Below, piece by piece: positions 1 through 64,000 of a stretch of 64,000 nucleotides of DNA. Origin of the DNA: Actinomycetota bacterium (GTDB taxonomy: Bacteria > Actinomycetota > Thermoleophilia > Solirubrobacterales > Solirubrobacteraceae); assembly GCA_018268595.1 (NCBI GenBank), contig JAFDWH010000021.1:186001-250000 (forward strand), read 5' to 3'. The notes beneath the pieces are model-generated. The model searched no databases. It saw nothing but the letters and a program-made list of their open reading frames with translations, and was not told the origin of the DNA. The position numbers and the translations under genes are program-made. The first letter of the stretch is position 1. Every line of letters begins with the position of its first letter.

Positions 1-1125
1 GACCGCCTCCGCCACGCGCCGCGCCGTCAGCGCGTCGCGCAGCAGCGCCAGCTCGTCGTCGTCCGCCTCGCGCCCGCGTGTGTCGGACACGAAGCGCGCC
101 ACCAGCTCGTCGTCGTCCAGCCCGCGCAGGCGCTGATAGGAGTCGTCCGGGCGCGAGCCGGCGCCCTGCGGGTCGAACGCGAGCGCCACGGCGAACGCGA
201 AGCGCCGCCGCAGCCGCTCCATCGCGTCCGCCGGGCGGACCGGGTCGGTCAGCGTCGCCTGCACCCACGCCGCCTCGGCGTCCGCGAGGCGCGGGTCGGC
301 GAGCAGCTCGTCGAGCGTCCCGCGCAGGCTCGCCAGCGGCCGGGGGACCGGCGCCGGCAGCAGCTCCACCCGCGGCAGCGCCCCCGCGACCACATCGACG
401 ACGGCGACCGACTTCGTCTGGCCGGCTTCGCTGAACGACAGCGCCAGCGGCGAGCCGGCGTAGCGGCCGAGCCCGCCGCCGACGACCTGCGGCCCGTGCA
501 GATGCCCGAGCGCGACGTAGTCGGCGCCGTCGTAGACGGCGGCCGGCACGCTCGCGGCGCCGCCGACGGCGAGGTCGCGTTCGCTCTCCGACGGCAGCCC
601 GCCGGCGACGAACGCGTGCGCCATCACCGCGACGGGCCCCGAGCGCGAAGCGGCGTCCGCGCGCACGAGCGCCATCGCCGCCGCCATCGCCGCCGCGTGC
701 GAGCGCTCCTCGAAGCCCATCGCCTCGCGCACCAGGTCCGGCTCCAGGTAGGGGATGGCGTAGACCCAGCCGTCGCCGAGCGGGATCGGCGCGCCCGCCG
801 TGAGCGGGTCGGTCCGCACGTGCACCCCGGCCCGCGCCAGCAGCCCCGCGCCGAACCCGAGCCGCGCCGCCGAGTCGTGGTTGCCCGAGACGACGACGAC
901 CGGCGCGACCTCCGCCAGCCGCGTGAGCGCCTCGTCCGCCAGCCGCACCGCGTCGACCGGCGGCAGCGCGCGGTCGTACAGGTCCCCGGCGATCAGCACG
1001 CCGTCCACGGCGGACGCCCGCGCGGCCTCCACGAGGAAGTCGACGAACCCCGCCTGCGCGCCCAGCAGATCCTCGCCGTGGAAGGCGCGTCCGAGGTGCC
1101 AGTCTGCGGTGTGGAGCAGGCGCAT
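1..1125 (-). CDS. sbcD: Exonuclease SbcD (Mre11-type nuclease subunit), 3' end outside the window
   Basis: Metallophosphoesterase subunit of the SbcCD complex, which cleaves DNA hairpins and blocked double-strand ends during repair. Read on the minus strand from the ATG at 1123-1125, the protein opens with MRLLHTADWHLG (D8, H10), followed by GDLYD near residues 47-51, GNHD at 81-84, a MAH histidine at 170 and GHLH at 207-210. These are the metal ligands of the calcineurin-like phosphoesterase fold in the usual order. About 375 codons are visible and the frame is still open at position 1, so only the C-terminal tail is missing. The partner sbcC would be expected just beyond the left edge in the same direction; it cannot be seen here. 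The 5' end faces the remnant gene at 1153. Confidence 0.93.
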   Translation of the reverse strand, partial: MRLLHTADWHLGRAFHGEDLLGAQAGFVDFLVEAARASAVDGVLIAGDLYDRALPPVDAVRLADEALTRLAEVAPVVVVSGNHDSAARLGFGAGLLARAGVHVRTDPLTAGAPIPLGDGWVYAIPYLEPDLVREAMGFEERSHAAAMAAAMALVRADAASRSGPVAVMAHAFVAGGLPSESERDLAVGGAASVPAAVYDGADYVALGHLHGPQVVGGGLGRYAGSPLALSFSEAGQTKSVAVVDVVAGALPRVELLPAPVPRPLASLRGTLDELLADPRLADAEAAWVQATLTDPVRPADAMERLRRRFAFAVALAFDPQGAGSRPDDSYQRLRGLDDDELVARFVSDTRGREADDDELALLRDALTARRVAEAV

Positions 1126-1152
1126 CGCCGTCCAAGATGGCGCGCGGGGCGG

Positions 1153-1655
1153 ATGGAACCCGGCGTACGCTGCTCCGATGCGACGCCTGCTCGCCGGCTC
1201 GCCACGCTCGTGCTGCTGGACGCGGGCGCCCTGCTGCTGCTGAGCGCGCTGCTGCCCGGCTTCCACGCCGACAGCTTCGGCGCCGCGCTGATCCTCGCGC
1301 TGCTGCTCGCGCTCGCGAACGCGCTCGTGTGGCCGCTCCTGATCCGCGTCGCGCTGCCGTTCTCGACGCGCTGCGCACGCATCCCGGGATCGGCTTCGTG
1401 CTGGTGCGCTCGGCCGCGTTCGAGGAGCTCGTTGGCTCGCACGGCGGCCTCGGCGGCGGCCAGTCGCACCCGTTCGTGCTGCACCCGGTCGCGCTGCCGT
1501 GGCCGGCCGAGGAGGTCGTCGGCGCGGAGGCGGTGCACCGCGTGCTGCGCGGCTGGCTCGCGCAGGTGGGGCAGGCGGGCTATGCGTCGACGTCGAGCGA
1601 CGCGCCGACCGCGAGCGTCGCGACGCGCACGCCCGGCGCCGCGCGCGCGACCTGA
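1153..1655 (+). pseudogene. Wreck of a holin-superfamily-IV / phosphodiesterase-type membrane protein
   Basis: Two pieces of one protein family lie in different frames. Positions 1153-1360 read a hydrophobic double membrane segment (LATLVLLDAGALLLL, then ALILALLLALANALVWPLLI), like the N-terminal holin/YvlD-like part of actinobacterial proteins whose C-terminal half is an alkaline-phosphatase-like domain. From about 1360, in the +2 shifted frame, comes what looks like the extreme C-terminus of that family: LDALRTHPGIGFVLVRSA directly joined to FEELVGSHGGLGG, then VGAEAVHRVLRGWL. The whole catalytic middle, several hundred residues, is missing, and a second shorter gap sits between VLVRS and FEEL. 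Inference: a core gene decayed by at least one large internal deletion. The tail overlaps the 3' end of the convergent hydrolase gene at 1580. The family assignment is from memory of the motifs. Confidence 0.6.
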
Positions 1656-2317
1656 GCGGCGAACGCGAGCGCCGGCGCGCGCAGTACGGCGGCGTGGCGG
1701 CGGCGCGTGCCGAGCGGCAGCAGCGTGCCCCAGTGGATCGGCACGGCGACCGCGGGCTGGACGAGCGCGACCGCGCGTGCCGCCGCGCCCGGGTCGAGGT
1801 GGCCGGGGCCGAGCGTCGGCCCCCAGCCCCAGATCGGCACGAGCACGACGTCGACGCGGCCGCGCAGCGCCTCCATCTCCGGGTGGAGTGCGGTGTCGCC
1901 GGCGAACCAGATCCGCGCGACGAGGTAGCCGAGCGCGTCGTGCACATCACGGCCGGGGAAGCGGCGCGTCGGGTGCCACGCGCGGACCGCCGCGACCGTC
2001 GCGCCACCGACCGCGACCTGCTCGCCGGCGCGCAGCTCGTGCACGCGGCCGAACGGCAGGTCGCGCAGCAGCGCGCCCGTCCCGCGCGGCGCGACCGCCG
2101 CCGTCTCCGCGCGCGCGAGCGTGCGCAGCGACGGGCGGTCGAGGTGGTCGTGGTGCGCGTGCGAGATCAGCACCGCGTCGACCGGCGCGACCGTGACGAG
2201 CGGCGCGTGACGGCGCAGGTGCGCGACGTGCGCGCGCAGCAGCGGGTCGGTCAGCAGCCGCGTCCCGTCGAGCTCCAGCAGGACGGTCGCATGCCCCAGC
2301 CAGGTGACGCGGCGCAT
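1580..2317 (-). CDS. MBL-fold metal-dependent hydrolase (UlaG-like)
   Basis: A 245-residue cytoplasmic metallo-beta-lactamase-fold hydrolase. The N-terminus MRRVTWLGHATVLLEL and the metal site SHAHHDHLD (H53, H55, D57, H58) are typical of the UlaG/beta-lactamase-like branch. Further ligands are in WHPTRRF near 113 and FAGDT near 138, and the late PIHWGT supplies the last histidine. The substrate cannot be told; relatives include lactonases and phosphodiesterases. It stands alone, with its 3' end overlapping the pseudogene remnant at 1153-1655. ATG 2315-2317 is the natural start because the conserved first strand begins at residue 1. Confidence 0.85.
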   Translation of the reverse strand: MRRVTWLGHATVLLELDGTRLLTDPLLRAHVAHLRRHAPLVTVAPVDAVLISHAHHDHLDRPSLRTLARAETAAVAPRGTGALLRDLPFGRVHELRAGEQVAVGGATVAAVRAWHPTRRFPGRDVHDALGYLVARIWFAGDTALHPEMEALRGRVDVVLVPIWGWGPTLGPGHLDPGAAARAVALVQPAVAVPIHWGTLLPLGTRRRHAAVLRAPALAFAAQVARAAPGVRVATLAVGASLDVDA

Positions 2318-2356
2318 GGGGCGGAGCGTGGCACACGCTCCGCCCCGGATGCGGCG

Positions 2357-3055
2357 TCAGGGACCGGGGAAGCCGCCGGGCGGCGGGCCGCCGGGGCCCA
2401 TCATGTGGTCGCCGTCGCGGTCGCGGTGACCGAAGCGGCCGGGGCCGGGGCCGGTGCCGTTCACGAGGTCGGCGACGTGCGCTCTGAGGTCTCTGAGGAT
2501 CGCGTCGCGCTGCGCCGACGTGAGCCGTCTGTCGGTCACCGCTCTGTCGAGCTGGCTCGTGGCGTCGTCGATCAGCGCCTGCTCGAGGCCGGCGACCGAC
2601 TTGCCCTGTGCTCTCGCGACGTCGGCGAGCGATCTGCCGCTCATGAGCGCTCTGCCGAGCTGCGCTCTCGTGAGGCCGAGATACGTCGCGGCGGCGTCGA
2701 GGCCGGCGCCGAACGGGCCGTGGCCGGGGCCGCCCATCGGGCCGCCGAAGCCGTGGCCGTCGAGGCCGGGCCCGCCGAGCGGGACGCCGTGTCTGGCGAT
2801 CTGCTGCTTGATGCGGTCGGCCTGCGCCTGCGTCAGCCGGCCGGCTCTGACCGCCTGGTCGAGCTGGTCGCCGATCGCGCCCGCGAGCGCCGATCTGAGC
2901 TGGCCGGGCGTCACGTTCAGGCGCTGCGCGGCGTCTCTCAGCACCGCGTCGCGATGGTCGCCGCCGGTCGCGGCGGCGTACGCGACGCCGCCTCCGGTCA
3001 CCGCGAGCGCCACGACGGCGCCGATCGCGGCGATGCGCTTGCGTCTTGGGTCCAC
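2357..3055 (-). CDS. Exported protein with two LTxAQ-type helical repeats
   Basis: Not a family I can name. The 232-residue product starts MDPRRKRIAAIGAVVALAVTGGGVAYA, a signal peptide or anchor, so it probably acts outside the membrane. Two similar helical modules follow: residues ~35-88 (LNVTPGQLRSAL ... QLDQAVRAGRLTQAQADRI) and ~125-198 (LGLTRAQLGRAL ... QLDRAVTDRRLTSAQRDAI), separated and followed by Gly/Pro/Met/His-rich linkers (GGPMGGPGHG, DHMMGPGG). The His/Met-rich tails could bind metal, but that is only a guess. Arginine is frequently encoded by AGA, unlike most neighbours. No operon partner. Confidence 0.6.
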   Translation of the reverse strand: MDPRRKRIAAIGAVVALAVTGGGVAYAAATGGDHRDAVLRDAAQRLNVTPGQLRSALAGAIGDQLDQAVRAGRLTQAQADRIKQQIARHGVPLGGPGLDGHGFGGPMGGPGHGPFGAGLDAAATYLGLTRAQLGRALMSGRSLADVARAQGKSVAGLEQALIDDATSQLDRAVTDRRLTSAQRDAILRDLRAHVADLVNGTGPGPGRFGHRDRDGDHMMGPGGPPPGGFPGP

Positions 3056-3155
3056 GTCCGTGCTCCTCGGGTCGGTTGGCTCGGGAAGACGGCGTCCATG
3101 GAACCGGGCGCGCCTGAGAACGACCTGGGAATCGGCTCAGAGCTGCTGGCGGCGC

Positions 3156-3530
3156 TCAGGCGCCGTACGGCGGACGCAGCCCAGGGAACATCGGGTAGTG
3201 ACGCACGTTCCCTGTGGCGAGCTCGGCGTCGTGCACGAGCGCGGTCGCCGCGACCAGCAGGTCCGCCACGCCGAGACCGCGGTGGCTGCGTCGATGGCGA
3301 CGGCCCAGCTCGCCCGCCCGTCGGCTCGTCGCCTCGTCGACCGGCGCCCAGCGCAGCGCGGCGAGCAGCTGCTCCGTGTGCGCCCGCTCGGGTGAGCGGA
3401 CGCCGCGCAGGACCTCCGCTCGCGTGATCTCCGAGCACAGCGGGATCTCATCCAGCCCGCTGAGCCAGTCGGTCGCCGCCTGCGAGCCGCGCAGGACGTC
3501 GATCAGCACCGACGTGTCGACGACGTGCAT
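3156..3530 (-). CDS. vapC: PIN-domain toxin VapC
   Basis: Ribonuclease toxin of a type II toxin-antitoxin pair. The 124-residue protein begins MHVVDTSVLIDVL; D5, E39 (TRAEVLRG) and D90 (GVADLLVAA) form the acidic PIN active site, with T106/N108 (LATGN) in the place of the usual late acidic or Asn residue. The start at 3528-3530 lies 8 bp downstream of the vapB stop. The open frame continues upstream through vapB in another register, but that extension is a shadow. Expected target is tRNA or rRNA, as in other VapC proteins; the sequence does not show which. Confidence 0.9.
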   Translation of the reverse strand: MHVVDTSVLIDVLRGSQAATDWLSGLDEIPLCSEITRAEVLRGVRSPERAHTEQLLAALRWAPVDEATSRRAGELGRRHRRSHRGLGVADLLVAATALVHDAELATGNVRHYPMFPGLRPPYGA

Positions 3531-3538
3531 CGGAGCGG

Positions 3539-3820
3539 TCAGCGCTCGCGCCGCTCGTCGAGCTCGCGCGCACGCTCGCGATCGGCCGCGCGCAGGTCTT
3601 CGACGTAGCGCTCCCCGGCGGGGAGGTAGGACGCGCAGCCGTGCGCCTCGGCGACCGCGGTGCGGAGGCGCGCGAGCGCGGTCTGCTCGGCCGCGGCCGG
3701 TTCGAGGTAGCGGTCGATCGCCTCGCGGATCAACGCCGACTTCGTGCGTCCCAGGCGCTCGGCGCGGTCGGCCAGCGCACGCTCCTGCTCGTCGGACAGG
3801 TAGATCTGCGTGCGATGCAT
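3539..3820 (-). CDS. vapB: Ribbon-helix-helix antitoxin VapB
   Basis: The 93-residue partner of vapC. MHRTQIYLSDEQERALADRAERLGRTKSALIREAIDRYL is a canonical ribbon-helix-helix (CopG/VapB) DNA-binding unit; the acidic, Arg-rich C-terminal half would wrap the toxin. ATG 3818-3820 is preferred because the family's first strand starts there. An upstream in-frame ATG at 3836-3838 would add six residues but lies inside the operator palindrome. Neither start has a clear Shine-Dalgarno sequence, so the transcript may be leaderless. It probably represses its own promoter through the palindrome at 3821-3839. Confidence 0.88.
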   Translation of the reverse strand: MHRTQIYLSDEQERALADRAERLGRTKSALIREAIDRYLEPAAAEQTALARLRTAVAEAHGCASYLPAGERYVEDLRAADRERARELDERRER

Positions 3821-3839
3821 GATGTATGAAGCATACATC
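3821..3839. promoter_or_regulatory. Palindromic operator of vapBC
   Basis: GATGTAT (3821-3827), five bases, then ATACATC (3833-3839): a perfect 7-bp inverted repeat touching the vapB start codon. AT-rich in a very GC-rich region. Position and symmetry fit binding of two ribbon-helix-helix dimers for autorepression; the binding itself is inferred. Confidence 0.65.
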
Positions 3840-3940
3840 GCTCATCGGGCCAGGTGCCGACAGGTGTCAGGTTGACCGCACCGGAAGTTGGCCATAGCCT
3901 GCGGCGCGAATCCACCGGGCAGGAAGGCGGGCGAGGCGCG

Positions 3941-6900
3941 ATGACTTCACGGACGATGCTGGCGGCCGCGGTCGCAGTCGGGACGCTGGCGCTCGGCGCG
4001 GCACCGGCGGCGGCGATCACGCGAGGCCCGCGTGCCGGCGCACGCCCGCAGCTCGACGTGCGCGCCGGCGAGCGCGCGACGGTCCCCGCCGGCGTGCGCG
4101 CCGCGCGCCACGCGCTCGCCGAGCGGCTCGGGATCGAGGCGCACGTCGCGACCGACCCCGTCGGCGGCGGCCTGCGCGTGCTCGACCGCACGAACGGCTT
4201 CCTCAGCGGCCCCCGCGCCGGCGACGCGGCCGACGTCGCGCTCGCCTACGTGCGCGCGCACGCGGGCGTCTTCGGCGTCGACGCGCAGAGCCTCGCGTCG
4301 CTCGAGCTGATGCGGCGCACGACCTCCGGCGACGGCGTCACGCACCTCACGTGGGTGCCGGTGCAGGACGGCGTCCCCGCCTACGACAGCGCGCTGCGCG
4401 TCCACGTCACGCGCGACGGCCGCGTCCTCGCCGCCGCCGGCCCGCCGCTCGGCGGCCTCGCGCTGCCGACGACGACGCCGCGCCTGACCGCCTCGCAGGC
4501 GCTCGCCGTCGCGCGCAACGACGTGGGCGCGAAGGCGGCCCTGCCGCGCGCGCACACGAGCGCGGGTCCGCAGCGCCTCACGACCTTCAGCGACGGCGAC
4601 CGCGCGAGCCTCGTCGCGTTCGAGTCGCCGAGCGGGGATCGGCTCGCGTGGCGGGTGATCGCCGCCGGCACCGACCCGTACGTGTTCGAGGTGGTCGTCG
4701 ACGCGGCGAGCGGGGAGATCCTGGCGCGCCACTCGCTGACCGACTTCGCCTCCACCGCCGACGTGCTCGCCTACCACCCCGGCGCGGCCGCCGGCGGGAC
4801 GCAGTTCCCGGTCGACATCACGAGATGGCTGAACGCGTCCGCCACCACGCTCACGGGGCCGTACGCGCACGCGTACGCCGACCCCGACAACGACGACGAC
4901 TTCGCCGACGCCGGCGAGGAGATCAACCCGAACGTCGCCAGCGACTGGCTCTACACGCCGACGCCGGTCGTGGCGGCGAGCGGTCAGTTCTGCTCCAGCT
5001 ACAGCGGCGTCTGCACCTGGGACGGGGCGAACTTCTCGACCGAGACGAGAAACCGCGCGCAGGCGACGACGCAGGTCTTCTACTTCGTCAGCAACTTCCA
5101 CGACTGGCTCGCGCAGGCGCCGATCGGCTTCGACGACGCGTCCGGCAACTTCGAGCTCAACGGGACCAACGGCAGCGACCCCGTGCTGGCCGAGGCCGAC
5201 GACGGCGGCGGCGTCGACAACGCGAACATGTCGACGCTGCCCGACGGCCAGTCGCCGCGCATGCAGATGTACCTGTTCAAGAACGTCGCCGGCGCACCGT
5301 GGCCGGCCGTCAACGGCGCCGACGACGCGAGCGTCGTCTACCACGAGTACACGCACGGGCTCTCGAACCGCCTCGTCGACCCGCTCAACGCCGACGGCCT
5401 CAACGCCAACCAGTCCGGCGCGATGGGCGAGGGCTGGAGCGACTGGTACGCAATGGACTACCTCGTCGCGCATGGCCTCGTGTCGGACACCGGCGCCGAC
5501 GGCGAGGTCCGCGTCGGCGAGTACGTCACCGACAACAGAACCCGCGGCATCCGTACCCAGCCGCTCGACTGCTCCGTCGGCTCCGCGGCGCCGGCCTGCG
5601 GCGGCAGCGCCGTCGCAAGACACGGCGGCGGCTACACCTACGCCGACCTCGGCCGCGTCGGCGGCTACGACGCGAGCACGCCGTCGTTCGAGGTCCACGA
5701 CGACGGCGAGATCTGGTCGGAGACGCTGTGGGACCTGCGCAAGACGCTCGGCGCGACGACCGCACGCGGGCTGATCACCGACGCGATGCGCCTCTCGCCG
5801 CTCGACCCGTCGTTCCTCGACGAGCGCGACGCGATCCTGCTCGCCGACCAGATCGACAACAGAGGGGTGAACCACGACGCGATCTGGCAGGTCTTCGCGA
5901 CCCGCGGGATGGGCTACGGCGCGCGCACGACGAGCCCCAACGCGACGCGCGCGCAGGCGTCGTTCGCGACGCCGCACCTGGTCGAGAACGGCGGCAGCGG
6001 CTACGACGACTCGGGCGCGTTCGGCGACGGCGACGGGGTCGCCGAGCCGGGCGAGATCCTGCGCTTCGCGGTGCTGCTGCAGAACCCGGGGCTCGTCGGC
6101 CTCACGCACGTGCACGGCTCGCTCCACGCGGTGACGCCGGGCGTGTCGGTCGTCGTGCCCGACGCCGACTTCGGCGCGATCGCGGCCGGCGACAGCGCCG
6201 TCGACGCGAGCGACTACGTGCTGACGCTCGGGTCCGGGCTCGCGTGCGGCAGCCAGGTGCAGCTGACGCTGCACGTCACGAGCGACCAGGGCTCCTTCGA
6301 CGTGCCGCTGCTGATCTCGCTCGGCGCGGGCGACGCCGTCTTCAGCTCCGGCGACTCGTTCCCGAAGTCGATCCCCGACAACAGTCCGAGAAGCGGCGCC
6401 GTCTCGACGCTGTCGGTGCCCTCCGGCGGGCGGATCGACACGCTGCGCGCGACGGTGAACATCTCGCACACGGCCGTCGGCGACCTGCACGCGTGGCTGA
6501 CCTCGCCGGCCGGAACCAAGGTCGACCTCGTCGAGACGCCCTTCTCCGGCCTCGACTGGAGCGGGCCGGTGACGTTCGACGACGGCGCGTCTCAGGCGAT
6601 CCAGGACGTCCCCGACGGCGCCGGCTCGCTCGGGACCGCCTACGTGCCGGACGAGCCGCTGGCGACGTTCGCGGGCGAGAACCGCGCCGGTCCGTGGACG
6701 CTGCGCGTGACCGACAACTACGCGCTCGACAGCGGCACGCTCAACGGCTGGAGCATCGACACGGACCAGCCGTCCTGCTCGACCACCACGACGCTGCCGC
6801 TCGCGACGACCGGCGCCGCGGGCGCGGTGAGCACGGGCGGCGCGACGCTCGCCGGCTCGGTCACGCCGGGCGGGGCGGCGACGACGTACGCCTTCCAGTA

Positions 6901-7456
6901 CGGCGCCACGAGCGCGTACGGCCAGACGACGGCGACCGGCTCGGCCGGCTCCGGCGGCGTCGCGGTCGCCGAGAGCGCCGCCGTCTCGGGCCTGGCGGCC
7001 GCGACGACGTACCACTTCCGCATCGTCGCGTTCCGCGACGGGGTGCGGGTCGCGGCCGGCGCCGACCAGACGTTCACGACGTCCGCGGGGACGTCGAACG
7101 TCACGCCGCCGCCGCCGACCAGACCGACGCCGCACGTCGGCTTCCGCACCCACAGAGCGACGGTGAGCGCGCGCGGCACGTTCGTGTTCGCGTTCGGCGC
7201 GACCGGCGGCCGCAGCGGCCGCATCCGCTTCACGATCCCCAAGCACGGCAGGACGAAGGCGATCGCGTTTGGCAGCCGCTCGTTCGCCGTCCCGGCCAGC
7301 GGGCGCGTGCGCGTGACGATCAAGCTCTCGCGCAGAGCGCTCGCGCAGCTGCGCAGGCGTCACCGCCTGCTCGTGCGGGTGACCGTGACGTTCGCGGGGA
7401 TCACGTTCGGCGAGCCGCTGAAGCTCAGCGCGCCGGCTCACCGCCGGCGCCGCTGA
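3941..7456 (+). CDS. Secreted M36 (fungalysin) metallopeptidase with P-domain and C-terminal beta domains
   Basis: A 1171-residue secreted zinc protease. ATG 3941 follows an AGGAAGG ribosome binding site and gives a signal peptide (MLAAAVAVGTLALGAAPAAA). A propeptide of the FTP/PepSY type covers roughly 30-260. The catalytic domain has HEYTHG (H468, H472) and the third ligand in EGWSDWYAMDY (E497), the M36 signature. After it come a beta domain, a proprotein-convertase P domain (~807-943, FPKSIPDNSPRSG to GWSIDTDQ), a fibronectin-III-like module (~955-1055) and a basic beta-rich tail ending HRRRR. The extra C-terminal modules suggest substrate or surface binding. The 3' end overlaps the convergent methyltransferase gene by 32 bp. 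AGA codons are frequent, as in other native genes. Confidence 0.9.
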   Translation: MTSRTMLAAAVAVGTLALGAAPAAAITRGPRAGARPQLDVRAGERATVPAGVRAARHALAERLGIEAHVATDPVGGGLRVLDRTNGFLSGPRAGDAADVALAYVRAHAGVFGVDAQSLASLELMRRTTSGDGVTHLTWVPVQDGVPAYDSALRVHVTRDGRVLAAAGPPLGGLALPTTTPRLTASQALAVARNDVGAKAALPRAHTSAGPQRLTTFSDGDRASLVAFESPSGDRLAWRVIAAGTDPYVFEVVVDAASGEILARHSLTDFASTADVLAYHPGAAAGGTQFPVDITRWLNASATTLTGPYAHAYADPDNDDDFADAGEEINPNVASDWLYTPTPVVAASGQFCSSYSGVCTWDGANFSTETRNRAQATTQVFYFVSNFHDWLAQAPIGFDDASGNFELNGTNGSDPVLAEADDGGGVDNANMSTLPDGQSPRMQMYLFKNVAGAPWPAVNGADDASVVYHEYTHGLSNRLVDPLNADGLNANQSGAMGEGWSDWYAMDYLVAHGLVSDTGADGEVRVGEYVTDNRTRGIRTQPLDCSVGSAAPACGGSAVARHGGGYTYADLGRVGGYDASTPSFEVHDDGEIWSETLWDLRKTLGATTARGLITDAMRLSPLDPSFLDERDAILLADQIDNRGVNHDAIWQVFATRGMGYGARTTSPNATRAQASFATPHLVENGGSGYDDSGAFGDGDGVAEPGEILRFAVLLQNPGLVGLTHVHGSLHAVTPGVSVVVPDADFGAIAAGDSAVDASDYVLTLGSGLACGSQVQLTLHVTSDQGSFDVPLLISLGAGDAVFSSGDSFPKSIPDNSPRSGAVSTLSVPSGGRIDTLRATVNISHTAVGDLHAWLTSPAGTKVDLVETPFSGLDWSGPVTFDDGASQAIQDVPDGAGSLGTAYVPDEPLATFAGENRAGPWTLRVTDNYALDSGTLNGWSIDTDQPSCSTTTTLPLATTGAAGAVSTGGATLAGSVTPGGAATTYAFQYGATSAYGQTTATGSAGSGGVAVAESAAVSGLAAATTYHFRIVAFRDGVRVAAGADQTFTTSAGTSNVTPPPPTRPTPHVGFRTHRATVSARGTFVFAFGATGGRSGRIRFTIPKHGRTKAIAFGSRSFAVPASGRVRVTIKLSRRALAQLRRRHRLLVRVTVTFAGITFGEPLKLSAPAHRRRR

Positions 7457-8168
7457 GCCGCCACGCGAACAGCACGGCGGCGACCGCGGTCGCGAGGTTG
7501 AGGCTGGAGACGCCGGGGCGCATCGGCAGCCGCAGGCGCGCGTCGGCGCGCGCGAGCAGCGCGTCGGAGAGGCCGTGGCGCTCGGTCCCGAACGCGAGCA
7601 CCGCGTCCGCCGGCAGTCGCGCCGGGTCGAGCGGCTCGCCGTCGGGATCGAGCGCGAGCAGCGGGCGGCCGGCGAGCGCGGCGTCGTGCGCGCGGCCGAC
7701 GGGCAGCGCGAAGTGCAGCCCCGCGGCACCGCGCAGCGCCGCCGGGTCCCACGGGTCGTGCATGCCCGTCGTCAACACGGCGGCGGCGTCCGCGGCGGCC
7801 GCGACGCGCACGACCGCGCCGACGTTGCCGAGATCACGCGGGTCCTCCAGCAGCACGACCGGGCCCGCGGCGGGCATGCGAAAGGGCGGCCGCCGCGCGA
7901 GCGCGACGACCCGCGTGCGCGGTGCGCGCGGCACGAGCGTCGCCAGCAGCTCTGCCGGCACCGGCTCGGCGGCGAGCGCGCGGAAGCGGCCGGCGAGGTC
8001 GGGCGCCAGCTCGGCCGCGAGCCGTTCGAGCGCGTCCGGGTCGGCCGCCGCCACCAGCTCGACCTCGGCGCCGAAGCGCAGCGCGTGCTTCAACGCGTGG
8101 AAGCCTTCGAGCAGCGCCAGGCGCTCGTCCCCGCGCGCCTGCTGGAAGCGCCGCTGCAGCGCGCTCAC
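7425..8168 (-). CDS. SpoU/TrmH-family RNA 2'-O-methyltransferase
   Basis: SAM-dependent SPOUT methyltransferase of 247 residues acting on rRNA or tRNA. The three family motifs appear in order: LLEDPRDLGNVGAVVRVAAAAD (motif 1), AFGTERHGLSD (motif 2) and LNLATAVAAVLFAWRL (motif 3, knot). The N-terminal ~90 residues form the usual RNA-binding substrate domain. The start is GTG 8166-8168, overlapping the stop of the upstream MBL gene as GTGA, so the two are probably translationally coupled. The long open frame further upstream is a shadow of that gene. The exact nucleotide modified cannot be told. Confidence 0.88.
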   Translation of the reverse strand: MSALQRRFQQARGDERLALLEGFHALKHALRFGAEVELVAAADPDALERLAAELAPDLAGRFRALAAEPVPAELLATLVPRAPRTRVVALARRPPFRMPAAGPVVLLEDPRDLGNVGAVVRVAAAADAAAVLTTGMHDPWDPAALRGAAGLHFALPVGRAHDAALAGRPLLALDPDGEPLDPARLPADAVLAFGTERHGLSDALLARADARLRLPMRPGVSSLNLATAVAAVLFAWRLSGAGGEPAR

Positions 8169-9061
8169 GCGACGAGTGGGCGGTCGGCGTCGGTGCGCGG
8201 CAGCGCCGCGAGCGTCGCGTCGCGGCTGACGGCGCGGACCTCGTCGGGGACCGTCTCCAGCCGCACGCGGCTGACGAAGCCGAGCGGCGCGCCGAGCGGC
8301 TTGAAGAAGTCGTCGTAGTGCGTCGGCACGACGACGCGCGGGTCGAGCCGCGGCAGCACGCGCTGCCAGTAGCGCGGCGTGACCGCGCGGCCGGCGACGC
8401 CGGCGAGGAACACGTCGACCGGCTCGTCGCGCAGCGCTGCGTCGATCAGGTTCGCGCTGCCCTGGTGGTAGAAGCTCGTGCCGGCGACCTCGATGCGGAT
8501 GCCCCACACCTGCCCGCAGCGGTAGGCGCCCGGCGTGAGCCCGTGCAGGTGATCGCAGCTCAGCTCGCCGTCGAACGGCACGCGCAGGCCGAGCAGCAGC
8601 TTCGAGTGCGCGCTCGGCGTGAACGAGACGACGAACGGCCCCAGCTCGTAGCGGCGGTACGGCTCGACCTCGACCGCGAGCCCGCCGAGCCCGTGCAGCC
8701 GCATCAGCGCCGCGAGCGACGCGGAGCCGTACGCGGGTGCGCGGAAGCGCTGCGCGATCGCGGGCGCGTCGACCGCGTGGTCGAAGTGCGTGTGGCCGAC
8801 CAGCACGCCGGCGACGTCGGCGCCGTCCGCCGCGCCGATCCAGCGGTCGAGCTGGGCCGCGTCGGGCAGCGCGCGGCGCCGCAGCAGCAGGCTGCGCAGC
8901 GGCACGCGCGAGACGTACGGGTCGACGAACAGCGACACGCCCTCGTACGTGATGCGGTAGCCGGAGACGCCGAGCCACTCCAGCTCCAGGCCGCGCGGCA
9001 GCGCCAGCGGCACGGCCTCGAGGCCGCGCAGCGCGTCGGCGTCGTCGCGCGAGCTGGACAT
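8165..9061 (-). CDS. MBL-fold hydrolase (UlaG/NAPE-PLD-like)
   Basis: A 298-residue metallo-beta-lactamase-fold protein, MSSSRDDADALRG at the N-terminus. Metal ligands: GHTHFDH (near 96), a Ser-Ala-His in FTPSAHSKL, FYHQGSANLID and the final PTHYDDFF. The HxHxDH plus PxHYDD pattern resembles the NAPE-PLD/UlaG group; the substrate is unknown. ATG 9059-9061 was chosen over an in-frame ATG 42 bp upstream because that one would overlap the divergent methyltransferase start. First gene of a two-gene unit with the RNA methyltransferase. Confidence 0.82.
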   Translation of the reverse strand: MSSSRDDADALRGLEAVPLALPRGLELEWLGVSGYRITYEGVSLFVDPYVSRVPLRSLLLRRRALPDAAQLDRWIGAADGADVAGVLVGHTHFDHAVDAPAIAQRFRAPAYGSASLAALMRLHGLGGLAVEVEPYRRYELGPFVVSFTPSAHSKLLLGLRVPFDGELSCDHLHGLTPGAYRCGQVWGIRIEVAGTSFYHQGSANLIDAALRDEPVDVFLAGVAGRAVTPRYWQRVLPRLDPRVVVPTHYDDFFKPLGAPLGFVSRVRLETVPDEVRAVSRDATLAALPRTDADRPLVA

Positions 9062-9093
9062 CCGGCCGACCGTACCGCAACACTCCGGGGGCG

Positions 9094-9708
9094 ATGACCA
9101 CACGTCTCAAGCGCATGGCCGGCCTCGCCGGCGCGGCGGTCCTCGGCGCCGCCCTCTGGTGGCGCCGCAACCCGTCGGCGTGCCCGTACAACCAGCGCTT
9201 CTGGGTGCAGGCGCCGCATCCGCTGATCACGCGCCCGCGGCTGCGCGAGGCGCTCGCGCCGGCGCCCGGCCAGCGGCTGCTGGAGGTGGGGCCGGGGACC
9301 GGCTACTACGCGCTCGAGGTCGCGGGCTGGATCGCGCCCGGCCATCTCGACGTCTTCGACGTGCAGCAGGAGATGCTCGACCACACGCTGCTGCGCGCCG
9401 AGCAGCGCGGCATCGCGAACATCGTCGCGCTGCAGGGCGACGCGCGCTCGCTGCCGTTCGAGGACGACACGTTCGACGCCGCCTACCTCGTGACGGTGCT
9501 GGGCGAGATCCCCGACCAGCAGGCGGCGCTGCGCGAGCTGGCGCGCGTCGTGCGGCCGGACGGCCGCGTCGTCGTCGGCGAGCTGTTCGGCGACCCGCAC
9601 TGGGTCAGCCCGCGCAAGCTGCGCGAGCGCGCGGAGCGCGCGGGCCTGCGCTTCGAGCAGCGCCTCGGCAGCCCGCTCGGCTACTTCGCGCGCTTCGCGC
9701 CGCGCTGA
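9094..9708 (+). CDS. Membrane-anchored class I SAM-dependent methyltransferase
   Basis: A 204-residue methyltransferase. Residues 9-24 are hydrophobic (LAGAAVLGAALWWRR), a probable N-terminal anchor, followed by the SAM-binding motif LLEVGPGTGYYALEV (63-77), FDVQQEML, the motif LQGDARSLPFEDDTFDAAY and the post-motif EIPDQQAALRELARVVRPDG of the UbiE/Methyltransf_11 type. A lipid or quinone-like substrate would fit the anchor, but this is inference. Divergent from the MBL gene with only 32 bp between starts, so the promoters must overlap. Confidence 0.85.
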   Translation: MTTRLKRMAGLAGAAVLGAALWWRRNPSACPYNQRFWVQAPHPLITRPRLREALAPAPGQRLLEVGPGTGYYALEVAGWIAPGHLDVFDVQQEMLDHTLLRAEQRGIANIVALQGDARSLPFEDDTFDAAYLVTVLGEIPDQQAALRELARVVRPDGRVVVGELFGDPHWVSPRKLRERAERAGLRFEQRLGSPLGYFARFAPR

Positions 9709-9724
9709 GCTGTAGCGCGCACGC

Positions 9725-10126
9725 CTACTGCTTGCGCGCGATCGCCTCCGCCAGCTCGCCCTTCGTCATGCGCGAGCGGCCCGTGACGTCGAGCTTGGCG
9801 GCGCGCTCGTACAGCTCCCGCTTCGTGTGGCCCTCGACGTCGACGCCGCCGTACGTCTTGCCGACGTTCTGCCGCGCACGCGGATTCTTCGCGCGCGGGT
9901 CGGACGGGCCCTTTCTGGCCTTCGGCTGCCAGCGGTCGCCGACCTTCTCGAAGCTGTGCTTGAGCGCGGCGTACGCGACGCGGTGCGCGCGCTCGCCCTC
10001 GCCGTGCTCCTTCACGGCGGAGTCGTGCGCCTTCGCGAACGTGCGCTGCGCCTTCGCGGGCGAGCGCTTGAGCGTGTCCGGCAGCTCGCTCTGCTTGGCG
10101 GTGCCGCGTGCGGTGGTCTTCGGCAT
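9725..10126 (-). CDS. ChaB-family protein with Rho N-terminal-like domain
   Basis: The 133-residue basic protein starts MPKTTARGTAKQSELPDTLKRSP and contains a ChaB-type stretch (AQRTFAKAHDSAVKEHGEGERAHRVAYAALKHSFEKVGDRW, about 27-67), then a Lys/Arg-rich linker and a SAP/Rho-N-like helix pair at the end (TKRELYERAAKLDVTGRSRMTKGELAEAIARKQ). ChaB was named as a cation-transport regulator in E. coli but its role is unclear; in actinobacteria the fusion with Rho-N is common beside stress proteins. A strong AAGGAGGAACC site precedes the ATG. Downstream of the DUF892 gene in the same direction, 18 bp apart, so probably co-transcribed. Confidence 0.85.
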   Translation of the reverse strand: MPKTTARGTAKQSELPDTLKRSPAKAQRTFAKAHDSAVKEHGEGERAHRVAYAALKHSFEKVGDRWQPKARKGPSDPRAKNPRARQNVGKTYGGVDVEGHTKRELYERAAKLDVTGRSRMTKGELAEAIARKQ

Positions 10127-10144
10127 CGTGGTTCCTCCTTCGGC

Positions 10145-11122
10145 TCAGCCGGTCGCGCCGACGGCCGCGAGCGAGGCGTCGACGGCGACGTCGAACAGCG
10201 CGTGCAGCGTCTCGGCGGCCGCGCGCTCGTCGCCGAGGATCCGCCGCGCGGCATCGGCCGCCTGGGCGTCGCCGGCCGCCTCGGCGACGTGCACGAGCTG
10301 CTCGTAGCCGCCGATCTCGAGGTGCTCGAAGGCGTACGCGAACGCCGCCAGCTTGCCGGGCGTGTCGGCCTGCGACTGGAAGAACAGGCCGAGGTTGAGC
10401 GCGCCGGCTCTGAGCGCGGCGTCCTTCAGCCGCGACGGCGACGCGTGCCGCGCGTCGAGCAGCTCGTCGACCGCCGCCAGGTGCGCGCGCGACTCGTCGA
10501 GGTGGTCGGCGTAGGCGCGCTCCAGCCGCGCGTCGCCGCCGATCGAGGAGGCTCGCTCCAGCAGCGTGACGCCCTGCGACTCGAGCGCGTGCGCGTCGGC
10601 GAGGTAGGTCGCGAGCCGCGCGCCGGGATCGTCGCGCGCGCCCGCCTCGAGCGACGCGGCGGCGGTGCGCGGGAACCTCGCCTCGATCCGCGCCGCCATC
10701 GCCGCCTCCTCGCCACGGATGCGGTGCGCGACGACGGCCGTCTCGTGGTCGCCGGCCGCGTCGGCGAGCCGCGCGAGCAGCTCGTAGGCGGCCAGCTCGA
10801 GGTGCTCGTAGGAGAACGCGTGCGCGGCGAGCTTGCCGGGCGTGTCCGCCTGCACGCGCGCGAACAGCGCGAAGGCGGCGCCGCCCGCCTCGCCCGCGAG
10901 GTCTCTCAGGCCGGACGGCTTCGCCCCGTGGGCGTCGAGCCGCTCGCGCACGAGCCGCTCGTGCACGCGCGTCTCGACCTCGTGGTCGCGCAGCGCGAGC
11001 TTGAGCGCGTCCTCGCCGGCGATCGCCGGCGCGCGCTCGAGCTGCGCCAGCGCCATCTGCTCCAATGCGTGCGCGTCGCGCAGCGACGCGACGAGCTGTT
11101 CCTCCAGCGTGCGGTTCGTCAT
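10145..11122 (-). CDS. Duplicated DUF892 (YciF-type) ferritin-like protein
   Basis: Two ferritin-like four-helix DUF892 units in one 325-residue chain, residues ~5-160 and ~165-320. Both contain the same landmarks: DAHALE(Q/S)..., then QADTPGKLAA followed by (S/A)(Y/F)EHLE...YE.L. Single-domain YciF proteins are stress-induced and bind di-iron; this tandem may fold as an internal dimer. ATG 11120-11122 (MTNRTLEEQL) matches the family N-terminus; the open frame upstream is ignored. Followed at 18 bp by the ChaB gene. Probably a general-stress protein (inference from family). Confidence 0.85.
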   Translation of the reverse strand: MTNRTLEEQLVASLRDAHALEQMALAQLERAPAIAGEDALKLALRDHEVETRVHERLVRERLDAHGAKPSGLRDLAGEAGGAAFALFARVQADTPGKLAAHAFSYEHLELAAYELLARLADAAGDHETAVVAHRIRGEEAAMAARIEARFPRTAAASLEAGARDDPGARLATYLADAHALESQGVTLLERASSIGGDARLERAYADHLDESRAHLAAVDELLDARHASPSRLKDAALRAGALNLGLFFQSQADTPGKLAAFAYAFEHLEIGGYEQLVHVAEAAGDAQAADAARRILGDERAAAETLHALFDVAVDASLAAVGATG

Positions 11123-11208
11123 GTCGGGGACTGGTACCCCGCCGTCGCGCACGCGAACGCCCGGCGTGTCAGCGTGGCGCGCCACGCCGTCCCGGTAGCG
11201 TCCTGGCG

Positions 11209-12030
11209 GTGGACACCGCCTTCACGCCCGCGCACCGCGGCGGCTCCGGCGAGCCGCTGCTGTTGCTGCACGGCTTCACCGACACGTGGCGCACGTGGGA
11301 GCTGGTGCTGCCGGCGCTCGAGCGCGCGCACGACGTGCTGGCGATCACGCTCGCCGGCCACGCGGGCGGCCCGCCGATCGACGGCGCGGAGACCGAGCAG
11401 GCGCTGGTCGACGCGGCCGAGCGCGCGCTCGACGCGGTTGGCTGGCAGACGGCGCACGTCGTCGGCAACTCGCTCGGCGGCTACGTCGCGTTGAAGCTGG
11501 CGGAGCGCGGGCGGGCCAAGCGCGTCGTCGCGCTCGCGCCGGCCGGCGGCTGGGCGCCGGGCGACAGAGCCGCGCGCGACACGCTCGCCTACTTCCGCAT
11601 GATGCAGCAGCTGCTGCCGGAGGCGGCGCCGCGCGCGGAGCAGATCGTCAGCACGCCGGAGGGGCGGCGCCGCGCGACGCTGATGGCGGCGGAGCGCTAC
11701 GAGCACATCCCGCCGGCGCTGCTCGCGCACCAGATCCGCGGCGCGGCCGGCTGCCCGGCAGCGCCCGGCCTGATCGCGTTCGCGCTGCGCGAGGGCTGGA
11801 GCGTCGACGCGGAGCGGATCGCCTGCCCGCTGCGGTTCGTGTGGGGAACCGAGGACAAGCTGCTGCACTGGCCCGGCGCGGCGGTCGCCTACCGCGAGCG
11901 CTTCCCGCAGGCGGAGTGGGTCGAGCTGGAGGGCGTCGGCCACTGCCCGCAGCTCGACGTGCCGCTCGAGACGGCGGAGCTGATCCTCGGCTTCACCGCT
12001 CGGTCGGCGTCCCCGGCGCGTGCCGGGTGA
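11209..12030 (+). CDS. Alpha/beta-fold hydrolase
   Basis: A 273-residue serine hydrolase. GTG 11209 gives MDTAFTPAHRGGSGEPLLLLHGFTDTW; LLLHGF is the oxyanion-hole strand, VVGNSLGGYVALKLA carries the nucleophile elbow (GNSLGG), and the acid and histidine appear in VWGTEDKLL and GVGHCPQLD. Residues ~150-215 form the cap. Substrate unknown. Its 3' end overlaps the convergent globin gene by 38 bp. No operon partner. Confidence 0.87.
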   Translation: MDTAFTPAHRGGSGEPLLLLHGFTDTWRTWELVLPALERAHDVLAITLAGHAGGPPIDGAETEQALVDAAERALDAVGWQTAHVVGNSLGGYVALKLAERGRAKRVVALAPAGGWAPGDRAARDTLAYFRMMQQLLPEAAPRAEQIVSTPEGRRRATLMAAERYEHIPPALLAHQIRGAAGCPAAPGLIAFALREGWSVDAERIACPLRFVWGTEDKLLHWPGAAVAYRERFPQAEWVELEGVGHCPQLDVPLETAELILGFTARSASPARAG

Positions 12031-12475
12031 CGACGAGGCGCGGGTCGGGAAGCGCCTCGCCGGCGTCCGCGCCGAGCGGCGGCGCGGGGTAGGACTGCAG
12101 CCGCCGGTGGAACGCCTGCGCGACGCGCAGCGCGTGCGCCTTCGCGAGCTCCGCGGTCGGGCCGGCGAACAGCTCGTCGACCGTCTCGCTCCACAGCGCG
12201 AGCCAGCGCCCGAAGTGCCCGGCGCGCAGGTTCGCCTTCGCGTGCAGCCGCGCGTGCGGCTCGAACGGCGTGCCGCTGTAGGACTTCGTCCCCAGCAGCA
12301 CCGTCTCCCAGAAGGCGGCGATCTGCGGGACGTGCGCCTCCAGGTCGAGTCTCGCGACGTCGGTGAACAGCCAGCCGATGATCGGGTCGTCCATCGCCTT
12401 CGCGTAGAAGGCGCGCACGAGCCGCTCGCAGTCGGCGGCGGTGGCGACGTCGGGACGGTCGGCCGGGGCGGTCAT
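11993..12475 (-). CDS. Truncated haemoglobin, group III type
   Basis: A 160-residue 2-over-2 globin. The sequence has CERLVRAFYAKAMDDPIIGWLF (helix A/B), VPQIAAFWETVLLG (FWE.vLlg, helix C/E) and RLHAKANLRAGHFGRWLALWSETVDELF, with the proximal histidine in the F helix (AGHFGRWL). These fit group III truncated globins (TrHbP). The ~30-residue C-terminal tail (GADAGEALPDPRLVVTRH) is longer than usual. Likely binds O2, NO or sulfide; role not shown by context. Confidence 0.85.
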   Translation of the reverse strand: MTAPADRPDVATAADCERLVRAFYAKAMDDPIIGWLFTDVARLDLEAHVPQIAAFWETVLLGTKSYSGTPFEPHARLHAKANLRAGHFGRWLALWSETVDELFAGPTAELAKAHALRVAQAFHRRLQSYPAPPLGADAGEALPDPRLVVTRHAPGTPTER

Positions 12476-12547
12476 GCCACGAATGATGGCGACCTCGCGC
12501 CCGCATCGGCGGTCAGGGCGCCGGACGCGATTACGACGAGACCGAGT

Positions 12548-12553
12548 GGGTAG
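12548..12553 (+). promoter_or_regulatory. Possible general-stress -10 element (GGGTAG)
   Basis: GGGTAG 30 bp upstream of the SRPBCC start, the same hexamer and nearby CTCAT bases as the better candidate at 13924-13948. No GTTT is found at the expected distance, so this is weak. Confidence 0.25.
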
Positions 12554-12582
12554 CTCATGCAGGAAGCGATGAGGAGGGAGAC

Positions 12583-13713
12583 ATGTCCCGGGACCTCAGC
12601 GATTTCGGCGACACGATCGGCTCGGCGTTGGGAGCGGTCGCACGTAGGGCGACGGAAGCGGCCTCGCAGAACGGGCGCGGCAGAGCCGCGCACGACGGCC
12701 CGCTCTCCGGCATGCGCGGGGTCGTCGCGGGCGCGGCGGTGGCCGCCGCCGCCCCGATCGCGGCGAAGGGCGCCGGCAAGGCGGTGCGCAACGCGGTAGG
12801 GAAGCGGGTCGGCGATCCGGTGGGAGCTGTGAAGGACGCGGCCGGCGGCACGGTCGAGAGAGCGGCCGAGAGCGCGAAGGGCGCCGTCGGCGATGTCGTG
12901 GAGCAAAAGGTCGACCAGGCCGGCGGCGTGCCGGGCGTGATCAAGGAGGCGGGCAAGCAGATGCTTACAGGCGGTGGCAAGTCGAAGGGCACCCCCGGCG
13001 TCGGGAAGGGACGGCGGATGCCGGTGCAGCAGGCCGTCGACGTCGCGGTGCCGCTGGAGGTCGCCTACAACCAGTGGACGCAGTTCGAGGAGTGGCCGCA
13101 GTTCATGCACCGCGTGATGCAGGTCACCCAGGAGGACGACTGCACCGTCTCCTTCAAGACGAAGATGTGGGGGATGTCGAAGCAGTTCGTCGCCCAGATC
13201 GTTGAGCAGCGACCCGACGAGCGCATCCAGTGGAACGCGGGCGAGGGCGTCACGCACACCGGCGTGGTGACGTTCCACGAGCTCGCCCCGCGCCTCACGC
13301 GCGTCCAGGTCTCGCTCGACGTCGAGCCCGGCTCGCTGATCGAGAAGGCGGCGCGCGGGATGCGCCACGTGAAGCGCGCCGTGCGCGCCGACCTGGCGCG
13401 CTTCAAGGCGTTCATCGAGCTGCAGGAGATCGAGACGGGCGCGTGGCGCGGCACGATCCACGACGGCGAGGTCGTCGAGCAGCACGAGCGCAGCTACGAC
13501 CGCGGGCGCGACTACGCGGACGTGGACGACATCCAGGACCGCGAGAGCTCCCACGCGCCGCGCAGACCCGCGTCGGCCGGCGCGAGATCCGCCTCGGCGA
13601 GACGCAGAGGCAGCGGCGGACGCACGCGCAGCCGCTCCGACGGCGAGCACGCGAGACGCCCGTCCGGCAGACGGCCGCGTCGCAGACGCGCGGGCGCGAG
13701 CGGCGGCCGCTAG
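12583..13713 (+). CDS. SRPBCC-family protein with disordered basic tail
   Basis: A 376-residue protein in three parts: an Ala/Gly-rich N-terminal ~130 residues with amphipathic 11-mer-like stretches (AAGGTVERAAESAKGAVGDVVEQ), an SRPBCC (START/polyketide-cyclase-like) domain at ~145-285 (VDVAVPLEVAYNQWTQFEEWPQFMHRV to LARFKAFIELQ), and a very basic Arg/Ser tail. The Yxx(W/F)xxFExWPxFM motif is typical of the SRPBCC proteins seen next to actinobacterial gas-vesicle clusters; no gvpA-like gene is in view. Good GAGGAGGG site before the ATG. First gene of a one-direction cluster to 17068. Role unknown. Confidence 0.75.
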   Translation: MSRDLSDFGDTIGSALGAVARRATEAASQNGRGRAAHDGPLSGMRGVVAGAAVAAAAPIAAKGAGKAVRNAVGKRVGDPVGAVKDAAGGTVERAAESAKGAVGDVVEQKVDQAGGVPGVIKEAGKQMLTGGGKSKGTPGVGKGRRMPVQQAVDVAVPLEVAYNQWTQFEEWPQFMHRVMQVTQEDDCTVSFKTKMWGMSKQFVAQIVEQRPDERIQWNAGEGVTHTGVVTFHELAPRLTRVQVSLDVEPGSLIEKAARGMRHVKRAVRADLARFKAFIELQEIETGAWRGTIHDGEVVEQHERSYDRGRDYADVDDIQDRESSHAPRRPASAGARSASARRRGSGGRTRSRSDGEHARRPSGRRPRRRRAGASGGR

Positions 13714-13728
13714 GCGGGAGCGCGCGCG

Positions 13729-13863
13729 ATGCGCAAGCTCCTCGGCCGCGTGGCGATGGAGCGCGCGACCGGCAAGCGGCCGGCGCCGACGCGCGCCGCC
13801 GCGGCGGCGTTCGCCGTCGGCGCCGGGGCGGCGGTCCTCACGTACCGGCTGCTGCGTCACTGA
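13729..13863 (+). CDS. Small membrane protein (44 aa)
   Basis: ATG 13729 to TGA 13863 encodes MRKLLGRVAMERATGKRPAP followed by a single hydrophobic Ala/Gly/Val helix and YRLLRH. It lies 15 bp after the SRPBCC stop with a GCGGGAG site, in step with the cluster. Coding assignment rests on position, ribosome site and codon pattern; function unknown. Confidence 0.55.
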   Translation: MRKLLGRVAMERATGKRPAPTRAAAAAFAVGAGAAVLTYRLLRH

Positions 13864-13985
13864 CGCGCGGCAAAGCATGAATTGAGCGCGTTCGCGCCAA
13901 GCGATTGAGTCGCCTCCGACACCGTTTGTCGGCGGGGCTCATGGGTAGCCCAATACAAGCAACTCCACGAGAGGGTGAGGACCAC
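13797..13985. other. Gap with candidate stress promoter
   Basis: The stretch after the 44-aa gene up to 13985 holds no other gene; its informative part is the promoter candidate at 13924-13948. The start of this span overlaps the small gene's 3' end. Confidence 0.3.
13924..13948 (+). promoter_or_regulatory. Sigma-B-type promoter candidate
   Basis: GTTT (13924-13927), 15 bases, GGGTAG (13943-13948), 37 bp upstream of the next start. This matches the GTTT-N14-17-GGGTA pattern of actinobacterial general-stress sigma factors and suits a cluster ending in CsbD. Inferred by eye only. Confidence 0.45.
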
Positions 13986-14513
13986 ATGGCCACGACGAGC
14001 TCGCAGGAGCGGCCGAGGCGCAGAGCATCCGCCGGCGGCAGCGCGCGCCAGCGCGTGAGAGCGAACGGGCGCCCGGCCGACGCGCCGGCCAGAGCGCGGC
14101 AGCGGACGAGCGCCGCCTCCGCCAGAGCGCGGCAGCAGACGAGCGACACCGCCGCAGACGCCACCGGAACGCTTCAGCAGGCCGCCGACAAGGCCAAGGG
14201 GCCGGCGCTCGTGGGCGGCGCCGCGCTCGCGGCCGTCGCAGGAGGCGTCGCGCTGGTGCGCAACGGCCGCCGCAGCAGAAAGGGCATCTCGCTGCCGTCG
14301 CTCGGCAAGAAGCGGCGCGGCATCCAGATGCCCCACGTGGCGATGCCGCATCTCCCGCATCGCTCCGACGGCGACACCGCGGAGACGCTGCTCGCGACCG
14401 CGAAGGCGCTCGGCGCGGCGGCGGTCGAGGTCGGCAGGGTCGGCTATCGCGCGGGCGAGCTGGCCACCGAGGTCCGGCGCATGCGCGAGCAGGTCGCGCG
14501 CAGCCGCGACTGA
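13986..14513 (+). CDS. Basic membrane-associated protein of unknown function
   Basis: The 175-residue product begins with ~70 disordered Arg/Ala/Ser residues (ARARQRTSAASARARQQTS), then one hydrophobic helix (GPALVGGAALAAVAGGVALV, ~78-97), a basic Gly/Lys loop (RKGISLPSLGKKRRGIQMP) and a helical C-terminus (AETLLATAKALGAAAVEVGRVGYRAGELATEVRRMREQVARS). ATG 13986 has a GAGAGGGTGAGG site; the upstream open frame has none. It probably tethers something to the membrane or nucleoid, but nothing in the sequence proves it. Same operon direction as its neighbours. Confidence 0.6.
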   Translation: MATTSSQERPRRRASAGGSARQRVRANGRPADAPARARQRTSAASARARQQTSDTAADATGTLQQAADKAKGPALVGGAALAAVAGGVALVRNGRRSRKGISLPSLGKKRRGIQMPHVAMPHLPHRSDGDTAETLLATAKALGAAAVEVGRVGYRAGELATEVRRMREQVARSRD

Positions 14514-14534
14514 TCGCCGACCGGAGGAGGCCCC

Positions 14535-15200
14535 ATGGCCGACGGCAAGAGCAACGGGCGCTCGTCCTCGCGCGCCGCGCGCGGCAGAGGGGAGCTCCCC
14601 GACTACTCGATCCTCGATCCGCGCGACCTCCCGCCCGGGCCCGACGTCCTGCTGGACGTCCCGGTGGTGAAGGTCGACGAGATCGACGTCGAGGTCGACG
14701 ACCTGCGCGCGCAGGTGGCCGTGGTGGCCGAGGTGCGCGACCTCGTGCAGATCAGCGTCGGCGCCGAGGCGAGCCTCGGCAGAGTCGAGCTGAAGATCGA
14801 GGGCGTCGAGGCGCAGGCGCTGCTGAAGGCGCGGCTCGACAACGTCACGCTGATCCTCGAGCGCGTCCTCACGACGCTCGACCGCAACCCCGAGCTGCTC
14901 GAGAGCCTCGGGCGGACGGTCGAGCAGGTCGGCGAGGGCGGCGGACGGCTGCTGTCGGAGACCGGCGAGGCGGTCGATCAGATCGGCGAGGGCGCCGAGG
15001 GCGCCGTCGAGGACGTCGGCCGTGGCGCCGGCCAGGCGGTCGGTGAGGTCGGCGAGGGCGCCGGCGAGGCCGTCCAGCAGGTCGGCGAGGGCGCGCAGCA
15101 AGGCGTCGCCGGCGTCGGCCGGGGCGTGCGACAGGCGACCGAGGGGCTCGCGCAGGGCGGCCCGCCGAGTCGGCGCAGACGCAGAAGAAGAGGCGGCTGA
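14535..15200 (+). CDS. Paralogous repeat protein A (hendecad repeats)
   Basis: A 221-residue protein with two parts. Residues ~38-120 are a compact domain (DVLLDVPVVKVDEIDVEVDDLRA ... GVEAQALLKARLDNVTLILERVLTTLDRNPELLESLGRT). Residues ~125-205 form 11-residue amphipathic repeats of the type xVGxGAGxAVx. The tail is Arg-rich. The next gene is a clear paralogue (same domain, same repeats), so the pair arose by tandem duplication. Preceded by GGAGGAGG; the last base of its TGA is the first base of the next ATG (TGATG). I recall relatives near actinobacterial gas-vesicle genes but cannot confirm it; no function is known to me. Confidence 0.65.
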   Translation: MADGKSNGRSSSRAARGRGELPDYSILDPRDLPPGPDVLLDVPVVKVDEIDVEVDDLRAQVAVVAEVRDLVQISVGAEASLGRVELKIEGVEAQALLKARLDNVTLILERVLTTLDRNPELLESLGRTVEQVGEGGGRLLSETGEAVDQIGEGAEGAVEDVGRGAGQAVGEVGEGAGEAVQQVGEGAQQGVAGVGRGVRQATEGLAQGGPPSRRRRRRRGG

Positions 15201-16375
15201 TGGCGGCGCAGCGGACGAGACGACGCAGCAGCGGCGGGGCGAGCAGAGACGTCACCGCACGGCAGGCGAGAGGCGCGCAGCGCGGCGAGCGTCGCGGCGG
15301 CCGCCGCGCGTCGGAGCAGACGGAGCGCTACCGCTTCGCGCAGAACGTCGCGGGCGCCGGCACCGCCGCCGAGCGCGAGTACGAGACGTACGCGCGCGAG
15401 GGCGCCGACGATCCGCGCGGCGACCCGGACGTGCTGCTCGACGTGCCGGTCGTCAAGGTCGACTCGATCCACCTCCAACTCGACGAGCTCGACGCGCACG
15501 TCTCGCTGCTCGCGAGAGTGCTCGACCTCGTGCGACTGAGCGTCGGCGTCGACGTCCATCTCGGCCGGCTGCGCGTCGACGTCAAGGGCGTCGAGGCGCA
15601 GGCGCTGCTGAAGGTCCGCCTCGAGCGCGTGACCGCGATCGTCGACCGCGTCCTCACGACGCTCGACCGCAACCCCGAGCTGCTGCAGAGCCTCGGCCGC
15701 ACGCTCGAGGACGTCGGCGAGGGCGCCGGCCGCGCGCTCGGCGAGACCGGCGAAGCCGTCGAAGAGGTCGGCCGCGGCGCCAAGGGCGCCGTGCGCGACG
15801 TCGGCTCCGGCGCGGGCCGGGCGGTCGGCGACGTGGGCTCCGGTGCGGGGCGGGCGGTCGGCGACGTCGGCGCGGGCGCGGGCCAGGCCGTCGGCGACGT
15901 CGGCGAGGGCGCCGGTCAGGCGGTCGGCCAGCTCGACCAGACCGTCCAGGGCGCCGGGCAGACCGCCGGTCAGGCGGTCGGCGGCCTCTCGGAGGGCGGC
16001 AGCGCCGCGCTCGGCGAGCTCGAGCAGGCGGTGGTCGGCGCGCTCCACGGCGGCAACGGCGGCGGCGCCGATCCGCGCGCGCTGGTCGAGGCCGCCAGCC
16101 CGCGCAACGTCGCGCGGCTCGCCGCCAAGTACATCGTCCAGGAGCTGAAGCAGGCCGCCGCGGAGGAGACCAAGGAGCTCGGGCTGGCCGCGACGCGCAA
16201 GGCGATCGAGCTCGGCGAGCGGCGCCGGCAGCAGAAGGCCGAGGAGCAGCACGCGACGGTCGCCGCGCGGCGCGTGGCGCAGGAGCTGGGCGTGGACCTC
16301 GACGCGGTCGAGGGCAGCGGCCCCGACGGCCGCATCACGATCCGCGACGTGCGCCACGCGCACGAGGGGTCGTGA
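15200..16375 (+). CDS. Paralogous repeat protein B with C-terminal E3-binding-like domain
   Basis: A 391-residue paralogue of the preceding protein. After a basic N-terminus, residues ~73-165 repeat the domain PDVLLDVPVVKVDSIHLQLDELDAHVSLLARVLDLV ... KGVEAQALLKVRLERVTAIVDRVLTTLDRNPELLQSL. Residues ~170-275 are 11-residue repeats (DVGSGAGRAVG and variants). A helical segment follows, and the last ~40 residues (VAARRVAQELGVDLDAVEGSGPDGRITIRDVRHA) are a textbook peripheral-subunit/E3-binding domain, normally found in 2-oxoacid dehydrogenase E2 chains. No lipoyl or acyltransferase domain is present, so it is probably reused as a docking or nucleic-acid-binding module. It overlaps the next gene as GTGA. 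Confidence 0.7.
   Translation: MAAQRTRRRSSGGASRDVTARQARGAQRGERRGGRRASEQTERYRFAQNVAGAGTAAEREYETYAREGADDPRGDPDVLLDVPVVKVDSIHLQLDELDAHVSLLARVLDLVRLSVGVDVHLGRLRVDVKGVEAQALLKVRLERVTAIVDRVLTTLDRNPELLQSLGRTLEDVGEGAGRALGETGEAVEEVGRGAKGAVRDVGSGAGRAVGDVGSGAGRAVGDVGAGAGQAVGDVGEGAGQAVGQLDQTVQGAGQTAGQAVGGLSEGGSAALGELEQAVVGALHGGNGGGADPRALVEAASPRNVARLAAKYIVQELKQAAAEETKELGLAATRKAIELGERRRQQKAEEQHATVAARRVAQELGVDLDAVEGSGPDGRITIRDVRHAHEGS
15797..15928 (+). repeat. Four 33-bp tandem repeats (11-residue units)
   Basis: Starts at 15797, 15830, 15863 and 15896. Each encodes DVG(S/A/E)GAG(R/Q)AVG. Bases vary mostly at third positions, so selection is on the protein. Degenerate units flank the block and appear in the upstream paralogue. 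Confidence 0.8.
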
Positions 16376-16659
16376 CGGCGGTGCGCAAGGGCGACCCCGA
16401 TCGCGTCGACGCGCCCGACGTCGAGATCGGCGCCCGCGTGCGCGCCCGCGCGCTGCGGTTCCGCGACAAGCCGCAGACGCACGTCGAGCTGCGCGGCGAG
16501 GTCAAGGAGCGGGGCCGCCGGCGGGAGGACGTGGAGACCGCCTCGGGCAGCGAGCGGGCGAACCTGCCGCAGGAGGTCGAGCCGGGCGTGACCTACCGCG
16601 ACGTCGACGTCCGCTGGCGCGCGACCGCTCGCCTGCGCGACCGAGCGGCCGATGTCTGA
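16372..16659 (+). CDS. Conserved-looking small protein (95 aa), function unknown
   Basis: GTG 16372 overlaps the previous stop (GTGA), implying coupling. The product begins MTAVRKGDPDRVDAPDVEIGARVRARALRFRDKPQTHVELRGE and ends in a charged strand-rich segment (YRDVDVRWRATARLRDRAADV). No membrane segment. Alternating charged and hydrophobic residues (VTYRDVDVRWRATARL) suggest a beta structure. The gene is too short for the open frame shown around it and is recognised from the overlap and codon pattern. Probably works with the two repeat proteins upstream. Confidence 0.6.
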   Translation: MTAVRKGDPDRVDAPDVEIGARVRARALRFRDKPQTHVELRGEVKERGRRREDVETASGSERANLPQEVEPGVTYRDVDVRWRATARLRDRAADV

Positions 16660-16719
16660 CCGCCGCTGCGTGGCTTCGCGCGCGGCGGGTAACTGTCGGA
16701 ACGAAAGGAGGTGAGGAGC

Positions 16720-16851
16720 ATGTTGTGGCTGATCCTCGGTGTCGTGCTGCTGATCATCGCGATCGCCGGCGGGGTGATCATCCATCCGATCCTCTTCGTG
16801 ATCGCGATCTTGGCGCTTGTGATGTTCCTGATGCGCTCGCGTTACGCGTGA
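16720..16851 (+). CDS. Small hydrophobic protein (43 aa, two membrane helices)
   Basis: MLWLILGVVLLIIAIAGGVIIHPILFVIAILALVMFLMRSRYA: two hydrophobic helices joined by a GGVIIHP turn. This is the short hydrophobic protein commonly seen beside CsbD in actinobacteria. A near-perfect AAAGGAGGTGAGG site lies 6 bp before the ATG. Too short for usual ORF cut-offs. Probably membrane stress related, by association. Confidence 0.75.
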   Translation: MLWLILGVVLLIIAIAGGVIIHPILFVIAILALVMFLMRSRYA

Positions 16852-16882
16852 GCGAGTGAATTACGACGGGAAGGAGCCGGCG

Positions 16883-17068
16883 ATGGCTGGCAGAACGCAG
16901 AAGGCGAAGGGGCGCGTGAAGGAGTCCGTCGGCGCGCTCGCCAACGACAAGGAGATGAAGGACCGCGGCCGCGTCGACCAGGCCGCGGGCAGCGTCAAGA
17001 AGCACGCGGCCAAGGCCGCCGACAAGGTCGGCGACACGGCCAAGAAGGCCCGCGACAAGGTGGACTGA
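16883..17068 (+). CDS. CsbD-family stress protein
   Basis: A 61-residue hydrophilic helical protein, MAGRTQKAKGRVKESVGALANDKEMKDRGRVDQAAGSVKKHAAKAADKVGD. The KGRVKE..G.l.nd..l...G..dq..G..k pattern is the CsbD signature. In bacilli and actinobacteria such genes belong to the general-stress regulon. ATG 16883 sits behind GGAAGGAG; an upstream GTG at 16856 would place that site inside the gene. Followed by a hairpin at 17082, which ends the cluster. Confidence 0.9.
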   Translation: MAGRTQKAKGRVKESVGALANDKEMKDRGRVDQAAGSVKKHAAKAADKVGDTAKKARDKVD

Positions 17069-17081
17069 CGGAGGACCCTGC

Positions 17082-17113
17082 TCGCGAGCGACGGAGCGGC
17101 TCCGCGTTCGCGA
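17082..17113 (+). terminator. Hairpin after csbD-like gene
   Basis: CGGAG-CGG-CTCCG (17092-17104) is nested within TCGCGA (17082-17087) and TCGCGA (17108-17113). A GC-rich stem without a U tract, as is common in actinobacteria. It separates the stress cluster from the island. Confidence 0.5.
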
Positions 17114-17147
17114 CCTGAACGCGCACCCGCACGACGAGACACCGGCT

Positions 17148-17427
17148 TCAGCGGGTGGCGCGGTCGTAGTCGCGCAGCCCGCCGGGGACGCGCTCGCTCA
17201 CGACGTCGTCGGAGTCGCCCGTGCGGGCTGAGATCGTTATCGACGCGTGGCGCTGGGAATCCGCTGAAGGTCCCGAGCTGGCCGCCATCTGCGAGCCGGA
17301 AGCGTCGAGCGCAGCCGCCTGGCAGCCGGACCGTCCTGAGCATTCCGCGGTCCTCCCAGCGCCTGACGGTGTCCGCGTCGACTCCGAGCGTGGGTCCTGA
17401 CTGTCGAGCCTGTTTGTGCGTTGCCAT
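17148..17427 (-). pseudogene. Broken BldC/MerR-type excisionase-like regulator
   Basis: Reading from ATG 17425-17427: MATHKQARQSGPTLGVDADTVRRWEDRGMLRTVRLPGG ... RRFRLADGGQLGTFSGFPAPRVDNDLSP. It aligns end to end with the intact 76-residue protein at 30268-30498 (TLGVHENTVRRWEERGLLHAVRLPSGVRRFR ... FSGFPPLQADDD). The frame is lost near 17230: the plausible C-terminus GDSDDVVSERVPGGLRDYDRATR is read in another register and ends at the TGA at 17148. The paralogue helps to mark this stretch as part of an element of the same kind as the one at 29.4-32.7 kb, where such a gene could be the recombination directionality factor. Confidence 0.6.
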
Positions 17428-17484
17428 GCGTGGCGCTCCGGTTCCGAGTGCAGTCGGCCGGTGGAGGTCGAGGCGACGAAGAAT

Positions 17485-17540
17485 CGGCCATACGAGATCG
17501 GACAAGCGGCCATACGAGCTTCAGATATCGGCCATATGAG
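17485..17540 (+). repeat. Three iterons, CGGCCATAYGAG, 22 bp apart
   Basis: CGGCCATACGAG at 17485-17496 and 17507-17518, CGGCCATATGAG at 17529-17540. Start-to-start spacing is exactly 22 bp, two helical turns, so the three sites face the same side of the DNA. They lie in the divergent promoter region, ending 18 bp before the MNT start. Best explained as an operator for the HTH-bearing MNT protein or its regulator. Confidence 0.75.
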
Positions 17541-17558
17541 CGTAGACTGGCTCTTAAG

Positions 17559-18119
17559 ATGGAATCGTTGCGATCGCTGGCTCTTGACCTCGACGTTCCC
17601 GAGCGGACGCTGCGGCGTGCGGCCGGTGAGGGGCTGGTTCGCGGCGAGCGTGTGAGCGCCCACAAGTTCCGCACGTCGGTGCGGGAGCGGGACTATCTGC
17701 GGCGCCAGTGGCCGATGCTCGCACAGCTCCGGAGCCTGCTGCGGACCGAGCCGAATGTGAGCTTCGCCGCCCTCTATGGATCCCAGGCCGCGGGTACGGC
17801 GGGACCGGGCAGCGATGTCGATCTCGTCGTCGAGCTGCGCAAGGACGAGATGGCGAGGCTCGCCGATCTCAGCGGTCGCCTCTCGCGGGCCTTGGGGCGC
17901 GATGTGCAGACGGTGCGACTGGCCGACGCGCGCAGCGTTCCCGCTCTCCTGGCCGACGTCGTGGAGCATGGGCGCGTGCTCGTCGATCGCGAGGGGATCT
18001 GGGAGCGGCTCGTTCGTGACGTGCCCCGGCTCGAGCGCTTGGTGGACGAGGAGATCTCGCTCGAAGAGGCGGTCGAGGCGCTTGACCTCGAGTTCGTCAG
18101 ACGGGCGGATCCCCGTTGA
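17559..18119 (+). CDS. MNT-type nucleotidyltransferase antitoxin with N-terminal HTH
   Basis: A 186-residue protein. Residues ~1-40 (ESLRSLALDLDVPERTLRRAAGEGLVRGER) look like a winged or homeodomain-like helix-turn-helix. Residues ~62-160 are a minimal nucleotidyltransferase with LYGSQAAGTAGPGSDVDLVV, the GSxAxGxAxxxSDxDL signature of MntA proteins, which AMPylate and silence their HEPN partner. The HEPN gene follows with a TTGA overlap, so this is an MNT-HEPN toxin-antitoxin module. The additional HTH is not part of a minimal MntA and could read the three iterons just upstream. Start ATG 17559; the longer frame upstream runs through the iterons. Confidence 0.85.
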   Translation: MESLRSLALDLDVPERTLRRAAGEGLVRGERVSAHKFRTSVRERDYLRRQWPMLAQLRSLLRTEPNVSFAALYGSQAAGTAGPGSDVDLVVELRKDEMARLADLSGRLSRALGRDVQTVRLADARSVPALLADVVEHGRVLVDREGIWERLVRDVPRLERLVDEEISLEEAVEALDLEFVRRADPR

Positions 18120-18652
18120 CGCCGCCGCCGCCCGCGCCGTTGGAGGTGTCGGATCCCCAGCGTGCACGGACGTTGAAGCGCAAGGTGCTCGATCGGATCA
18201 CGGACGTGCGGCGTCACCTCAACGCGCTGCAGGCGGCGATGGCGGCCTTCGGTGAGGACTTCGACCTCGACGTCTTCCAGCGTGAGTTTGATTCCGAGGA
18301 CCCGGACGAGCTGAACCGGGTGAAGGCGGTCGAGCGCGGCGTGGATCAGCTCTACAACTACATGGTCGAGCTTGCCGCGTTCGGGCTGGAGCTGGCTGGC
18401 GAGCGCAGGCGCTTCGACGAGACGAACGCTCGTCACGACCTCGATGCGCTCGCGCGCCTCGGTGTCATCTCTCGCGAGCGCGCCGCGCGACTCCAGCGGC
18501 TGCGCGAGTACCGGCGTCTGTTCGTGCACGAGTACGCGAGCGCCACAGCCGCTCAGGTGCACGCGGCCGCACGTATCCTGGCCGACGAGCTGCCGCCGTT
18601 CTATCGAGCGTACGGCGAGTGGGTGCGGACGGGGTTCCGGGCGAGGCGCTAG
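18116..18652 (+). CDS. HEPN (HepT-like) toxin
   Basis: A 178-residue all-helical protein starting at TTG 18116, overlapping the MNT stop (TTGA). Near the C-terminus the motif RRLFVHEY gives the Rx4-6H catalytic pair followed by Tyr, as in HepT/DUF86 ribonucleases. The acidic stretch FGEDFDLDVFQREFDSEDPDELNRVKAVERGVDQLYNYMVEL fits the helical core. The expected role is RNase toxin inhibited by AMPylation of the tyrosine by the upstream MNT. 94 bp downstream begins the attachment-site region of the island. Confidence 0.82.
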   Translation: MTPPPPAPLEVSDPQRARTLKRKVLDRITDVRRHLNALQAAMAAFGEDFDLDVFQREFDSEDPDELNRVKAVERGVDQLYNYMVELAAFGLELAGERRRFDETNARHDLDALARLGVISRERAARLQRLREYRRLFVHEYASATAAQVHAAARILADELPPFYRAYGEWVRTGFRARR

Positions 18653-18745
18653 GCAGCAGGCTGCCGTCGCCGTTGGCCAAGTCCAGGGCCTGTTTGAATC
18701 CGGCGTGCACCCGATAGGTCTCCCACGCCGCCTTGCGGACATGCA

Positions 18746-18763
18746 GGAAAACTTCTTGAAGAC
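18746..18763 (+). repeat. Arm-type repeat pair left of tRNA fragment 1
   Basis: GGAAAACTTCTTGAAGAC, 17 of 18 bases shared with 29483-29500. It begins 68 bp left of the tRNA 3' end at 18814, the same distance as the related repeat pair at 32664. Resembles integrase arm-binding sites. Confidence 0.6.
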
Positions 18764-18796
18764 TGGCGCGTCCGCTACCTCGGGCAGACCCCGCTA

Positions 18797-18853
18797 TTTG
18801 CAGGGACTTTCGATGCCGGAGGAGGGACTCGAACCCCGACACGCGGATTATGA
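18797..18853 (-). repeat. Attachment site relic 1: 3' half of tRNA-Met
   Basis: 18814-18853 repeats the 3' half of the tRNA-Met gene (acceptor 3' strand, T arm, anticodon loop), with one C missing in the T stem. Identity with the 32.7 kb locus continues 17 bp past the tRNA end (18797-18813 against 32715-32731). It cannot form a tRNA because the 5' half is absent. Confidence 0.85.
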
Positions 18854-18856
18854 ATT

Positions 18857-18959
18857 TAGGACTGGTCACCTCGTTGGTTCGAGCTGCCCGTGGTTGCGGG
18901 GAGTTGCGTCGGGTTGGGTTCGGTTGCGTCAGCCGATTCCAAGACTCCTGGAAGATTCC
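18857..18959 (+). repeat. Element end right of relic 1
   Basis: TAGGACTGGTC starts 4 bp after the tRNA fragment and recurs 6 bp after relic 2. GTTGCGTC occurs at 18903 and 18923, then GATTCC/GGAAGATTCC at 18935-18959. This order (TTGC repeats, then GGAA repeats) recurs at all three relics. No gene lies between 18653 and 19059. Confidence 0.55.
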
Positions 18960-19059
18960 ACCTTGCCAGGTGTGTCTGGCTCGCGGGGGTCCAAGGGGAC
19001 GCGATCGTGGGAGTGATGGTGGAGGAGATCCCCAGCCCGGCTCGGGAAATGTCGCCTCA

Positions 19060-20190
19060 TCAGGTGCTGGGGCGTCGTTTGGCGAGGTAGAGCTCGGCGT
19101 CGGCGCGTGCGATGAGAGAGTCGAGCGTGTCGTCGTCCCGCAGGCTGGCCTGTCCGGCGCTGATCGAGGCGGCGGGGCTGCGTGCGTTGAGCGTGCGCTG
19201 GATCTCGGCGATGCGCTCGGCTGCGAGTCCGAGGGTGACGTCGGACATCGCGAAGACGAACTCGTCGCCGCCCCAGCGGACGGTGATGTCGTAGGAGCGC
19301 AGCGTCGAGGTGATCGCGATCGCGACGTCGCGCAGGAGCGCGTCGCCGGCCGTAGGGCCGGCGTGGTCGTTGACGTCCTTGAGCTCGTCGACGTCGAGCA
19401 CCGCCAGCACGAAGCGCCGTCCGAGCCGGCGCGCACGGTCGATCTCGTGCGTGAGGGCGAGCTCGCCGATGCCACGACGGAAGACGCCGGTCAGCTCGTC
19501 CAGCCCGCCGAGCCGGCGGTCGCTCGCCGCATGCTCGCGGTCGTCGGCTGCGGCGCGGCGATCGGCCGCTGCCGCGGCCCGCTCGTCCGTCGCGCGCTGG
19601 CGCGTCTCGGCGGCCGACCGCCGCGCCCGCTGCAGCGCGAGGATCGCGTCGTCGATCGTTCCGGACTCGGCAGCGCGCTGCTCGCGCAGCTCTGCGGCCC
19701 GGTCGCGGGCGGCTGCCGCGTCGTCGCGTGCCTGGGCGATCCGATCGCGCGCCTCGGCGGTCAGATCGCGCAATCGCGCGAGATCGTCCCGGTGCGTCGC
19801 CGTCTCGATCCGCCGAGCGGTGACCCATGCGCGTCCCGCGGCCGTGATCTCCCGTTGGCGGGTGGCCTCGTTGCGTTCCAACCGCGAGGATTCGTGCGCC
19901 TCGATCGCCGCCGGATCGGCCGGCGCATGTGTTCGCTCCCAGTCGGCAGCCGCTTGATCGCGGTCGGAGGCGTGCTGGTCGCGAGCGGCGAGCGCCTGGT
20001 CGGCGTCCGACGCCGTCTGGTCGGCGTCCGCTGCCGTCTGGTCTGCGTCTGCCTGCGATTGATTGAGATCTGCCGCCGACTGATCGGCCTCCTGCAGCGC
20101 CTGCGTCTCGAGCTCACCACGGCGTGCTCGCGTATTCGCACGCGCCAGCTCGCGCGCGTCACGCCCGTCGTGTGCGTGTGGCTGCGTCAT
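19060..20190 (-). CDS. Diguanylate cyclase with long coiled-coil N-terminus
   Basis: A 376-residue GGDEF protein making c-di-GMP. Residues ~30-80 contain near-repeats of DADQTA (hendecad-like coiled coil) and ~80-215 a continuous Ala/Arg/Glu-rich helix. The GGDEF domain covers ~218-376: DELTGVFRRGIGELALTHEIDRARR, LAVLDVDELKDVND and the intact catalytic loop RWGGDEFVF. No membrane segment or sensor domain; the coiled coil may control dimerisation. It starts 24 bp downstream of the SnoaL-like gene and probably shares its leader RNA (20701-20798). Confidence 0.9.
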   Translation of the reverse strand: MTQPHAHDGRDARELARANTRARRGELETQALQEADQSAADLNQSQADADQTAADADQTASDADQALAARDQHASDRDQAAADWERTHAPADPAAIEAHESSRLERNEATRQREITAAGRAWVTARRIETATHRDDLARLRDLTAEARDRIAQARDDAAAARDRAAELREQRAAESGTIDDAILALQRARRSAAETRQRATDERAAAAADRRAAADDREHAASDRRLGGLDELTGVFRRGIGELALTHEIDRARRLGRRFVLAVLDVDELKDVNDHAGPTAGDALLRDVAIAITSTLRSYDITVRWGGDEFVFAMSDVTLGLAAERIAEIQRTLNARSPAASISAGQASLRDDDTLDSLIARADAELYLAKRRPST

Positions 20191-20214
20191 CGGGCTCGCC
20201 CGCCGCGGCGGAGC

Positions 20215-20700
20215 TCAGAGCGGCAGCCGAGGCGCATGGGGGATCAGGTCGAGATCGGCGAGCATCTGCTCGTCGCTGAGGTAGCCGTGGGCCTCGATGA
20301 TCTCGCCCTGGTGCACGGAGGCGATCATCGCGGAGTCGGTGATGAGCTCGTCGCCGACGCGCAGCTTGGAGAGCACGAGGAAGCCGCTGGGCCGCAGCGG
20401 GCGGATCTCGCGGATGTGGACTTGGAAGTCCGCGCCGGTGGCGTCGATCTCCGCGACCCATCGCCGCAGCCCTTCGTGGCCGTGGTAGGTCCTGCGCTGG
20501 CCCACCAGCGTCGTGGGGCGGAATACGATGCGTGGGTGCGCCAACGCCACGAGTGCATCGGCGTCGCGATCGTTGAACGCCTCCACGAACGCGACCGCGA
20601 GCACGGTGAACGCGTTCTGGTCGGAGCTTCGATCGAGTGTGAGGCCGTCGTCGGCGAGCGGTGGAGGTGCGGGTGCCGCGGCGGCATGCTGCTTGGTCAT
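20215..20700 (-). CDS. SnoaL/NTF2-like protein
   Basis: A 161-residue protein: a disordered Ala/Pro start, then a SnoaL-like fold (FTVLAVAFVEAFNDRDADALVALAHPRIVFRPTTLVGQRRTYHGHEGLRRWVAEI ... GEIIEAHGYLSDEQML). Such small alpha+beta barrels bind ligands or isomerise small molecules; no catalytic residue is obvious. ATG 20698-20700 follows the GAGGAG site that the shared leader can sequester. First gene of a two-gene unit with the diguanylate cyclase, so a ligand-binding link to c-di-GMP signalling is possible but unproven. Confidence 0.75.
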   Translation of the reverse strand: MTKQHAAAAPAPPPLADDGLTLDRSSDQNAFTVLAVAFVEAFNDRDADALVALAHPRIVFRPTTLVGQRRTYHGHEGLRRWVAEIDATGADFQVHIREIRPLRPSGFLVLSKLRVGDELITDSAMIASVHQGEIIEAHGYLSDEQMLADLDLIPHAPRLPL

Positions 20701-20798
20701 GCCGAGACTCCTCGAGTCGCTGGGTTGGCGAAGCTCGGAAGTCAGGCGGCGCTGCGCAGTCCCCCTGTGGACCGCGCCCCGTCGCGGATGCCCTCCTC
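20701..20798 (-). ncRNA. Candidate cis-regulatory leader RNA, copy A
   Basis: The 98 nt before the SnoaL-like start closely match the leader at 25833-25931. Stem 1 pairs GCGCGGU (20777-20771) with ACUGCGC (20760-20754). A conserved linker includes GCCGCCUGACUUCCGAG. Stem 2 pairs CUUCCGAG (20741-20734) with CUCGAGGAG (20716-20708), one A bulged, which hides the GAGGAG ribosome site. A TACGCT -10-like box lies just upstream. Confidence 0.6.
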
Positions 20799-20843
20799 TG
20801 TCGACCCAGCGTACGCCCCCGGCGGCAGGCCCGCAAGGCACGG

Positions 20844-21272
20844 TCAGGAGTCGGCCGGCGGGTCCTCGTCGAGCAGGTCGCTGGGCGCAAGCACGAAGAT
20901 CTCGCAGAGCATGTCGGGGTCCTGCTGGTTGCCGCTCATGAAGCCGATCACGCGGCGGCCGGTGGCTTGCTGGATGACGGCCTCGAAGCGGTCGCGCATG
21001 ACGTCCTGGAAGGCCATCCGCTGGAGGATCACCTCGTGGCCGCGGCCGGCGTCGCGCAGCGTCTCCTCGACGCGTGTGAAGCCGCCGCGCAGCAGGCAGA
21101 CGACGAGGTCGTCCTCGTAGTAGGTCTTCGCGCGCGTCGGACCCTTGCCGTAGAAGTCCTTGAACAGCGCGACGATGCCGTCGGAGACGGCCGTGAGGAT
21201 CTCCCCGCGCGCCGCGCGCGTCGCCCCATGACCGTCTGTCGATACCGGCGGATCGTGATCGTGATCGCGCAT
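20844..21272 (-). CDS. DUF2294 protein
   Basis: A 142-residue cytoplasmic protein. AVSDGIVALFKDFYGKGPTRAKTYYEDDLVVCLLRGGFTRVEETLRDAG ... VMRDRFEAVIQQATGRRVIGFMSGNQQDPDMLCEIFVL follows the DUF2294 layout (GKGP.. in the first helix pair, TGR.V.gf.s.n..dpd...EiFvL). The family has no settled function. A second member, divergently encoded at 21395, shares the same intergenic region. Start ATG 21270-21272. Confidence 0.85.
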   Translation of the reverse strand: MRDHDHDPPVSTDGHGATRAARGEILTAVSDGIVALFKDFYGKGPTRAKTYYEDDLVVCLLRGGFTRVEETLRDAGRGHEVILQRMAFQDVMRDRFEAVIQQATGRRVIGFMSGNQQDPDMLCEIFVLAPSDLLDEDPPADS

Positions 21273-21394
21273 CCGCTCAGCGTAGTCCTACTATCAAGTG
21301 ACAGGCCCGGTCCCTGACCGACGTCCGCACGGCTCTCGCTCTCCGGCCACGCGCACGCACGCCTCGAACCGAGGGTGGGAAAGACCGGGCTGCG

Positions 21395-21760
21395 ATGGTT
21401 GTGCCCGACGGATGCCTGGACGGCGACGAGCTGCTCGACGCGGTGAGCAGATCGATGTCCGTCCTGCACGAGCGCTACTACGGTCGCGCGCCGGCGAACG
21501 CGAAGAGCCGCATGATGGGCGAGGACCTGCTGGCCTGCGTGCTCGGCGGGGTTTACAACGACGTCGAGAAGACGATGATCGAGCTCCAGCGCAGCGCGAT
21601 CGTGCAGGAGACCCGCAGCGCCTTCCAGACGGCGATGCAGCACAAGTTCATCGCCGAGGTCGAGCGCCTCAGCGGCCGGCGCGTGCTCGCGTTCATCTCC
21701 AACCACCACGTCGGCCCGGATCTCGAGATCGAGCTGTTCGTGCTCGCCACTCCGGGCTGA
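21395..21760 (+). CDS. DUF2294 protein, divergent paralogue
   Basis: A 121-residue paralogue of the minus-strand gene at 20844: LLDAVSRSMSVLHERYYGRAPANAKSRMMGEDLLACVLGGVYNDVEKTMIE ... RSAFQTAMQHKFIAEVERLSGRRVLAFISNHHVGPDLEIELFVL. The conserved pattern YG(K/R)(G/A)P(T/A) ... GRRV..F.S and the final E(I/L)FVL are shared. It ends 18 bp before kup, so the two are probably co-transcribed, suggesting a link with potassium uptake (inference). Confidence 0.85.
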   Translation: MVVPDGCLDGDELLDAVSRSMSVLHERYYGRAPANAKSRMMGEDLLACVLGGVYNDVEKTMIELQRSAIVQETRSAFQTAMQHKFIAEVERLSGRRVLAFISNHHVGPDLEIELFVLATPG

Positions 21761-21778
21761 CCGCCGCCAACGTGTACG

Positions 21779-23722
21779 GTGCGGCTGTCTGTGCGACGGA
21801 CCGCCAAGACCCCCGGCACGAGGGCGCGCGCCCCAGCCCAGGCGGCGCTCGTCGTCGGCGCGCTCGGGGTCGTCTTCGGCGACATCGGCACGAGTCCGCT
21901 CTACACGGTCCAGACGGTCTTCAACCCGGGCGATCCACACCCGGTCGCGGCCACCCGCGAGTCGATCTACGGCGTCGTCTCGCTGATCTTCTGGGCGGTC
22001 ACGATCGTCGTGACGCTGCTGTACGTGCTGCTCGTGATGCGCGCCGACAACGACGGCGAGGGCGGCATCATGGCGTTGATCACGTTGATCCGGCGGCGGC
22101 GCTTGCCGGGCGGAACGCGGACGAAGCTCGTGCTCGCGGCGCTGGGGATCTTCGGCGCCTCGTTGTTCTTCGGCGACAGCATGATCACGCCGGCGATCTC
22201 GGTGCTGTCGGCGGTCGAGGGCTTGAAGGTCGTCGAGCCGTCGCTGGGCCAGCTCGTCGTGCCGGTCACGGTGGCGATCATCGTCGTGCTGTTCGCGACG
22301 CAGCGGCTCGGAAGCGCGGCGGTCGGGCGCCTGTTCGGCCCGGTGATGATCGTCTGGTTCACCGTCGTCGGCGCCTGTGGGATCGCCGGCGTCGCGACCC
22401 ACCCGGCGATCCTCGGGGCGCTGTCGCCGACGTACGCGCTCGGCTTCCTGGCCGGCCACTTCTCGACCGCGTTCTTCTCGCTGGCGGCCGTCGTGCTGGC
22501 GATCACCGGCGCCGAGGCGCTGTACGCCGACATGGGTCACTTCGGCCGCGCGCCGGTCACGCGCGCGTGGCTGCTGCTGGTGTTCCCGGCGCTCGTGCTC
22601 AACTACATGGGCCAGGGCGCGCTGATCCTCGACGACCCGAGCGCCAACATCGCCAACCCCTTCTTCCTGCTGGTCCCGCACGCGATCCGGCTGCCGATGG
22701 TGCTGCTGGCGACGGCGGCGACGGTGATCGCCTCGCAGGCGGTCATCACCGGGGCCTTCTCGGTCGCCCATCAGGCCGTCCAGCTCGGCTACCTGCCGCG
22801 CTTGCGGATCTCCCACACCTCCGAGCGGACGATCGGGCAGATCTACGTGCCGTGGATCAACTGGGCGCTGATGGTGTCGGTGGTCACGCTCGTGCTGGCG
22901 TTCGAGTCCTCGCAGGCGCTCGCGTTCGCCTACGGCGTCGCGGTCACCGGCACGATCACGATCACCACGCTGCTGTTCTTCTACGTCGTGCGCCACCAGT
23001 GGCGCGCGCCGCTGTGGCTGGTGCTGGCCGGCGGCGGGGCCTTCCTGCTGTTCGACGTCCTGTTCCTCGCCGCCAACCTGACGAAGATCGCCCACGGGGC
23101 GTGGCTGCCGCTGCTGATCGGCGTGGCGGTCTTCACCGTGCTGACGACCTGGCAGCGCGGCCGCGAGCTGGTCACCGTCCAGCGCGAGCGCGCCGAGGGC
23201 TCGCTGCGCGGATTCGTGGAGGAGCTGCACCGGCGCCGCCCGCCGCTGCAGCGGGTGCCCGGGACGGCGGTCTTCCTCAACCGCAACCAGCTCAGCGCGC
23301 CGCTGGCGATGCGCGCCAACGTCGAGCACAACCACATCCTCCACGAGCACGTCGTGATCCTCACGATCGAGACGCTGCCGCTGCCGCATGTGCCGCCCGC
23401 GGAGCGGCTGACGATCGACGACCTGGGCTACGCCGACGACGGCATCAGCCACGTCGGCGCGCGCTTCGGCTACATGGACGACCCGAACGTCCCGGGCGTG
23501 CTGCGCCTCGCCGCCGCCGCCGGCCTCGAGTGTCCGCTCGAGGTCGACGACGCCTCGTACTTCCTCTCGACGATCGAGCTGCGCGCCGGCGACGCGCCCG
23601 GCATGACGCGCTGGCGCAAGCGCCTGTTCGTCGCCACCTCGCGCATCACCGCCGACGCCGCCGAGTACTTCGGCCTGCCGCGCGAGCGCACGGTGATCAT
23701 GGGCTCGCGCGTCGCGCTGTAG
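21779..23722 (+). CDS. kup: Kup/TrkD-type potassium transporter
   Basis: A 647-residue K+/H+ symporter in the cytoplasmic membrane. Signature GALGVVFGDIGTSPLYT near 30-45, about twelve hydrophobic segments to residue ~455, the motif ADMGHFGRAPVTRAWLLLVFPALVLNYMGQGAL, and a soluble C-terminal domain (~460-647, starting around HRRRPPLQRVPGTAVFL). GTG 21779 is used; a second GTG at 21791 is equally possible. No c-di-AMP-type riboswitch can be seen in the 18 bp before it. Lies within the 18.9-26.7 kb segment of the island but looks intact. Confidence 0.95.
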   Translation: MRLSVRRTAKTPGTRARAPAQAALVVGALGVVFGDIGTSPLYTVQTVFNPGDPHPVAATRESIYGVVSLIFWAVTIVVTLLYVLLVMRADNDGEGGIMALITLIRRRRLPGGTRTKLVLAALGIFGASLFFGDSMITPAISVLSAVEGLKVVEPSLGQLVVPVTVAIIVVLFATQRLGSAAVGRLFGPVMIVWFTVVGACGIAGVATHPAILGALSPTYALGFLAGHFSTAFFSLAAVVLAITGAEALYADMGHFGRAPVTRAWLLLVFPALVLNYMGQGALILDDPSANIANPFFLLVPHAIRLPMVLLATAATVIASQAVITGAFSVAHQAVQLGYLPRLRISHTSERTIGQIYVPWINWALMVSVVTLVLAFESSQALAFAYGVAVTGTITITTLLFFYVVRHQWRAPLWLVLAGGGAFLLFDVLFLAANLTKIAHGAWLPLLIGVAVFTVLTTWQRGRELVTVQRERAEGSLRGFVEELHRRRPPLQRVPGTAVFLNRNQLSAPLAMRANVEHNHILHEHVVILTIETLPLPHVPPAERLTIDDLGYADDGISHVGARFGYMDDPNVPGVLRLAAAAGLECPLEVDDASYFLSTIELRAGDAPGMTRWRKRLFVATSRITADAAEYFGLPRERTVIMGSRVAL

Positions 23723-23743
23723 CCGGCCGCCGAGCTCGCGGGG

Positions 23744-23917
23744 TCAGCGTTCGGCGCCGATCGCCGACTCGGCGCGCAGGTGCACGTCGGCTGCGGCCCA
23801 GCGCGCGTCCTGCCGGGAGTCGAAGGCCACGACCGACGTGGCGTACTCGATCCCGTCGTCGTCGGTGAGGCGCCAGTGGAACTGACCGCCGTTGTCCTGA
23901 TAGATCACGAACCGCAT
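23744..23917 (-). CDS. DUF1508/YegP-like small protein
   Basis: A 57-residue protein, MRFVIYQDNGGQFHWRLTDDDGIEYATSVVAFDSRQDARWAAADVHLRAESA. The pattern F.iY.d..G.f.WrL...nG...a.S...f.s...a..ai..v matches DUF1508 (YegP) beta-beta-alpha units. The GAGGAG site is 9 nt before this ATG; an upstream ATG that would add three residues touches it. It lies 5 bp downstream of a zinc-ribbon-like gene. Function of the family is unknown. Confidence 0.75.
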   Translation of the reverse strand: MRFVIYQDNGGQFHWRLTDDDGIEYATSVVAFDSRQDARWAAADVHLRAESAIGAER

Positions 23918-23922
23918 CCTGG

Positions 23923-24192
23923 TCATCTCCTCGCAGTGGTGGGAGCGGGGGAGAGCGTCCCCGCTTCGGAATAGAGGGCGCCGCCCTCGTTGAGCCAGCG
24001 ATCCGCGTCGAGGATGGGGGTGCCGGGATCGCGGACGCCGTCGGTGGACGCTCCGCCGATCAAGACCCGCAGCGTCGTTCGCGGCCTGTCCTCGGTGGCC
24101 CAGAGGGCTCCGCAGCGCCAGCAGCAGTCCTCTTGGCGGGCCATCGGCGCCCGGCAGGTGCGGCACAGGCGCGGGAGATGTCGATCGCGCAT
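23923..24192 (-). CDS. Zinc-ribbon-like small protein
   Basis: The 89-residue product starts MRDRHLPRLCRTCRAPMARQEDCCWRCGALW: two CxxC pairs about 13 residues apart, a probable zinc ribbon. The remaining ~60 residues show no known domain. Lies between a DUF1508 gene and an unnamed 82-residue gene, all on the minus strand and nearly touching, so they likely form one transcript. No function is recognised. Confidence 0.6.
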   Translation of the reverse strand: MRDRHLPRLCRTCRAPMARQEDCCWRCGALWATEDRPRTTLRVLIGGASTDGVRDPGTPILDADRWLNEGGALYSEAGTLSPAPTTARR

Positions 24193-24196
24193 GGGC

Positions 24197-24445
24197 TCAG
24201 CGCTCCTTCGGCGACGTCGGGGCGGTGCGCTTGTCCTTGCGCATCATGCTGAGGATCCTGGCGAGCAGGGTCCCGGTCGGATCGCTGCGCGCGCGGCGGC
24301 CTGACGGTCGGCTCGTGCCGCGCGTGGCCGGCGCCACCGTGACGCGTCGGTGCGTGGGCACGGTGTCGTCGTGCACGGTCACGGGCTCGGGGATGACGCC
24401 GGGGATCGGCGAGCGAGCCGGATTGGTTGTGGGCTGGGTCTGCAT
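24197..24445 (-). CDS. Hypothetical disordered protein (82 aa)
   Basis: MQTQPTTNPARSPIPGVIPEPVTV at the N-terminus, then basic Thr/Arg/Ser-rich sequence with one short hydrophobic patch (GTLLARILSMM) near the end. ATG 24443-24445 follows GGGAAGG, a good ribosome site, which is the main reason to accept it. Ends 4 bp before the zinc-ribbon gene. Not recognised. Confidence 0.45.
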   Translation of the reverse strand: MQTQPTTNPARSPIPGVIPEPVTVHDDTVPTHRRVTVAPATRGTSRPSGRRARSDPTGTLLARILSMMRKDKRTAPTSPKER

Positions 24446-24666
24446 GTCGAACGGCCTTCCCAAGCGCCAGATCGCCTTCGCGGCGTTTGGCTGCTCTGTG
24501 GTGGGACGGCGCTTCCGTCGCTGGGACGAAACTGTCCGTGAGGTCGCCGTTCGGCGTGTGGCCGGCGGTGCTCTGCGCGAAGTCGCTTCGCAGGAGCGGT
24601 GGAGTGGCCCTGTCCTGCCATCGTACTCGCATTCCGGTGGGGCACACAGTGCCTGCGGGCCGTGCG

Positions 24667-25677
24667 TCAGAGCGGACGGTCGGACTTGGCCCCGCGGTCG
24701 GTTCTGGGTCGGCGGGCGGACCAGATCCGGTCGGCGCTGGCCCATCCGAGGAAGCACAGGCCGCCGACCGTGCCGGTCGCGGTCAACAGCACGCCGGCGG
24801 CCGCGGCTGCCGCCACGCCGTTCCTGCCGAGGATGAGCACCGCCGCCGCGGCGCCGACGCTCGGACCGACCGGGAGCTGACTGAGCGTCACCACCGCGAT
24901 CAGGACGGCGATCGCATCGAAGAACGAGGCATCGACGCCGACCGCGTGCAACAGCACCCAGTTGCGGAAGATCTGCGCGAAGACGGCGAGCAGCACGAAC
25001 GCGATCACGCGGCTTCCGCCGTTCAGCTTGCGCAGCACCGTGAGGCCTCTCCACAACTCGCGACCGGTCGAGAGGGCGAGCTGCCGCAGGCCCGCGCTCG
25101 CGGCAGCGATCACGGCGAGCGCGACAAGCGGCAGCCACCACGGCAGCCCGAGCGGGGCGACGAGGGTGAACGACGTCAGCGCCGCCAACGTCGCCTCGAT
25201 CGCGAGGATCGGGAGCTCGGCTGCAACCAGCGTCGGGACCTGCGGGCTGACGAGCGGGGACGAGCGACGCAGCGCACCGACCCGCACGGCGATCGCCACC
25301 TGCCCGTTGAGCAGGGCCCCGAGCACCCCCATGCTCGAGGCGCGGTAGAGCGCGCGGCGTGGCACTGTCCCGCCCGCCGCCTCGATGCTCAGATGCCACG
25401 CCTCGCTGCGCCCCAGCAGCGCCACGACTTGCAGCAGCACCGCCACCGCGAGCACCCACACGGTCGCGTCGCCGAGCGCGGCCGCGAACTCGTGCCGGCG
25501 TCCGGCGAGCACGAACGCGAGGACCGCCGCCGTGGCGAGCGAGCCGACGACCGTGATCGGGACGCGCCGGCGACGACCGAAGCGCCGCATCCGGGCCGCC
25601 GACGCGACCAGCCGACCGCGGCGAGCTGTGCGCCGCGACGGGTCCGCGCCCTCGCTACGCGCGCCCGGCACGGTCAC
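24667..25677 (-). CDS. Flippase-like integral membrane protein (UPF0104 / LPG-synthase TM family)
   Basis: A 336-residue protein with a basic N-terminus (~45 residues) and about eight membrane helices. Segments such as VPITVVGSLATAAVLAFVLAG, ALLNGQVAIAVRVGALRRSS, AIEATLAALTSFTLVAPLGLP and LPVGPSVGAAAAVLILGRNGV match the membrane part of lysylphosphatidylglycerol synthases and the YbhN/UPF0104 group, which move or modify lipids. The soluble synthase domain is absent. The start could be later (MRRFGRRRR). No obvious partner gene. Confidence 0.7.
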   Translation of the reverse strand: MTVPGARSEGADPSRRTARRGRLVASAARMRRFGRRRRVPITVVGSLATAAVLAFVLAGRRHEFAAALGDATVWVLAVAVLLQVVALLGRSEAWHLSIEAAGGTVPRRALYRASSMGVLGALLNGQVAIAVRVGALRRSSPLVSPQVPTLVAAELPILAIEATLAALTSFTLVAPLGLPWWLPLVALAVIAAASAGLRQLALSTGRELWRGLTVLRKLNGGSRVIAFVLLAVFAQIFRNWVLLHAVGVDASFFDAIAVLIAVVTLSQLPVGPSVGAAAAVLILGRNGVAAAAAAGVLLTATGTVGGLCFLGWASADRIWSARRPRTDRGAKSDRPL

Positions 25678-25832
25678 TCCGGAGTCGCAGCGGCGCGTCC
25701 GACGGAGCCGACCTCTTCGAGGAGCGCTCGCTCGTGATGCGCATCACAGTCAGTACCTCGCATGCTCGTCGAGAGCGCGATTCGCACGCATCGTCCCTCG
25801 CGCGGTCAGGGCGCCAAGCGCTATGGTGATTG

Positions 25833-25931
25833 AAGGAGGGCACCCGCGACGGGGTGCGGTGGACCGCGATCGACCGCGCAGCGCCGCCTGACTTCCGAGC
25901 TTCGCTCACGTCCAGCGACTCGAGGAGCCCA
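25833..25931 (+). ncRNA. Candidate cis-regulatory leader RNA, copy B
   Basis: Nearly identical to copy A. Stem 1 is GUGCGGU (25854-25860) with ACCGCGC (25873-25879): relative to copy A a C-G pair becomes U-G and a G-U pair becomes G-C, so pairing is kept while the loop changes in sequence and length. Stem 2 pairs CUUCCGAG (25892-25899) with CUCGAGGAG (25919-25927), covering the ribosome site 4 nt before the GTG. A TATGGT box sits just upstream (25822-25827). Confidence 0.6.
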
Positions 25932-26339
25932 GTGTCCACATGTGTCCAGGCGTTGCTCGCATGCGAGTGCCACTCCGTCGCTATCGGCTACGAGCGGGTG
26001 AGCGCCGTCGGCGAGATAGACCTCGCAACCGGGGCGTGGCTGACCGACGCTCTGCAGGGAGCGCAGGCGCGCGCGCAGAGCGTCGTGCTCGACCTGAGCG
26101 CGGCGACGTTCATCGACGCGGGCGGCGTCCGCATCCTGCTCGCCGCCGACACGCATGCCCGCGCGGCATCCGGAACGTTCGCGATCGCCGATCCGACGTC
26201 GCCGGTGGAGCGAGTGCTCCAGCTCGTGGGAGCGGATCGCGTCCTCGCCATCCTGCGGCCCGGAATCCGCTCGCCCGAGCCCGCGACGCCGATCCGATCG
26301 ACGGCCGCTTCCGCCATCGCGCGAACGGCATGGCTGTGA
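25932..26339 (+). CDS. STAS-domain anti-sigma factor antagonist-like protein
   Basis: A 135-residue single STAS domain: VSAVGEIDLATGAWLTDALQGAQARAQSVVLDLSAATFIDAGGVRILLAADTHARAASGTFAIADP ... VLQLVGADRVLAIL. The loop LSAATFIDAGGV carries Asp instead of the usual phosphorylated Ser before (A/S)(G/T)G, so classical SpoIIAA-type phospho-regulation may not apply. GTG 25932 follows the GAGGAG that the shared leader can hide. A small membrane protein gene follows 37 bp later. Confidence 0.8.
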   Translation: MSTCVQALLACECHSVAIGYERVSAVGEIDLATGAWLTDALQGAQARAQSVVLDLSAATFIDAGGVRILLAADTHARAASGTFAIADPTSPVERVLQLVGADRVLAILRPGIRSPEPATPIRSTAASAIARTAWL

Positions 26340-26376
26340 CAAGGCGAGATCGGCTGCGTCCCGATGGGGGTAGACC

Positions 26377-26691
26377 ATGGATGTGAGCTCTCCAGCGTCC
26401 GGCTCCCATACCCCCGACGAGTCGCCTTCGGCGCCGCCCGAGCCGGCTCGCTCCACGCGCAACGCGCGAAGACAGCGACCCCAGGGCATGGTCCCCGGCC
26501 GCGAGCGTCGCCGCACCGGCATCGAGCGCGGCTTCATGCGGCTGATCGCCACGGGCGGGATCATCGGCGTCGCCGTGATCCTGGGCGCCGTGCTCGTAGG
26601 CCAGGACGTCGCGGGGTGGATCGTCGGCCTCGTCGTGGGACTCGTATCCGTGATCCTGGCCGCGCTGCTCTGGTCCTCGCGCCAGCTCTAG
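26377..26691 (+). CDS. Small membrane protein (104 aa)
   Basis: A disordered Ser/Pro/Arg-rich N-terminal half is followed by two closely spaced hydrophobic helices (FMRLIATGGIIGVAVILGAVLVG and VAGWIVGLVVGLVSVILAALLW) ending SSRQL. Start ATG 26377 behind GGGGGTAG. Could be co-transcribed with the STAS gene. It ends 41 bp before the second tRNA-Met relic. No family recognised. Confidence 0.6.
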   Translation: MDVSSPASGSHTPDESPSAPPEPARSTRNARRQRPQGMVPGRERRRTGIERGFMRLIATGGIIGVAVILGAVLVGQDVAGWIVGLVVGLVSVILAALLWSSRQL

Positions 26692-26731
26692 TCTGCGGCG
26701 AGCGAAGGGCAGCACTTGCGGGCGCTTCCTA

Positions 26732-26774
26732 TGCCGGAGACAGGACTCGAACCTGTGGCCTTCGGATTATGATT
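26732..26774 (-). repeat. Attachment site relic 2: 3' half of a different tRNA-Met
   Basis: Read on the minus strand: anticodon loop ATCATAA (CAT), a perfect T arm ACAGG-TTCGAGT-CCTGT and acceptor 3' strand CTCCGGC plus A. The same 43-bp extent as relic 3, but the T arm and variable region differ from the resident tRNA at 32.7 kb. It looks like a tRNA-Met half brought in from another genome. Confidence 0.75.
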
Positions 26775-26779
26775 GCCGG

Positions 26780-26902
26780 TAGGACTGGTCGAGTCGGGTG
26801 CGAATGCCTACAGTTGCTGAGGGTTGCGTCACGTTGCATCCCCTGCGAGCGGCCGAGTTGGAAATTCCTGCGAAATTCGGCTTGCGTCGAAGGCGTGGAC
26901 GT
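26780..26902 (+). repeat. Element end right of relic 2
   Basis: TAGGACTGGTC, then GTTGC repeats (26813, 26823, 26833; the last two 10 bp apart), then GGAAATTCC and GCGAAATTCGG from 26860, exactly 86 bp after the relic, the same distance as at relic 3. No gene between 26692 and 26903. Confidence 0.6.
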
Positions 26903-28333
26903 CTAAGCGGTTGACCCGGAACCCGGCGCGCGCTGAACGCCGAGCGTCCTCAGAAATGCAGCCGCATGGAGGAGGAGGGCAGCGTCGGTGCGCTCGATGC
27001 TCGCTCGAATCCCGTGCGCGATCACATTCCGCAGGTTCAGGCCAAGTGGATCGCTGGGAAGGTGGAAGAGGTAAGCGGGCCAGCCGGGCAACGGAAAGCT
27101 CGGTCGAAGCGCATGAAGCAGCTCACCGAGCGGTCGCACTCCGCCAGGCTTGCCGGCATAGGGCTCCCTGATGATTGGGCGACAAGTACGGGAGTGGGTG
27201 ATCTCTCATTTGCTGCTCGAATTGTTCCTCCACCGCGTCAGGCTCGCCACCGGGTGGGCCGTAGGCGCCAAAAGCTGCGAGGCTCTGCTGCCACACATCG
27301 AACTCCACGAATGCGCGATGGAACTGCTCGAGCTTCGCCCGGTCGATCTGGACGTCGGCGGAGATGGTCTTGAGGTCGAGGTCCTCTTCGGTGATCGCCT
27401 GGATCTCGACGCGGAGCTCTTTCGCGAGGTCGGCGAGGCCGTGAACTGCGCGCCAGGTCGAGCGCTTTTGTAAGGAACGTTGCTCGGAGAATGCCATCGG
27501 CATTGCGTGCCGTTTCGCGCCAGAGCTCGACTTGACGTACGCGCAGCCGAGCTCTCGCATCGGGGGCGGCCAGCGCAACCTGGAGCTCTACTGCCGACTC
27601 GACGTGGTGCGGATCGGCGCCGTAGACCGACTCGGCTTGCTCGACCAAGGCGAGCAGAGAGCTTGGGCGTTGAGATGGCCGCAGGTCTACGAGGGCTCGG
27701 AGAAGGGTGAACGAGATTCCAGGACGGTCGGGGCGCTCTGCGAGCTCGCCCGCGATTACGTCGAGCGTCCGCGCAACCACCACGCTCATCAGCTCGGCGT
27801 CGCTCAGTTCCTGCGAGAGCTCGAGGGCCCGAACGAGCCCCTCTGTCGCTTCCATGGGCTGCCAGTCGCCGTCTCGTGACAGTCCCACGAGTGCTTCGCA
27901 TGCCTGCCGTGCGGCTGAGTGCGGTTCCGGACCGAACCGTCGGGACCAGATGAGATCACCAAGCCGCGAGCGAAGGCGCGGGTCATCCGCCGCCTCGAAC
28001 GCATCAACCCAGACGGTCACATCTGCATCGGGCACGTCTTCGAGTCGTGGCGGCATGCGCCCTTCTGCGAACTCGAACATCGCGCCGAACGGTGATCCCT
28101 CGCGAGCCCGCCAGTCCACATCGGTCGGAGAAACGAGCATGTATGCGAACGCCCATACGAGTGCTCGATGCCGCTCCTCCTCCTTCTGGAATGAGGTCTC
28201 GGAATTGTCTGTGGATGTCGTACCAGGACGTTGCGTGCTCGAGTGCGAGTGTGAGGCGTCTCGCGACGTCTTCATCAAGGGGCACGTCCAACTCTCCTGC
28301 TCGCATCGTCGCGCTGGCGCGCCTGCATAGCAA
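26903..28333 (-). pseudogene. Ruined DUF4209-like gene with HEPN-type RNxxxH motif
   Basis: Pieces of one protein in three registers. Start side: MRAGELDVPLDEDVARRLTLALEHATSWYDIHRQFRD (from ~28303), then EEERHRALVWAFAYMLVSPTDVDW ... ATFLTKALDLA after a slip in the GGA run near 28187, then AVHGLADLAKELRVEIQAITEEDLD ... LPYLSPN after a shift near 27470, then after a break near 27175 GGVRPLGELLHALRPSFP ... LGLNLRNVIAHGIRASIERTDAALLLHAAAFL. The last piece has RNVIAH, a HEPN RNase motif, in the layout of DUF4209 C-termini. The large middle of that family is missing. Inference: a dead defence-like gene. The name is from memory of the layout. Confidence 0.5.
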
Positions 28334-28384
28334 CGAAAGCTAGAGCGCTGGCCGGATCTCCAGACGGCCCTTCCGTCGTTACGT

Positions 28385-28882
28385 CTAACCGAGTGAGCGC
28401 CTGATGTCGGAGATCTTCCGGTAGAGCCGGAGCGAATTCTCGGGCACATCGATGAAGCCCCACTTGCGGTAGAAAGCCGCCGCGCGCTCGTCGATCGCAT
28501 CGACGACGACGAGAGGTGCGGCGGCGGCGTCGCTGGCGACAACCGTGAGGCGCAGCGCCTCGGCGAGCAGGCGGCTTCCGAGCCGCCGACCTTGACGGCG
28601 GCGGTCGACCGCGAGGCGCGCGATGAGGATCGTCGGAATGGGATGGGCCGGCATGCCCCGCGCATAGCGCTTGGGCGCCTCGTCGCGACGGACGGAGCCT
28701 GTCGTCAGGCTCAGGTAGCCGACGACCTGCTCTCCGTCGAAGGCGAGATAGGTCCGGGCCAGGTCGGCGCGTTGGCTCGCGAGCGCGTGGCGGTGGAGCC
28801 AGCTCGTGAGGTGCTCGTTGCCACAGTCGAAGTTGGAGACGTCGTGCTCTGCGGTTAGCAGAGCGAGACGCAGGCTGCTCAC
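28385..28882 (-). CDS. GNAT acetyltransferase toxin (TacT-like)
   Basis: A 165-residue GNAT protein: RLALLTAEHDVSNFDCGNEHLTSWLHRHALASQRADLARTYLAF, the F.CG...L..WL..A motif of TacT/AtaT toxins that acetylate aminoacyl-tRNA, then the CoA site LAVDRRRQGRRLGSRLLAEAL (RRxGxG/A variant) and AAAFYRKWGFIDVP. Its ATG overlaps the antitoxin stop (ATGA). A DUF1778-type antitoxin upstream completes the module. Confidence 0.88.
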   Translation of the reverse strand: MSSLRLALLTAEHDVSNFDCGNEHLTSWLHRHALASQRADLARTYLAFDGEQVVGYLSLTTGSVRRDEAPKRYARGMPAHPIPTILIARLAVDRRRQGRRLGSRLLAEALRLTVVASDAAAAPLVVVDAIDERAAAFYRKWGFIDVPENSLRLYRKISDIRRSLG

Positions 28883-29154
28883 GCTGCAGGGATGCGCGGC
28901 AGACGGAACAGCTCGACCAGCTCGGGGACCGGCTCGCCAGGTGCGTCGAGCGCCTCGGCGAAGCGCGCGAACGTGGCCTTGCTCATCACGAGGTCGCGAC
29001 GTTCGTCGATCACCTCGCGGGCGCGGTCCTCGGCGGCGTCGAGCAGGAACCCGGTGACAGTCTGTCCTGCCAAGGCGGCCGCCTCGCGGATCATCGCGTC
29101 CTGCTCAGCGCTGACGCGCACGTCGATGCGACGGGGACGGGTGGTGGCAGCCAT
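28879..29154 (-). CDS. DUF1778 (TacA-like) antitoxin
   Basis: A 91-residue protein with a ribbon-helix-helix N-terminus (RRIDVRVSAEQDAMIREAAALAGQTVTGFLLDAAEDRAREVI) and a C-terminal neutralising arm with the RF..aLdaP pattern (FARFAEALDAPGEPVPELVELF). Typical of TacA, which both represses the operon and blocks the acetyltransferase. ATG 29152-29154 chosen; an upstream open frame crosses the operator. Stop overlaps the toxin start. Confidence 0.88.
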   Translation of the reverse strand: MAATTRPRRIDVRVSAEQDAMIREAAALAGQTVTGFLLDAAEDRAREVIDERRDLVMSKATFARFAEALDAPGEPVPELVELFRLPRIPAA

Positions 29155-29163
29155 GTCCGGACA

Positions 29164-29171
29164 GTGTACAC
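29164..29171. promoter_or_regulatory. Palindrome GTGTACAC upstream of tacA-like gene
   Basis: A perfect 8-bp palindrome 9 bp before the antitoxin start; a likely autorepression site given the ribbon-helix-helix product. Short, so could be chance. Confidence 0.4.
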
Positions 29172-29287
29172 ACAAGCGGCTATGCTTGGCTACACGCCGA
29201 GCCTGGTTGCGCCGACTCGCGCGGGTGCACATCCTGTGCTGCAAGCTGAGTGAAACGACTCCGGCACTTCGGGGGTTTCGGCCATAT

Positions 29288-29309
29288 GGGAAATTCCGAG
29301 GAAATCTCC
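29288..29309 (+). repeat. Arm-type repeat pair left of relic 3
   Basis: GGGAAATTCCGA followed by GGAAATCTCC. It begins 67 bp left of the tRNA 3' end at 29355, matching the 68-bp distance at the other two sites. Confidence 0.6.
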
Positions 29310-29354
29310 GGAAGAGCGACAGGACTCAGAAGGAGTCGAAATGCAGGAATGCGA

Positions 29355-29397
29355 TGCCGGAGGAGGGACTCGAACCCCCGACACGCGGATTATGATT
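29355..29397 (-). repeat. Attachment site relic 3: 3' half of tRNA-Met
   Basis: 43 bp identical to 32732-32774 of the tRNA-Met gene, from the discriminator base through the T arm to the anticodon loop, then diverging. No 5' half is present. Confidence 0.88.
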
Positions 29398-29415
29398 GCT
29401 GAGTCGGGGGCTTTC

Positions 29416-29500
29416 GTTGCGTGAGATTGCCTGATTTTGCTCGCAGCACGGGGTCCTTACAGAGGGTTGCCAGCGACGCGTTGGAAAACTTCTTGAAAAC
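29416..29500 (+). repeat. Element end right of relic 3
   Basis: GTTGCGTG, ATTGCCTG, TTTTGCTC at about 10-bp steps from 29416, then GGAAAACTTCTTGAAAAC at 29483-29500, 86 bp after the relic. The interval 29155-29557 has no gene. Confidence 0.6.
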
Positions 29501-29557
29501 TCTTCCGGGGCTGCTCGGCTATGGATCTCATCGGCGGTGGGAGCAGCTGCGGGTCCG

Positions 29558-30214
29558 TCAGGATCTGGCCGGCCTGGACGCGCGGACGTCGGCGGGGTCG
29601 TAGGGGCTCGGCGGCCAGCCCTCGGCGACGAGGTCGTGCTCGTCGCGTTCGTGGAGCGGGAGTTCGTTGGGGTCGATCGCGGCGCGACCCCAATAGGCAG
29701 CGAGCTTGACCTTGAGGTGGCGGCGTGCGGGCGCCTGGAGCTGCGCAACGCGGCGCGGCGGCTCGCGCAGCAGCTCGTCGGAGACGAGCGTGGGGCGGAA
29801 GAGGCAAGCGACGTGCGCGCCGTCCAGCATGTCGGCGAGCGGCGGGAGGTACATGTACGGCGTGAGCACGTCGCGGCTGCGCAGGAGACCGAGGCTTCTC
29901 TCGATCGCGCCGGTCTGCTTGACGACGAGCTCGAGCGGCACGACCGGCACGAGCGTGCGGAAGGGATGCGCGGCCGGGCGCTCGCCGTGCTGCTCGGTCA
30001 TGTCGCAGGTCGGCGTGATGAGCAGGCCGTAGCCGAACGCAATCTCGCCGAGGAAGTGCTTGCCCGACGCCGCGCCGTGCTCGGGGGTGTAGAGGACGGT
30101 CGGCTGCTCGCCGAACGGGATCGCCTCGAAGAGGTCGCCGGCGAAGAGCGCTCGCGCCCAGGGGCGCTGCCAGTACTCCTCGTCGTGTGGTCGGTGCTCT
30201 CCGGGTCCCATCAT
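29558..30214 (-). CDS. Hypothetical protein with TPTCDM motif
   Basis: A 218-residue soluble protein with no domain I can name. Notable stretch: GYGLLITPTCDMTEQHGERPAAHPFRTLVPVVPLELV, like the 'vvltpTCDi' motif of phage- and defence-associated hypothetical proteins. Residues ~95-150 (LLRSRDVLTPYMYLPPLADMLDGAHVACLFRPTLVS) look like a compact beta-rich core. It starts 53 bp after the BldC-like gene in the same direction, and probably shares its promoter. Cargo of the 29.4-32.7 kb element. Confidence 0.6.
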   Translation of the reverse strand: MMGPGEHRPHDEEYWQRPWARALFAGDLFEAIPFGEQPTVLYTPEHGAASGKHFLGEIAFGYGLLITPTCDMTEQHGERPAAHPFRTLVPVVPLELVVKQTGAIERSLGLLRSRDVLTPYMYLPPLADMLDGAHVACLFRPTLVSDELLREPPRRVAQLQAPARRHLKVKLAAYWGRAAIDPNELPLHERDEHDLVAEGWPPSPYDPADVRASRPARS

Positions 30215-30267
30215 GTACGAACGCCTGTTCGGGCACCGAAGCGTAGGCGGTGTACCGGCGCGAACGG

Positions 30268-30498
30268 TCAGTCGACGGAGCGCGCGCGAACAGGCGTCAC
30301 GTCGTCATCGGCCTGCAGCGGAGGGAAGCCGCTGAACATCTGCTCGCGCAGTTGCTCGATGTCCTCGGGGCGGAAGCGTCGGACCCCGCTCGGCAACCGC
30401 ACGGCATGCAACAGCCCGCGCTCCTCCCACCGCCGAACCGTGTTCTCGTGGACCCCGAGCGTCTGAGCTGCCTGTCGAACCTGCATCAGCTGCGCCAT
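30268..30498 (-). CDS. BldC/MerR-type DNA-binding protein, candidate excisionase
   Basis: A 76-residue winged helix-turn-helix protein: MQVRQAAQTLGVHENTVRRWEERGLLHAVRLPSGVRRFRPEDIEQL. This is the MerR/BldC/excisionase fold with the usual TVRRWE recognition helix and RRF wing. The ATG follows GAAAGGAGATCGTG. In small integrated elements such a protein is often the recombination directionality factor; a broken paralogue sits at 17148-17427 in the neighbouring element. A plain transcription factor is the alternative. Confidence 0.75.
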   Translation of the reverse strand: MAQLMQVRQAAQTLGVHENTVRRWEERGLLHAVRLPSGVRRFRPEDIEQLREQMFSGFPPLQADDDVTPVRARSVD

Positions 30499-30768
30499 CA
30501 CGATCTCCTTTCGAGGTCGAGAGTAGCAAGCTAGGGGAGATAGTGGAAGTGGTGGACTTGTGAGCGCACGCATACTGCCGATCATCCGATGCTAGGGCTC
30601 ATCGCACGAGTCGTCGCCTTTGGCGCATGGCCGTCTGGACCCGGACCGACAACGGCCGTGCCCAGCGGAACCTGGCGTACTCAATCCGCGCGAGAGTCCG
30701 GCGGCTTGCGGAGAACTTGCGGAGTCTTCGTGCCAGGTTCCATCCGCCCAGCTCGCAACGATACGTAA

Positions 30769-31350
30769 ATGCCAGCGTTCTCGGACGTGCCGGTAGGTCC
30801 GCTCGTCGTCTTCTGGAAGCACATTCCCGACAGACGCGGTCGGGTTGTCGTGAGCGAAGGCGATCTCGGCACGACAGCCTTCCTGAGCCGGTTGCTGGAG
30901 CGTATCCCGGGCGGAACTGCACATCAGGCGAGCGTCAAGGCGTCGCTCGGCCGCATTCGCGAGCCAGGCGCATCCGTCACGGTGACGCTTGGGCACGCTC
31001 ACAACGTCGGCATTGCGCGTCCGATGCTTCCCGGTGACGACAGGCTGACCGCCGAGCCGTTCATGCTCGCGCTGTTGGTAAGGCACGAGTTTCGAGGCGT
31101 ATGCCTGTTTCCAAGCGTTGCGGCCGCCGCCACCTTCGTGCGCGAACGGACGCGCAAGGGGCTCGAAGCTCCATGGGTTGGCTTCGCCGGTGAGATGGCC
31201 AGCAGCGCATCCAATGCGATGTTCCATCGGACCCAACTCGAGAACCTCGTGGACGCATCACTGCCCGAGTACCGCCACCTCCCGAGAGGCGACCCAACAA
31301 TCCCGCCGTTCGTACGCACGTGGCGGGCCACTGAGCGTCGCGCCTCGTAG
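30769..31350 (+). CDS. Hypothetical protein (193 aa)
   Basis: From ATG 30769: MPAFSDVPVGPLVVFWKHIPDRRGRVVVSEGDLGTTAFLSRLLERIP ... GFAGEMASSASNAMFHRTQLENLV. Soluble, no recognised motif. The forward frame has a more even amino-acid mix than the competing frames, which is the main support; there is no good ribosome site. Codon use is less GC-rich than native genes, as expected for island cargo. Between 30499 and 30768 there is nothing else. Confidence 0.45.
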   Translation: MPAFSDVPVGPLVVFWKHIPDRRGRVVVSEGDLGTTAFLSRLLERIPGGTAHQASVKASLGRIREPGASVTVTLGHAHNVGIARPMLPGDDRLTAEPFMLALLVRHEFRGVCLFPSVAAAATFVRERTRKGLEAPWVGFAGEMASSASNAMFHRTQLENLVDASLPEYRHLPRGDPTIPPFVRTWRATERRAS

Positions 31351-31412
31351 TGCTTGCGTCGTGTCGGCCAATGCCTGTTTGCTCGCCGACGTGCCCCCTA
31401 GAATCCTGAGCG

Positions 31413-32348
31413 GTGGCCGAACGGATCTCGCCGAACGCACTGCTCGCGCTCAAAGAGGCGCTGACGTCGGCTTTCTGGGCGAAGAAGGACTTGCTCGCAT
31501 TTCTCGTTGCGGCTGTTGACGACCGGTCACTGCTCGACGCGCACGACTGGCTCGGGCCGGCGTACAAGCGGGACACGGTTTCGCAGTTCGTCGATCGTCT
31601 TGCCGCTCGCCAAGACCTTCATCGTGACCGGTTGGTCCGTCTGATGTCGGACGTCGCGCGCAAGGAGGACTTTCCCGAGCTCGCCTGGCCTGAGGATGCT
31701 GAGCGGCTGATTGCGAAGGCTCGTGCTTCGCGCGATGCCCTGCGCCGTTACATCGTGCCGTACGAGGCCGAACTCCTGGAGGCGGAGCGCGCCCGGGACC
31801 GGATAGCTCAGCAGCGGCGCAAGAGCGAAGCGACGGCGGCCACACGCGCAGCAATCGAGGTACTCCGCGAGCGCTACTGCGCCTTGGTCGCCGAACCCGA
31901 TGCAGTCAGACGGGGACTGGCATTCGAGCCATGGCTCACGGACCTGTTCGACGTGTTCGACCTTCGGCCGTGTGGGCCGTACCGAATCGTCGGTGAGCAG
32001 ATTGACGGCGCCTTCGAGCTGGGCGACCACCACTGGCTGCTGGAGGCACGGTGGCGGAAGGACGCAAGCGATCGGGACCAGATCGGATCCTTCGAGGCGA
32101 AGGTCCGGCGCAAGGCTGACACGACGCTTGGCGTATTTATCGCAATCAACGGCTTTGAGACGGGTGGCGTCACCTACCACAACGGTCGTCGGTCGCCGAT
32201 CGTGCTGATGGACGGAACGGACCTGCTCGGTGTCGTCGACGGTCGCGGGATCGATCTTGTGCAGCTTCTCCAGCGCAAGCGGCGCCACGCGGCGCTGACA
32301 GGCGAGATCTACCTGCCCTTTGCAGCTCTGCTTGCACGCGCGGCGTAG
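31413..32348 (+). CDS. PD-(D/E)xK nuclease-like protein (restriction/defence type)
   Basis: A 311-residue protein starting GTG 31413. N-terminal helical domain ~8-115 (ALKEALTSAFWAKKDLLAFLVAA ... LHRDRLVRLMSDVARKEDFPEL) resembles adaptor domains of defence proteins; a coiled coil ~115-165; and a nuclease-like C-terminal domain ~168-300. Active-site-like residues: E172 in FEPWLTDLF, D198 in EQIDGAFEL and E211 in WLLEARW. The usual (D/E)xK lysine is Arg (E211-A-R213), so activity may be altered. Not part of an obvious operon. Likely defence cargo of the tRNA-attached element; alternative: a decayed type IV restriction-like enzyme. Confidence 0.65.
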   Translation: MAERISPNALLALKEALTSAFWAKKDLLAFLVAAVDDRSLLDAHDWLGPAYKRDTVSQFVDRLAARQDLHRDRLVRLMSDVARKEDFPELAWPEDAERLIAKARASRDALRRYIVPYEAELLEAERARDRIAQQRRKSEATAATRAAIEVLRERYCALVAEPDAVRRGLAFEPWLTDLFDVFDLRPCGPYRIVGEQIDGAFELGDHHWLLEARWRKDASDRDQIGSFEAKVRRKADTTLGVFIAINGFETGGVTYHNGRRSPIVLMDGTDLLGVVDGRGIDLVQLLQRKRRHAALTGEIYLPFAALLARAA

Positions 32349-32663
32349 CGCTGGGACGCATCCGCCGGGGTGCATGCCCTCGTGTCGTATGCCGGCGGAA
32401 CCTCGGGATCGGGCAATGGCCGGTCTCAGAATACGGCGCGCAGCGTGATCTCTTGTCGGGCCGAAGCATGAGACATGGCTCGGCGCGGATCGTTACAACG
32501 GTCACCCGGACCATCGGAATGTCGTTCCGCTACTTCAGGGGCCGGGCGGAGTCGCGGCCACTCGCGCCGGCATGGAATGCCGCATGGCAGTGGGCTTCAG
32601 CGATGGTCCGGAAATCCCTGCGCCGGGGCGGCTCGACCCGAACACGCCCCTCAGCGACACACA
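32349..32663. other. Gene-free stretch at the element's right end
   Basis: Short open frames occur in several registers, but none has a ribosome site or recognisable protein. The stretch separates the nuclease-like gene from the attachment arm at 32664. Confidence 0.4.
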
Positions 32664-32686
32664 GGGAAACTTATGGGAAACTTTTC
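32664..32686 (+). repeat. Arm-type repeat pair at the intact tRNA-Met
   Basis: GGGAAACTTAT and GGGAAACTTTTC in direct order, 11 bp apart, beginning 68 bp left of the tRNA 3' end. Confidence 0.6.
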
Positions 32687-32731
32687 GTTCTGCGCTCGCG
32701 CAGAAACCGCCCAGTTTGCAGGGACTTTCGA

Positions 32732-32805
32732 TGCCGGAGGAGGGACTCGAACCCCCGACACGCGGATTATGATTCCGCTGCTCTAACCGACTGAGCTACT
32801 CCGGC
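32732..32805 (-). tRNA. tRNA-Met (anticodon CAT)
   Basis: Minus strand, 74 nt, no encoded CCA. Acceptor GCCGGAG/CTCCGGC, D stem GCTC/GAGC, anticodon stem GCGGA/TCCGC with loop ATCATAA (CAT), variable GTGTC, T arm GGGGG-TTCGAGT-CCCTC, discriminator A. Elongator-type Met; the initiator would lack the first acceptor pair. The 3' half is the attachment core repeated at 18.8, 26.7 (variant) and 29.4 kb. Confidence 0.95.
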
Positions 32806-32911
32806 GGGGGACCGAGAGTGTAATCGGTCCCGCCCGCCCGAGATCGGCGGTGCCCCGCCGCGTCGTCGCGGCCAAACCGGCGCCCTCGCGTGAACCGGTA
32901 CGGTCTCCCGC

Positions 32912-33883
32912 GTGACCGCCGCCGCGACACCGCCGCAGGAGCAGCTCGACCGCGCGCTGGAGACCGTGATCGGCCGCTGCCTCGACGTCCGCACGGGCGA
33001 GAACGTGCTCGTGATCGGCGACTACGACGGCGACTCGCGCCGGCTCGCCGAGGCGCTGCGCGACACCGCCGCGCGCTACGGCGCCGACGCGGTCCTCGCG
33101 CTGATGGACCCGCGCGCGAACGACGGCAGCGAGCCGCCCCCACCGGTCGCCGCGGCGCTCGCCGCCTGCGACGTCTACATCGTCCCGACGAGCCGCTCGC
33201 TGTCGCACACCGAGGCGCGCCGTCAGGCGACGCAGGCCGGCGCGCGCGGCGCCACGCTGCCCGGCGTCACCGCCGACATGCTCGCGCGCATGATGGCGAT
33301 CGACTTCGACGCGCTGAAGGCGCGCACGCTCGCGATCACCGAGCTGCTGGAAGCCGCCGACTCCGCGCACATCGCCTGCCCGCACGGCTCGGACCTCACG
33401 CTCGACCTGAGCGGCCGCAGAGGGCTCGCCGACTACGGCGAGATCTCCGGCGGCAACAAGTTCGGCAACCTGCCCGCCGGCGAGGGCTTCGTCGCGCCGC
33501 TCTCCGGGCACGGCACGCTCGCGGCCACGTCGCTCGCGCCGCTCGGCATCTCGCCGGAGCCGGTCCTCCTCACCGTCGAGGACGGCCACCTGACGGCCGC
33601 CAACGGCCCGCTCGGCCCCGACTTCCTGCAACGGCTCCAGGCCCACGGACGGGGCGGCACGAACGTCGCCGAGCTGGGCGTCGGCACGAACGACGCCGCG
33701 ATCCTCACCGGCAACGTGCTGGAGGACGAGAAGATCCTCGGCACGGTGCACGTCGCGTTCGGCGCGAGCGCCGGCATCGGCGGGACCGTCTCCGTCCCGA
33801 TCCACCTCGACGTCGTCGTCACCGAGCCGACGCTCGACGTCGGCGGCACGCGCGTGCTCGACGCCGGCCGCTGGCTGCTGTGA
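32912..33883 (+). CDS. M29-like aminopeptidase / NicX-type metalloenzyme
   Basis: A 323-residue protein of the M29 aminopeptidase-related group that also includes 2,5-dihydroxypyridine dioxygenase. Pieces: LETVIGRCLDVRTGENVLVIGDYDGDSRRLAEALRDTAARYGADAV, LPGVTADML, HGSDLTLDLSGRRG, GEISGGNKFGNLPAGEGFVAPL (the E.NlPaGE metal motif), ELGVGTN and GTVHVAFGASAGIGG. GTG 32912 start. The stop overlaps the formiminotransferase start (GTGA), so they are coupled; the pair may serve amino-acid breakdown. Substrate uncertain. Confidence 0.8.
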   Translation: MTAAATPPQEQLDRALETVIGRCLDVRTGENVLVIGDYDGDSRRLAEALRDTAARYGADAVLALMDPRANDGSEPPPPVAAALAACDVYIVPTSRSLSHTEARRQATQAGARGATLPGVTADMLARMMAIDFDALKARTLAITELLEAADSAHIACPHGSDLTLDLSGRRGLADYGEISGGNKFGNLPAGEGFVAPLSGHGTLAATSLAPLGISPEPVLLTVEDGHLTAANGPLGPDFLQRLQAHGRGGTNVAELGVGTNDAAILTGNVLEDEKILGTVHVAFGASAGIGGTVSVPIHLDVVVTEPTLDVGGTRVLDAGRWLL

Positions 33884-34764
33884 CGACGCTCCTCGCCGTC
33901 CCGAACTTCTCCGAGGGGCGCGACGACGCGACGATCGACGCGCTCGCCCACGCGCTCACCAGCGGCGAAGCCGGCGCCGTGCGCCTGCTGAACGTCCACC
34001 GCGACCCCGACCACAACCGCTGCGTCTTCACGCTCGCGGGGAAGCCGGGCACGCTGGCGCTGGCCCTGCTGGCGGGCGCACGCGTGGCGGTCGAGCGGAT
34101 CGACCTCACGCGGCACGAGGGCGTGCACCCGCACGTGGGCGCGCTCGACGTCGTGCCGATCGTCCACCTCGCGGAGGCGGATCGCGGCGCCGCCTGCGCC
34201 GAGGCGCTCGTGACCGCGGACCTGCTGGCGCGCCAGCTCGACCTGCCCGTCCTGATGTACGGCGCGCTCGCGCAGGGGCGCACGCGCGCGGAGCTGCGCC
34301 GCGGCGGCCCGGCCGAGCTGGCGCGGCGCCTCGCAGCCGGCGAGCTGGCGCCCGACTTCGGGCCGCCGCACGCGCACCCGACAGCCGGCGCGACCCTGTG
34401 CGCCGCGCGCCCGCCGCTCGTCGCCTTCAACGTCACGCTGCGCCCGCCCGCGACGCTCGCGCACGCGCGCGAGATCGCAGCCCGCATCCGCGAGGGCGGC
34501 CCGGAGGGCCTTCCCGGCGTCCGGGCGATCGGCCTGCGCCTCGACAAGCAGCAGGAGATCCAGATCTCGATGAACGTCGAGCGCCCCGACCTGACCCCGC
34601 TCAAGCGCGTCGTCGAGGCGATCGCGCGGCACGCCGAGCCGGCCGCCGCCGAGCTGATCGGCCTCGCGCCGGAGCAGGCGTTCGCGGGCTTTCCGCCCGA
34701 CCTGCCGATCCCCGGCTTCGACCCCGACACGCACCTGATCGAGCGGGCGCTCGCGACCATCTAA
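33880..34764 (+). CDS. ftcD: Glutamate formiminotransferase
   Basis: A 294-residue transferase moving the formimino group from formiminoglutamate to tetrahydrofolate in histidine breakdown. LLAVPNFSEGRDDATIDALAHAL at the start, LNVHRDPDHNRCVFTLAG, HEGVHPHVGALDVVPIVHL and GLRLDKQQEIQISMNVERPDLTPL are the family motifs. Only the transferase domains are present; the cyclodeaminase domain of longer FtcD proteins is absent, as usual in bacteria with separate enzymes. GTG 33880 overlaps the upstream stop. Confidence 0.92.
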   Translation: MTTLLAVPNFSEGRDDATIDALAHALTSGEAGAVRLLNVHRDPDHNRCVFTLAGKPGTLALALLAGARVAVERIDLTRHEGVHPHVGALDVVPIVHLAEADRGAACAEALVTADLLARQLDLPVLMYGALAQGRTRAELRRGGPAELARRLAAGELAPDFGPPHAHPTAGATLCAARPPLVAFNVTLRPPATLAHAREIAARIREGGPEGLPGVRAIGLRLDKQQEIQISMNVERPDLTPLKRVVEAIARHAEPAAAELIGLAPEQAFAGFPPDLPIPGFDPDTHLIERALATI

Positions 34765-34777
34765 AGTCCAAGGCACG

Positions 34778-35158
34778 ATGGCGCAGACGAAGAAGAAGCG
34801 GCAGACGAAGCACCGCGGCAACGCCGCCGGCCAGGTCGAGGCGCGCGGGCGCACGGGCCGCAGACCGACCGACGGCGAGCGCAAGCCGACCGCGCGCGAG
34901 CTGCGCGCCGCACGGCTCGACCAGCCGCCGACGTGGCGCGGCGCGATCAACCGCGCGCTGATCGCCGCGGGGCTCTTCCTCGTGCTGCTGCTGTTCTTCT
35001 TCCGCCACCAGCAGCTCGGCCCGAAGATCGGGATCGCCGTCTTCATGCTCGCCGTCTACGTCCCGATGGGCTACTACACCGACCTCTTCATCTACCGCCG
35101 CCGCCAGGCGAGAAGACTGCGCGAGCAGGCGGCGAAGCGGGACCCGGCCGCGAGATGA
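34778..35158 (+). CDS. Small two-helix membrane protein
   Basis: A 126-residue protein with a basic disordered N-terminus (~55 residues, MAQTKKKRQTKHRGN...), then two membrane helices (ALIAAGLFLVLLLFFF and IGIAVFMLAVYVPMGYYTDLF) and a basic end. Stop overlaps the next ATG (ATGA), so it is coupled to the MBL hydrolase. It lies between ftcD and hisS in one direction. Function unknown. Confidence 0.7.
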   Translation: MAQTKKKRQTKHRGNAAGQVEARGRTGRRPTDGERKPTARELRAARLDQPPTWRGAINRALIAAGLFLVLLLFFFRHQQLGPKIGIAVFMLAVYVPMGYYTDLFIYRRRQARRLREQAAKRDPAAR

Positions 35159-35802
35159 TCGAGGTCGGCATGCTCACCGTCGGGCCGGTGCAGGAGAACT
35201 GCTTCCTGGTCCGCCGCGCAGGCGCCGACCGCGCCGTGATCGTCGACCCGGGCGAGGAGGCCCCGCGCCTGCTCCAGGCGATCGAGCAGTGGGGCGTCGG
35301 ACTCGACGCGATCCTGCTGACGCACACGCACTTCGACCACGTCGGCGCCGTCGCGCCGGTCGCCAGAGCCACGGGCGCGCCGGTCTACTGCCCGGAGCTG
35401 GAGCGCGGCGTGCTGGCCGACATCATGAGATACGTCCCGTGGCCGGGCTTTGGCCCGTTCGAGTCCTACGAGGCGGATCACCTCGTCGCCGGCGGCGAGC
35501 GGCTCACGCTCGCGGGGATCGACTTCGACGTGCGCTTCACGCCCGGCCACAGCCCGGGCCATGTCACGTACGCGACGGCCGACGAGGACGGGGTCGCGCT
35601 GTTCTCCGGCGACGTGCTGTTCCAGCAGTCGATCGGCCGCACCGACCTGCCCGGCGGCGACCACGCGCGCCTGCTCCAGTCGATCGGCGAGCTGCTCGAC
35701 GCCTACCCGGACGAGGCGACCGTCTACCCGGGTCACATGGGCATCACGACGCTCGGCGCCGAGCGCCACGCGAACCCGTTCCTCCAGGCGCTCGCCCGGT
35801 AG
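35155..35802 (+). CDS. MBL-fold hydrolase (glyoxalase II-like)
   Basis: A 215-residue metallo-beta-lactamase-fold enzyme. MLTVGPVQENCFLV, then LLTHTHFDHVGAVAPV (HxHxDH), FTPGHSPGHVTY (H at the third site), LFSGDVLFQQSIGRTDLPGGD (bridging Asp) and VYPGHMGITTLGAERHANPFL. This order is that of the YcbL/GloB-type thioesterase hydrolases, which split glutathione- or other thiol-esters. Directly before hisS, an arrangement common in actinobacteria. Confidence 0.9.
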   Translation: MIEVGMLTVGPVQENCFLVRRAGADRAVIVDPGEEAPRLLQAIEQWGVGLDAILLTHTHFDHVGAVAPVARATGAPVYCPELERGVLADIMRYVPWPGFGPFESYEADHLVAGGERLTLAGIDFDVRFTPGHSPGHVTYATADEDGVALFSGDVLFQQSIGRTDLPGGDHARLLQSIGELLDAYPDEATVYPGHMGITTLGAERHANPFLQALAR

Positions 35803-35816
35803 CCTCCGGCCCGCCG

Positions 35817-37064
35817 ATGAGCGCCAACGTGAGAGCCCCGCGAGGGACGCATGACGTGCTGCCCGACGACGCGGCCCGGCGGGCCGTGGTCGAGGACGCC
35901 GCCGCCAGGATCCTCGGCGCGGCCGGATACCGGCGCATCGAGACGCCGGCGTTCGAGGCGACGGAGCTGTTCGCGCGCGGCGTCGGCGCCTCGACCGACA
36001 TCGTGCAGAAGGAGATGTACACGTTCGAGGACGGCTCCGGCCGCTCGCTGACGCTGCGCCCGGAGGGCACCGCGCCCGTCTGCCGCGCGTACATCGAGCA
36101 CGGCATGCAGAAGCTGCCGCAGCCGGTGAAGCTGTGGTACCTGTCGAGCTTCTTCCGCTACGAGCGCGCGCAGGCCGGGCGCCAGCGGCAGTTCTGGCAG
36201 GTCGGGACCGAGGCGATCGGCTCCGCCGACCCCGCGCTCGACGCCGAGTCGATCGTGCTGCTCGCCGACCTGCTCGACGCGCTCGGCGTCAGAGAGCTGC
36301 GCCTGCGCCTGTCCTCGCTCGGCACGCCCGAGACGCGCGCCGCCTACCGCGCGGAGCTGCAGGCGTACCTGCGCGCGCACGCGGAGCGCCTCTCGGAGGA
36401 GGTCCGCGGCCGCATCGACTCCAACCCGCTGCGCGCGTTCGACGCCGACCACTCCGGCACGCGCGAGGTCATGCAGGGCGCGCCGCTGCTGCTCGACCGC
36501 CTGACCGGCGAGGACGCGGAGCACTTCGCGCAGGTGCGCGCGCTGCTCGACGAGGCCGGCCTGACCTACGAGGTCGACCCGACGCTCGTGCGCGGCCTCG
36601 ACTACTACGCGCGCACCGTCTTCGAGTTCACGAGCGACGCGCTCGGCGCGCAGTCGGGCGTCGGCGGCGGTGGCCGCTACGACGGGCTGATCGAGCAGCT
36701 CGGCGGCCCGGCGACGCCGGGCGTCGGCTGGGCGGCGGGGATCGAGCGGATGCTGCTCGCGGCCGACGCGCAGGCCGTCGGCGAGCCGGTCGTGGACCTG
36801 TTCGTCGCCTACGCGGGCGCCGAGCATCGGGCGGCCGGCTTCCAGATCGCGCACGAGGCGCGGCGGGCCGGGCTCGCCGCGCAGCTCGAGCTGGCGGGGC
36901 GCTCGTTGAAGGGCCAGCTCAAGCAGGCGGATCGGATCGGGGCGCGCTACGTCGCGATCCTCGGCGAGGAGGGCGCGACGGTGAAGGAGATGGACAGCGG
37001 CGAGCAGGTCGTCGTCGAGCCCGGCGGCGTGATCCACCACGTGCTGCGCGGGAGGACGCTGTGA
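35817..37064 (+). CDS. hisS: Histidyl-tRNA synthetase
   Basis: A 415-residue class II synthetase. RAPRGTHDVLP at the N-terminus, TLRPEGTAPVCRAYIEH and FRYERAQAGRQRQFWQ (motif 2), the histidine-specific RGLDYYARTVFEF near 262-274, GGGGRYDGLIEQLGG, and motif 3 GWAAGIERML. The C-terminal anticodon-binding domain ends HHVLRGRTL. ATG 35817. It overlaps aspS as GTGA, giving a coupled hisS-aspS pair typical of many bacteria. Confidence 0.97.
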   Translation: MSANVRAPRGTHDVLPDDAARRAVVEDAAARILGAAGYRRIETPAFEATELFARGVGASTDIVQKEMYTFEDGSGRSLTLRPEGTAPVCRAYIEHGMQKLPQPVKLWYLSSFFRYERAQAGRQRQFWQVGTEAIGSADPALDAESIVLLADLLDALGVRELRLRLSSLGTPETRAAYRAELQAYLRAHAERLSEEVRGRIDSNPLRAFDADHSGTREVMQGAPLLLDRLTGEDAEHFAQVRALLDEAGLTYEVDPTLVRGLDYYARTVFEFTSDALGAQSGVGGGGRYDGLIEQLGGPATPGVGWAAGIERMLLAADAQAVGEPVVDLFVAYAGAEHRAAGFQIAHEARRAGLAAQLELAGRSLKGQLKQADRIGARYVAILGEEGATVKEMDSGEQVVVEPGGVIHHVLRGRTL

Positions 37065-38839
37065 ACCGCCCGCCGCGCGCGAACGCCTTCCGCGACGCGT
37101 GGGCCGGCTCGCTCACGGGCGAGCGCGCCGACACGCCGGCGCGCGTCGCCGGCTGGGTGCATCGCCGGCGCGACCACGGCGGCCTGATCTTCATCGACCT
37201 GCGCGACCGCTCCGGGATCGTGCAGCTCGTCTTCCACCCGGACCGCGCGCCGGAGGCGCACAAGGCGGCGCACGCGCTGCGCTCCGAGGACGTGCTGAGC
37301 GCCGCCGGCACGGTCGTGCGGCGCGACGCCGAGAACGTCAACCCGAACATCCCGACGGGCGAGATCGAGCTGACGGTCGACGAGCTGACGGTGCACGCCG
37401 ACGCCGAGACGCCGCCCTTCCCCGTCGACGAGGACGGGCCGGTCGACGAGCTGCTGCGCCTGCGCCACCGCACGCTCGACCTGCGCCGCCGCCCGTTGCA
37501 GGAGGCGCTGGCGCTGCGCCACCGCGTGATCGCGACGATGCGGCGCGTGCTGGACGAGCGCGACTTCCTCGAGGTCGAGACGCCGATCCTCACGCGCTCG
37601 ACGCCCGAGGGCGCGCGCGACTACCTCGTGCCGGCGCGGATCGACCCGGGGACGTTCTTCGCGCTGCCGCAGTCGCCGCAGCTGTTCAAGCAGCTGCTGA
37701 TGATCGGCGGCTACGAGCGCTACTACCAGATCGCCCGCTGCTTCCGCGACGAGGACACGCGCGCCGACCGCCAGCCGGAGTTCACGCAGCTCGACCTCGA
37801 GATGGCGTTCGTCGCCGAGGACGACGTGATCGAGACGATGGAGGCCGTGATGGGGGCGGTCTTCTCGGTCGCGGGCTTCGACGTGCCGCCGCCGCCGTGG
37901 CGCCGCATGGGCTACGACGAGGCGCTGGCGCGCTACGGCGTCGACCGCCCCGACACGCGCTTCGGGCTGGAGATCGCGGACGTGGGGGAGGCGCTCGCGT
38001 CGTCGGAGTTCAAGGTCTTCAGCGGGGCGCTGGCGAGCGGCGGCGTCGTGCGCGGCATCAACGCGGGCGCGCGCGAGCTGGCGCGCAGAGACCTCGACGA
38101 GCTGACCGAGCTGGCGAGAACGTACGGCGCGAAGGGGCTCGTGTGGGCGTTCGTGGAGGAGGACGGCGGCTGGCGCTCCCCGATCGCGAAGTTCCTGACG
38201 CCCGACGAGCTGGCCGGCGTGACCGAGCGCTTGGACGGCAAGCCCGGGGACCTGCTGCTGATCTCCGCGGACACGCCGAAGGTCGTGTGCGCGGTGCTGG
38301 GCGCGCTGCGGCTGGAGCTGGCAGCGCGCTTCGAGCTGGTGGCGCGCGGCTCCCACGACGTGCTGTGGATCGTCGACTTCCCGATGTTCGAGCAGGTCGA
38401 GGACGGGAGCTGGACGGCGCTGCACCATCCGTTCACCGCGCCGGAGGGCGACCTCGACGGCGATCCCGGCGCGCTGCGCTCGCGCGCGTACGACCTCGTG
38501 CTGGACGGCTCGGAGATCGGCGGCGGCTCGATCCGCATCAACCGCACCGACGTGCAGCAGAAGGTGCTGGAGCTGCTCGGGATGAGCGCCGAGGAGGCGC
38601 AGGCGCGCTTCGGCTTCCTGCTGGACGCGCTCAGATACGGCGCGCCGCCGCACGGCGGGATCGCGATGGGGATCGACCGCATCGTCACGCTGCTCGCCGG
38701 CCGCGAGACGATCCGCGACGTGATCGCCTTCCCGAAGACCGCCTCCGGCGCCGACCCGCTCACCGGCGCCCCCGCGCCCGTGGACGCGCGCCAGCTCAGA
38801 GAGCTGGGCCTGAGCGTGCCGCCGCGTCCGCAGCGCTAA
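37061..38839 (+). CDS. aspS: Aspartyl-tRNA synthetase (bacterial type)
   Basis: A 592-residue class II synthetase with an N-terminal OB anticodon-binding fold (RVAGWVHRRRDHGGLIFIDLRDRSGIVQLVF), motif 1 in FLEVETPILTRSTPEGARDYLVP, motif 2 YQIARCFRDEDTRADRQPEFTQLDLEM, an inserted GAD domain (~300-420) as in bacterial enzymes, and motif 3 GIAMGIDRIVTLLAG. Whether it charges only tRNA-Asp or also tRNA-Asn cannot be read safely. GTG 37061 overlaps the hisS stop. Confidence 0.97.
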   Translation: MNRPPRANAFRDAWAGSLTGERADTPARVAGWVHRRRDHGGLIFIDLRDRSGIVQLVFHPDRAPEAHKAAHALRSEDVLSAAGTVVRRDAENVNPNIPTGEIELTVDELTVHADAETPPFPVDEDGPVDELLRLRHRTLDLRRRPLQEALALRHRVIATMRRVLDERDFLEVETPILTRSTPEGARDYLVPARIDPGTFFALPQSPQLFKQLLMIGGYERYYQIARCFRDEDTRADRQPEFTQLDLEMAFVAEDDVIETMEAVMGAVFSVAGFDVPPPPWRRMGYDEALARYGVDRPDTRFGLEIADVGEALASSEFKVFSGALASGGVVRGINAGARELARRDLDELTELARTYGAKGLVWAFVEEDGGWRSPIAKFLTPDELAGVTERLDGKPGDLLLISADTPKVVCAVLGALRLELAARFELVARGSHDVLWIVDFPMFEQVEDGSWTALHHPFTAPEGDLDGDPGALRSRAYDLVLDGSEIGGGSIRINRTDVQQKVLELLGMSAEEAQARFGFLLDALRYGAPPHGGIAMGIDRIVTLLAGRETIRDVIAFPKTASGADPLTGAPAPVDARQLRELGLSVPPRPQR

Positions 38840-38872
38840 CGCCGCGCGCGCTTTCTGCCGAAAAGGGTGGAG

Positions 38873-39604
38873 ATGTCCCAGGTCTCCCGCCCGATGCAGA
38901 TCGCGCTGGCCGCGACGCTGCTGCTCGTCGTCGTGTGGTTCGTCGCCCTGCGGCCGAAGTCCTCGAGCGGCGGTGAGCAGGCCGCCGCGCCGGCGCCGAC
39001 GGCGCCGCTCTCCGACGGCGGCGCCGCCCCCGGGACGGCCGGCCTGAAGAGCGCGATCGACCAGGCGCACGGGGCGGTCGCGACCGCCGACGGCGACGCG
39101 CAGCGCGCGCAGCAGAGCAGCGCCGACGGGCCCGCGCCGGCCGACAGACCGGCCGCGAGCGCGCCGGGCGCTCCGGCCGCGAGCGCGCCCGCGCACGGCG
39201 GCTCGGCCGCGGCGTCGAAGCCGCACGCCGCGCGCCGCGGCGCTCACGCGCGCCATCGCCACGCCGGCGCCGCCCGCTCGCAGGTCCAGGCGGTGCGCGA
39301 CGCGCTGCGCCACCACAAGGCGGTCGCGGTCGCGTTCGTGGACCTCAACACGGCCGACGGGCTCGGCGTGGCGCAGGAGATCCGTCACGTCTCGACGCTC
39401 CACGGCCACGCGCTCGCCGTCGCGGTCTCGCTCGACCAGCTCTCCCGCTTCGCCTTCATCACGAACAGAGTCGAGGTCACCGTCGCCCCGACCGTCGTGA
39501 TCGTCGACCCGCGCCGCCGCGCGACCACGATCGTCGGCGCCGCCGACCGCGTCGAGATCGAGCAGCGGCTCGCCGACGCGCTCGCGGCGACGCCGAGCCG
39601 CTGA
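38873..39604 (+). CDS. Membrane-anchored protein with thioredoxin-like end
   Basis: A 243-residue protein: one N-terminal helix (QIALAATLLLVVVWFVAL), a ~100-residue Ala/Pro/Ser/Gly-rich spacer, then a ~110-residue C-terminal domain (VQAVRDALRHHKAVAVAFVDLNTADGLGVAQEIRHVSTL ... VTVAPTVVIVDPRRRATTIVGAADRVEIEQRL) that resembles a thioredoxin fold, with cis-Pro in VAPTVV but no CxxC. A redox role is therefore unlikely. ATG 38873 has AAAAGGGTGG before it. It could belong to the pilus or secretion machinery, but no evidence is visible. Confidence 0.65.
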   Translation: MSQVSRPMQIALAATLLLVVVWFVALRPKSSSGGEQAAAPAPTAPLSDGGAAPGTAGLKSAIDQAHGAVATADGDAQRAQQSSADGPAPADRPAASAPGAPAASAPAHGGSAAASKPHAARRGAHARHRHAGAARSQVQAVRDALRHHKAVAVAFVDLNTADGLGVAQEIRHVSTLHGHALAVAVSLDQLSRFAFITNRVEVTVAPTVVIVDPRRRATTIVGAADRVEIEQRLADALAATPSR

Positions 39605-39610
39605 CCCCGG

Positions 39611-41068
39611 TCAGCCTGCGATCGAGAACGACCGTCCGACCGCTCGCGAGCGGTTGCCGGAGCGGTCGGTCGCGACGAGCGTCAGGCGGTATCTGCCCGG
39701 TCGCAGCGTGCGCCCGCCGAAGCGTGCACCGAGCTGGAAGCGGTTGGCGCCCGCGCGGCCGCTCAGCACGAGCGTGCGCGCACGCGCGGCGTGGCCCTTC
39801 CTGCCGGTTGCCGGGCGGACCGCGACGCGGATCTGCGCCCGCTCGGAGAGGGTGAAGCGGACCGTGGCGTGCGCGTGGGGCTTCGTCGCGTCGATCGCGC
39901 TCGGCACGATCCGCAGCTTCGAGATGCGCGGCGCCGTACGGTCGGCGACCTGGTAGGTGACGGTCTGCTGCGCCGTCAGGCCGTAAGCGTCGGTGGCCGT
40001 GACGGTGAACGCGTGGGCGCCGAGCGTGCTCGTGGCGATGCGCGCGCCGGACGCGGCGGTTCCCGTGCACGAGACGATGCTGTCCTGCCGGAACGCGGCC
40101 GGCGGTGCGCACGTGAACGACGCGGCGACCGCAGTGCCCTGCTCATAGATCTCCGCGTCGACGGGGACGGCGATCGTCGCGCTCGGATGCTCCAGCTCGT
40201 AGCTGATTTGCACGTACGGCACTCCGCTCGTGTCGGTTGCGAGCGAGCCGCCGGCCGGCACGTTGCTCGATCCGCCGCCTCCGCCGGCGCCGGACGTGCC
40301 GCTGCCGTCGGTGCAGAGCCCGCCGCCACCGCCACCGCCGCCGCCCTGGACGCCGCTTCCGCCTCCGCCGGCGTCGCCGTGGCCGGACACGTCAGGGCTC
40401 ACGCCGCCGGCGCCGCCGGCGCGCTGCGCGCCGCTGTCGCCGTCGCTCCCGTCGCCGCAGTTCGGGTCGCTGGAGATGCTGCCGACGCCGCCCGCGGCAT
40501 CGCTCGTGCCGGCGCCGCCGCCGCCGGCGGCGGTGAGCGAGGCCGTCGACGTCCCGGCGCTGCCGGCCACGCCCGCGGACCCGCCGTGTCCGCCGGTGGC
40601 GAACAGCGCGGGCGCGCCGGCGCCGCCGCCGCCGGCGGCAAGCGCCTCGTTGAGGTACAGGCCGCAGGCGCTTCCGACGAGCTGGATGCAGGAGGCGAAC
40701 GTCGAGGCGCCGCCGCCGCCGGCGGCGAGCGTCGGGAAGCCGGTGACGCCCGCGTCGCCGCCGCCGTTGAAGCCGCCGGAGCCGATCCCGCCGTTGCCGG
40801 CGACTCTGATCAAGACCATCGGCGAGGTCTCGGGCAGGCCGGAGGCGAGCACGCCGACGTCGCCGCTCACGACGGCGCCGAAGCCGCCCATGCCGCCGCC
40901 GCCGCGCCCGCCGACGGCGACGATGTGGACTCTGGCGACGCCGGTCGGCAGCGTGACGGGGACGGTGCCCGGAGTCGTGTACGTGAGCGTCTCCGCGGAC
41001 GCGGAGCCGGCTGCGAGCGCAAGGGCGCAGGCGGCGATGCCCGCGGGGCGGGCGTGGGGGAATCGCAT
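39611..41068 (-). CDS. Secreted glycine-rich surface protein
   Basis: A 485-residue protein: signal peptide (GIAACALALAAGSASAET), a ~290-residue glycine-rich region full of GGGG and GGxG turns starting with a short beta domain (YTTPGTVPVTLPTGVARVHIVAVGGRGGG), like PE_PGRS- or glycine-rich adhesins, then an Ig-like region (~300-375, SCTGTAASGARIATSTLGAHAFTVTATDAYG) and a C-terminal beta domain (PGRYRLTLVATDRSGNRSRAV). Probably exported and surface exposed. The low-complexity part generates long shadow frames on the other strand. Confidence 0.75.
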   Translation of the reverse strand: MRFPHARPAGIAACALALAAGSASAETLTYTTPGTVPVTLPTGVARVHIVAVGGRGGGGMGGFGAVVSGDVGVLASGLPETSPMVLIRVAGNGGIGSGGFNGGGDAGVTGFPTLAAGGGGASTFASCIQLVGSACGLYLNEALAAGGGGAGAPALFATGGHGGSAGVAGSAGTSTASLTAAGGGGAGTSDAAGGVGSISSDPNCGDGSDGDSGAQRAGGAGGVSPDVSGHGDAGGGGSGVQGGGGGGGGGLCTDGSGTSGAGGGGGSSNVPAGGSLATDTSGVPYVQISYELEHPSATIAVPVDAEIYEQGTAVAASFTCAPPAAFRQDSIVSCTGTAASGARIATSTLGAHAFTVTATDAYGLTAQQTVTYQVADRTAPRISKLRIVPSAIDATKPHAHATVRFTLSERAQIRVAVRPATGRKGHAARARTLVLSGRAGANRFQLGARFGGRTLRPGRYRLTLVATDRSGNRSRAVGRSFSIAG

Positions 41069-41154
41069 CGAACGGCCTCCCTCGGTCGTGCGGTGGGGGG
41101 CAGCACGATATGCCAGTTAAAGGTGTGACGCGCCGCTGAGCGGCGACGCGCCCG

Positions 41155-43368
41155 CTATCGCGTCAGCGCTCGCTCGTCGTCGGCCGCCGGCTCCGCCGCC
41201 TCCAGCACCGGCAGCGGCGGCTCGATCGCGAGGTGCGGCATGTGCCGGTCGAGCGATGCCGGCAGCCACCACGTGCGGCGGCCGAGCAGGTGCAGCACGG
41301 CCGGCAGCAGCAGCGAGCGCACGATGAACGCGTCGATGAAGACGGCGACCGCGAAGCTCGCGCCGAACAGCTTCACGGCGCGGTCGTCGTTGATCGCGAA
41401 CGCGAGGAAGACGCAGATCATGATCGTCGCGGCAGCGGTGATCACGCGCCCGGTCTTCGCGAGGCCGTCGACGACCGCGCCGTGCGCGTCGCGGCGGCGC
41501 ACCCACTCCTCGTGCACGCGCGAGATCAGGAAGACCTCGTAGTCCATCGAGAGGCCGAACACGATCGCGAACAGCATCACCGGGATGAACGCGTCGATCG
41601 GGCCGGCCTGGACGCCGACGAGCCCGGACAGCCAGCCGTACTGGAAGACCGCGACCGCGACGCCGAGCGACGCGCCGATCGACAGCAGGTTCATCACCGC
41701 CGCCTGCAGCGGGATCACGAGCGAGCGGAAGACGACGAGCAGCAGCAGCGCAGCCAGCCCGACGACGACGCCGATGAACAGCGGCAGCTTGCTCGCCAGC
41801 ACGCTGGAGAAGTCGATCCCGACGGCGGTCGAGCCGGCGACCAGCAGCTGCGCGCCGCTCGCGCGCTCGACCGGCGGCAGCGTGCGGTCGCGCAGGCGGT
41901 GGACGAGCTCGGTCGTGGCGGCGTCCTGCGGCGCCGATCTCGGGAACGCCTCGACGGTCGCGACGCGCCCGTCGGGGCTCGTCACCGGCGGCCCGACCGA
42001 CGCGATCCCGTCGGCGCGCGCCAGCGCGGCACGGACCTGCGCGAGCGTCCCGCCCGCCGCGCCGGCGCGGTCGTGCGGCAGCTGCGCGACGACGAGCAGC
42101 GGCCCGTTGAAGCCGGGTCCGAAGCCCTTCGCCAGCAGGTCGTACGCCTGGCGCGTCGTGTGGCTCTTGACGTCGTTGCCGGCGTCGCTCTGGCCCAGCC
42201 GCAGCGACAGCGCCGGCACCGCCAGCACCACCACGATCGCGAGCCCGGCCAGCATCGCCGGCCACGGGTGGCGGCCGATCCACTGCGCCCACGCGGTCCA
42301 GAAGGCGTCGTGCGGGCGCCCGCCCTCCATCCGCTTGCGCGCGCGCCGGCCGAAGCGGCCGAGCTTGTCGCCGAAGCGCGCCATCAGCGCGGGCAGCAGC
42401 GTGAGCGCCGCGAGCATCGTCATCAGCACGCCGAGCGCGGTCGCGATCGACATCCCGTAGAGGAAGTCGACGCCGAGCAGGCACATGCCCAGCACCGCGA
42501 TGATCACCGTCAGCCCCGCGAACAGGACGGCGCGGCCGGCGGTGTCCATCGCCGTCACGACCGCGTCGTCGACGCTCATCCCGTGGCGGTACGCCTCGCG
42601 GTAGCGCGTGACGATGAACAGCGCGTAGTCGATCCCGACGCCGAGCCCGACCATCGCCGCCAGCTCGGTCGAGACCGACGGCACGTCGAGCACGTGCGAG
42701 AGCAGCGCGATCAGGCCGAACGCGGTGCCGAGCCCCAGCACGGCGGTGAGGATCGGCATGCCCATCGCCGTCAGCGAGCCGAACGTCAGCAGCAGCACGA
42801 CGATCGCGGCGAGCAGGCCGATCGCGCTCGCGGTGCCGAAGCTCTGCTGCTGGGCCTGCTCGATCGCCTGGCCGCCCAGCTCGACCTGCAACGCCGGCGA
42901 GCGGATCGCCTGCGCGGTGTCGATCAGCCGCTGCGCGTCGGCTCTCGGCAGCACGTTCGCGCGCTGGTCGAACGAGACGGTCGCGAACGCGATCGTGCCG
43001 TCGCGCGAGACGATCGGTCTGGAGACGTGGCTGACGTGCGGGATGCGCGCGACGCGCGCGAGCATCGCGTCGATCCGCGCCGCCTGGCCCGCGATGCCCC
43101 CGCCGCGCGTCGCGTGGAGCACGATCTGGTCGCTGTCGCCGGACTGCCCGGGGAAGCTCTGTCTGAGCAGGTCGTAGGCGCGCTGCGAGTCGGTGTTCGG
43201 CAGCGAGAAGGTCTCGGCGTAGCGGCTGCCGGCGGCGCCGGCCAGCACCAGCACGGCGACGAGCAGCGCCAGCCAGCCGCCGATCGCGAGCGCGCGATGG
43301 TGGACGACCCAGCGCGCGAGCCGTGCGACGAGGCCGTCCGGAGCGGGAGGGGAGGTCGGGTCGCCCAC
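41155..43368 (-). CDS. MMPL/RND-family membrane transporter
   Basis: A 737-residue inner-membrane transporter with the MMPL double layout: one helix, a large outer loop (~50-170) and helices 2-6 (ASAIGLLAAIVVLLLTFGSLTAMGMPIL ... GVDFLYGMSIATALGVLMTM), then the same pattern again (helix ~385, loop ~410-545, helices to ~700). The motif MVGLGVGIDYALFIVTRYREA and its second copy FGLSMDYEVFLISRVHEEW are diagnostic. GTG 43366-43368 is used. Probably lipid or drug export; substrate unknown. Divergent from mnmA with 57 bp between starts. Confidence 0.92.
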   Translation of the reverse strand: MGDPTSPPAPDGLVARLARWVVHHRALAIGGWLALLVAVLVLAGAAGSRYAETFSLPNTDSQRAYDLLRQSFPGQSGDSDQIVLHATRGGGIAGQAARIDAMLARVARIPHVSHVSRPIVSRDGTIAFATVSFDQRANVLPRADAQRLIDTAQAIRSPALQVELGGQAIEQAQQQSFGTASAIGLLAAIVVLLLTFGSLTAMGMPILTAVLGLGTAFGLIALLSHVLDVPSVSTELAAMVGLGVGIDYALFIVTRYREAYRHGMSVDDAVVTAMDTAGRAVLFAGLTVIIAVLGMCLLGVDFLYGMSIATALGVLMTMLAALTLLPALMARFGDKLGRFGRRARKRMEGGRPHDAFWTAWAQWIGRHPWPAMLAGLAIVVVLAVPALSLRLGQSDAGNDVKSHTTRQAYDLLAKGFGPGFNGPLLVVAQLPHDRAGAAGGTLAQVRAALARADGIASVGPPVTSPDGRVATVEAFPRSAPQDAATTELVHRLRDRTLPPVERASGAQLLVAGSTAVGIDFSSVLASKLPLFIGVVVGLAALLLLVVFRSLVIPLQAAVMNLLSIGASLGVAVAVFQYGWLSGLVGVQAGPIDAFIPVMLFAIVFGLSMDYEVFLISRVHEEWVRRRDAHGAVVDGLAKTGRVITAAATIMICVFLAFAINDDRAVKLFGASFAVAVFIDAFIVRSLLLPAVLHLLGRRTWWLPASLDRHMPHLAIEPPLPVLEAAEPAADDERALTR

Positions 43369-43425
43369 GCGCTCCGATGATGGCAGGCGTGCAACGCAGC
43401 CTCGCGCCCGCTCTAGACTCGCCCT

Positions 43426-44973
43426 GTGGACTCCGAGCTGTTCGAGCATCACCTCAGCTCGCCGCGCGGCCGGGGGAAGGTGCCGGGGGACGGGGCGAGC
43501 GGCGTCGCGGGCACGAGAGCGTGCGGCGACGTGATCCGCTTCGGCCTGACGCTCGACGCGACCGGCACGCGCGTCGCCGACGCCGGCTGGGAGGCGGACG
43601 CGTGCGGCGCGACGGTCGCGGCGGCGAGCGCCGTCGTCGAGCGCGTGGTCGGGGAGCCCGTGCTGGAGGTCGCGCGGATCGGCGCGCACGACGTCGCGCA
43701 GGAGCTGGGCGGGCTCTCGCCGGGCAAGTTCCACGCCGCCGAGCTGGTCGCCGACGCGCTCGCGCGGGCGCTCGGGACGGCCGCGTTCGAGGGCGCGCGC
43801 CTGACCGCGCCGTCCGCTAGCGGAGGTCGCACACTCGTCGCGATGTCCGGCGGCGTCGACAGCGCGGTCGCGGCGCTGCTGTGCGCGCAGGACGGCGGCG
43901 ACGTCGTCGCCGTCACGCTCGAGCTGTGGGCCGACGAGGCGAACGACGGCGAGCGCTCCTGCTGCTCCGCCTCCGCCGTCCGCCTCGCGCGCGGGTTGGC
44001 GCACCGCATGGGCCTGCCGCACCTCACGCTCGACCTGCGCGAGCAGTTCCGCGCGGGCGTGGTCGAGCCGTTCCTCGCCGACTGGCGGGACGGGCTCACG
44101 CCCAACCCGTGCATCCGCTGCAACGGCCACGTGCGCCTCGACGCGATGCTCGCGCTGGCCGACCGCCTGGGAGCGCAGGCGCTCGCGACCGGCCACTACG
44201 CGCGCGTGGTCGAGGCCGACCACCCCGACGGCCCGCTGCTGGCGGCCGCCGCCGACGCCTGGAAGGACCAGACCTACATGCTCGCCGCGCTGCAGCCGGA
44301 CTCGCTCGCGCGCATGCGCTTCCCGCTCGGCGGGATCACGAAGCCGCAGGCGCGGCGGCTCGCGGCCGAGGCGCAGCTGCCGGTCGCGAGCAAGGCCGAC
44401 TCGCAGGACCTCTGCTTCCTCGCCGGCACGACGCGCGCCGCGTTCCTCGCCAAGCACGGCGGGATCGCCGAGCGGCCGGGCGAGATCGTCGACCGTGCCG
44501 GGCGCGTGATCGGCCGCCACCGCGGGCACCACGGCTTCACCGTCGGGCAGCGCAGAGGGCTCGGCGTCGCGTCGAACGAGCCGCTGTTCGTGCTGGCCGT
44601 CGACGCGCGCGCGAACCGCGTGGTCGCCGGCACGAGGGCGGAGCTGCAGACGACGCGCGTGCAGGTGCGCGGCGCGCGCCTGTTCCGCGACGGCGCGCGC
44701 GTCGACCGCGTGAAGCTGCGCTACCGCACACAGCCGCTGCCGGCGCGGCTGCGCGACGCGGAGGCGGTGCGTGCCGGCGCGCACCGCGCGCTGGAGATCG
44801 AGCTGGCCGAGCCGGTCGACGGCGCGGCGCCTGGCCAGATGGCGTGCCTGATGGACGGCGAGCGCATCGTCGGTTGGGGCACGATCGCCGCGCCGGAGCT
44901 CAGCGGCCCGCCGCCAGCTCCGCGCCCAGCGCGTTCATCTGCACCAGCAGCCGCGCTCGCGCCGGCGGGCTGA
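43426..44973 (+). CDS. mnmA: IscU/NifU-like domain fused to tRNA 2-thiouridylase MnmA
   Basis: A 515-residue fusion. Residues 1-125 are an IscU/NifU-N-like scaffold domain (FEHHLSSPRGRGKV, RACGDVIRFGL, DACGATVAAASAV, LSPGKFHAAELV). Residues ~136-495 are MnmA, which 2-thiolates U34 of Lys/Glu/Gln tRNAs: PP-loop SGGVDSAVAAL (141-151), catalytic Cys in NPCIRCN (C229/C232) and SKADSQDLCFLAG (C330). Of the three scaffold cysteines C33 and C60 are present, but the third (HCS in IscU) is HAA here. A Pro/Ala-rich tail overlaps the convergent MBL gene by 74 bp. The fusion suggests direct sulfur or cluster delivery; start GTG 43426. Confidence 0.93.
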   Translation: MDSELFEHHLSSPRGRGKVPGDGASGVAGTRACGDVIRFGLTLDATGTRVADAGWEADACGATVAAASAVVERVVGEPVLEVARIGAHDVAQELGGLSPGKFHAAELVADALARALGTAAFEGARLTAPSASGGRTLVAMSGGVDSAVAALLCAQDGGDVVAVTLELWADEANDGERSCCSASAVRLARGLAHRMGLPHLTLDLREQFRAGVVEPFLADWRDGLTPNPCIRCNGHVRLDAMLALADRLGAQALATGHYARVVEADHPDGPLLAAAADAWKDQTYMLAALQPDSLARMRFPLGGITKPQARRLAAEAQLPVASKADSQDLCFLAGTTRAAFLAKHGGIAERPGEIVDRAGRVIGRHRGHHGFTVGQRRGLGVASNEPLFVLAVDARANRVVAGTRAELQTTRVQVRGARLFRDGARVDRVKLRYRTQPLPARLRDAEAVRAGAHRALEIELAEPVDGAAPGQMACLMDGERIVGWGTIAAPELSGPPPAPRPARSSAPAAALAPAG

Positions 44974-45919
44974 GCTCGCCCGGCGCGCGGCAGATCGTCG
45001 CCACGTTCACGAGGATCCGCTCCGGGTTGAGCCAGCCGGCGAACGCGCGCTGCTCCGGCGAGCGCACGAGCGCCCGCGCGGCCTCGCCGACCGACCGTCC
45101 TGCCGCCCGCTGCGCGGCGACGCCGTCGCGCAGCCAGCGCCAGTAGGCGGCGAGCTGCTCGATCTCGGCGCGCCCGCACGGCGGACCGTGGCCGGGCACG
45201 TAGACGCCCGCGTCGAGCGCGAGCAGCGCCTCGAGCGCGGCGAGCCACGTCTCGACCGGCCCGTGCCACATGATCGGCGTGACGCCGACGAACAGCAGGT
45301 CGGCGGAGAACACGACGCCCTCGTCGGGCACGTGCACGACGGCGTCGGCGGGACTGTGGGTCGGGCCGAGGTCGAGCAGGCGTACCGGGCGGCCGCCGAC
45401 GTCGAGCGTCGCGCCGTCCTCGACGGTGCGGTCGGCGTAGCGCAGCCGCACGCCGCGCCAGTGGAAGGGGGCGAGCTGGCCGTGCAGGCGGGCGGCGGTC
45501 GCGCCGACCCTGCCGGGGACGTGCCGCAGCGCGCCCGCGGCGGCGGCCATCGCGTTCAGCACGCGCGGCGGCGCCTCCGTCCGCATCGCGCGGTCGCACG
45601 CCGCCGTCGCGAGCAGCTCGACGCCCGCGTCCAGCACCGCGTTCCCCCACCAGTGGTCGCCGTCCGGGTGCGTCACGAGCGCGTGGCGCAGCGGCGCCTC
45701 GGCCAGCAGCGGCGCCAGCTCGCCGAGCATCCGCCGCGTCAGCCGCTCGTCCCACAGCGTGTCGACCAGCAGGGACGCGCCGTCGCCGAGGATCAGGCCC
45801 GCGTTCGACTCGCCCAGGCCGCCGTTCGGCTGCAGCCACGCCCACGTGCGCGGGGCGACCTCGCGCAGGCCCCCGGGGAAGCGCGCGGGCGCGCCCGCCA
45901 ATGTCGCAACCGTCGCCAT
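44900..45919 (-). CDS. MBL-fold hydrolase
   Basis: A 339-residue metallo-beta-lactamase-fold protein. VTHPDGDHWWGNAVL replaces the usual HxHxDH by HPDGDH, a variant seen in the cyclase/CphA-like and Vmh groups; later ligands in LGPTHSPADAVVHVPDEGVVFSADLLF and YVPGHGPP. The C-terminal ~80 residues are helical. ATG 45917-45919. Divergent from alaS with 46 bp between starts; convergent and overlapping with mnmA. Substrate unknown. Confidence 0.82.
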   Translation of the reverse strand: MATVATLAGAPARFPGGLREVAPRTWAWLQPNGGLGESNAGLILGDGASLLVDTLWDERLTRRMLGELAPLLAEAPLRHALVTHPDGDHWWGNAVLDAGVELLATAACDRAMRTEAPPRVLNAMAAAAGALRHVPGRVGATAARLHGQLAPFHWRGVRLRYADRTVEDGATLDVGGRPVRLLDLGPTHSPADAVVHVPDEGVVFSADLLFVGVTPIMWHGPVETWLAALEALLALDAGVYVPGHGPPCGRAEIEQLAAYWRWLRDGVAAQRAAGRSVGEAARALVRSPEQRAFAGWLNPERILVNVATICRAPGELSPPARARLLVQMNALGAELAAGR

Positions 45920-45965
45920 TCGCGGCGACGACCGTAACGATCTCGTCTCTACACTGCGCAGACGC

Positions 45966-48620
45966 ATGACCATGACCTCGGACCAGATCCGCGAGACGTA
46001 CCTGTCGTTCTTCGAGCAGCGCGACCACCTGCGGCGCCCGTCCGCGTCGCTCGTGCCGGCGACGTTCGACGCCTCGGTGCTGCTCACGACGGCCGGCATG
46101 CACCCGCTGAAGCCCTACTTCCTGGGCGTGGAGCGGCCGCCGCACCAGCGCATGACGAGCTGCCAGAAGTGCTTCCGCACGACCGACATCGACAACGTCG
46201 GCAACACGCACCGCCACCTGACCTTCTTCGAGATGCTCGGCAACTTCTCGATCGGCGACTACTTCAAGCAGGGCGCGATCGAGTACGCCTGGGAGCTGTC
46301 CACGCAGGGCTTCGGCTTCAAGGGCGAGGACATCTGGGTGACCGTCTTCGGCGGCGACGAGCAGCTCGGCCTCGGCCCCGACGAGGACGCGATCGCGCTG
46401 TGGCAGGCGATCGGCGTCCCACGCGAGCGGATCGTCGAGTGCCCACGCTCGGAGAACTTCTGGCAGGCCGGCCCGACCGGCCCGTGCGGGCCGTGCAGCG
46501 AGCTGTACCTCGACCGCGGCCTCGACTTCGGCAGCGCCGACGACCTGCCCGGCGGCGAGAACCAGCGCTTCCTCGAGTTCTGGAACCTCGTCTTCATGCA
46601 GTTCGACCAGGACCCGGTCAACACGCTCACGCCGCTGCCCGCGCAGAACATCGACACCGGCCTCGGCCTCAACCGCCTCGCGGCGATCGTGCAGGACAAG
46701 GAGTCGGTGTTCGAGACCGACCAGTTCCAGCCGCTGATCGAGCTGGGCGAGCAGCTCGGCGGCGTGCGCTACGGGCAGGACTTCCCGACGACGCGCTCGC
46801 TGCGGATCCTCGCCGACCACACGCGCGCGATGACGTTCCTGGTCGCCGACGGCGTCGTGCCGAGCAACGAGGACCGCGGCTACATCCTGCGCCGCGTGAT
46901 GCGCCGCGCGATCCAGCACGGCCGCGCGCTCGGCTTCGCGCCCGGCTTCCTGCCGCGCTTCGCGGCGGTCGTCGAGGAGACGATGGGGGCGTCGTATCCG
47001 GAGCTGGGCGAGCAGCGCGACGCGATCCACAAGTGGCTCGCGGCCGAGGAGGAGTCGTTCGGCAGAACGCTCGAGCAGGGCACGAAGCTGCTCGACGAGC
47101 TGATCGCGCGGGCCGAGCAGCAGGGCGAGGAGGGCCTCGGCGCCGACGACGTCTTCCAACTGCACGACACGTACGGCTTTCCGATCGACCTGACGCGCGA
47201 GATCGCCGCCGAGCACGACCTCGGCGTCGACGAGCCGGGCTTCGAGCGGCTGATGGACGAGCAGCGCGCGCGTGCGCGCGCCGGCGGTCGCAGCGCTGCG
47301 GGCGGCGACGACCTGCGGGCGCGCGCGCAGGAGCTGGCGGCCGGCAGCGGCTTCGCGAGCGAGTTCGTCGGCTACGAGACGACCGAGCAGGCGACCTCCG
47401 TCGGCGCGCTGGAGCAGGAGGACGGGCGCGTGCTGGTGAAGCTGCGCGAGTCGCCGTTCTACGCGGCCGGCGGCGGCCAGGTGTCGGACTCCGGCTGGGT
47501 CGAGTGCGCCGACGGCGACTGCCGCGCGCGCGTCGAGCAGGTGCTGCGCCTGTCCGGCGGCGAGGACCAGGTGCTCGTGCTGGCGCCAGAGGTCGGCGCG
47601 CTGAAGGACGGCGAGGCGGTGCGCGCCGTCGTCGACCACGCCGCCCGGCACGCGACGCAGTGCAACCACACCGCCACGCACCTGCTGCACGCGGCGCTGC
47701 GGCGACGGCTCGGCACGCACGTGCGCCAGGCCGGCTCGGCGGTCCAGCCCGACAAGCTGCGCTTCGACTTCACGCACGGCAGCGCGCTGAGCGCCGAGGA
47801 GCTGCGCGCGGTGGAGGACGACGTCAACGGCTGGATCGTCGCCAACCACCCGGTGCGCGCGTTGACGACGACGCTCGACGAGGCCAAGTCGCGCGGCGCG
47901 ATGGCGCTGTTCGGCGAGAAGTACGGCGACGTCGTGCGGATGGTCGAGGTTGGCGACGGCTCCTTCTCGCGCGAGCTGTGCGGCGGCACGCACGTGCGCT
48001 CGACGGCGGAGATCGGTCTCTTCCGGATCGTGAGCGAGACCTCCTCGGCCGCGAACGTGCGCCGCATCGAGGCGCTCACGGGGCCGGCGGCGGTCGAGCT
48101 GGTCCGCGCGCACGACGACGCGCTGCGCGAAACGGCTGTCGTGTTGCGGGCGACGCCGGAGCAGGTGCCGCACGAGGTCTCGCGGCTCCGTCAACGCGTC
48201 CGCGACCTGGAAAAAGCAGCATCGAGGGGGGAGGGGGCGAACGGCGCGGTCGACGTGGAGGCGCTGCTGGCCTCCGCCACCGACGTCGCGGGCGTCTCCC
48301 TCCTCGCTGCGGTCGTCGACGCTTCAGACCCCAAGGCGCTGCCCGACCTCGCGGACAAGCTGAAGGCGAAGCTGGGCGACAGCGCCGTCGTGCTGGGCGC
48401 GGTCGCCGATGGCAAGGTCCACCTCGTGGCGACGGTCGCGCCGGCGCTCGTCGCGCGCGGGGTGAGAGCGGGCTCGATCGTCAGAGTGGCGGCCGAGGTG
48501 ACGGGCGGCGGCGGGGGCGGCCGCGACACGATGGCGCGCGCGGGAGGCCGCGACCCGGACAAGCTGCCGGAGGCGATCGCCGCCGCCCGTGCGGCGATCG
48601 AGGCAGCCCTCCAGGGCTGA
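45966..48620 (+). CDS. alaS: Alanyl-tRNA synthetase
   Basis: An 884-residue class II synthetase of full length. Catalytic core RETYLSFFEQRDHLRRPSASLVP and GNTHRHLTFFEMLGNFSIGDYFK; GPCGPCSELY; editing domain with CNHTATHLLHAAL (HxxxH) and CGGTHVRSTAEIG (C and H zinc ligands); C-terminal domain ending with the conserved glycine stretch GGGGGGRDTMARAGGRDPDKL. ATG 45966 is chosen; the open frame extends upstream into the MBL gene region. The stop overlaps the ruvX start (TGATG). First gene of a run alaS-ruvX-mltG-aroE-pilB. Confidence 0.97.
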   Translation: MTMTSDQIRETYLSFFEQRDHLRRPSASLVPATFDASVLLTTAGMHPLKPYFLGVERPPHQRMTSCQKCFRTTDIDNVGNTHRHLTFFEMLGNFSIGDYFKQGAIEYAWELSTQGFGFKGEDIWVTVFGGDEQLGLGPDEDAIALWQAIGVPRERIVECPRSENFWQAGPTGPCGPCSELYLDRGLDFGSADDLPGGENQRFLEFWNLVFMQFDQDPVNTLTPLPAQNIDTGLGLNRLAAIVQDKESVFETDQFQPLIELGEQLGGVRYGQDFPTTRSLRILADHTRAMTFLVADGVVPSNEDRGYILRRVMRRAIQHGRALGFAPGFLPRFAAVVEETMGASYPELGEQRDAIHKWLAAEEESFGRTLEQGTKLLDELIARAEQQGEEGLGADDVFQLHDTYGFPIDLTREIAAEHDLGVDEPGFERLMDEQRARARAGGRSAAGGDDLRARAQELAAGSGFASEFVGYETTEQATSVGALEQEDGRVLVKLRESPFYAAGGGQVSDSGWVECADGDCRARVEQVLRLSGGEDQVLVLAPEVGALKDGEAVRAVVDHAARHATQCNHTATHLLHAALRRRLGTHVRQAGSAVQPDKLRFDFTHGSALSAEELRAVEDDVNGWIVANHPVRALTTTLDEAKSRGAMALFGEKYGDVVRMVEVGDGSFSRELCGGTHVRSTAEIGLFRIVSETSSAANVRRIEALTGPAAVELVRAHDDALRETAVVLRATPEQVPHEVSRLRQRVRDLEKAASRGEGANGAVDVEALLASATDVAGVSLLAAVVDASDPKALPDLADKLKAKLGDSAVVLGAVADGKVHLVATVAPALVARGVRAGSIVRVAAEVTGGGGGGRDTMARAGGRDPDKLPEAIAAARAAIEAALQG

Positions 48621-49006
48621 TGCGCGTGCTGGCGCTCGACTACGGGTCCGCCCGCTGCGGCTGCGCGCTGTCCGACCCCACGGGCACGCTCGCGACGCCG
48701 ATCGAGCCGGTGCTGCGGCCGGCGACGAAGAAGGGCTTCGCCGCGCTGACGGCGCTCGTGCGCGAGCGCGAGGTGGGGCGGGTCGTGGTCGGACTGCCAC
48801 TCGGCCTGTCCGGCGCGGACACGGTCCAGACGCGCGAGGCGCGGGAGTTCGCGGCGCGCCTCGACGCGGCGCTCGACGTGCCGGTCGACCTCTACGACGA
48901 GCGCTTCACGACGGCGATCGCGCAGCGCGCCGGCGGCACGACCGCCTCCGAGGACTCGCGCGCCGCGGCTGTGCTGCTGGAGGACTGGCTGGTGCGCCAT
49001 GGGTGA
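48620..49006 (+). CDS. ruvX: RuvX/YqgF-type Holliday junction resolvase / rRNA-processing nuclease
   Basis: A 128-residue RNase H-like nuclease. MRVLALDYGSARCGCALSDP carries the first Asp (D7), VVVGLPLGLSGAD the second motif, and PVDLYDERFTTAIA the third (YDERFTT), all as in YqgF. Involved in 16S rRNA processing or junction resolution. Overlaps alaS (1 bp) and mltG (8 bp), confirming one operon. Confidence 0.95.
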   Translation: MRVLALDYGSARCGCALSDPTGTLATPIEPVLRPATKKGFAALTALVREREVGRVVVGLPLGLSGADTVQTREAREFAARLDAALDVPVDLYDERFTTAIAQRAGGTTASEDSRAAAVLLEDWLVRHG

Positions 49007-50540
49007 TCGCACGGCAGCGGAACGCGAAGCCGCGCGGCTGGAGCGCGAGCGCCGCCGCGCCGAGCGGGCCGGCCGCCCCGCGCCCGCACCCGCCGCACCG
49101 CCCGAGGACCGCGAGTTGGAGTCGCCCGGACCGACCACAAATCGCGCTCCTCGCGCGCAGGAGCCGGCGCACGACCCGCAGCTGACGCAGGTCTTCGACG
49201 TCACGACGACGTGGACCGGGGAGCACGCTGCGGTGGCGGCGCCCGCCGCGCCCGCGCCCGCGCCGCCGGTCGAACCGGAGCCGGTCGAGTCCGCGCCCGC
49301 GCCCGCGCCGCCGGTCGAACCGGAGCCGCCCGCGCCCGCGTCCCCGCCGGCGCCGGCCGCCGACGACCCCGACGTCCCGCTCGGCACGCGGCGCGTCGCG
49401 CGTGGCGAGCGGCCCGCCCTGGCGCAGCGCCGCCGCGTCCCCAAGCCACCCAAGCCCCCGCGCGCCCGCCGCCCGAAGCCCACCGCCGGCGGCCCGCGCC
49501 GTTGGCGCGGACGCGTCGCTGCGCTGCTCGCGCTTGTGGCGTTCGCGCTCGCCGCCTGGTTCCTTTGGTCGATCTACCAGCCTGGCAAGGGCGACGGCAG
49601 CGGCCAGGTCGTCGTGCAGGTGCCGCGCGGCGCGAGCGTCGGCGAGATCGGCGACCTGCTGTCCGGCAGAGGCGTGATCGACTCGTCGTTCTTCTTCCGC
49701 CTGCGCGCGAAGCTGTCGGGCGCCGGCGGGGACCTCAAGTCCGGCACGTTCACGCTCAGACGCGACATGAGCTACGGCGCCGCGCTCGACGCGCTCAGCC
49801 ACAACCCGCCGCCCCCGCCGGTCGTGCGCGTCACGATCCCGGAGGGCGAGAGCCGCGGCGAGATCGCCGTGCGCGCGCGGCAGGCCGGCCTGCACGGCAG
49901 CTACAGCGCCGCCTCGCGCGCGGCCAGAGCGCTCGACCCGCACGCCTACGGCGCGCCGAAGGGCGCGACGCTGGAGGGCTTCCTGTTCCCGGCCACCTAC
50001 GAGCTGAGACAGGGCGCGACCGCGCAGCAGCTCGTCAATCAGCAGCTGCTCGCGTTTCGCCAGAACCTCGCGACGCTGAACCTGCGCTTCGCCAGAAGCA
50101 AGAACCTGACGGTCTTCGACGTCGTCACGATCGCCTCGATGGTCGAGCGCGAGGTGATGGTCGCGAGAGAGCGGCCGCTCGTCGCCGCCGTCATCTACAA
50201 CCGCCTCAAGCAGGGGATGCCGCTCGGCATCGACGCGACGCTGCGCTATGCGCTGAACGACTGGACGAGACCGCTGACCGTCTCCGAGCTGCAGTCCTCG
50301 ACGCCCTACAACACGCGCACGCACGCCGGCCTACCGCCCGGCCCGATCGGCAACCCCGGGCTCGCGTCGCTGGAGGCGGCGGCGCACCCGGCGAAAGTGC
50401 CGTACCTGTTCTACGTGGTCAAGCCGGGCACGTGCGGGCAGCACGCCTTCTCCTCGACCGACGCGCAGTTCCAGCGCGACGTGCAGCGCTACAACCAGGC
50501 CCGCGACGCGGCCGGCGGCAAGTCGCCGACGAAGTGCTGA
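48999..50540 (+). CDS. mltG: Endolytic murein transglycosylase MltG
   Basis: A 513-residue inner-membrane enzyme that cleaves nascent peptidoglycan strands. A long cytoplasmic N-terminus (~1-170) is Pro/Ala/Arg-rich with two copies of PPVEPEP; one membrane helix (RVAALLALVAFALAAWFLW, ~173-191); then the YceG domain: VVQVPRGASVGEIGDLLSGRGVI, TIPEGESRGEIAVRARQAG, LEGFLFPATYEL, the catalytic Glu in IASMVEREV, and AAVIYNRLKQGMPLGIDATLRYAL. AGA is used seven or more times here while CGA and AGG are nearly absent. Part of the alaS operon. Confidence 0.95.
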   Translation: MGDRTAAEREAARLERERRRAERAGRPAPAPAAPPEDRELESPGPTTNRAPRAQEPAHDPQLTQVFDVTTTWTGEHAAVAAPAAPAPAPPVEPEPVESAPAPAPPVEPEPPAPASPPAPAADDPDVPLGTRRVARGERPALAQRRRVPKPPKPPRARRPKPTAGGPRRWRGRVAALLALVAFALAAWFLWSIYQPGKGDGSGQVVVQVPRGASVGEIGDLLSGRGVIDSSFFFRLRAKLSGAGGDLKSGTFTLRRDMSYGAALDALSHNPPPPPVVRVTIPEGESRGEIAVRARQAGLHGSYSAASRAARALDPHAYGAPKGATLEGFLFPATYELRQGATAQQLVNQQLLAFRQNLATLNLRFARSKNLTVFDVVTIASMVEREVMVARERPLVAAVIYNRLKQGMPLGIDATLRYALNDWTRPLTVSELQSSTPYNTRTHAGLPPGPIGNPGLASLEAAAHPAKVPYLFYVVKPGTCGQHAFSSTDAQFQRDVQRYNQARDAAGGKSPTKC

Positions 50541-50555
50541 GCGAGGCAGGCTGAC

Positions 50556-51356
50556 GTGCCGATCTGCGGCGTGCTGGGCTGGCCGGTGCGCCACAGCCGC
50601 TCGCCGGCGATGCACGAGGCCGGTTACGCGGCGCTCGGCCTCGACGACTGGCGCTACCAGCTGCTGCCGGTCCCGCCGGAGCTGTTCGAGGAGACCGTGC
50701 GCGGCCTGCCCGGCGCCGGCTTCGCGGGCGCGAACGTGACGATCCCGCACAAGCAGGCGGCGCTCGCGCTCGCCGACGAGGCGACCGACGCCGCCCGCGC
50801 GATCGGCGCCGCCAACACGCTGACGTTCCGGGACGGGCGCATCCACGCCGACAACACCGACGCGCCGGGGCTGCTCGACGCGCTCCCGTTCGACCCGGCC
50901 GGACGCAGCGCGGTCGTGCTGGGCGCCGGCGGCAGCGCCCGCGCCGTCGTGTGGGCGCTCGTGCAGGCCGGGGCCGAGGTGCAGGTGTGGAACCGGACCC
51001 ATGCGCGCGCCGAGCGGCTGTGCGCGGAGATCGGCGGTCGCGCCGTCGACGCACCGCCTGCGGCGGCCGACCTGCTCGTGAATACGACATCCGTTGGTCT
51101 GCACGGCGAGGATCCGTTCAAGGCCCTTCCGCTGCGGGTCGATGCGATGGACGGATATCCATGTCTGGTCGACCTCGTGTACGGAAGCCGCCCGACGGCT
51201 CTGACGAGCGCCGCGCGCGACGCCGGCGCGACGGTGGTGGACGGCCTTGAGATCCTGGTTCGACAGGGAGCGCGGAGCTTCCAGCGCTGGACCGGGCGGG
51301 CCGCCCCCCTCGACGTCCTCCGCGCCGCCGCCCGGAGCGACGCCGCGCCCGCCTAA
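50556..51356 (+). CDS. aroE: Shikimate dehydrogenase
   Basis: A 266-residue NADP-dependent enzyme reducing 3-dehydroshikimate. VPICGVLGWPVRHSRSPAMH binds the substrate, catalytic Lys66 in NVTIPHKQAAL, Asp102 in ADNTDAPG, the nucleotide motif VLGAGGSARAV (121-131) and NRTHARAERL (NADP-type NRT), then VVDGLEILVRQGARSFQRWTG. GTG 50556 start, 15 bp after mltG. The next gene, pilB, begins close to its end. Confidence 0.96.
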   Translation: MPICGVLGWPVRHSRSPAMHEAGYAALGLDDWRYQLLPVPPELFEETVRGLPGAGFAGANVTIPHKQAALALADEATDAARAIGAANTLTFRDGRIHADNTDAPGLLDALPFDPAGRSAVVLGAGGSARAVVWALVQAGAEVQVWNRTHARAERLCAEIGGRAVDAPPAAADLLVNTTSVGLHGEDPFKALPLRVDAMDGYPCLVDLVYGSRPTALTSAARDAGATVVDGLEILVRQGARSFQRWTGRAAPLDVLRAAARSDAAPA

Positions 51357-53400
51357 GCGCTCACGCATCGAGGAGCGCGAATCTCCACGTCTCCCAGACG
51401 GGCAAACTCGCGCTCCTCAGTCCGACCCGCCCGTCTTCGACCCGTTCGCCAGCCGGCCCGACGCCGAGCTGCCGCCGGAGTGGTCGGCGCTCGGCGGCAC
51501 CGACGCGGCGCCCGAGCCGCCGGCGGTCGAGGAGTCGCTCGCGGCGCCTGAGCCGCCGCCCCCGCCGCCGCGCACGCGCATCGCGACGCCGCCGCCGACG
51601 CACGGCGGCCCGCCGCACCTGCGCGCGCTCGGCCCGGACGACGCCCCGCCGATCGACGGCGCGCTCGCCAGGCAGCTCCAGCACCAGGAGGAGTGGAACG
51701 GCGTCACGCCGCCGAGCCGCCGCGGCGGCTCCGGGCGCTTCTTGACCGACGTGCTGGTCGACCTCGGCTTCGCCGACAGAGCGCGCGTGGACGCGGCCGT
51801 CGAGGCCGCCCGCGCCAGCGGCAGGCCGCCGGAGCGGGTGCTGGTCGAGCAGGACGCGATCACCGAGGACCAGCTCGCGCGCGCGATCGGCGAGCGCTAC
51901 GGGCTCGACCACCTCGACCTGACCGTCTTCCCGATCGACATGGGTGCCGCCAACCTGATCGACTCGAGCGCCGCCAAGCGCTACGAGGCGGTGCCGGTCG
52001 CCTTCACCGACGACAAGCGCGGCCTGATCGTCGCGATGGCGGACCCCGCGAACGTGCTCGCGGTCGACGACATCGCGATGCTGACGCGCCTCGACGTGCG
52101 GCCGGCCGTCGCGAGCCGCGAGGACGTCGCGACGCTCGTGGCGCGGCTCGACCGCTTCGGCGACTCGGTCCGCGAAGCGGTCGACGAGGAGGTCGCGGAG
52201 GACGACGCCGAGGTCGTCGAGCTGCACGAGTCGGCCGACGACGCGCCGATCGTCAAGCTCGTCAACTCGATCATCGCGCAGGCGGCCGAGCGCGGCGCCT
52301 CCGACATCCACTTCGAGCCGGACGGCCGCGAGCTGCGCGTGCGCTTCCGCATCGACGGCGTGCTGAGCGTCTCGACGACGATCCCCTCACGGATGGTCGC
52401 CGGCGTCGTCAGCCGCACGAAGATCATGGCCGAGCTCGACATCGCCGAGAAGCGCGTCCCGCAGGACGGTCGCGTCGGCCTGACCGTCGACGGCCGCCAC
52501 GTCGACATCCGCGTCGTGACGCTGCCGAGCGTGCACGGCGAGTCGATCGTGATGCGCATCCTCGACAAGGAGAGCGTCCGCATCGACCTCGACAAGCTCG
52601 GCATGCAGGACCACGAGCGCCAGCGCTTCGTGCACGGCTTCTCGCAGTCGCACGGGGCGGTGCTGGTGACCGGCCCGACCGGCTCCGGCAAGTCGACGAC
52701 GCTCTACGCGGCGCTGCAGCAACTCAACACGCCCGAGAAGAACATCATCACGATCGAGGACCCGGTCGAGTACCAGCTCGAGGGCATCACGCAGGTGCAG
52801 ACGAACCCGAAGGCGGGGCTCAGCTTCGCCACCGGCCTGCGCTCGATGATGCGCGCCGACCCCGACATCATCATGGTCGGCGAGATCCGCGACGGCGAGA
52901 CGGCGCAGATCGCGATCGAGTCGGCGCTGACCGGCCACTTGGTCCTCTCGACGCTGCACACGAACGACGCGCCGACGGCGATCACGCGCCTGATCGAGAT
53001 GGGGATCGAGCCGTTCCTGGTCGCCTCGGCGATCGACTGCGTCGTCGCGCAGCGGCTCGCGCGCACGCTCTGCCCGACCTGCAAGAAGCGCACGCTCGTG
53101 CCGGTCGACGTGCTGCGCGCCAACGGCTTCGCGAACGTCAAGTACGACCTCGAGGCGTACGAGCCGGTCGGCTGCGGGCGCTGCGGCGGGATGGGCTACA
53201 AGGGCCGTCTCGGGCTCTACGAGGTGATGGTCGTGAGCGAGGCGATCCGCAGACTCGTGCTGGCGCGCGCGCCGGCCGACGAGATCGCCGAGGTGGCCGC
53301 GCGCGAGGGGATGCGGCGCCTGCGCGACGACGGCTTCGAGAAGGTCAAGGCGGGGCTGACGTCGCTGGCCGAGGTGGCGCGCGTCGCGGGGACGGCGTAA
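51247..53400 (+). CDS. pilB: Type IV pilus assembly ATPase PilB (start uncertain)
   Basis: Hexameric motor for pilus extension. MshEN-type N-domain (~165-310: GSGRFLTDVLVDLGFADRARVDAAVEAAR), then the secretion-ATPase core: Walker A GPTGSGKSTT, ASP box IIMVGEIRDGETAQIA, His box TGHLVLSTLHTND, and a tetracysteine zinc site (CPTCKK ... CGRCGG). The frame is open from TTG 51247, inside aroE, but no good start or ribosome site exists and a strong hairpin lies at 51370-51418, so the true start may be downstream or non-standard. The Pro-rich stretch from ~51420 looks coding. pilT and pilC follow after a MarR/MFS insert. Confidence 0.88.
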   Translation: MRSWFDRERGASSAGPGGPPPSTSSAPPPGATPRPPKRSRIEERESPRLPDGQTRAPQSDPPVFDPFASRPDAELPPEWSALGGTDAAPEPPAVEESLAAPEPPPPPPRTRIATPPPTHGGPPHLRALGPDDAPPIDGALARQLQHQEEWNGVTPPSRRGGSGRFLTDVLVDLGFADRARVDAAVEAARASGRPPERVLVEQDAITEDQLARAIGERYGLDHLDLTVFPIDMGAANLIDSSAAKRYEAVPVAFTDDKRGLIVAMADPANVLAVDDIAMLTRLDVRPAVASREDVATLVARLDRFGDSVREAVDEEVAEDDAEVVELHESADDAPIVKLVNSIIAQAAERGASDIHFEPDGRELRVRFRIDGVLSVSTTIPSRMVAGVVSRTKIMAELDIAEKRVPQDGRVGLTVDGRHVDIRVVTLPSVHGESIVMRILDKESVRIDLDKLGMQDHERQRFVHGFSQSHGAVLVTGPTGSGKSTTLYAALQQLNTPEKNIITIEDPVEYQLEGITQVQTNPKAGLSFATGLRSMMRADPDIIMVGEIRDGETAQIAIESALTGHLVLSTLHTNDAPTAITRLIEMGIEPFLVASAIDCVVAQRLARTLCPTCKKRTLVPVDVLRANGFANVKYDLEAYEPVGCGRCGGMGYKGRLGLYEVMVVSEAIRRLVLARAPADEIAEVAAREGMRRLRDDGFEKVKAGLTSLAEVARVAGTA
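51370..51418 (+). other. Strong hairpin at the pilB 5' end
   Basis: GAGGAGCGCGA (51370-51380) and TCGCGCTCCTC (51408-51418) are perfect 11-bp arms; the loop contains a nested CGTCT-CCC-AGACG. It starts 14 bp after the aroE stop. Could be an attenuator, a processing site or a leader RNA structure; no known riboswitch class matches. Confidence 0.55.
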
Positions 53401-53412
53401 CCGCAAGAACAT

Positions 53413-53450
53413 CGCAAGCTTGCGACTATCGCGTGAGCGCGTATAGTTGC
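53413..53450. promoter_or_regulatory. Operator region of marR
   Basis: A 12-bp palindrome CGCAAGCTTGCG (53413-53424) followed by an imperfect inverted repeat GCGACTATCGCG / CGCGTATAGTTGC (53422-53450). It ends 4 bp before the marR ATG, so a bound MarR dimer would block its own promoter. No ribosome site fits, so the mRNA may be leaderless. Confidence 0.55.
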
Positions 53451-53454
53451 GCCC

Positions 53455-53928
53455 ATGCGAACGTCGCACACGACCTCGAGCGAGCAGCTCGCCGGCGCGC
53501 TCGCGCGCTTCATCGGCACGGTCATGAAGGGCGATCAGTCCGAGCTGTTCTCGCTGATCGCGGAGCTGGAGCTGACGATGGCGCAGATGCGCGGCCTGTT
53601 CGTGCTCGACGCCTCCGACCACGGGCTCGCGCTCACGGAGCTGGCCCCGCACATGGGCCTGTCGGTCGCGGCGGCCGGGCGCGCGATCGACGGGCTCGTG
53701 CGCAACGGGCTCGTCTCGCGCACCGAGGACCCCGCCGACCGGCGCATCAAGCGCCTCGCGCCGACCGCCGCCGGCCGCGCCGCGCTCGGGCGCATCCAGG
53801 CGGCGCGCCTCGCCGGCCTGCGCCGCTTCGCCGACACGCTCGGTGAGCGCGAGCGCGACGCGCTCGCCGGCGCGCTGACCGCGATCTTCGCGCAGTGGGA
53901 ATCCGAGGGGACAGAGGAGGCGCGATGA
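53455..53928 (+). CDS. MarR-family transcriptional regulator
   Basis: A 157-residue winged-helix repressor: LTMAQMRGLFVLDASDHGLALTELAPHMGLSVAAAGRAIDGLVRNGLVSRTEDPADRRIKRLAPTAAGRAAL, with the HTH at ~58-80 and the DxRxxx wing (DPADRRIKRL). It overlaps the MFS exporter by ATGA and has an inverted repeat right before the start, the standard self-regulated MarR-efflux arrangement. Ligand unknown. Confidence 0.93.
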   Translation: MRTSHTTSSEQLAGALARFIGTVMKGDQSELFSLIAELELTMAQMRGLFVLDASDHGLALTELAPHMGLSVAAAGRAIDGLVRNGLVSRTEDPADRRIKRLAPTAAGRAALGRIQAARLAGLRRFADTLGERERDALAGALTAIFAQWESEGTEEAR

Positions 53929-55490
53929 GCGCGAACGGAGACGGACGAGCGACCGCGGCCCCGGCGCCACAGCCGACGATGGGGTCGGGCAAGCTCGACC
54001 GCGGCCTGCTCGCGATCGCCAGCGTCGTGGTGCTCGGATCGATCATGTCGATCCTCGACACGACGATCGTCAACATCGCGATCAACCACCTGTCGGAGGA
54101 CTTCAACGCGCCGCTGCCGACGATCCAGTGGGTCGCGACCGGCTACCTGCTCGCGCTCGCGACCGTGATCCCGCTGACCGGCTGGGCGGCCGACCGCTTC
54201 GGCACGAAGCGGCTCTACATCACCTCGCTGACGCTGTTCCTCGCCGGCTCGGCGCTGTCCGGCATGGCGTGGTCGGCGCACTCGCTGATCGCCTTCCGCG
54301 TGCTGCAGGGGCTCGGCGGCGGCATGATCATGCCGGCCGGCATGACGATCCTCACGCAGGCGGCCGGTCCGCAGCGCGTCGGGCGCGTGATGAGCGTGAT
54401 CGGCGCGCCGATGCTGCTTGGCCCGATCCTCGGGCCGGTTCTCGGCGGCTGGCTTGTCGACGACGTGAGCTGGCGCTGGATCTTCTACGTGAACGTGCCA
54501 ATCGGCATCGTCGCGCTCGTGCTGGCCACGCGCATCCTCCAGCCGGACCAGCCGAGACCGCACCACAAGCTCGACGCGCTCGGCTTGCTGCTGCTCTCGC
54601 CCGGCCTCGCGGCGCTCGTCTATGGCCTCGCCGAGACCGGCTCGCACGGCGGCTTCGACGGCGCGAAGGCGATCGTCCCGACGATCGCGGGCGTCGCGCT
54701 GATCGCCGCGTTCGTGCGGCACGCGCTGCGCGCCGAGGACCCGCTCATCGACGTGCGCCTGTTCAAGCGCCGCACGCCCGCGGTCTCCGGCCTCACGATG
54801 GCGCTGTTCGCGGCCGCCTTCTTCGGCGCGATGCTGCTGCTGCCGCTCTACTACCAGGTGGCACGCGGGGAGTCGGCGCTGGTCGCGGGCCTGCTGCTGA
54901 TCCCCCAGGGGGTCGGCGCGGCGATCATGATGCCGATCGGCGGCCGGATCGTCGATCGCACCGGCGCGGCGCGGATCGTGCTGCCGGGCCTCGTGCTCGT
55001 GCTGGCCGGCTTCGCCGTCTTCACGCAGGTCGGCGCGGACACGCCGTACACGCTGCTGATGGGCGCCTCGTTCGTCGCCGGGCTCGGGATCGGCGCGACG
55101 ATGATGCCGACGATGGCGGCGGCGTACCAGACGCTCGCGCACGCGGAGGTCGCGCGCGCGACGACCGCGCTGAACATCGTCAACCGCGGCTTCGGCGCGC
55201 TCGGCGTGGCGCTGATGTCGGTCGTCCTCGCCAACGAGCTGGCCGACCGGTTGCCGGGCGCGGCGAACGCGGGGCAGGGGCTGCAGGCGGCGCAGGCGAT
55301 CCCGCCGGCCGCGCGCGAGCGGATGGCGCCGCTCGTGGCGGACGCGTTCGGTCAAACGTACGTGTGGGCGTTCGTGCTGATCGCGCTCGCCGGGATCCCG
55401 GCGCTGTTCCTGCCGCGCACGAAGCCCGCGATTGCCCAGCCGGTCGAGCAGCAGGCGGACGAGGCGGCGGCGGTCGCGGTCGAGGTGTAG
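53925..55490 (+). CDS. MFS multidrug exporter, DHA2 (EmrB/QacA) type
   Basis: A 521-residue proton-coupled drug exporter with about 14 membrane helices. SIMSILDTTIVNIAINHLSEDF (motif D1), TGWAADRFGTKRLYI (motif A), RVLQGLGGGMIMPAG (motif B) and MSVIGAPMLLGPILGPVLGGWLVDD (motif C) are all present. ATG 53925 overlaps the marR stop. The pair sits between pilB and pilT, both on the same strand, splitting the pilus operon. Confidence 0.95.
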   Translation: MSANGDGRATAAPAPQPTMGSGKLDRGLLAIASVVVLGSIMSILDTTIVNIAINHLSEDFNAPLPTIQWVATGYLLALATVIPLTGWAADRFGTKRLYITSLTLFLAGSALSGMAWSAHSLIAFRVLQGLGGGMIMPAGMTILTQAAGPQRVGRVMSVIGAPMLLGPILGPVLGGWLVDDVSWRWIFYVNVPIGIVALVLATRILQPDQPRPHHKLDALGLLLLSPGLAALVYGLAETGSHGGFDGAKAIVPTIAGVALIAAFVRHALRAEDPLIDVRLFKRRTPAVSGLTMALFAAAFFGAMLLLPLYYQVARGESALVAGLLLIPQGVGAAIMMPIGGRIVDRTGAARIVLPGLVLVLAGFAVFTQVGADTPYTLLMGASFVAGLGIGATMMPTMAAAYQTLAHAEVARATTALNIVNRGFGALGVALMSVVLANELADRLPGAANAGQGLQAAQAIPPAARERMAPLVADAFGQTYVWAFVLIALAGIPALFLPRTKPAIAQPVEQQADEAAAVAVEV

Positions 55491-55535
55491 GACGGGCGCT
55501 CAGGTCCGTGCCGGCTCCTGCCGATACGGCAGGGG

Positions 55536-56642
55536 ATGGACATCGACTTCGCAGAGCTGCTGCTGGAGGTCGTCGACCGGCGCGCCTCCGACCTCCACCT
55601 CACAGCCGGCGCGCCGCCGATGGTGCGCGTACGGGGACGCCTGGCCGCGGTCGAGGGCTACCCGACGCTGACACCGACCGACACGCGCGAGATCGTCTAC
55701 TCGATCCTCAACAACGACCAGCGCCAGAAGCTGGAGAACCACTGGCAACTGGACTTCGCCTACCAGGTCCCCGGCCGCGCACGCTTCCGCGTCAACGCGT
55801 ACTTCCAGCGCTCCGCGCTCGGCGCCGCCTTCCGCCTGATCCCGTTCGACATCGCGCCGCTCGAGTCGCTCGGGCTGCCGCCGGCGGTCGCCGAGATGGC
55901 GAACCGCCCGCGCGGGCTGGTGCTCGTGACCGGCCCGACCGGCTCCGGCAAGTCGACGACGCTCGCCTCGCTGATCGACGTGATCAACGAGACGCGCGAG
56001 GAGCACATCATGACGATCGAGGACCCGATCGAGTTCCTCCATCGCCACAAGAAGTGCATCGTCAACCAGCGCGAGCTGGGCTCCGACGCGACGACGTTCG
56101 CGGACGCGCTGAAGTCCGCGCTGCGCCAGGACCCGGACGTGATCCTCGTCGGCGAGATGCGCGACATGGAGACGATCTCGACCGCGATCACGGCGGCGGA
56201 GACCGGCCACCTCGTGTTCGCGACGCTCCACACGCAGGACACGCCGCAGACGGTCGACCGCATCATCGACGTGTTCCCCGGCTACCAGCAGGGGCAGGTG
56301 CGCACGCAGCTGGCGATCGGCCTGCAGGGGATCGTCACGCAGCAGCTGCTGCCGACCGCCGACGGCGCCGGCCGCTGCGTCGCCGCCGAGGTGCTCGTGC
56401 CGACGCCGGCGATCCGCAACCTGATCCGCGAGGGCAAGACGCACCAGATCTACTCGGTGCTGCAGACGGGCGGCGCGCAGGGCATGCAGACGATGGACGC
56501 CGCGCTCGCCGGGCTCGTGCGCTCCGGGCGGATCACGCGCCAGCTCGCCGAGTCACGCTCGTCCACGCCCGACGAGCTGCGGCGGCTGCTCGGCGCCGGC
56601 GGCGTCGGCATGCCGGGCGACGCCGCCTACGCGACCGCGTGA
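55536..56642 (+). CDS. pilT: Pilus retraction ATPase PilT
   Basis: A 368-residue hexameric ATPase for pilus retraction. DIDFAELLLEVVDRRASDLHLTAGAPPMVRVRG (N-domain), Walker A GPTGSGKSTTLASLIDVIN, Asp box DPDVILVGEMRDMETI, His box TGHLVFATLHTQDTPQTVDRIIDVFP, and the LAESRSSTPDELRRLL end (AIRNLIRE motif before). ATG 55536. Followed 14 bp later by pilC. Confidence 0.96.
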   Translation: MDIDFAELLLEVVDRRASDLHLTAGAPPMVRVRGRLAAVEGYPTLTPTDTREIVYSILNNDQRQKLENHWQLDFAYQVPGRARFRVNAYFQRSALGAAFRLIPFDIAPLESLGLPPAVAEMANRPRGLVLVTGPTGSGKSTTLASLIDVINETREEHIMTIEDPIEFLHRHKKCIVNQRELGSDATTFADALKSALRQDPDVILVGEMRDMETISTAITAAETGHLVFATLHTQDTPQTVDRIIDVFPGYQQGQVRTQLAIGLQGIVTQQLLPTADGAGRCVAAEVLVPTPAIRNLIREGKTHQIYSVLQTGGAQGMQTMDAALAGLVRSGRITRQLAESRSSTPDELRRLLGAGGVGMPGDAAYATA

Positions 56643-56656
56643 GAGGGAGCTGACGC

Positions 56657-57865
56657 GTGGCGACCTTCGTCTTCAGAGCGATCGACATCGCGGGGGCGAC
56701 CGCGAAGGGCGAGGTCGAGGCGGCCTCCAAGCAGGCGGTCGCGGACCAGCTCAAGGCGCGCGGGCTCGTCGTCGTCGACATCTCCGACAAGCACAAGTCG
56801 AAGGAGATCAACATCGCGCTGTTCGAGCGCGTGAAGCCCGCCGACCTGACCGTGATGACGCGTCAGCTCGCGACGATGATCGCCTCCGGCATGACGCTGC
56901 TGCGCGCGTTCTACGTGCTGGAGGAGCAGACCGAGTCGAGACCGCTGAGAGACGCGATCGTCGGTGTCCGCAAGGACGTCGAGGCGGGCCTGCTGTTCTC
57001 GAACGCGCTCGCGCGGCACCCGAAGGTCTTCAGCCCGCTGTTCGTCGCGATGGTCGAGTCGGGCGAGAGCGGCGGCCGCCTCGCGGAGGCGCTCACGCGC
57101 GTCGCCGACCAGCTCGAGAAGGACGACGCGCTGCGCCGCCAGGTCAAGTCGGCGATGCTCTACCCGACGGTCATCTTCAGCTTCGCCGGGATGGTGCTGC
57201 TCGCGATGGTCGCGTTCTTGATCCCGGTCTTCGAGAAGACCTTCAGAGAGTTCGGCAGCGACCTGCCGCCGATCACGAAGGTGACGGTCGGGATGTCGCA
57301 CTTCGTCACCGGCAAGTGGTACCTGCTGATCGCAGGCGTGGTGGGGACGATCGTGGTTTTCCGGAGATGGAAGAGATCGTCGTGGGGCCGCCCGCAGTGG
57401 GACCGCATCCGCCTCAAGTTCCCGTTCAAGATCGGCCCGGTCGTGCAGAAGATCGCGCTCGCGCGCTGGTCGCGCACGCTGTCCTCGCTGGTCGCCTCGG
57501 GCGTGCCGATCCTGCAGGCGATCGAGATCACCGGCAAGACGGCCGGCAACGCCGTCGTCGAGAAGGCGATGGACGACGTGCGGGCGTCGGTCAAGAGCGG
57601 CGGCACGATCTCCGCGCCGCTGAGAGACGCGCCGGTGTTCCCCGCGATGGTCGTGCAGATGGTCGGCGTCGGCGAGGAGACGGGCGCGCTCGAGACGATG
57701 CTCGGCAAGGTCGCCGACTTCTACGAGGACGAGGTCGCGGCGGCGGTCAAGGGGCTCACGTCGTTGCTGGAGCCGCTGATGATCATCGTCGTCGGCGGCA
57801 TCGTCGGCTTCATCGTGATCTCGATGTACATGCCGCTGTTCAAGGTCTACGACGCGATCAGATAG
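56657..57865 (+). CDS. pilC: Pilus inner-membrane platform protein PilC
   Basis: A 402-residue GspF/PilC protein with two repeated T2SF domains (~70-195 and ~275-400). FTRQLATMI-type motif appears as VMTRQLATMIASGMTLLRAFYVLEEQTES and RWSRTLSSLVASGVPILQAIEITGKTAGN; membrane helices at VIFSFAGMVLLAMVAFLIPVF, LLIAGVVGTIVVF and LEPLMIIVVGGIVGFIVISMYMPLF. GTG 56657. Last pilus gene visible; pilins would be expected elsewhere. Confidence 0.95.
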   Translation: MATFVFRAIDIAGATAKGEVEAASKQAVADQLKARGLVVVDISDKHKSKEINIALFERVKPADLTVMTRQLATMIASGMTLLRAFYVLEEQTESRPLRDAIVGVRKDVEAGLLFSNALARHPKVFSPLFVAMVESGESGGRLAEALTRVADQLEKDDALRRQVKSAMLYPTVIFSFAGMVLLAMVAFLIPVFEKTFREFGSDLPPITKVTVGMSHFVTGKWYLLIAGVVGTIVVFRRWKRSSWGRPQWDRIRLKFPFKIGPVVQKIALARWSRTLSSLVASGVPILQAIEITGKTAGNAVVEKAMDDVRASVKSGGTISAPLRDAPVFPAMVVQMVGVGEETGALETMLGKVADFYEDEVAAAVKGLTSLLEPLMIIVVGGIVGFIVISMYMPLFKVYDAIR

Positions 57866-57872
57866 CGCTCGG

Positions 57873-57916
57873 GATATCCGGACATCTGCACGAATGTGTG
57901 CAGATGTCCGGATATC
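57873..57916. promoter_or_regulatory. 19-bp-arm palindrome between pilC and hipB-like gene
   Basis: Perfect 19-bp arms (57873-57891 and 57898-57916) around GAATGT; each arm ends in GATATCC/GGATATC. It begins 8 bp after the pilC stop and ends 35 bp before the HipB-like start. It could serve as a terminator for the pilus operon and as a HipB operator; E. coli HipB recognises TATCC-N8-GGATA, and the same half-sites occur here further apart. Confidence 0.7.
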
Positions 57917-57942
57917 TCGACACCGCTCCCGTTTGGGCGTAC

Positions 57943-57960
57943 TGTCGGGATATGCCGACA
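57943..57960. promoter_or_regulatory. Second inverted repeat over the hipB-like start
   Basis: TGTCGG-GATATG-CCGACA spans the ATG at 57952. A 6-bp perfect inverted repeat overlapping the start codon; likely a second operator half or a translational control site. Confidence 0.5.
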
Positions 57961-58212
57961 AACCCATCTGCCCGCGAGTGGTCCGTCCGCTCCGCCGCCG
58001 ACCTCGGCCGCGCGATTGCGGGAGCGCGCGCGGCTCGCGGGCTCACACAGGCAGAGCTGGCGGAGCGCACTGGCATCAACCGCAGCTACCTCGCCGAGCT
58101 GGAGCATGGCGCGTCCACGCTGCTGCTGGAGCGCGCGCTGCGCGCACTGCGGCGGCTCGACGCGACCGTCACGGTCTCGCTGACGCCGGAGCGCGAGCGT
58201 GGCGCGCCGTAG
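57952..58212 (+). CDS. hipB: HipB-like Xre antitoxin
   Basis: An 86-residue Xre-type helix-turn-helix protein: SAADLGRAIAGARAARGLTQAELAERTGINRSYLAELEHGASTLLLERALRALRRLDATVTV. The HTH is at ~35-65 (TQAELAERTGINRSYLAELEHG). It overlaps the HipA-like gene by 14 bp, and an inverted repeat covers its start, both normal for autoregulated HipBA modules. A longer open frame upstream runs back through pilC in another register and is a shadow. Confidence 0.88.
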   Translation: MPTNPSAREWSVRSAADLGRAIAGARAARGLTQAELAERTGINRSYLAELEHGASTLLLERALRALRRLDATVTVSLTPERERGAP

Positions 58213-59425
58213 GACGCTCGGAGTCTGGCTCGGCGACGAACGCGTCGCGACGCTCGAGCAGCGCCGCTTCCCGGAGCTGCGGCTGCGCTACGAGCAGACC
58301 GCGCTGGAGCGCTGGCCCGCGAACAGCCCCGTGATCTCGTGCGCGCTGCCGCTCGCGTCCGGGTGGCAGGACGCGCTGCCGTTCTGCAAGGGGCTCATGC
58401 CGGAGGGGCGTGCGTTGCAAGCGCTCGCCGAGCAGGCCGGCGTCGCCACCAACGCGGTCTTCGAGCTGCTCGCGCGCTATGGGCGCGACGTCGCCGGCGC
58501 GCTCGTGATCGCCGAGCAGGCGCCTGAGCATCCGCTTGCCGACGTGGAGCCCTACACGCGCGACCAGCTCACGGACGCCGTCGAGGCGCTGGACGAGCAC
58601 CCCCTCGGCGTCGACGACGACAGCGAGCTGTCGCTCGCCGGGCTGCAGGACAAGCTGCTGCTCGTGCGCATGGACGACGGCTGGGGCCGGCCGCTGCGCG
58701 GGCGGCCGTCGACCCACATCCTCAAGCGCGACGATCCGCTGCGGCCGGGGCTGGTGCGCGCGGAGGGCGAGTGCCTCGCGCTGGCGCACGCGCTCGGGCT
58801 GACGACGAGCGCGCCGCAGGTCGATCGGATGGGAGCGATCGACTGCCTGATCGTCGAGCGGTTCGACCGCGCCGTCGGCGACGGCGTCGTACGACGCCTC
58901 CACCAGGAGGACGCCTGCCAGGCGCTCGGGGTCGATCCACAGGGCGCCCGGGGTGCCGCCAAGTACGAGCGTGCGGGCGGCCCGCGGCTCGCGCAGGTCG
59001 CGGAGCTGCTCGACGTGTACGCCGCCGACGGCCCGGTCGAGCTCGATCGCCTCGTCGCGGCCGTCACGTTCACGGTCCTGATCGGGAACGCCGACGCCCA
59101 CGGCAAGAACGTCGCGCTGCTGCATCCGACGGCCGGGACGGTCGCGCTGGCGCCACTGTACGACACCGTCCCGACCCTGCTGTGGCCGAGACTGCGGACG
59201 CGGGCTGCGATGTCGATCGGAGGGCGAGTGCCTCTGCGCGAGGTGACGCTCGCGGACGTCGTCGCGGAGGCGCGCTCGTGGAGCCATCCGGCCGCGCGCG
59301 CAGAGCGCGTTGCGCGCGAACTGATCGAGCAGGCGCTCGCGGCGTTGGAGCGGGAAGTCGTCCCGCGCGACTCGCCGGTCGCCGGACTCGTGCACGAGCA
59401 GGCGGCGCGCCTGTTGAGCGGCTGA
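58199..59425 (+). CDS. hipA: HipA-family serine kinase toxin
   Basis: A 408-residue kinase. LSLAGLQDKLLLV near 143 is the HipA glycine/P-loop-like motif, STHILKRDD binds ATP, VERFDRAV and LHQEDACQALGVDP precede the catalytic loop IGNADAHGKNVALL (Asp and Asn) and the metal motif LAPLYDTVPTLLWP. HipA phosphorylates glutamyl-tRNA synthetase in E. coli; the target here is unknown. All catalytic residues are present, so it looks active. GTG 58199 inside the 3' end of the antitoxin gene. Confidence 0.92.
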   Translation: MARRRTLGVWLGDERVATLEQRRFPELRLRYEQTALERWPANSPVISCALPLASGWQDALPFCKGLMPEGRALQALAEQAGVATNAVFELLARYGRDVAGALVIAEQAPEHPLADVEPYTRDQLTDAVEALDEHPLGVDDDSELSLAGLQDKLLLVRMDDGWGRPLRGRPSTHILKRDDPLRPGLVRAEGECLALAHALGLTTSAPQVDRMGAIDCLIVERFDRAVGDGVVRRLHQEDACQALGVDPQGARGAAKYERAGGPRLAQVAELLDVYAADGPVELDRLVAAVTFTVLIGNADAHGKNVALLHPTAGTVALAPLYDTVPTLLWPRLRTRAAMSIGGRVPLREVTLADVVAEARSWSHPAARAERVARELIEQALAALEREVVPRDSPVAGLVHEQAARLLSG

Positions 59426-59480
59426 TCCGGGTTCGCTCGGCCCGCCTCGCGGGAGCGTGCCGCGGTCGTATCCTCCGCAC

Positions 59481-60170
59481 GTGCCCAGCGAACCGGCCAC
59501 CCGTCCGTCGGAGGCGATCGAGGACTACGCAAAGGCGATCTACGCGCTGCAACGGCGTGCCGGCGGGGAGGGCGGCGTCTCGACGAACGACCTCGCCGAG
59601 CGGCTGCACGTGACGCCGGCGTCGGTCTCGGCGATGCTGAAGAAGCTGGCCGAGCGGGGGCTGGCCGTGCACGAGCGCTACAAGGGCGTCGTGCTGACGC
59701 CGGAAGGGGAGCGCGTCGCGCTGGAGGTGCTGCGCCACCACCGCCTGCTGGAGCTCTACCTCGCCGAGCACCTCGGCGTGCCGTGGGACCGCGTCCACGA
59801 GGAGGCGGAGGCGCTGGAGCACGTCATCTCCGAGGACCTCGAGGCGCGCATCGCCGCCAAGCTCGGCCATCCGACGCACGATCCGCACGGCGACCCGATC
59901 CCCGACGCCGACCTCGTGATGGACGAGGGCGACACGCACCGCCTCGCCGAGCTGGAGCCGGGCGCGCGCGGGCGCTTCGTGCGCATCTCCGACTCCGACC
60001 CCGAGATGCTTCGCTACCTGAGCGAGCGGGGCGTGCGGCTGGGGGACGCGCTGGAGGTGGTCGAGCGCCAGCCGTTCGGCGGCCCGCTCACGGTCCGCTT
60101 CGGCGCGGGCGCGCAGGACGTGGTCCTGGGCGGGGGCCTCGCGGCGGCGATGCGCGTCGAGCTGGACTGA
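59481..60170 (+). CDS. DtxR/MntR-family metal-dependent repressor
   Basis: A 229-residue iron- or manganese-sensing repressor. Winged HTH at the N-terminus (IEDYAKAIYALQRRAGGEGGVSTNDLAERLHVTPASVSAMLKKLAERGLAVHERYKGVVLT), dimer and metal helices (RHHRLLELYLAEHLGVPWDRVHEEAEALEHVISEDLEARI, with the His/Glu ligands of the family), and a C-terminal FeoA/SH3-like domain (~150-229). GTG 59481. Standing alone between two toxin-antitoxin modules; target genes are not evident. Confidence 0.92.
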   Translation: MPSEPATRPSEAIEDYAKAIYALQRRAGGEGGVSTNDLAERLHVTPASVSAMLKKLAERGLAVHERYKGVVLTPEGERVALEVLRHHRLLELYLAEHLGVPWDRVHEEAEALEHVISEDLEARIAAKLGHPTHDPHGDPIPDADLVMDEGDTHRLAELEPGARGRFVRISDSDPEMLRYLSERGVRLGDALEVVERQPFGGPLTVRFGAGAQDVVLGGGLAAAMRVELD

Positions 60171-60204
60171 CGCCGGGCGCCGGCGCGCTAGACTCGGTCG
60201 CAGC

Positions 60205-60225
60205 TCTTTCCCATGGAGGGAAAGA
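60205..60225. promoter_or_regulatory. Operator of the RES-Xre module
   Basis: TCTTTCCC-ATGGA-GGGAAAGA, perfect 8-bp arms, 26 bp before the antitoxin start and just after a TAGACT -10-like box (60189). The symmetry and position fit autorepression by the Xre-type antitoxin. Confidence 0.65.
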
Positions 60226-60250
60226 TCACAGACTTGGAGGTCATCCTGCC

Positions 60251-60985
60251 ATGTCCGCATTGGCTGCGCCCCCCACGACCGGCGACGGACTGCGCGAGCG
60301 CGTCGAGGCGCTCGCGCACGAGCTCGACACCGCGCTGAAGCCCTACGACGAGCCCAGCACCCGCGATCTGCGCAACGACCCCGTCACGCGCAAGCGGCGC
60401 GTGAGCGAGCGCGACCGCTGGTTCGAGCGCGTGCGCGGCGAGAGCCTCGCGCTGATGCGCAACCCCGCCTGGCGCGACCACGCGCTCGGCGTCGAGCTGC
60501 TGCTGACGCTCGAGGAGCTGCGCGCCGAGATCGCGCTCGACCGGGACGCGCTCGATCCCGAGTGGAGAGTCCGGTATTTCATGAAGATCATGCGCGTCGT
60601 CGTCGCGGCGATGCTGCGCCAGCTCGACCACGAGGCGATCGACGACCCCGTGATCGCGGCCAAGCTCGTCGTCGACGAGCTGCGCAACGTCGCGGTGAGC
60701 GAGGTCGCGCGGCTGCTGGGGGCGACGACGAAGTCGGTGCGCAACTGGCGCGAGGGTCGCGTCGAGCAGATCAAGCGCCACCCCGACCGCATCGTGCTGA
60801 TCGGCCAGCTCGTCTACGACCTGCGCAACTCGATGACCGGGCACGGGGTCCTGATGTGGTTCGACGCGCCGCGCGAGCAGTTCGGCGACAGAACGGCGCG
60901 CGAGCTGATCGACGCCGACGTCGCGGACGCGGCTCGTAAGCTCGTGCCATTCGTGCGAGGCGGGCGTGCCCAGCTGGACGTCTGA
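60251..60985 (+). CDS. Xre/MbcA/ParS-type antitoxin (long form)
   Basis: A 244-residue protein. Its C-terminal ~70 residues (IVLIGQLVYDLRNSMTGHGVLMWFDAPREQFGDRTARELIDADVADAARKL) match the MbcA/ParS toxin-binding domain (gvl.Wl..p...lgg.tP.eli). A DNA-binding HTH precedes it (VAVSEVARLLGATTKSVRNWREGR). The first ~140 residues are an additional helical domain not seen in short antitoxins. It overlaps the RES gene by 20 bp. ATG 60251 behind an ACTTGGAGG site. Confidence 0.82.
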   Translation: MSALAAPPTTGDGLRERVEALAHELDTALKPYDEPSTRDLRNDPVTRKRRVSERDRWFERVRGESLALMRNPAWRDHALGVELLLTLEELRAEIALDRDALDPEWRVRYFMKIMRVVVAAMLRQLDHEAIDDPVIAAKLVVDELRNVAVSEVARLLGATTKSVRNWREGRVEQIKRHPDRIVLIGQLVYDLRNSMTGHGVLMWFDAPREQFGDRTARELIDADVADAARKLVPFVRGGRAQLDV

Positions 60986-61670
60986 GCCCGCCGCGGTCGC
61001 GGGCCGCTGGATCGGCTACCGACACGTCGCGGAGGGGGTGCCGCCGCTGTGGTACGGCGCGGGCAGCACCACGCTGCGCCAGGAGTCCGGCCGCTGGCAC
61101 CGCGAGGGCGAGGCGCTCGTGCAGTACCTCGCGCTGTCGAGCGACGGCGCATGGGCCGAGCGCGTGCGCTACGAGTCGATCCGAACCGAGGTGCGCCGCC
61201 GCCGAGAGCGCCGCAGCCTCTGGCAGTTGCGCGTGTCGGTCGACGGGATCGCCGACCTCTCCACGTTCGAGAAGTGGGAGGCGTGCGGGCTCGACCCGGC
61301 GGTCGCCGTCGGCGACCACGCCGACTCGCAGCCGCTTGCGAGCGAGCTGCGCCGTGCGGGCTACCGCGGCGTGCTGTCTCCGAGCGCGGCGCTCGACGCC
61401 GCAGGCGCGGTGAACCTGGCGCTGTTCGGTGGACGTATCGAGCAGCACGTCAACGGGCTGCCGTTGCCGGAGGAGCCGGTCGGCGGGGCGAACGGGCCGT
61501 GGCTGCCGGCGATCCTGCTGACCGACCGCGGCGCGCCGACGCCGTTCGCGATGGCGCACACCTGCTTCCGCTCCGGCCATCACCGCACGCTCGCGGAGTG
61601 GCGCAGTGGGCGGGGGCGGCGACGCGGTCGGCCAGCCGGCCGCCGCCCCCGGCCCGATCCCCCTAGCTGA
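60966..61670 (+). CDS. RES-domain toxin
   Basis: A 234-residue RES protein; such toxins consume NAD+. YRHVAEGVPPLWYGAGSTT gives the conserved Arg in the first strand, GRWHREGEALVQYLALSSDGAWAE the Tyr and Ser/Glu patch (W..G..alY.a.s...A..E), and PAILLTDRGAPTPFAMA the later part. The C-terminal ~25 residues are Arg/Pro-rich and probably dispensable. GTG 60966 inside the antitoxin gene, a tight coupling. Convergent with the copper ATPase gene. Confidence 0.82.
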   Translation: MPSWTSEPAAVAGRWIGYRHVAEGVPPLWYGAGSTTLRQESGRWHREGEALVQYLALSSDGAWAERVRYESIRTEVRRRRERRSLWQLRVSVDGIADLSTFEKWEACGLDPAVAVGDHADSQPLASELRRAGYRGVLSPSAALDAAGAVNLALFGGRIEQHVNGLPLPEEPVGGANGPWLPAILLTDRGAPTPFAMAHTCFRSGHHRTLAEWRSGRGRRRGRPAGRRPRPDPPS

Positions 61671-61721
61671 CGGGTCTACCTGTCGAGACGCCGCGCGGCG
61701 CGAATCCTTTCGCCGCGGTCG

Positions 61722-64000
<2,279 letters not shown>

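What the first reader, a model, noticed from the sequence alone, without database searches (positions are those of the whole stretch)
20701..25931. Duplicated ~98-nt leader that can hide the ribosome site: candidate new riboswitch or RNA switch
Seen: 20798-20701 (minus) and 25833-25931 (plus), upstream of a SnoaL-diguanylate cyclase unit and a STAS gene, are nearly identical except in one loop. In stem 1 two pairs change but still pair (C-G to U-G, G-U to G-C) while the loop differs in length. The linker GCCGCCUGACUUCCGAG is strictly kept. Stem 2 pairs CUUCCGAG with CUCGAGGAG, enclosing the GAGGAG site of both genes. Inference: a translation-level cis-regulatory RNA tied to signalling genes (GGDEF, STAS). 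I could not match it to a known riboswitch class.
Basis: partly seen in the sequence, partly recalled or inferred. Interest (0 to 1): 0.86.

Follow-up and report, generated by a model that had tools for sequence, protein, structure and literature searches.

The report
Two-state RNA leader of stress genes
The two near-identical leaders belong to an apparently undescribed family of about 100 RNA leaders in Solirubrobacterales soil bacteria that can fold two ways, one hiding and one freeing the ribosome site and start codon, mostly ahead of stress-signalling genes such as anti-sigma antagonists and SigB-type sigma factors.

Summary
Covariance models built from the two copies and their relatives found 102 distinct copies in the Solirubrobacterales, up to 11 per genome. 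No Rfam family or paper was found that matches. The copies sit in sense orientation 20-45 nt before a start codon (87/102; opposite strand 2/102). A -10 box ends about 8 nt upstream, so the RNA should begin at the motif.

Two exclusive folds share one strand. In fold 1 the 5' end ([G/A]AGGGCA) pairs with UGACUU[C/U]; G-C becomes A-U in 17 copies, with one unpaired. In fold 2 that strand pairs with the ribosome site, matching its own site better than others' (0/2000 permutations). The freed 5' GGGCA can then pair with start codon plus codon 2, which is [CU]C[CU] in 66% of genes against 5% in background. The first ~60 nt favour fold 1; the full leader favours fold 2 (OFF).

Half of the scanned downstream genes are STAS anti-sigma antagonists; others are SigB/F-type sigma factors, desaturases, MpsC, transporters and GGDEF/EAL enzymes.

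Best reading: a translational switch of a general-stress regulon, ON when fold 1 is stabilised. The trigger is unknown. The closest published RNA is the Streptomyces dauA motif.

The parts
20808..20813 (-). Copy A: -10-like box TACGCT
   Evidence: Direct reading. Family-wide the TAnnnT box ends 7-9 nt before the motif in 90 of 103 copies; here the spacing is 12.
20789..20795 (-). Copy A: 5' strand GAGGGCA. P1 partner of UGACUUC (fold 1), or GGGCA start-codon lock (fold 2)
   Evidence: Pair G1-C/A1-U covariation; codon-2 bias. Here the start helix has one mismatch (AUGACC).
20746..20785 (-). Copy A: P2/P3 hairpin with conserved internal loop
   Evidence: 11 of 13 pairs covary in the family
20734..20743 (-). 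Copy A: shared switching strand GACUUCCGAG (P1 3' strand / anti-SD)
20708..20716 (-). Copy A: SD region CUCGAGGAG, complement of CUUCCGAG
20215..20700 (-). SnoaL-like gene under copy A
   Evidence: PF12680, E=2e-8
19060..20190 (-). GGDEF diguanylate cyclase gene, next in the unit
   Evidence: PF00990, E=3.4e-27
25822..25827 (+). Copy B: -10-like box TATGGT, 8 nt before the motif
   Evidence: Direct reading
25836..25842 (+). Copy B: 5' strand GAGGGCA (P1, or start-codon lock)
   Evidence: GGGCAC is fully complementary (one G-U) to the GUGUCC start
25846..25887 (+). Copy B: P2/P3 hairpin
25890..25899 (+). Copy B: shared switching strand GACUUCCGAG
25919..25927 (+). Copy B: SD region CUCGAGGAG
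25932..26339 (+). STAS (anti-sigma antagonist type) gene under copy B
   Evidence: PF13466, E=2.9e-12; PF01740

Best explanation
The leaders are two members of an undescribed family of 5'-terminal cis-regulatory RNAs that switch translation of a stress and envelope regulon. Shown by comparative sequence: a conserved P2/P3 hairpin; a P1 helix between the transcript's 5' end and UGACUUC/U; an alternative helix between that same strand and the ribosome site. Supported: in the second fold the freed 5' GGGCA pairs with the start codon and codon 2, locking it in a three-way junction. Inferred: the nascent RNA forms P1 first; the full leader relaxes to the locked OFF fold; an unknown effector that stabilises the P1-P2-P3 hairpin (a small molecule most likely, a protein next) keeps the SD and start codon free, so translation is ON.
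For: P1: outer pair G-C 83, A-U 17, G-U 1, unpaired 1 of 102 distinct copies; the A-U type occurs in two families and several genera. P2/P3: 11 of 13 pairs covary. Anti-SD helix: mean pairing score with own SD 17.4, with permuted SDs 14.7 +/- 0.29, 0/2000. Start lock: codon 2 is [CU]C[CU] in 49/74 against 10/195 background genes, and pairing to own start region exceeds permuted (9/2000). Folding: core alone P(P1) median 0.94; full leader median P(P1) near 0, P(SD paired) 0.99, OFF fold favoured by a median 6.9 kcal/mol. Placement: 87/102 with SD plus start 20-45 nt downstream, 2/102 on the opposite strand, 6% at random positions. Promoter box about 8 nt upstream. Targets: STAS 31/60, desaturase 5, sigma 4, MFS 2, MpsC 2; three sigma factors are closest to SigB/SigF/SigG.
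Against: No ligand, transcript or expression data. Most P1 pairs never vary, so P1 rests mainly on one covarying pair plus a few changes. About ten of 79 modelled leaders have no strong predicted SD pairing. The start lock has a weaker permutation result (p about 0.005) and a mismatch in window copy A. Targets are diverse, which is unusual for a metabolite riboswitch. The direction of the switch is inferred from energies.
Confidence: 0.65

Rival explanations
1. The same two-fold leader, but thrown by a trans-acting RNA-binding protein or a small RNA rather than a metabolite, as a post-transcriptional arm of a stress regulon.
For: More than ten copies in some genomes before functionally diverse genes looks more like a regulon of a trans-acting factor than one metabolic pathway; the conserved internal loop in the hairpin could be a protein site.
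Against: No candidate protein or RNA partner was identified; nothing in the sequence distinguishes it from ligand sensing.
Confidence: 0.3
2. RNA thermometer or cold-responsive leader: temperature shifts the balance between the two folds.
For: Small energy gap in some copies; conserved G-U pair in P1 (101 of 102 G-U); desaturase targets would fit a membrane/temperature response.
Against: Strong conservation of the internal loop and hairpin base is not needed for a thermometer; energy gaps vary widely, with 10th-90th percentile 1.9-13.4 kcal/mol.
Confidence: 0.12
3. A passive structured leader that merely sets a low constant translation rate.
For: The thermodynamic minimum is the closed fold.
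Against: Does not explain a covarying P1 that is exclusive with the SD helix.
Confidence: 0.07
4. A mobile or dispersed DNA repeat (REP-like element) that happens to lie before genes.
For: Many copies per genome, patchy distribution.
Against: Sense orientation and fixed distance to starts and promoters; copies share only structural positions; similarity of the two window copies falls off outside the leader.
Confidence: 0.01

Closest known systems
dauA motif (riboswitch candidate, Streptomyces; PMC11109978, doi 10.1093/nar/gkae248)
   Same: Upstream of STAS genes in Actinomycetota; a three-stem junction that includes the SD, proposed OFF state; ligand unknown.
   Different: Reported from Streptomyces only, 57 representatives, one gene type; no 5'-end/anti-SD alternative fold described in the text. 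Our models find nothing outside Solirubrobacterales in 396 phylum genomes except one chance hit. Its consensus figure and alignment could not be read here, so homology is untested.
Translational ON riboswitches such as the add adenine riboswitch (own knowledge)
   Same: Ground state hides SD and start; stabilising a 5' domain frees them.
   Different: No ligand known here; the 5' terminus itself is the switching strand; more than ten diverse loci per genome in some genomes.
yjbJ (csbD) motif, weak riboswitch candidate (PMC11109978)
   Same: Leader of a general-stress gene; one of our leaders lies before a CsbD-like gene (L110, recognised by eye).
   Different: Two hairpins ending in a terminator-like stem: transcriptional, different structure.
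E. coli rpoS leader (own knowledge)
   Same: SD-sequestering leader of a stress regulator.
   Different: Opened by sRNAs with Hfq; single gene; no shared structure.

Membership tests
Riboswitch (any class) | Conserved, covarying RNA domain in the 5' leader of genes | tested here: met
   Covariation score 0.352 vs 0.161 shuffled, 0/500; 87/102 directly before SD and start
Riboswitch (any class) | Expression platform with exclusive alternative folds | tested here: met
   P1 and anti-SD helix share GACUU[CU]; both supported
Riboswitch (any class) | Direct binding of a small ligand changes expression | not testable with these tools
   Needs in-line probing and reporters
c-di-GMP riboswitches and all other Rfam 15 classes | Covariance-model match | tested here: not met
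   No match at the motif even at E up to 1-5 in the window and 16 family loci, apart from a sub-threshold opposite-strand hit
dauA motif | Three-stem junction that includes the SD, upstream of a STAS gene | tested here: inconclusive
   OFF fold is a predicted three-way junction including the SD and half of the scanned targets are STAS; dauA described
dauA motif | Streptomyces distribution | tested here: not met
   Copies confined to Solirubrobacterales in the searches made
dauA motif | Match to its consensus sequence and structure | not testable with these tools
   Figure and supplementary alignments not available here
RNA thermometer | Temperature-dependent SD release without conserved binding site | not testable with these tools
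   No temperature data; conserved loop argues against
Mobile repeat | Insertion irrespective of gene orientation | tested here: not met
   Sense orientation before starts, 87/102 vs 2/102 on the opposite strand

The most novel reading that the evidence does not exclude
A new ligand-sensing RNA class whose transcript 5' end is a double key, imitating the SD to capture its anti-SD in one fold and locking the start codon in the other. It serves as a shared translational layer over a SigB/STAS-type general-stress regulon with up to about ten members per genome.
Probability: 0.35. Interest if true: 0.86.

Novelty: new variant of a known kind. Interest (0 to 1): 0.74.

Why it matters
If true, a bacterial general-stress network is controlled not only by partner-switching proteins but by a common RNA switch on the mRNAs of many of its parts, including the sigma factors and their STAS antagonists. 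It would give an orphan switch class with about 100 natural variants, clear two-state design rules and obvious mutants to test, in a little-studied order of soil bacteria.

Tried and rejected
Rfam at gathering and at permissive E-values gave no match to the motif: only weak, unrelated hits, one of them Pseudomon-Rho at 32.5 bits against a gathering score of 45, on the opposite strand of copy B. Plain BLAST of the leader in relatives: mostly chance hits of about 35-42 bits, three full-length copies. Pattern search with one short motif: real copies mixed with chance, so replaced by covariance models. Weak model hits in other classes and families (L076, L077, L078, L127) do not look like leaders, and L219 lies in a cytochrome c-like reading frame; treated as chance. 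A GTDB-wide pattern scan gave a few scattered non-Solirubrobacterales records (Planctomycetales, Hydrogenophilus, Shinella, Cyclobacteriaceae), in line with the few chance hits expected; they were not examined further. Two contigs titled Chlamydiae match Solirubrobacterales genomes held here. A purely SigB-type promoter was considered: the box is GGRG-TAnnnT with a weak TTG 17 nt upstream, compatible with either sigma A or SigB/F, so left open.

Full report
CHECK OF THE OBSERVATION. The two copies lie at the stated coordinates, 85% identical over about 94 nt and unique as a pair in the genome. The conserved linker, the two compensated stem-1 changes and the CUUCCGAG/CUCGAGGAG complementarity are as described. 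Folding energy of the two sequences alone is not remarkable (z -1.35 and -0.08), so the case has to rest on relatives.

FINDING THE FAMILY. BLAST in 61 relatives gave a third full copy in a same-genus genome before a GAF-GGDEF-EAL gene and partial matches showing a core GAGGGCA...GCAGCGCCGCCTGACTTCC. A loose pattern over the order gave about 20 clear members. A covariance model (R1), then a second one from 67 sequences (R2), found copies in 34 of 146 genomes of the own family and 38 of 232 in the order, spread over three families. Some genomes carry 8 to 11 copies. In 396 genomes across the phylum only Solirubrobacterales members matched, plus one chance hit in a cytochrome c-like frame. A scan of GTDB contigs by pattern gave Solirubrobacter phytolaccae, S. 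taibaiensis and bog, palsa and fen MAGs, plus a few scattered records not followed up. I aligned 105 copies, 102 distinct, effective number about 88 at 80% identity.

ANATOMY. (1) Promoter: a TAnnnT box preceded by GGRG ends 7-9 nt before the motif in 90 of 103 copies, so the RNA is expected to begin at the motif; inferred, no transcript data. (2) P1: [G/A]AGG-G-CA at the 5' end pairs with UG-A-CUU[C/U]. The outer pair is G-C in 83 copies, A-U in 17, G-U in 1, unpaired in 1; this coupling is anchored by invariant neighbours and does not depend on the alignment. A-U copies occur in two families and several genera, so more than one event is involved (inference from their distribution). (3) P2/P3 hairpin: 11 of 13 pairs change on both sides; the pairs flanking a conserved internal loop (A/G-G against A-G/A) and a conserved U-G pair are nearly fixed. 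(4) Anti-SD helix: the P1 3' strand GACUU[CU]N plus following bases is complementary to the SD, often with 8-12 continuous pairs, and each copy fits its own SD better than permuted ones (17.4 vs 14.7 +/- 0.29; 0/2000). Examples of matched changes: CUUCCUUG/CAAGGAGG, CUUCAGG/CCUGGAG, CUUUCG/CGAAAG, GACUUUCGGAUC/GAUCCGAGGGUC. (5) Start lock: folding the full leaders pairs the 5' GGGCA(U/C) with the start codon and codon 2 (probability above 0.5 in 73% of copies). Proteins start M-P or M-S: codon 2 is [CU]C[CU] in 49 of 74 genes, against 10 of 195 background genes from the same loci. Pairing to the own start exceeds permutations (9/2000). GGACA/UGUCC in L218 and AGGCA/UGUCU in L199 are compensatory cases read directly from the listing.

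TWO STATES. P1 and the anti-SD helix use the same strand, and the start lock uses the 5' strand of P1, so the folds exclude each other. The core alone forms P1 (median probability 0.94; above 0.5 in 89%). Full leaders are predicted to be closed: SD paired 0.99 median, P1 near zero, closed fold better by a median 6.9 kcal/mol. This is the layout of a translational switch whose ON state needs P1 to be stabilised or trapped during transcription. Which state a signal favours is inferred.

WHAT IT CONTROLS. Of 60 downstream proteins scanned, 31 have STAS domains, 5 are fatty acid desaturases, 4 sigma factors, 2 MFS exporters, 2 MpsC (Na+-translocating membrane-potential protein), 2 LPG-synthase-TM-like proteins, and one each GAF-GGDEF-EAL, phosphoketolase, alpha/beta hydrolase and SnoaL. 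Three sigma factors score best against the SigB/SigF/SigG family, one above and two just below its cut-off; a tested STAS protein is an anti-sigma factor antagonist. In the window's genus the leaders sit before STAS and c-di-GMP enzymes. The common theme is general stress and envelope, not c-di-GMP alone.

KNOWN OR NEW. There is no Rfam 15 match to the motif. Full-text searches for riboswitches or RNA motifs in Solirubrobacter, Conexibacter and Solirubrobacterales found no report. The closest published item is the dauA motif of Streptomyces, a three-stem junction including the SD upstream of a STAS gene; it resembles our OFF fold in outline, but its consensus could not be read here, so whether the two are related is open. 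The library holds open-licence papers only, so a report elsewhere cannot be excluded.

LIMITS. All evidence is comparative. No ligand, transcript start or expression was measured. Many genomes are MAGs. E-values from the models are rough by design, and the alignment was fitted to the model's structure, so pair counts lean towards it; the outer P1 pair and the SD and start tests do not depend on that alignment. Gene starts were called by script from SD and start codon, so the codon-2 count could be slightly biased, although the script used no codon-2 information.

Noticed in passing
window 20844-21272 (-): An MpsC-family gene (PF10057) lies directly upstream of copy A without its own leader, yet MpsC genes elsewhere (L116, L187) sit directly under a leader of this family.
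   Followed up: partly
window 24667-25677 (-): A weakly LPG_synthase_TM-like membrane protein is divergent from copy B; the same type of gene is under a leader in two Solirubrobacter genomes (L088, L195).
   Followed up: no
L113 4001-4186; L103 1482-1670; L200 4001-4707: Pairs of leaders on opposite strands stand back to back within 84 to about 600 nt, so divergent promoters each carry one.
   Followed up: no
L097, L098, L129, L136 downstream of the leader: In bog and palsa MAGs several leaders precede short ORFs of 76-102 aa that share an N-terminus with each other and may be truncated stress proteins.
   Followed up: no
L090 1085-1618, L196 3548-4093, L122 3432-3974: A recurrent protein of about 180 aa under this leader in Solirubrobacter; the one member scanned singly (L090) has no Pfam match.
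   Followed up: partly
window 21029-23868: Long overlapping ORFs on both strands (856 aa plus, 807 aa minus) between the two leaders, neither with a Pfam match.
   Followed up: partly
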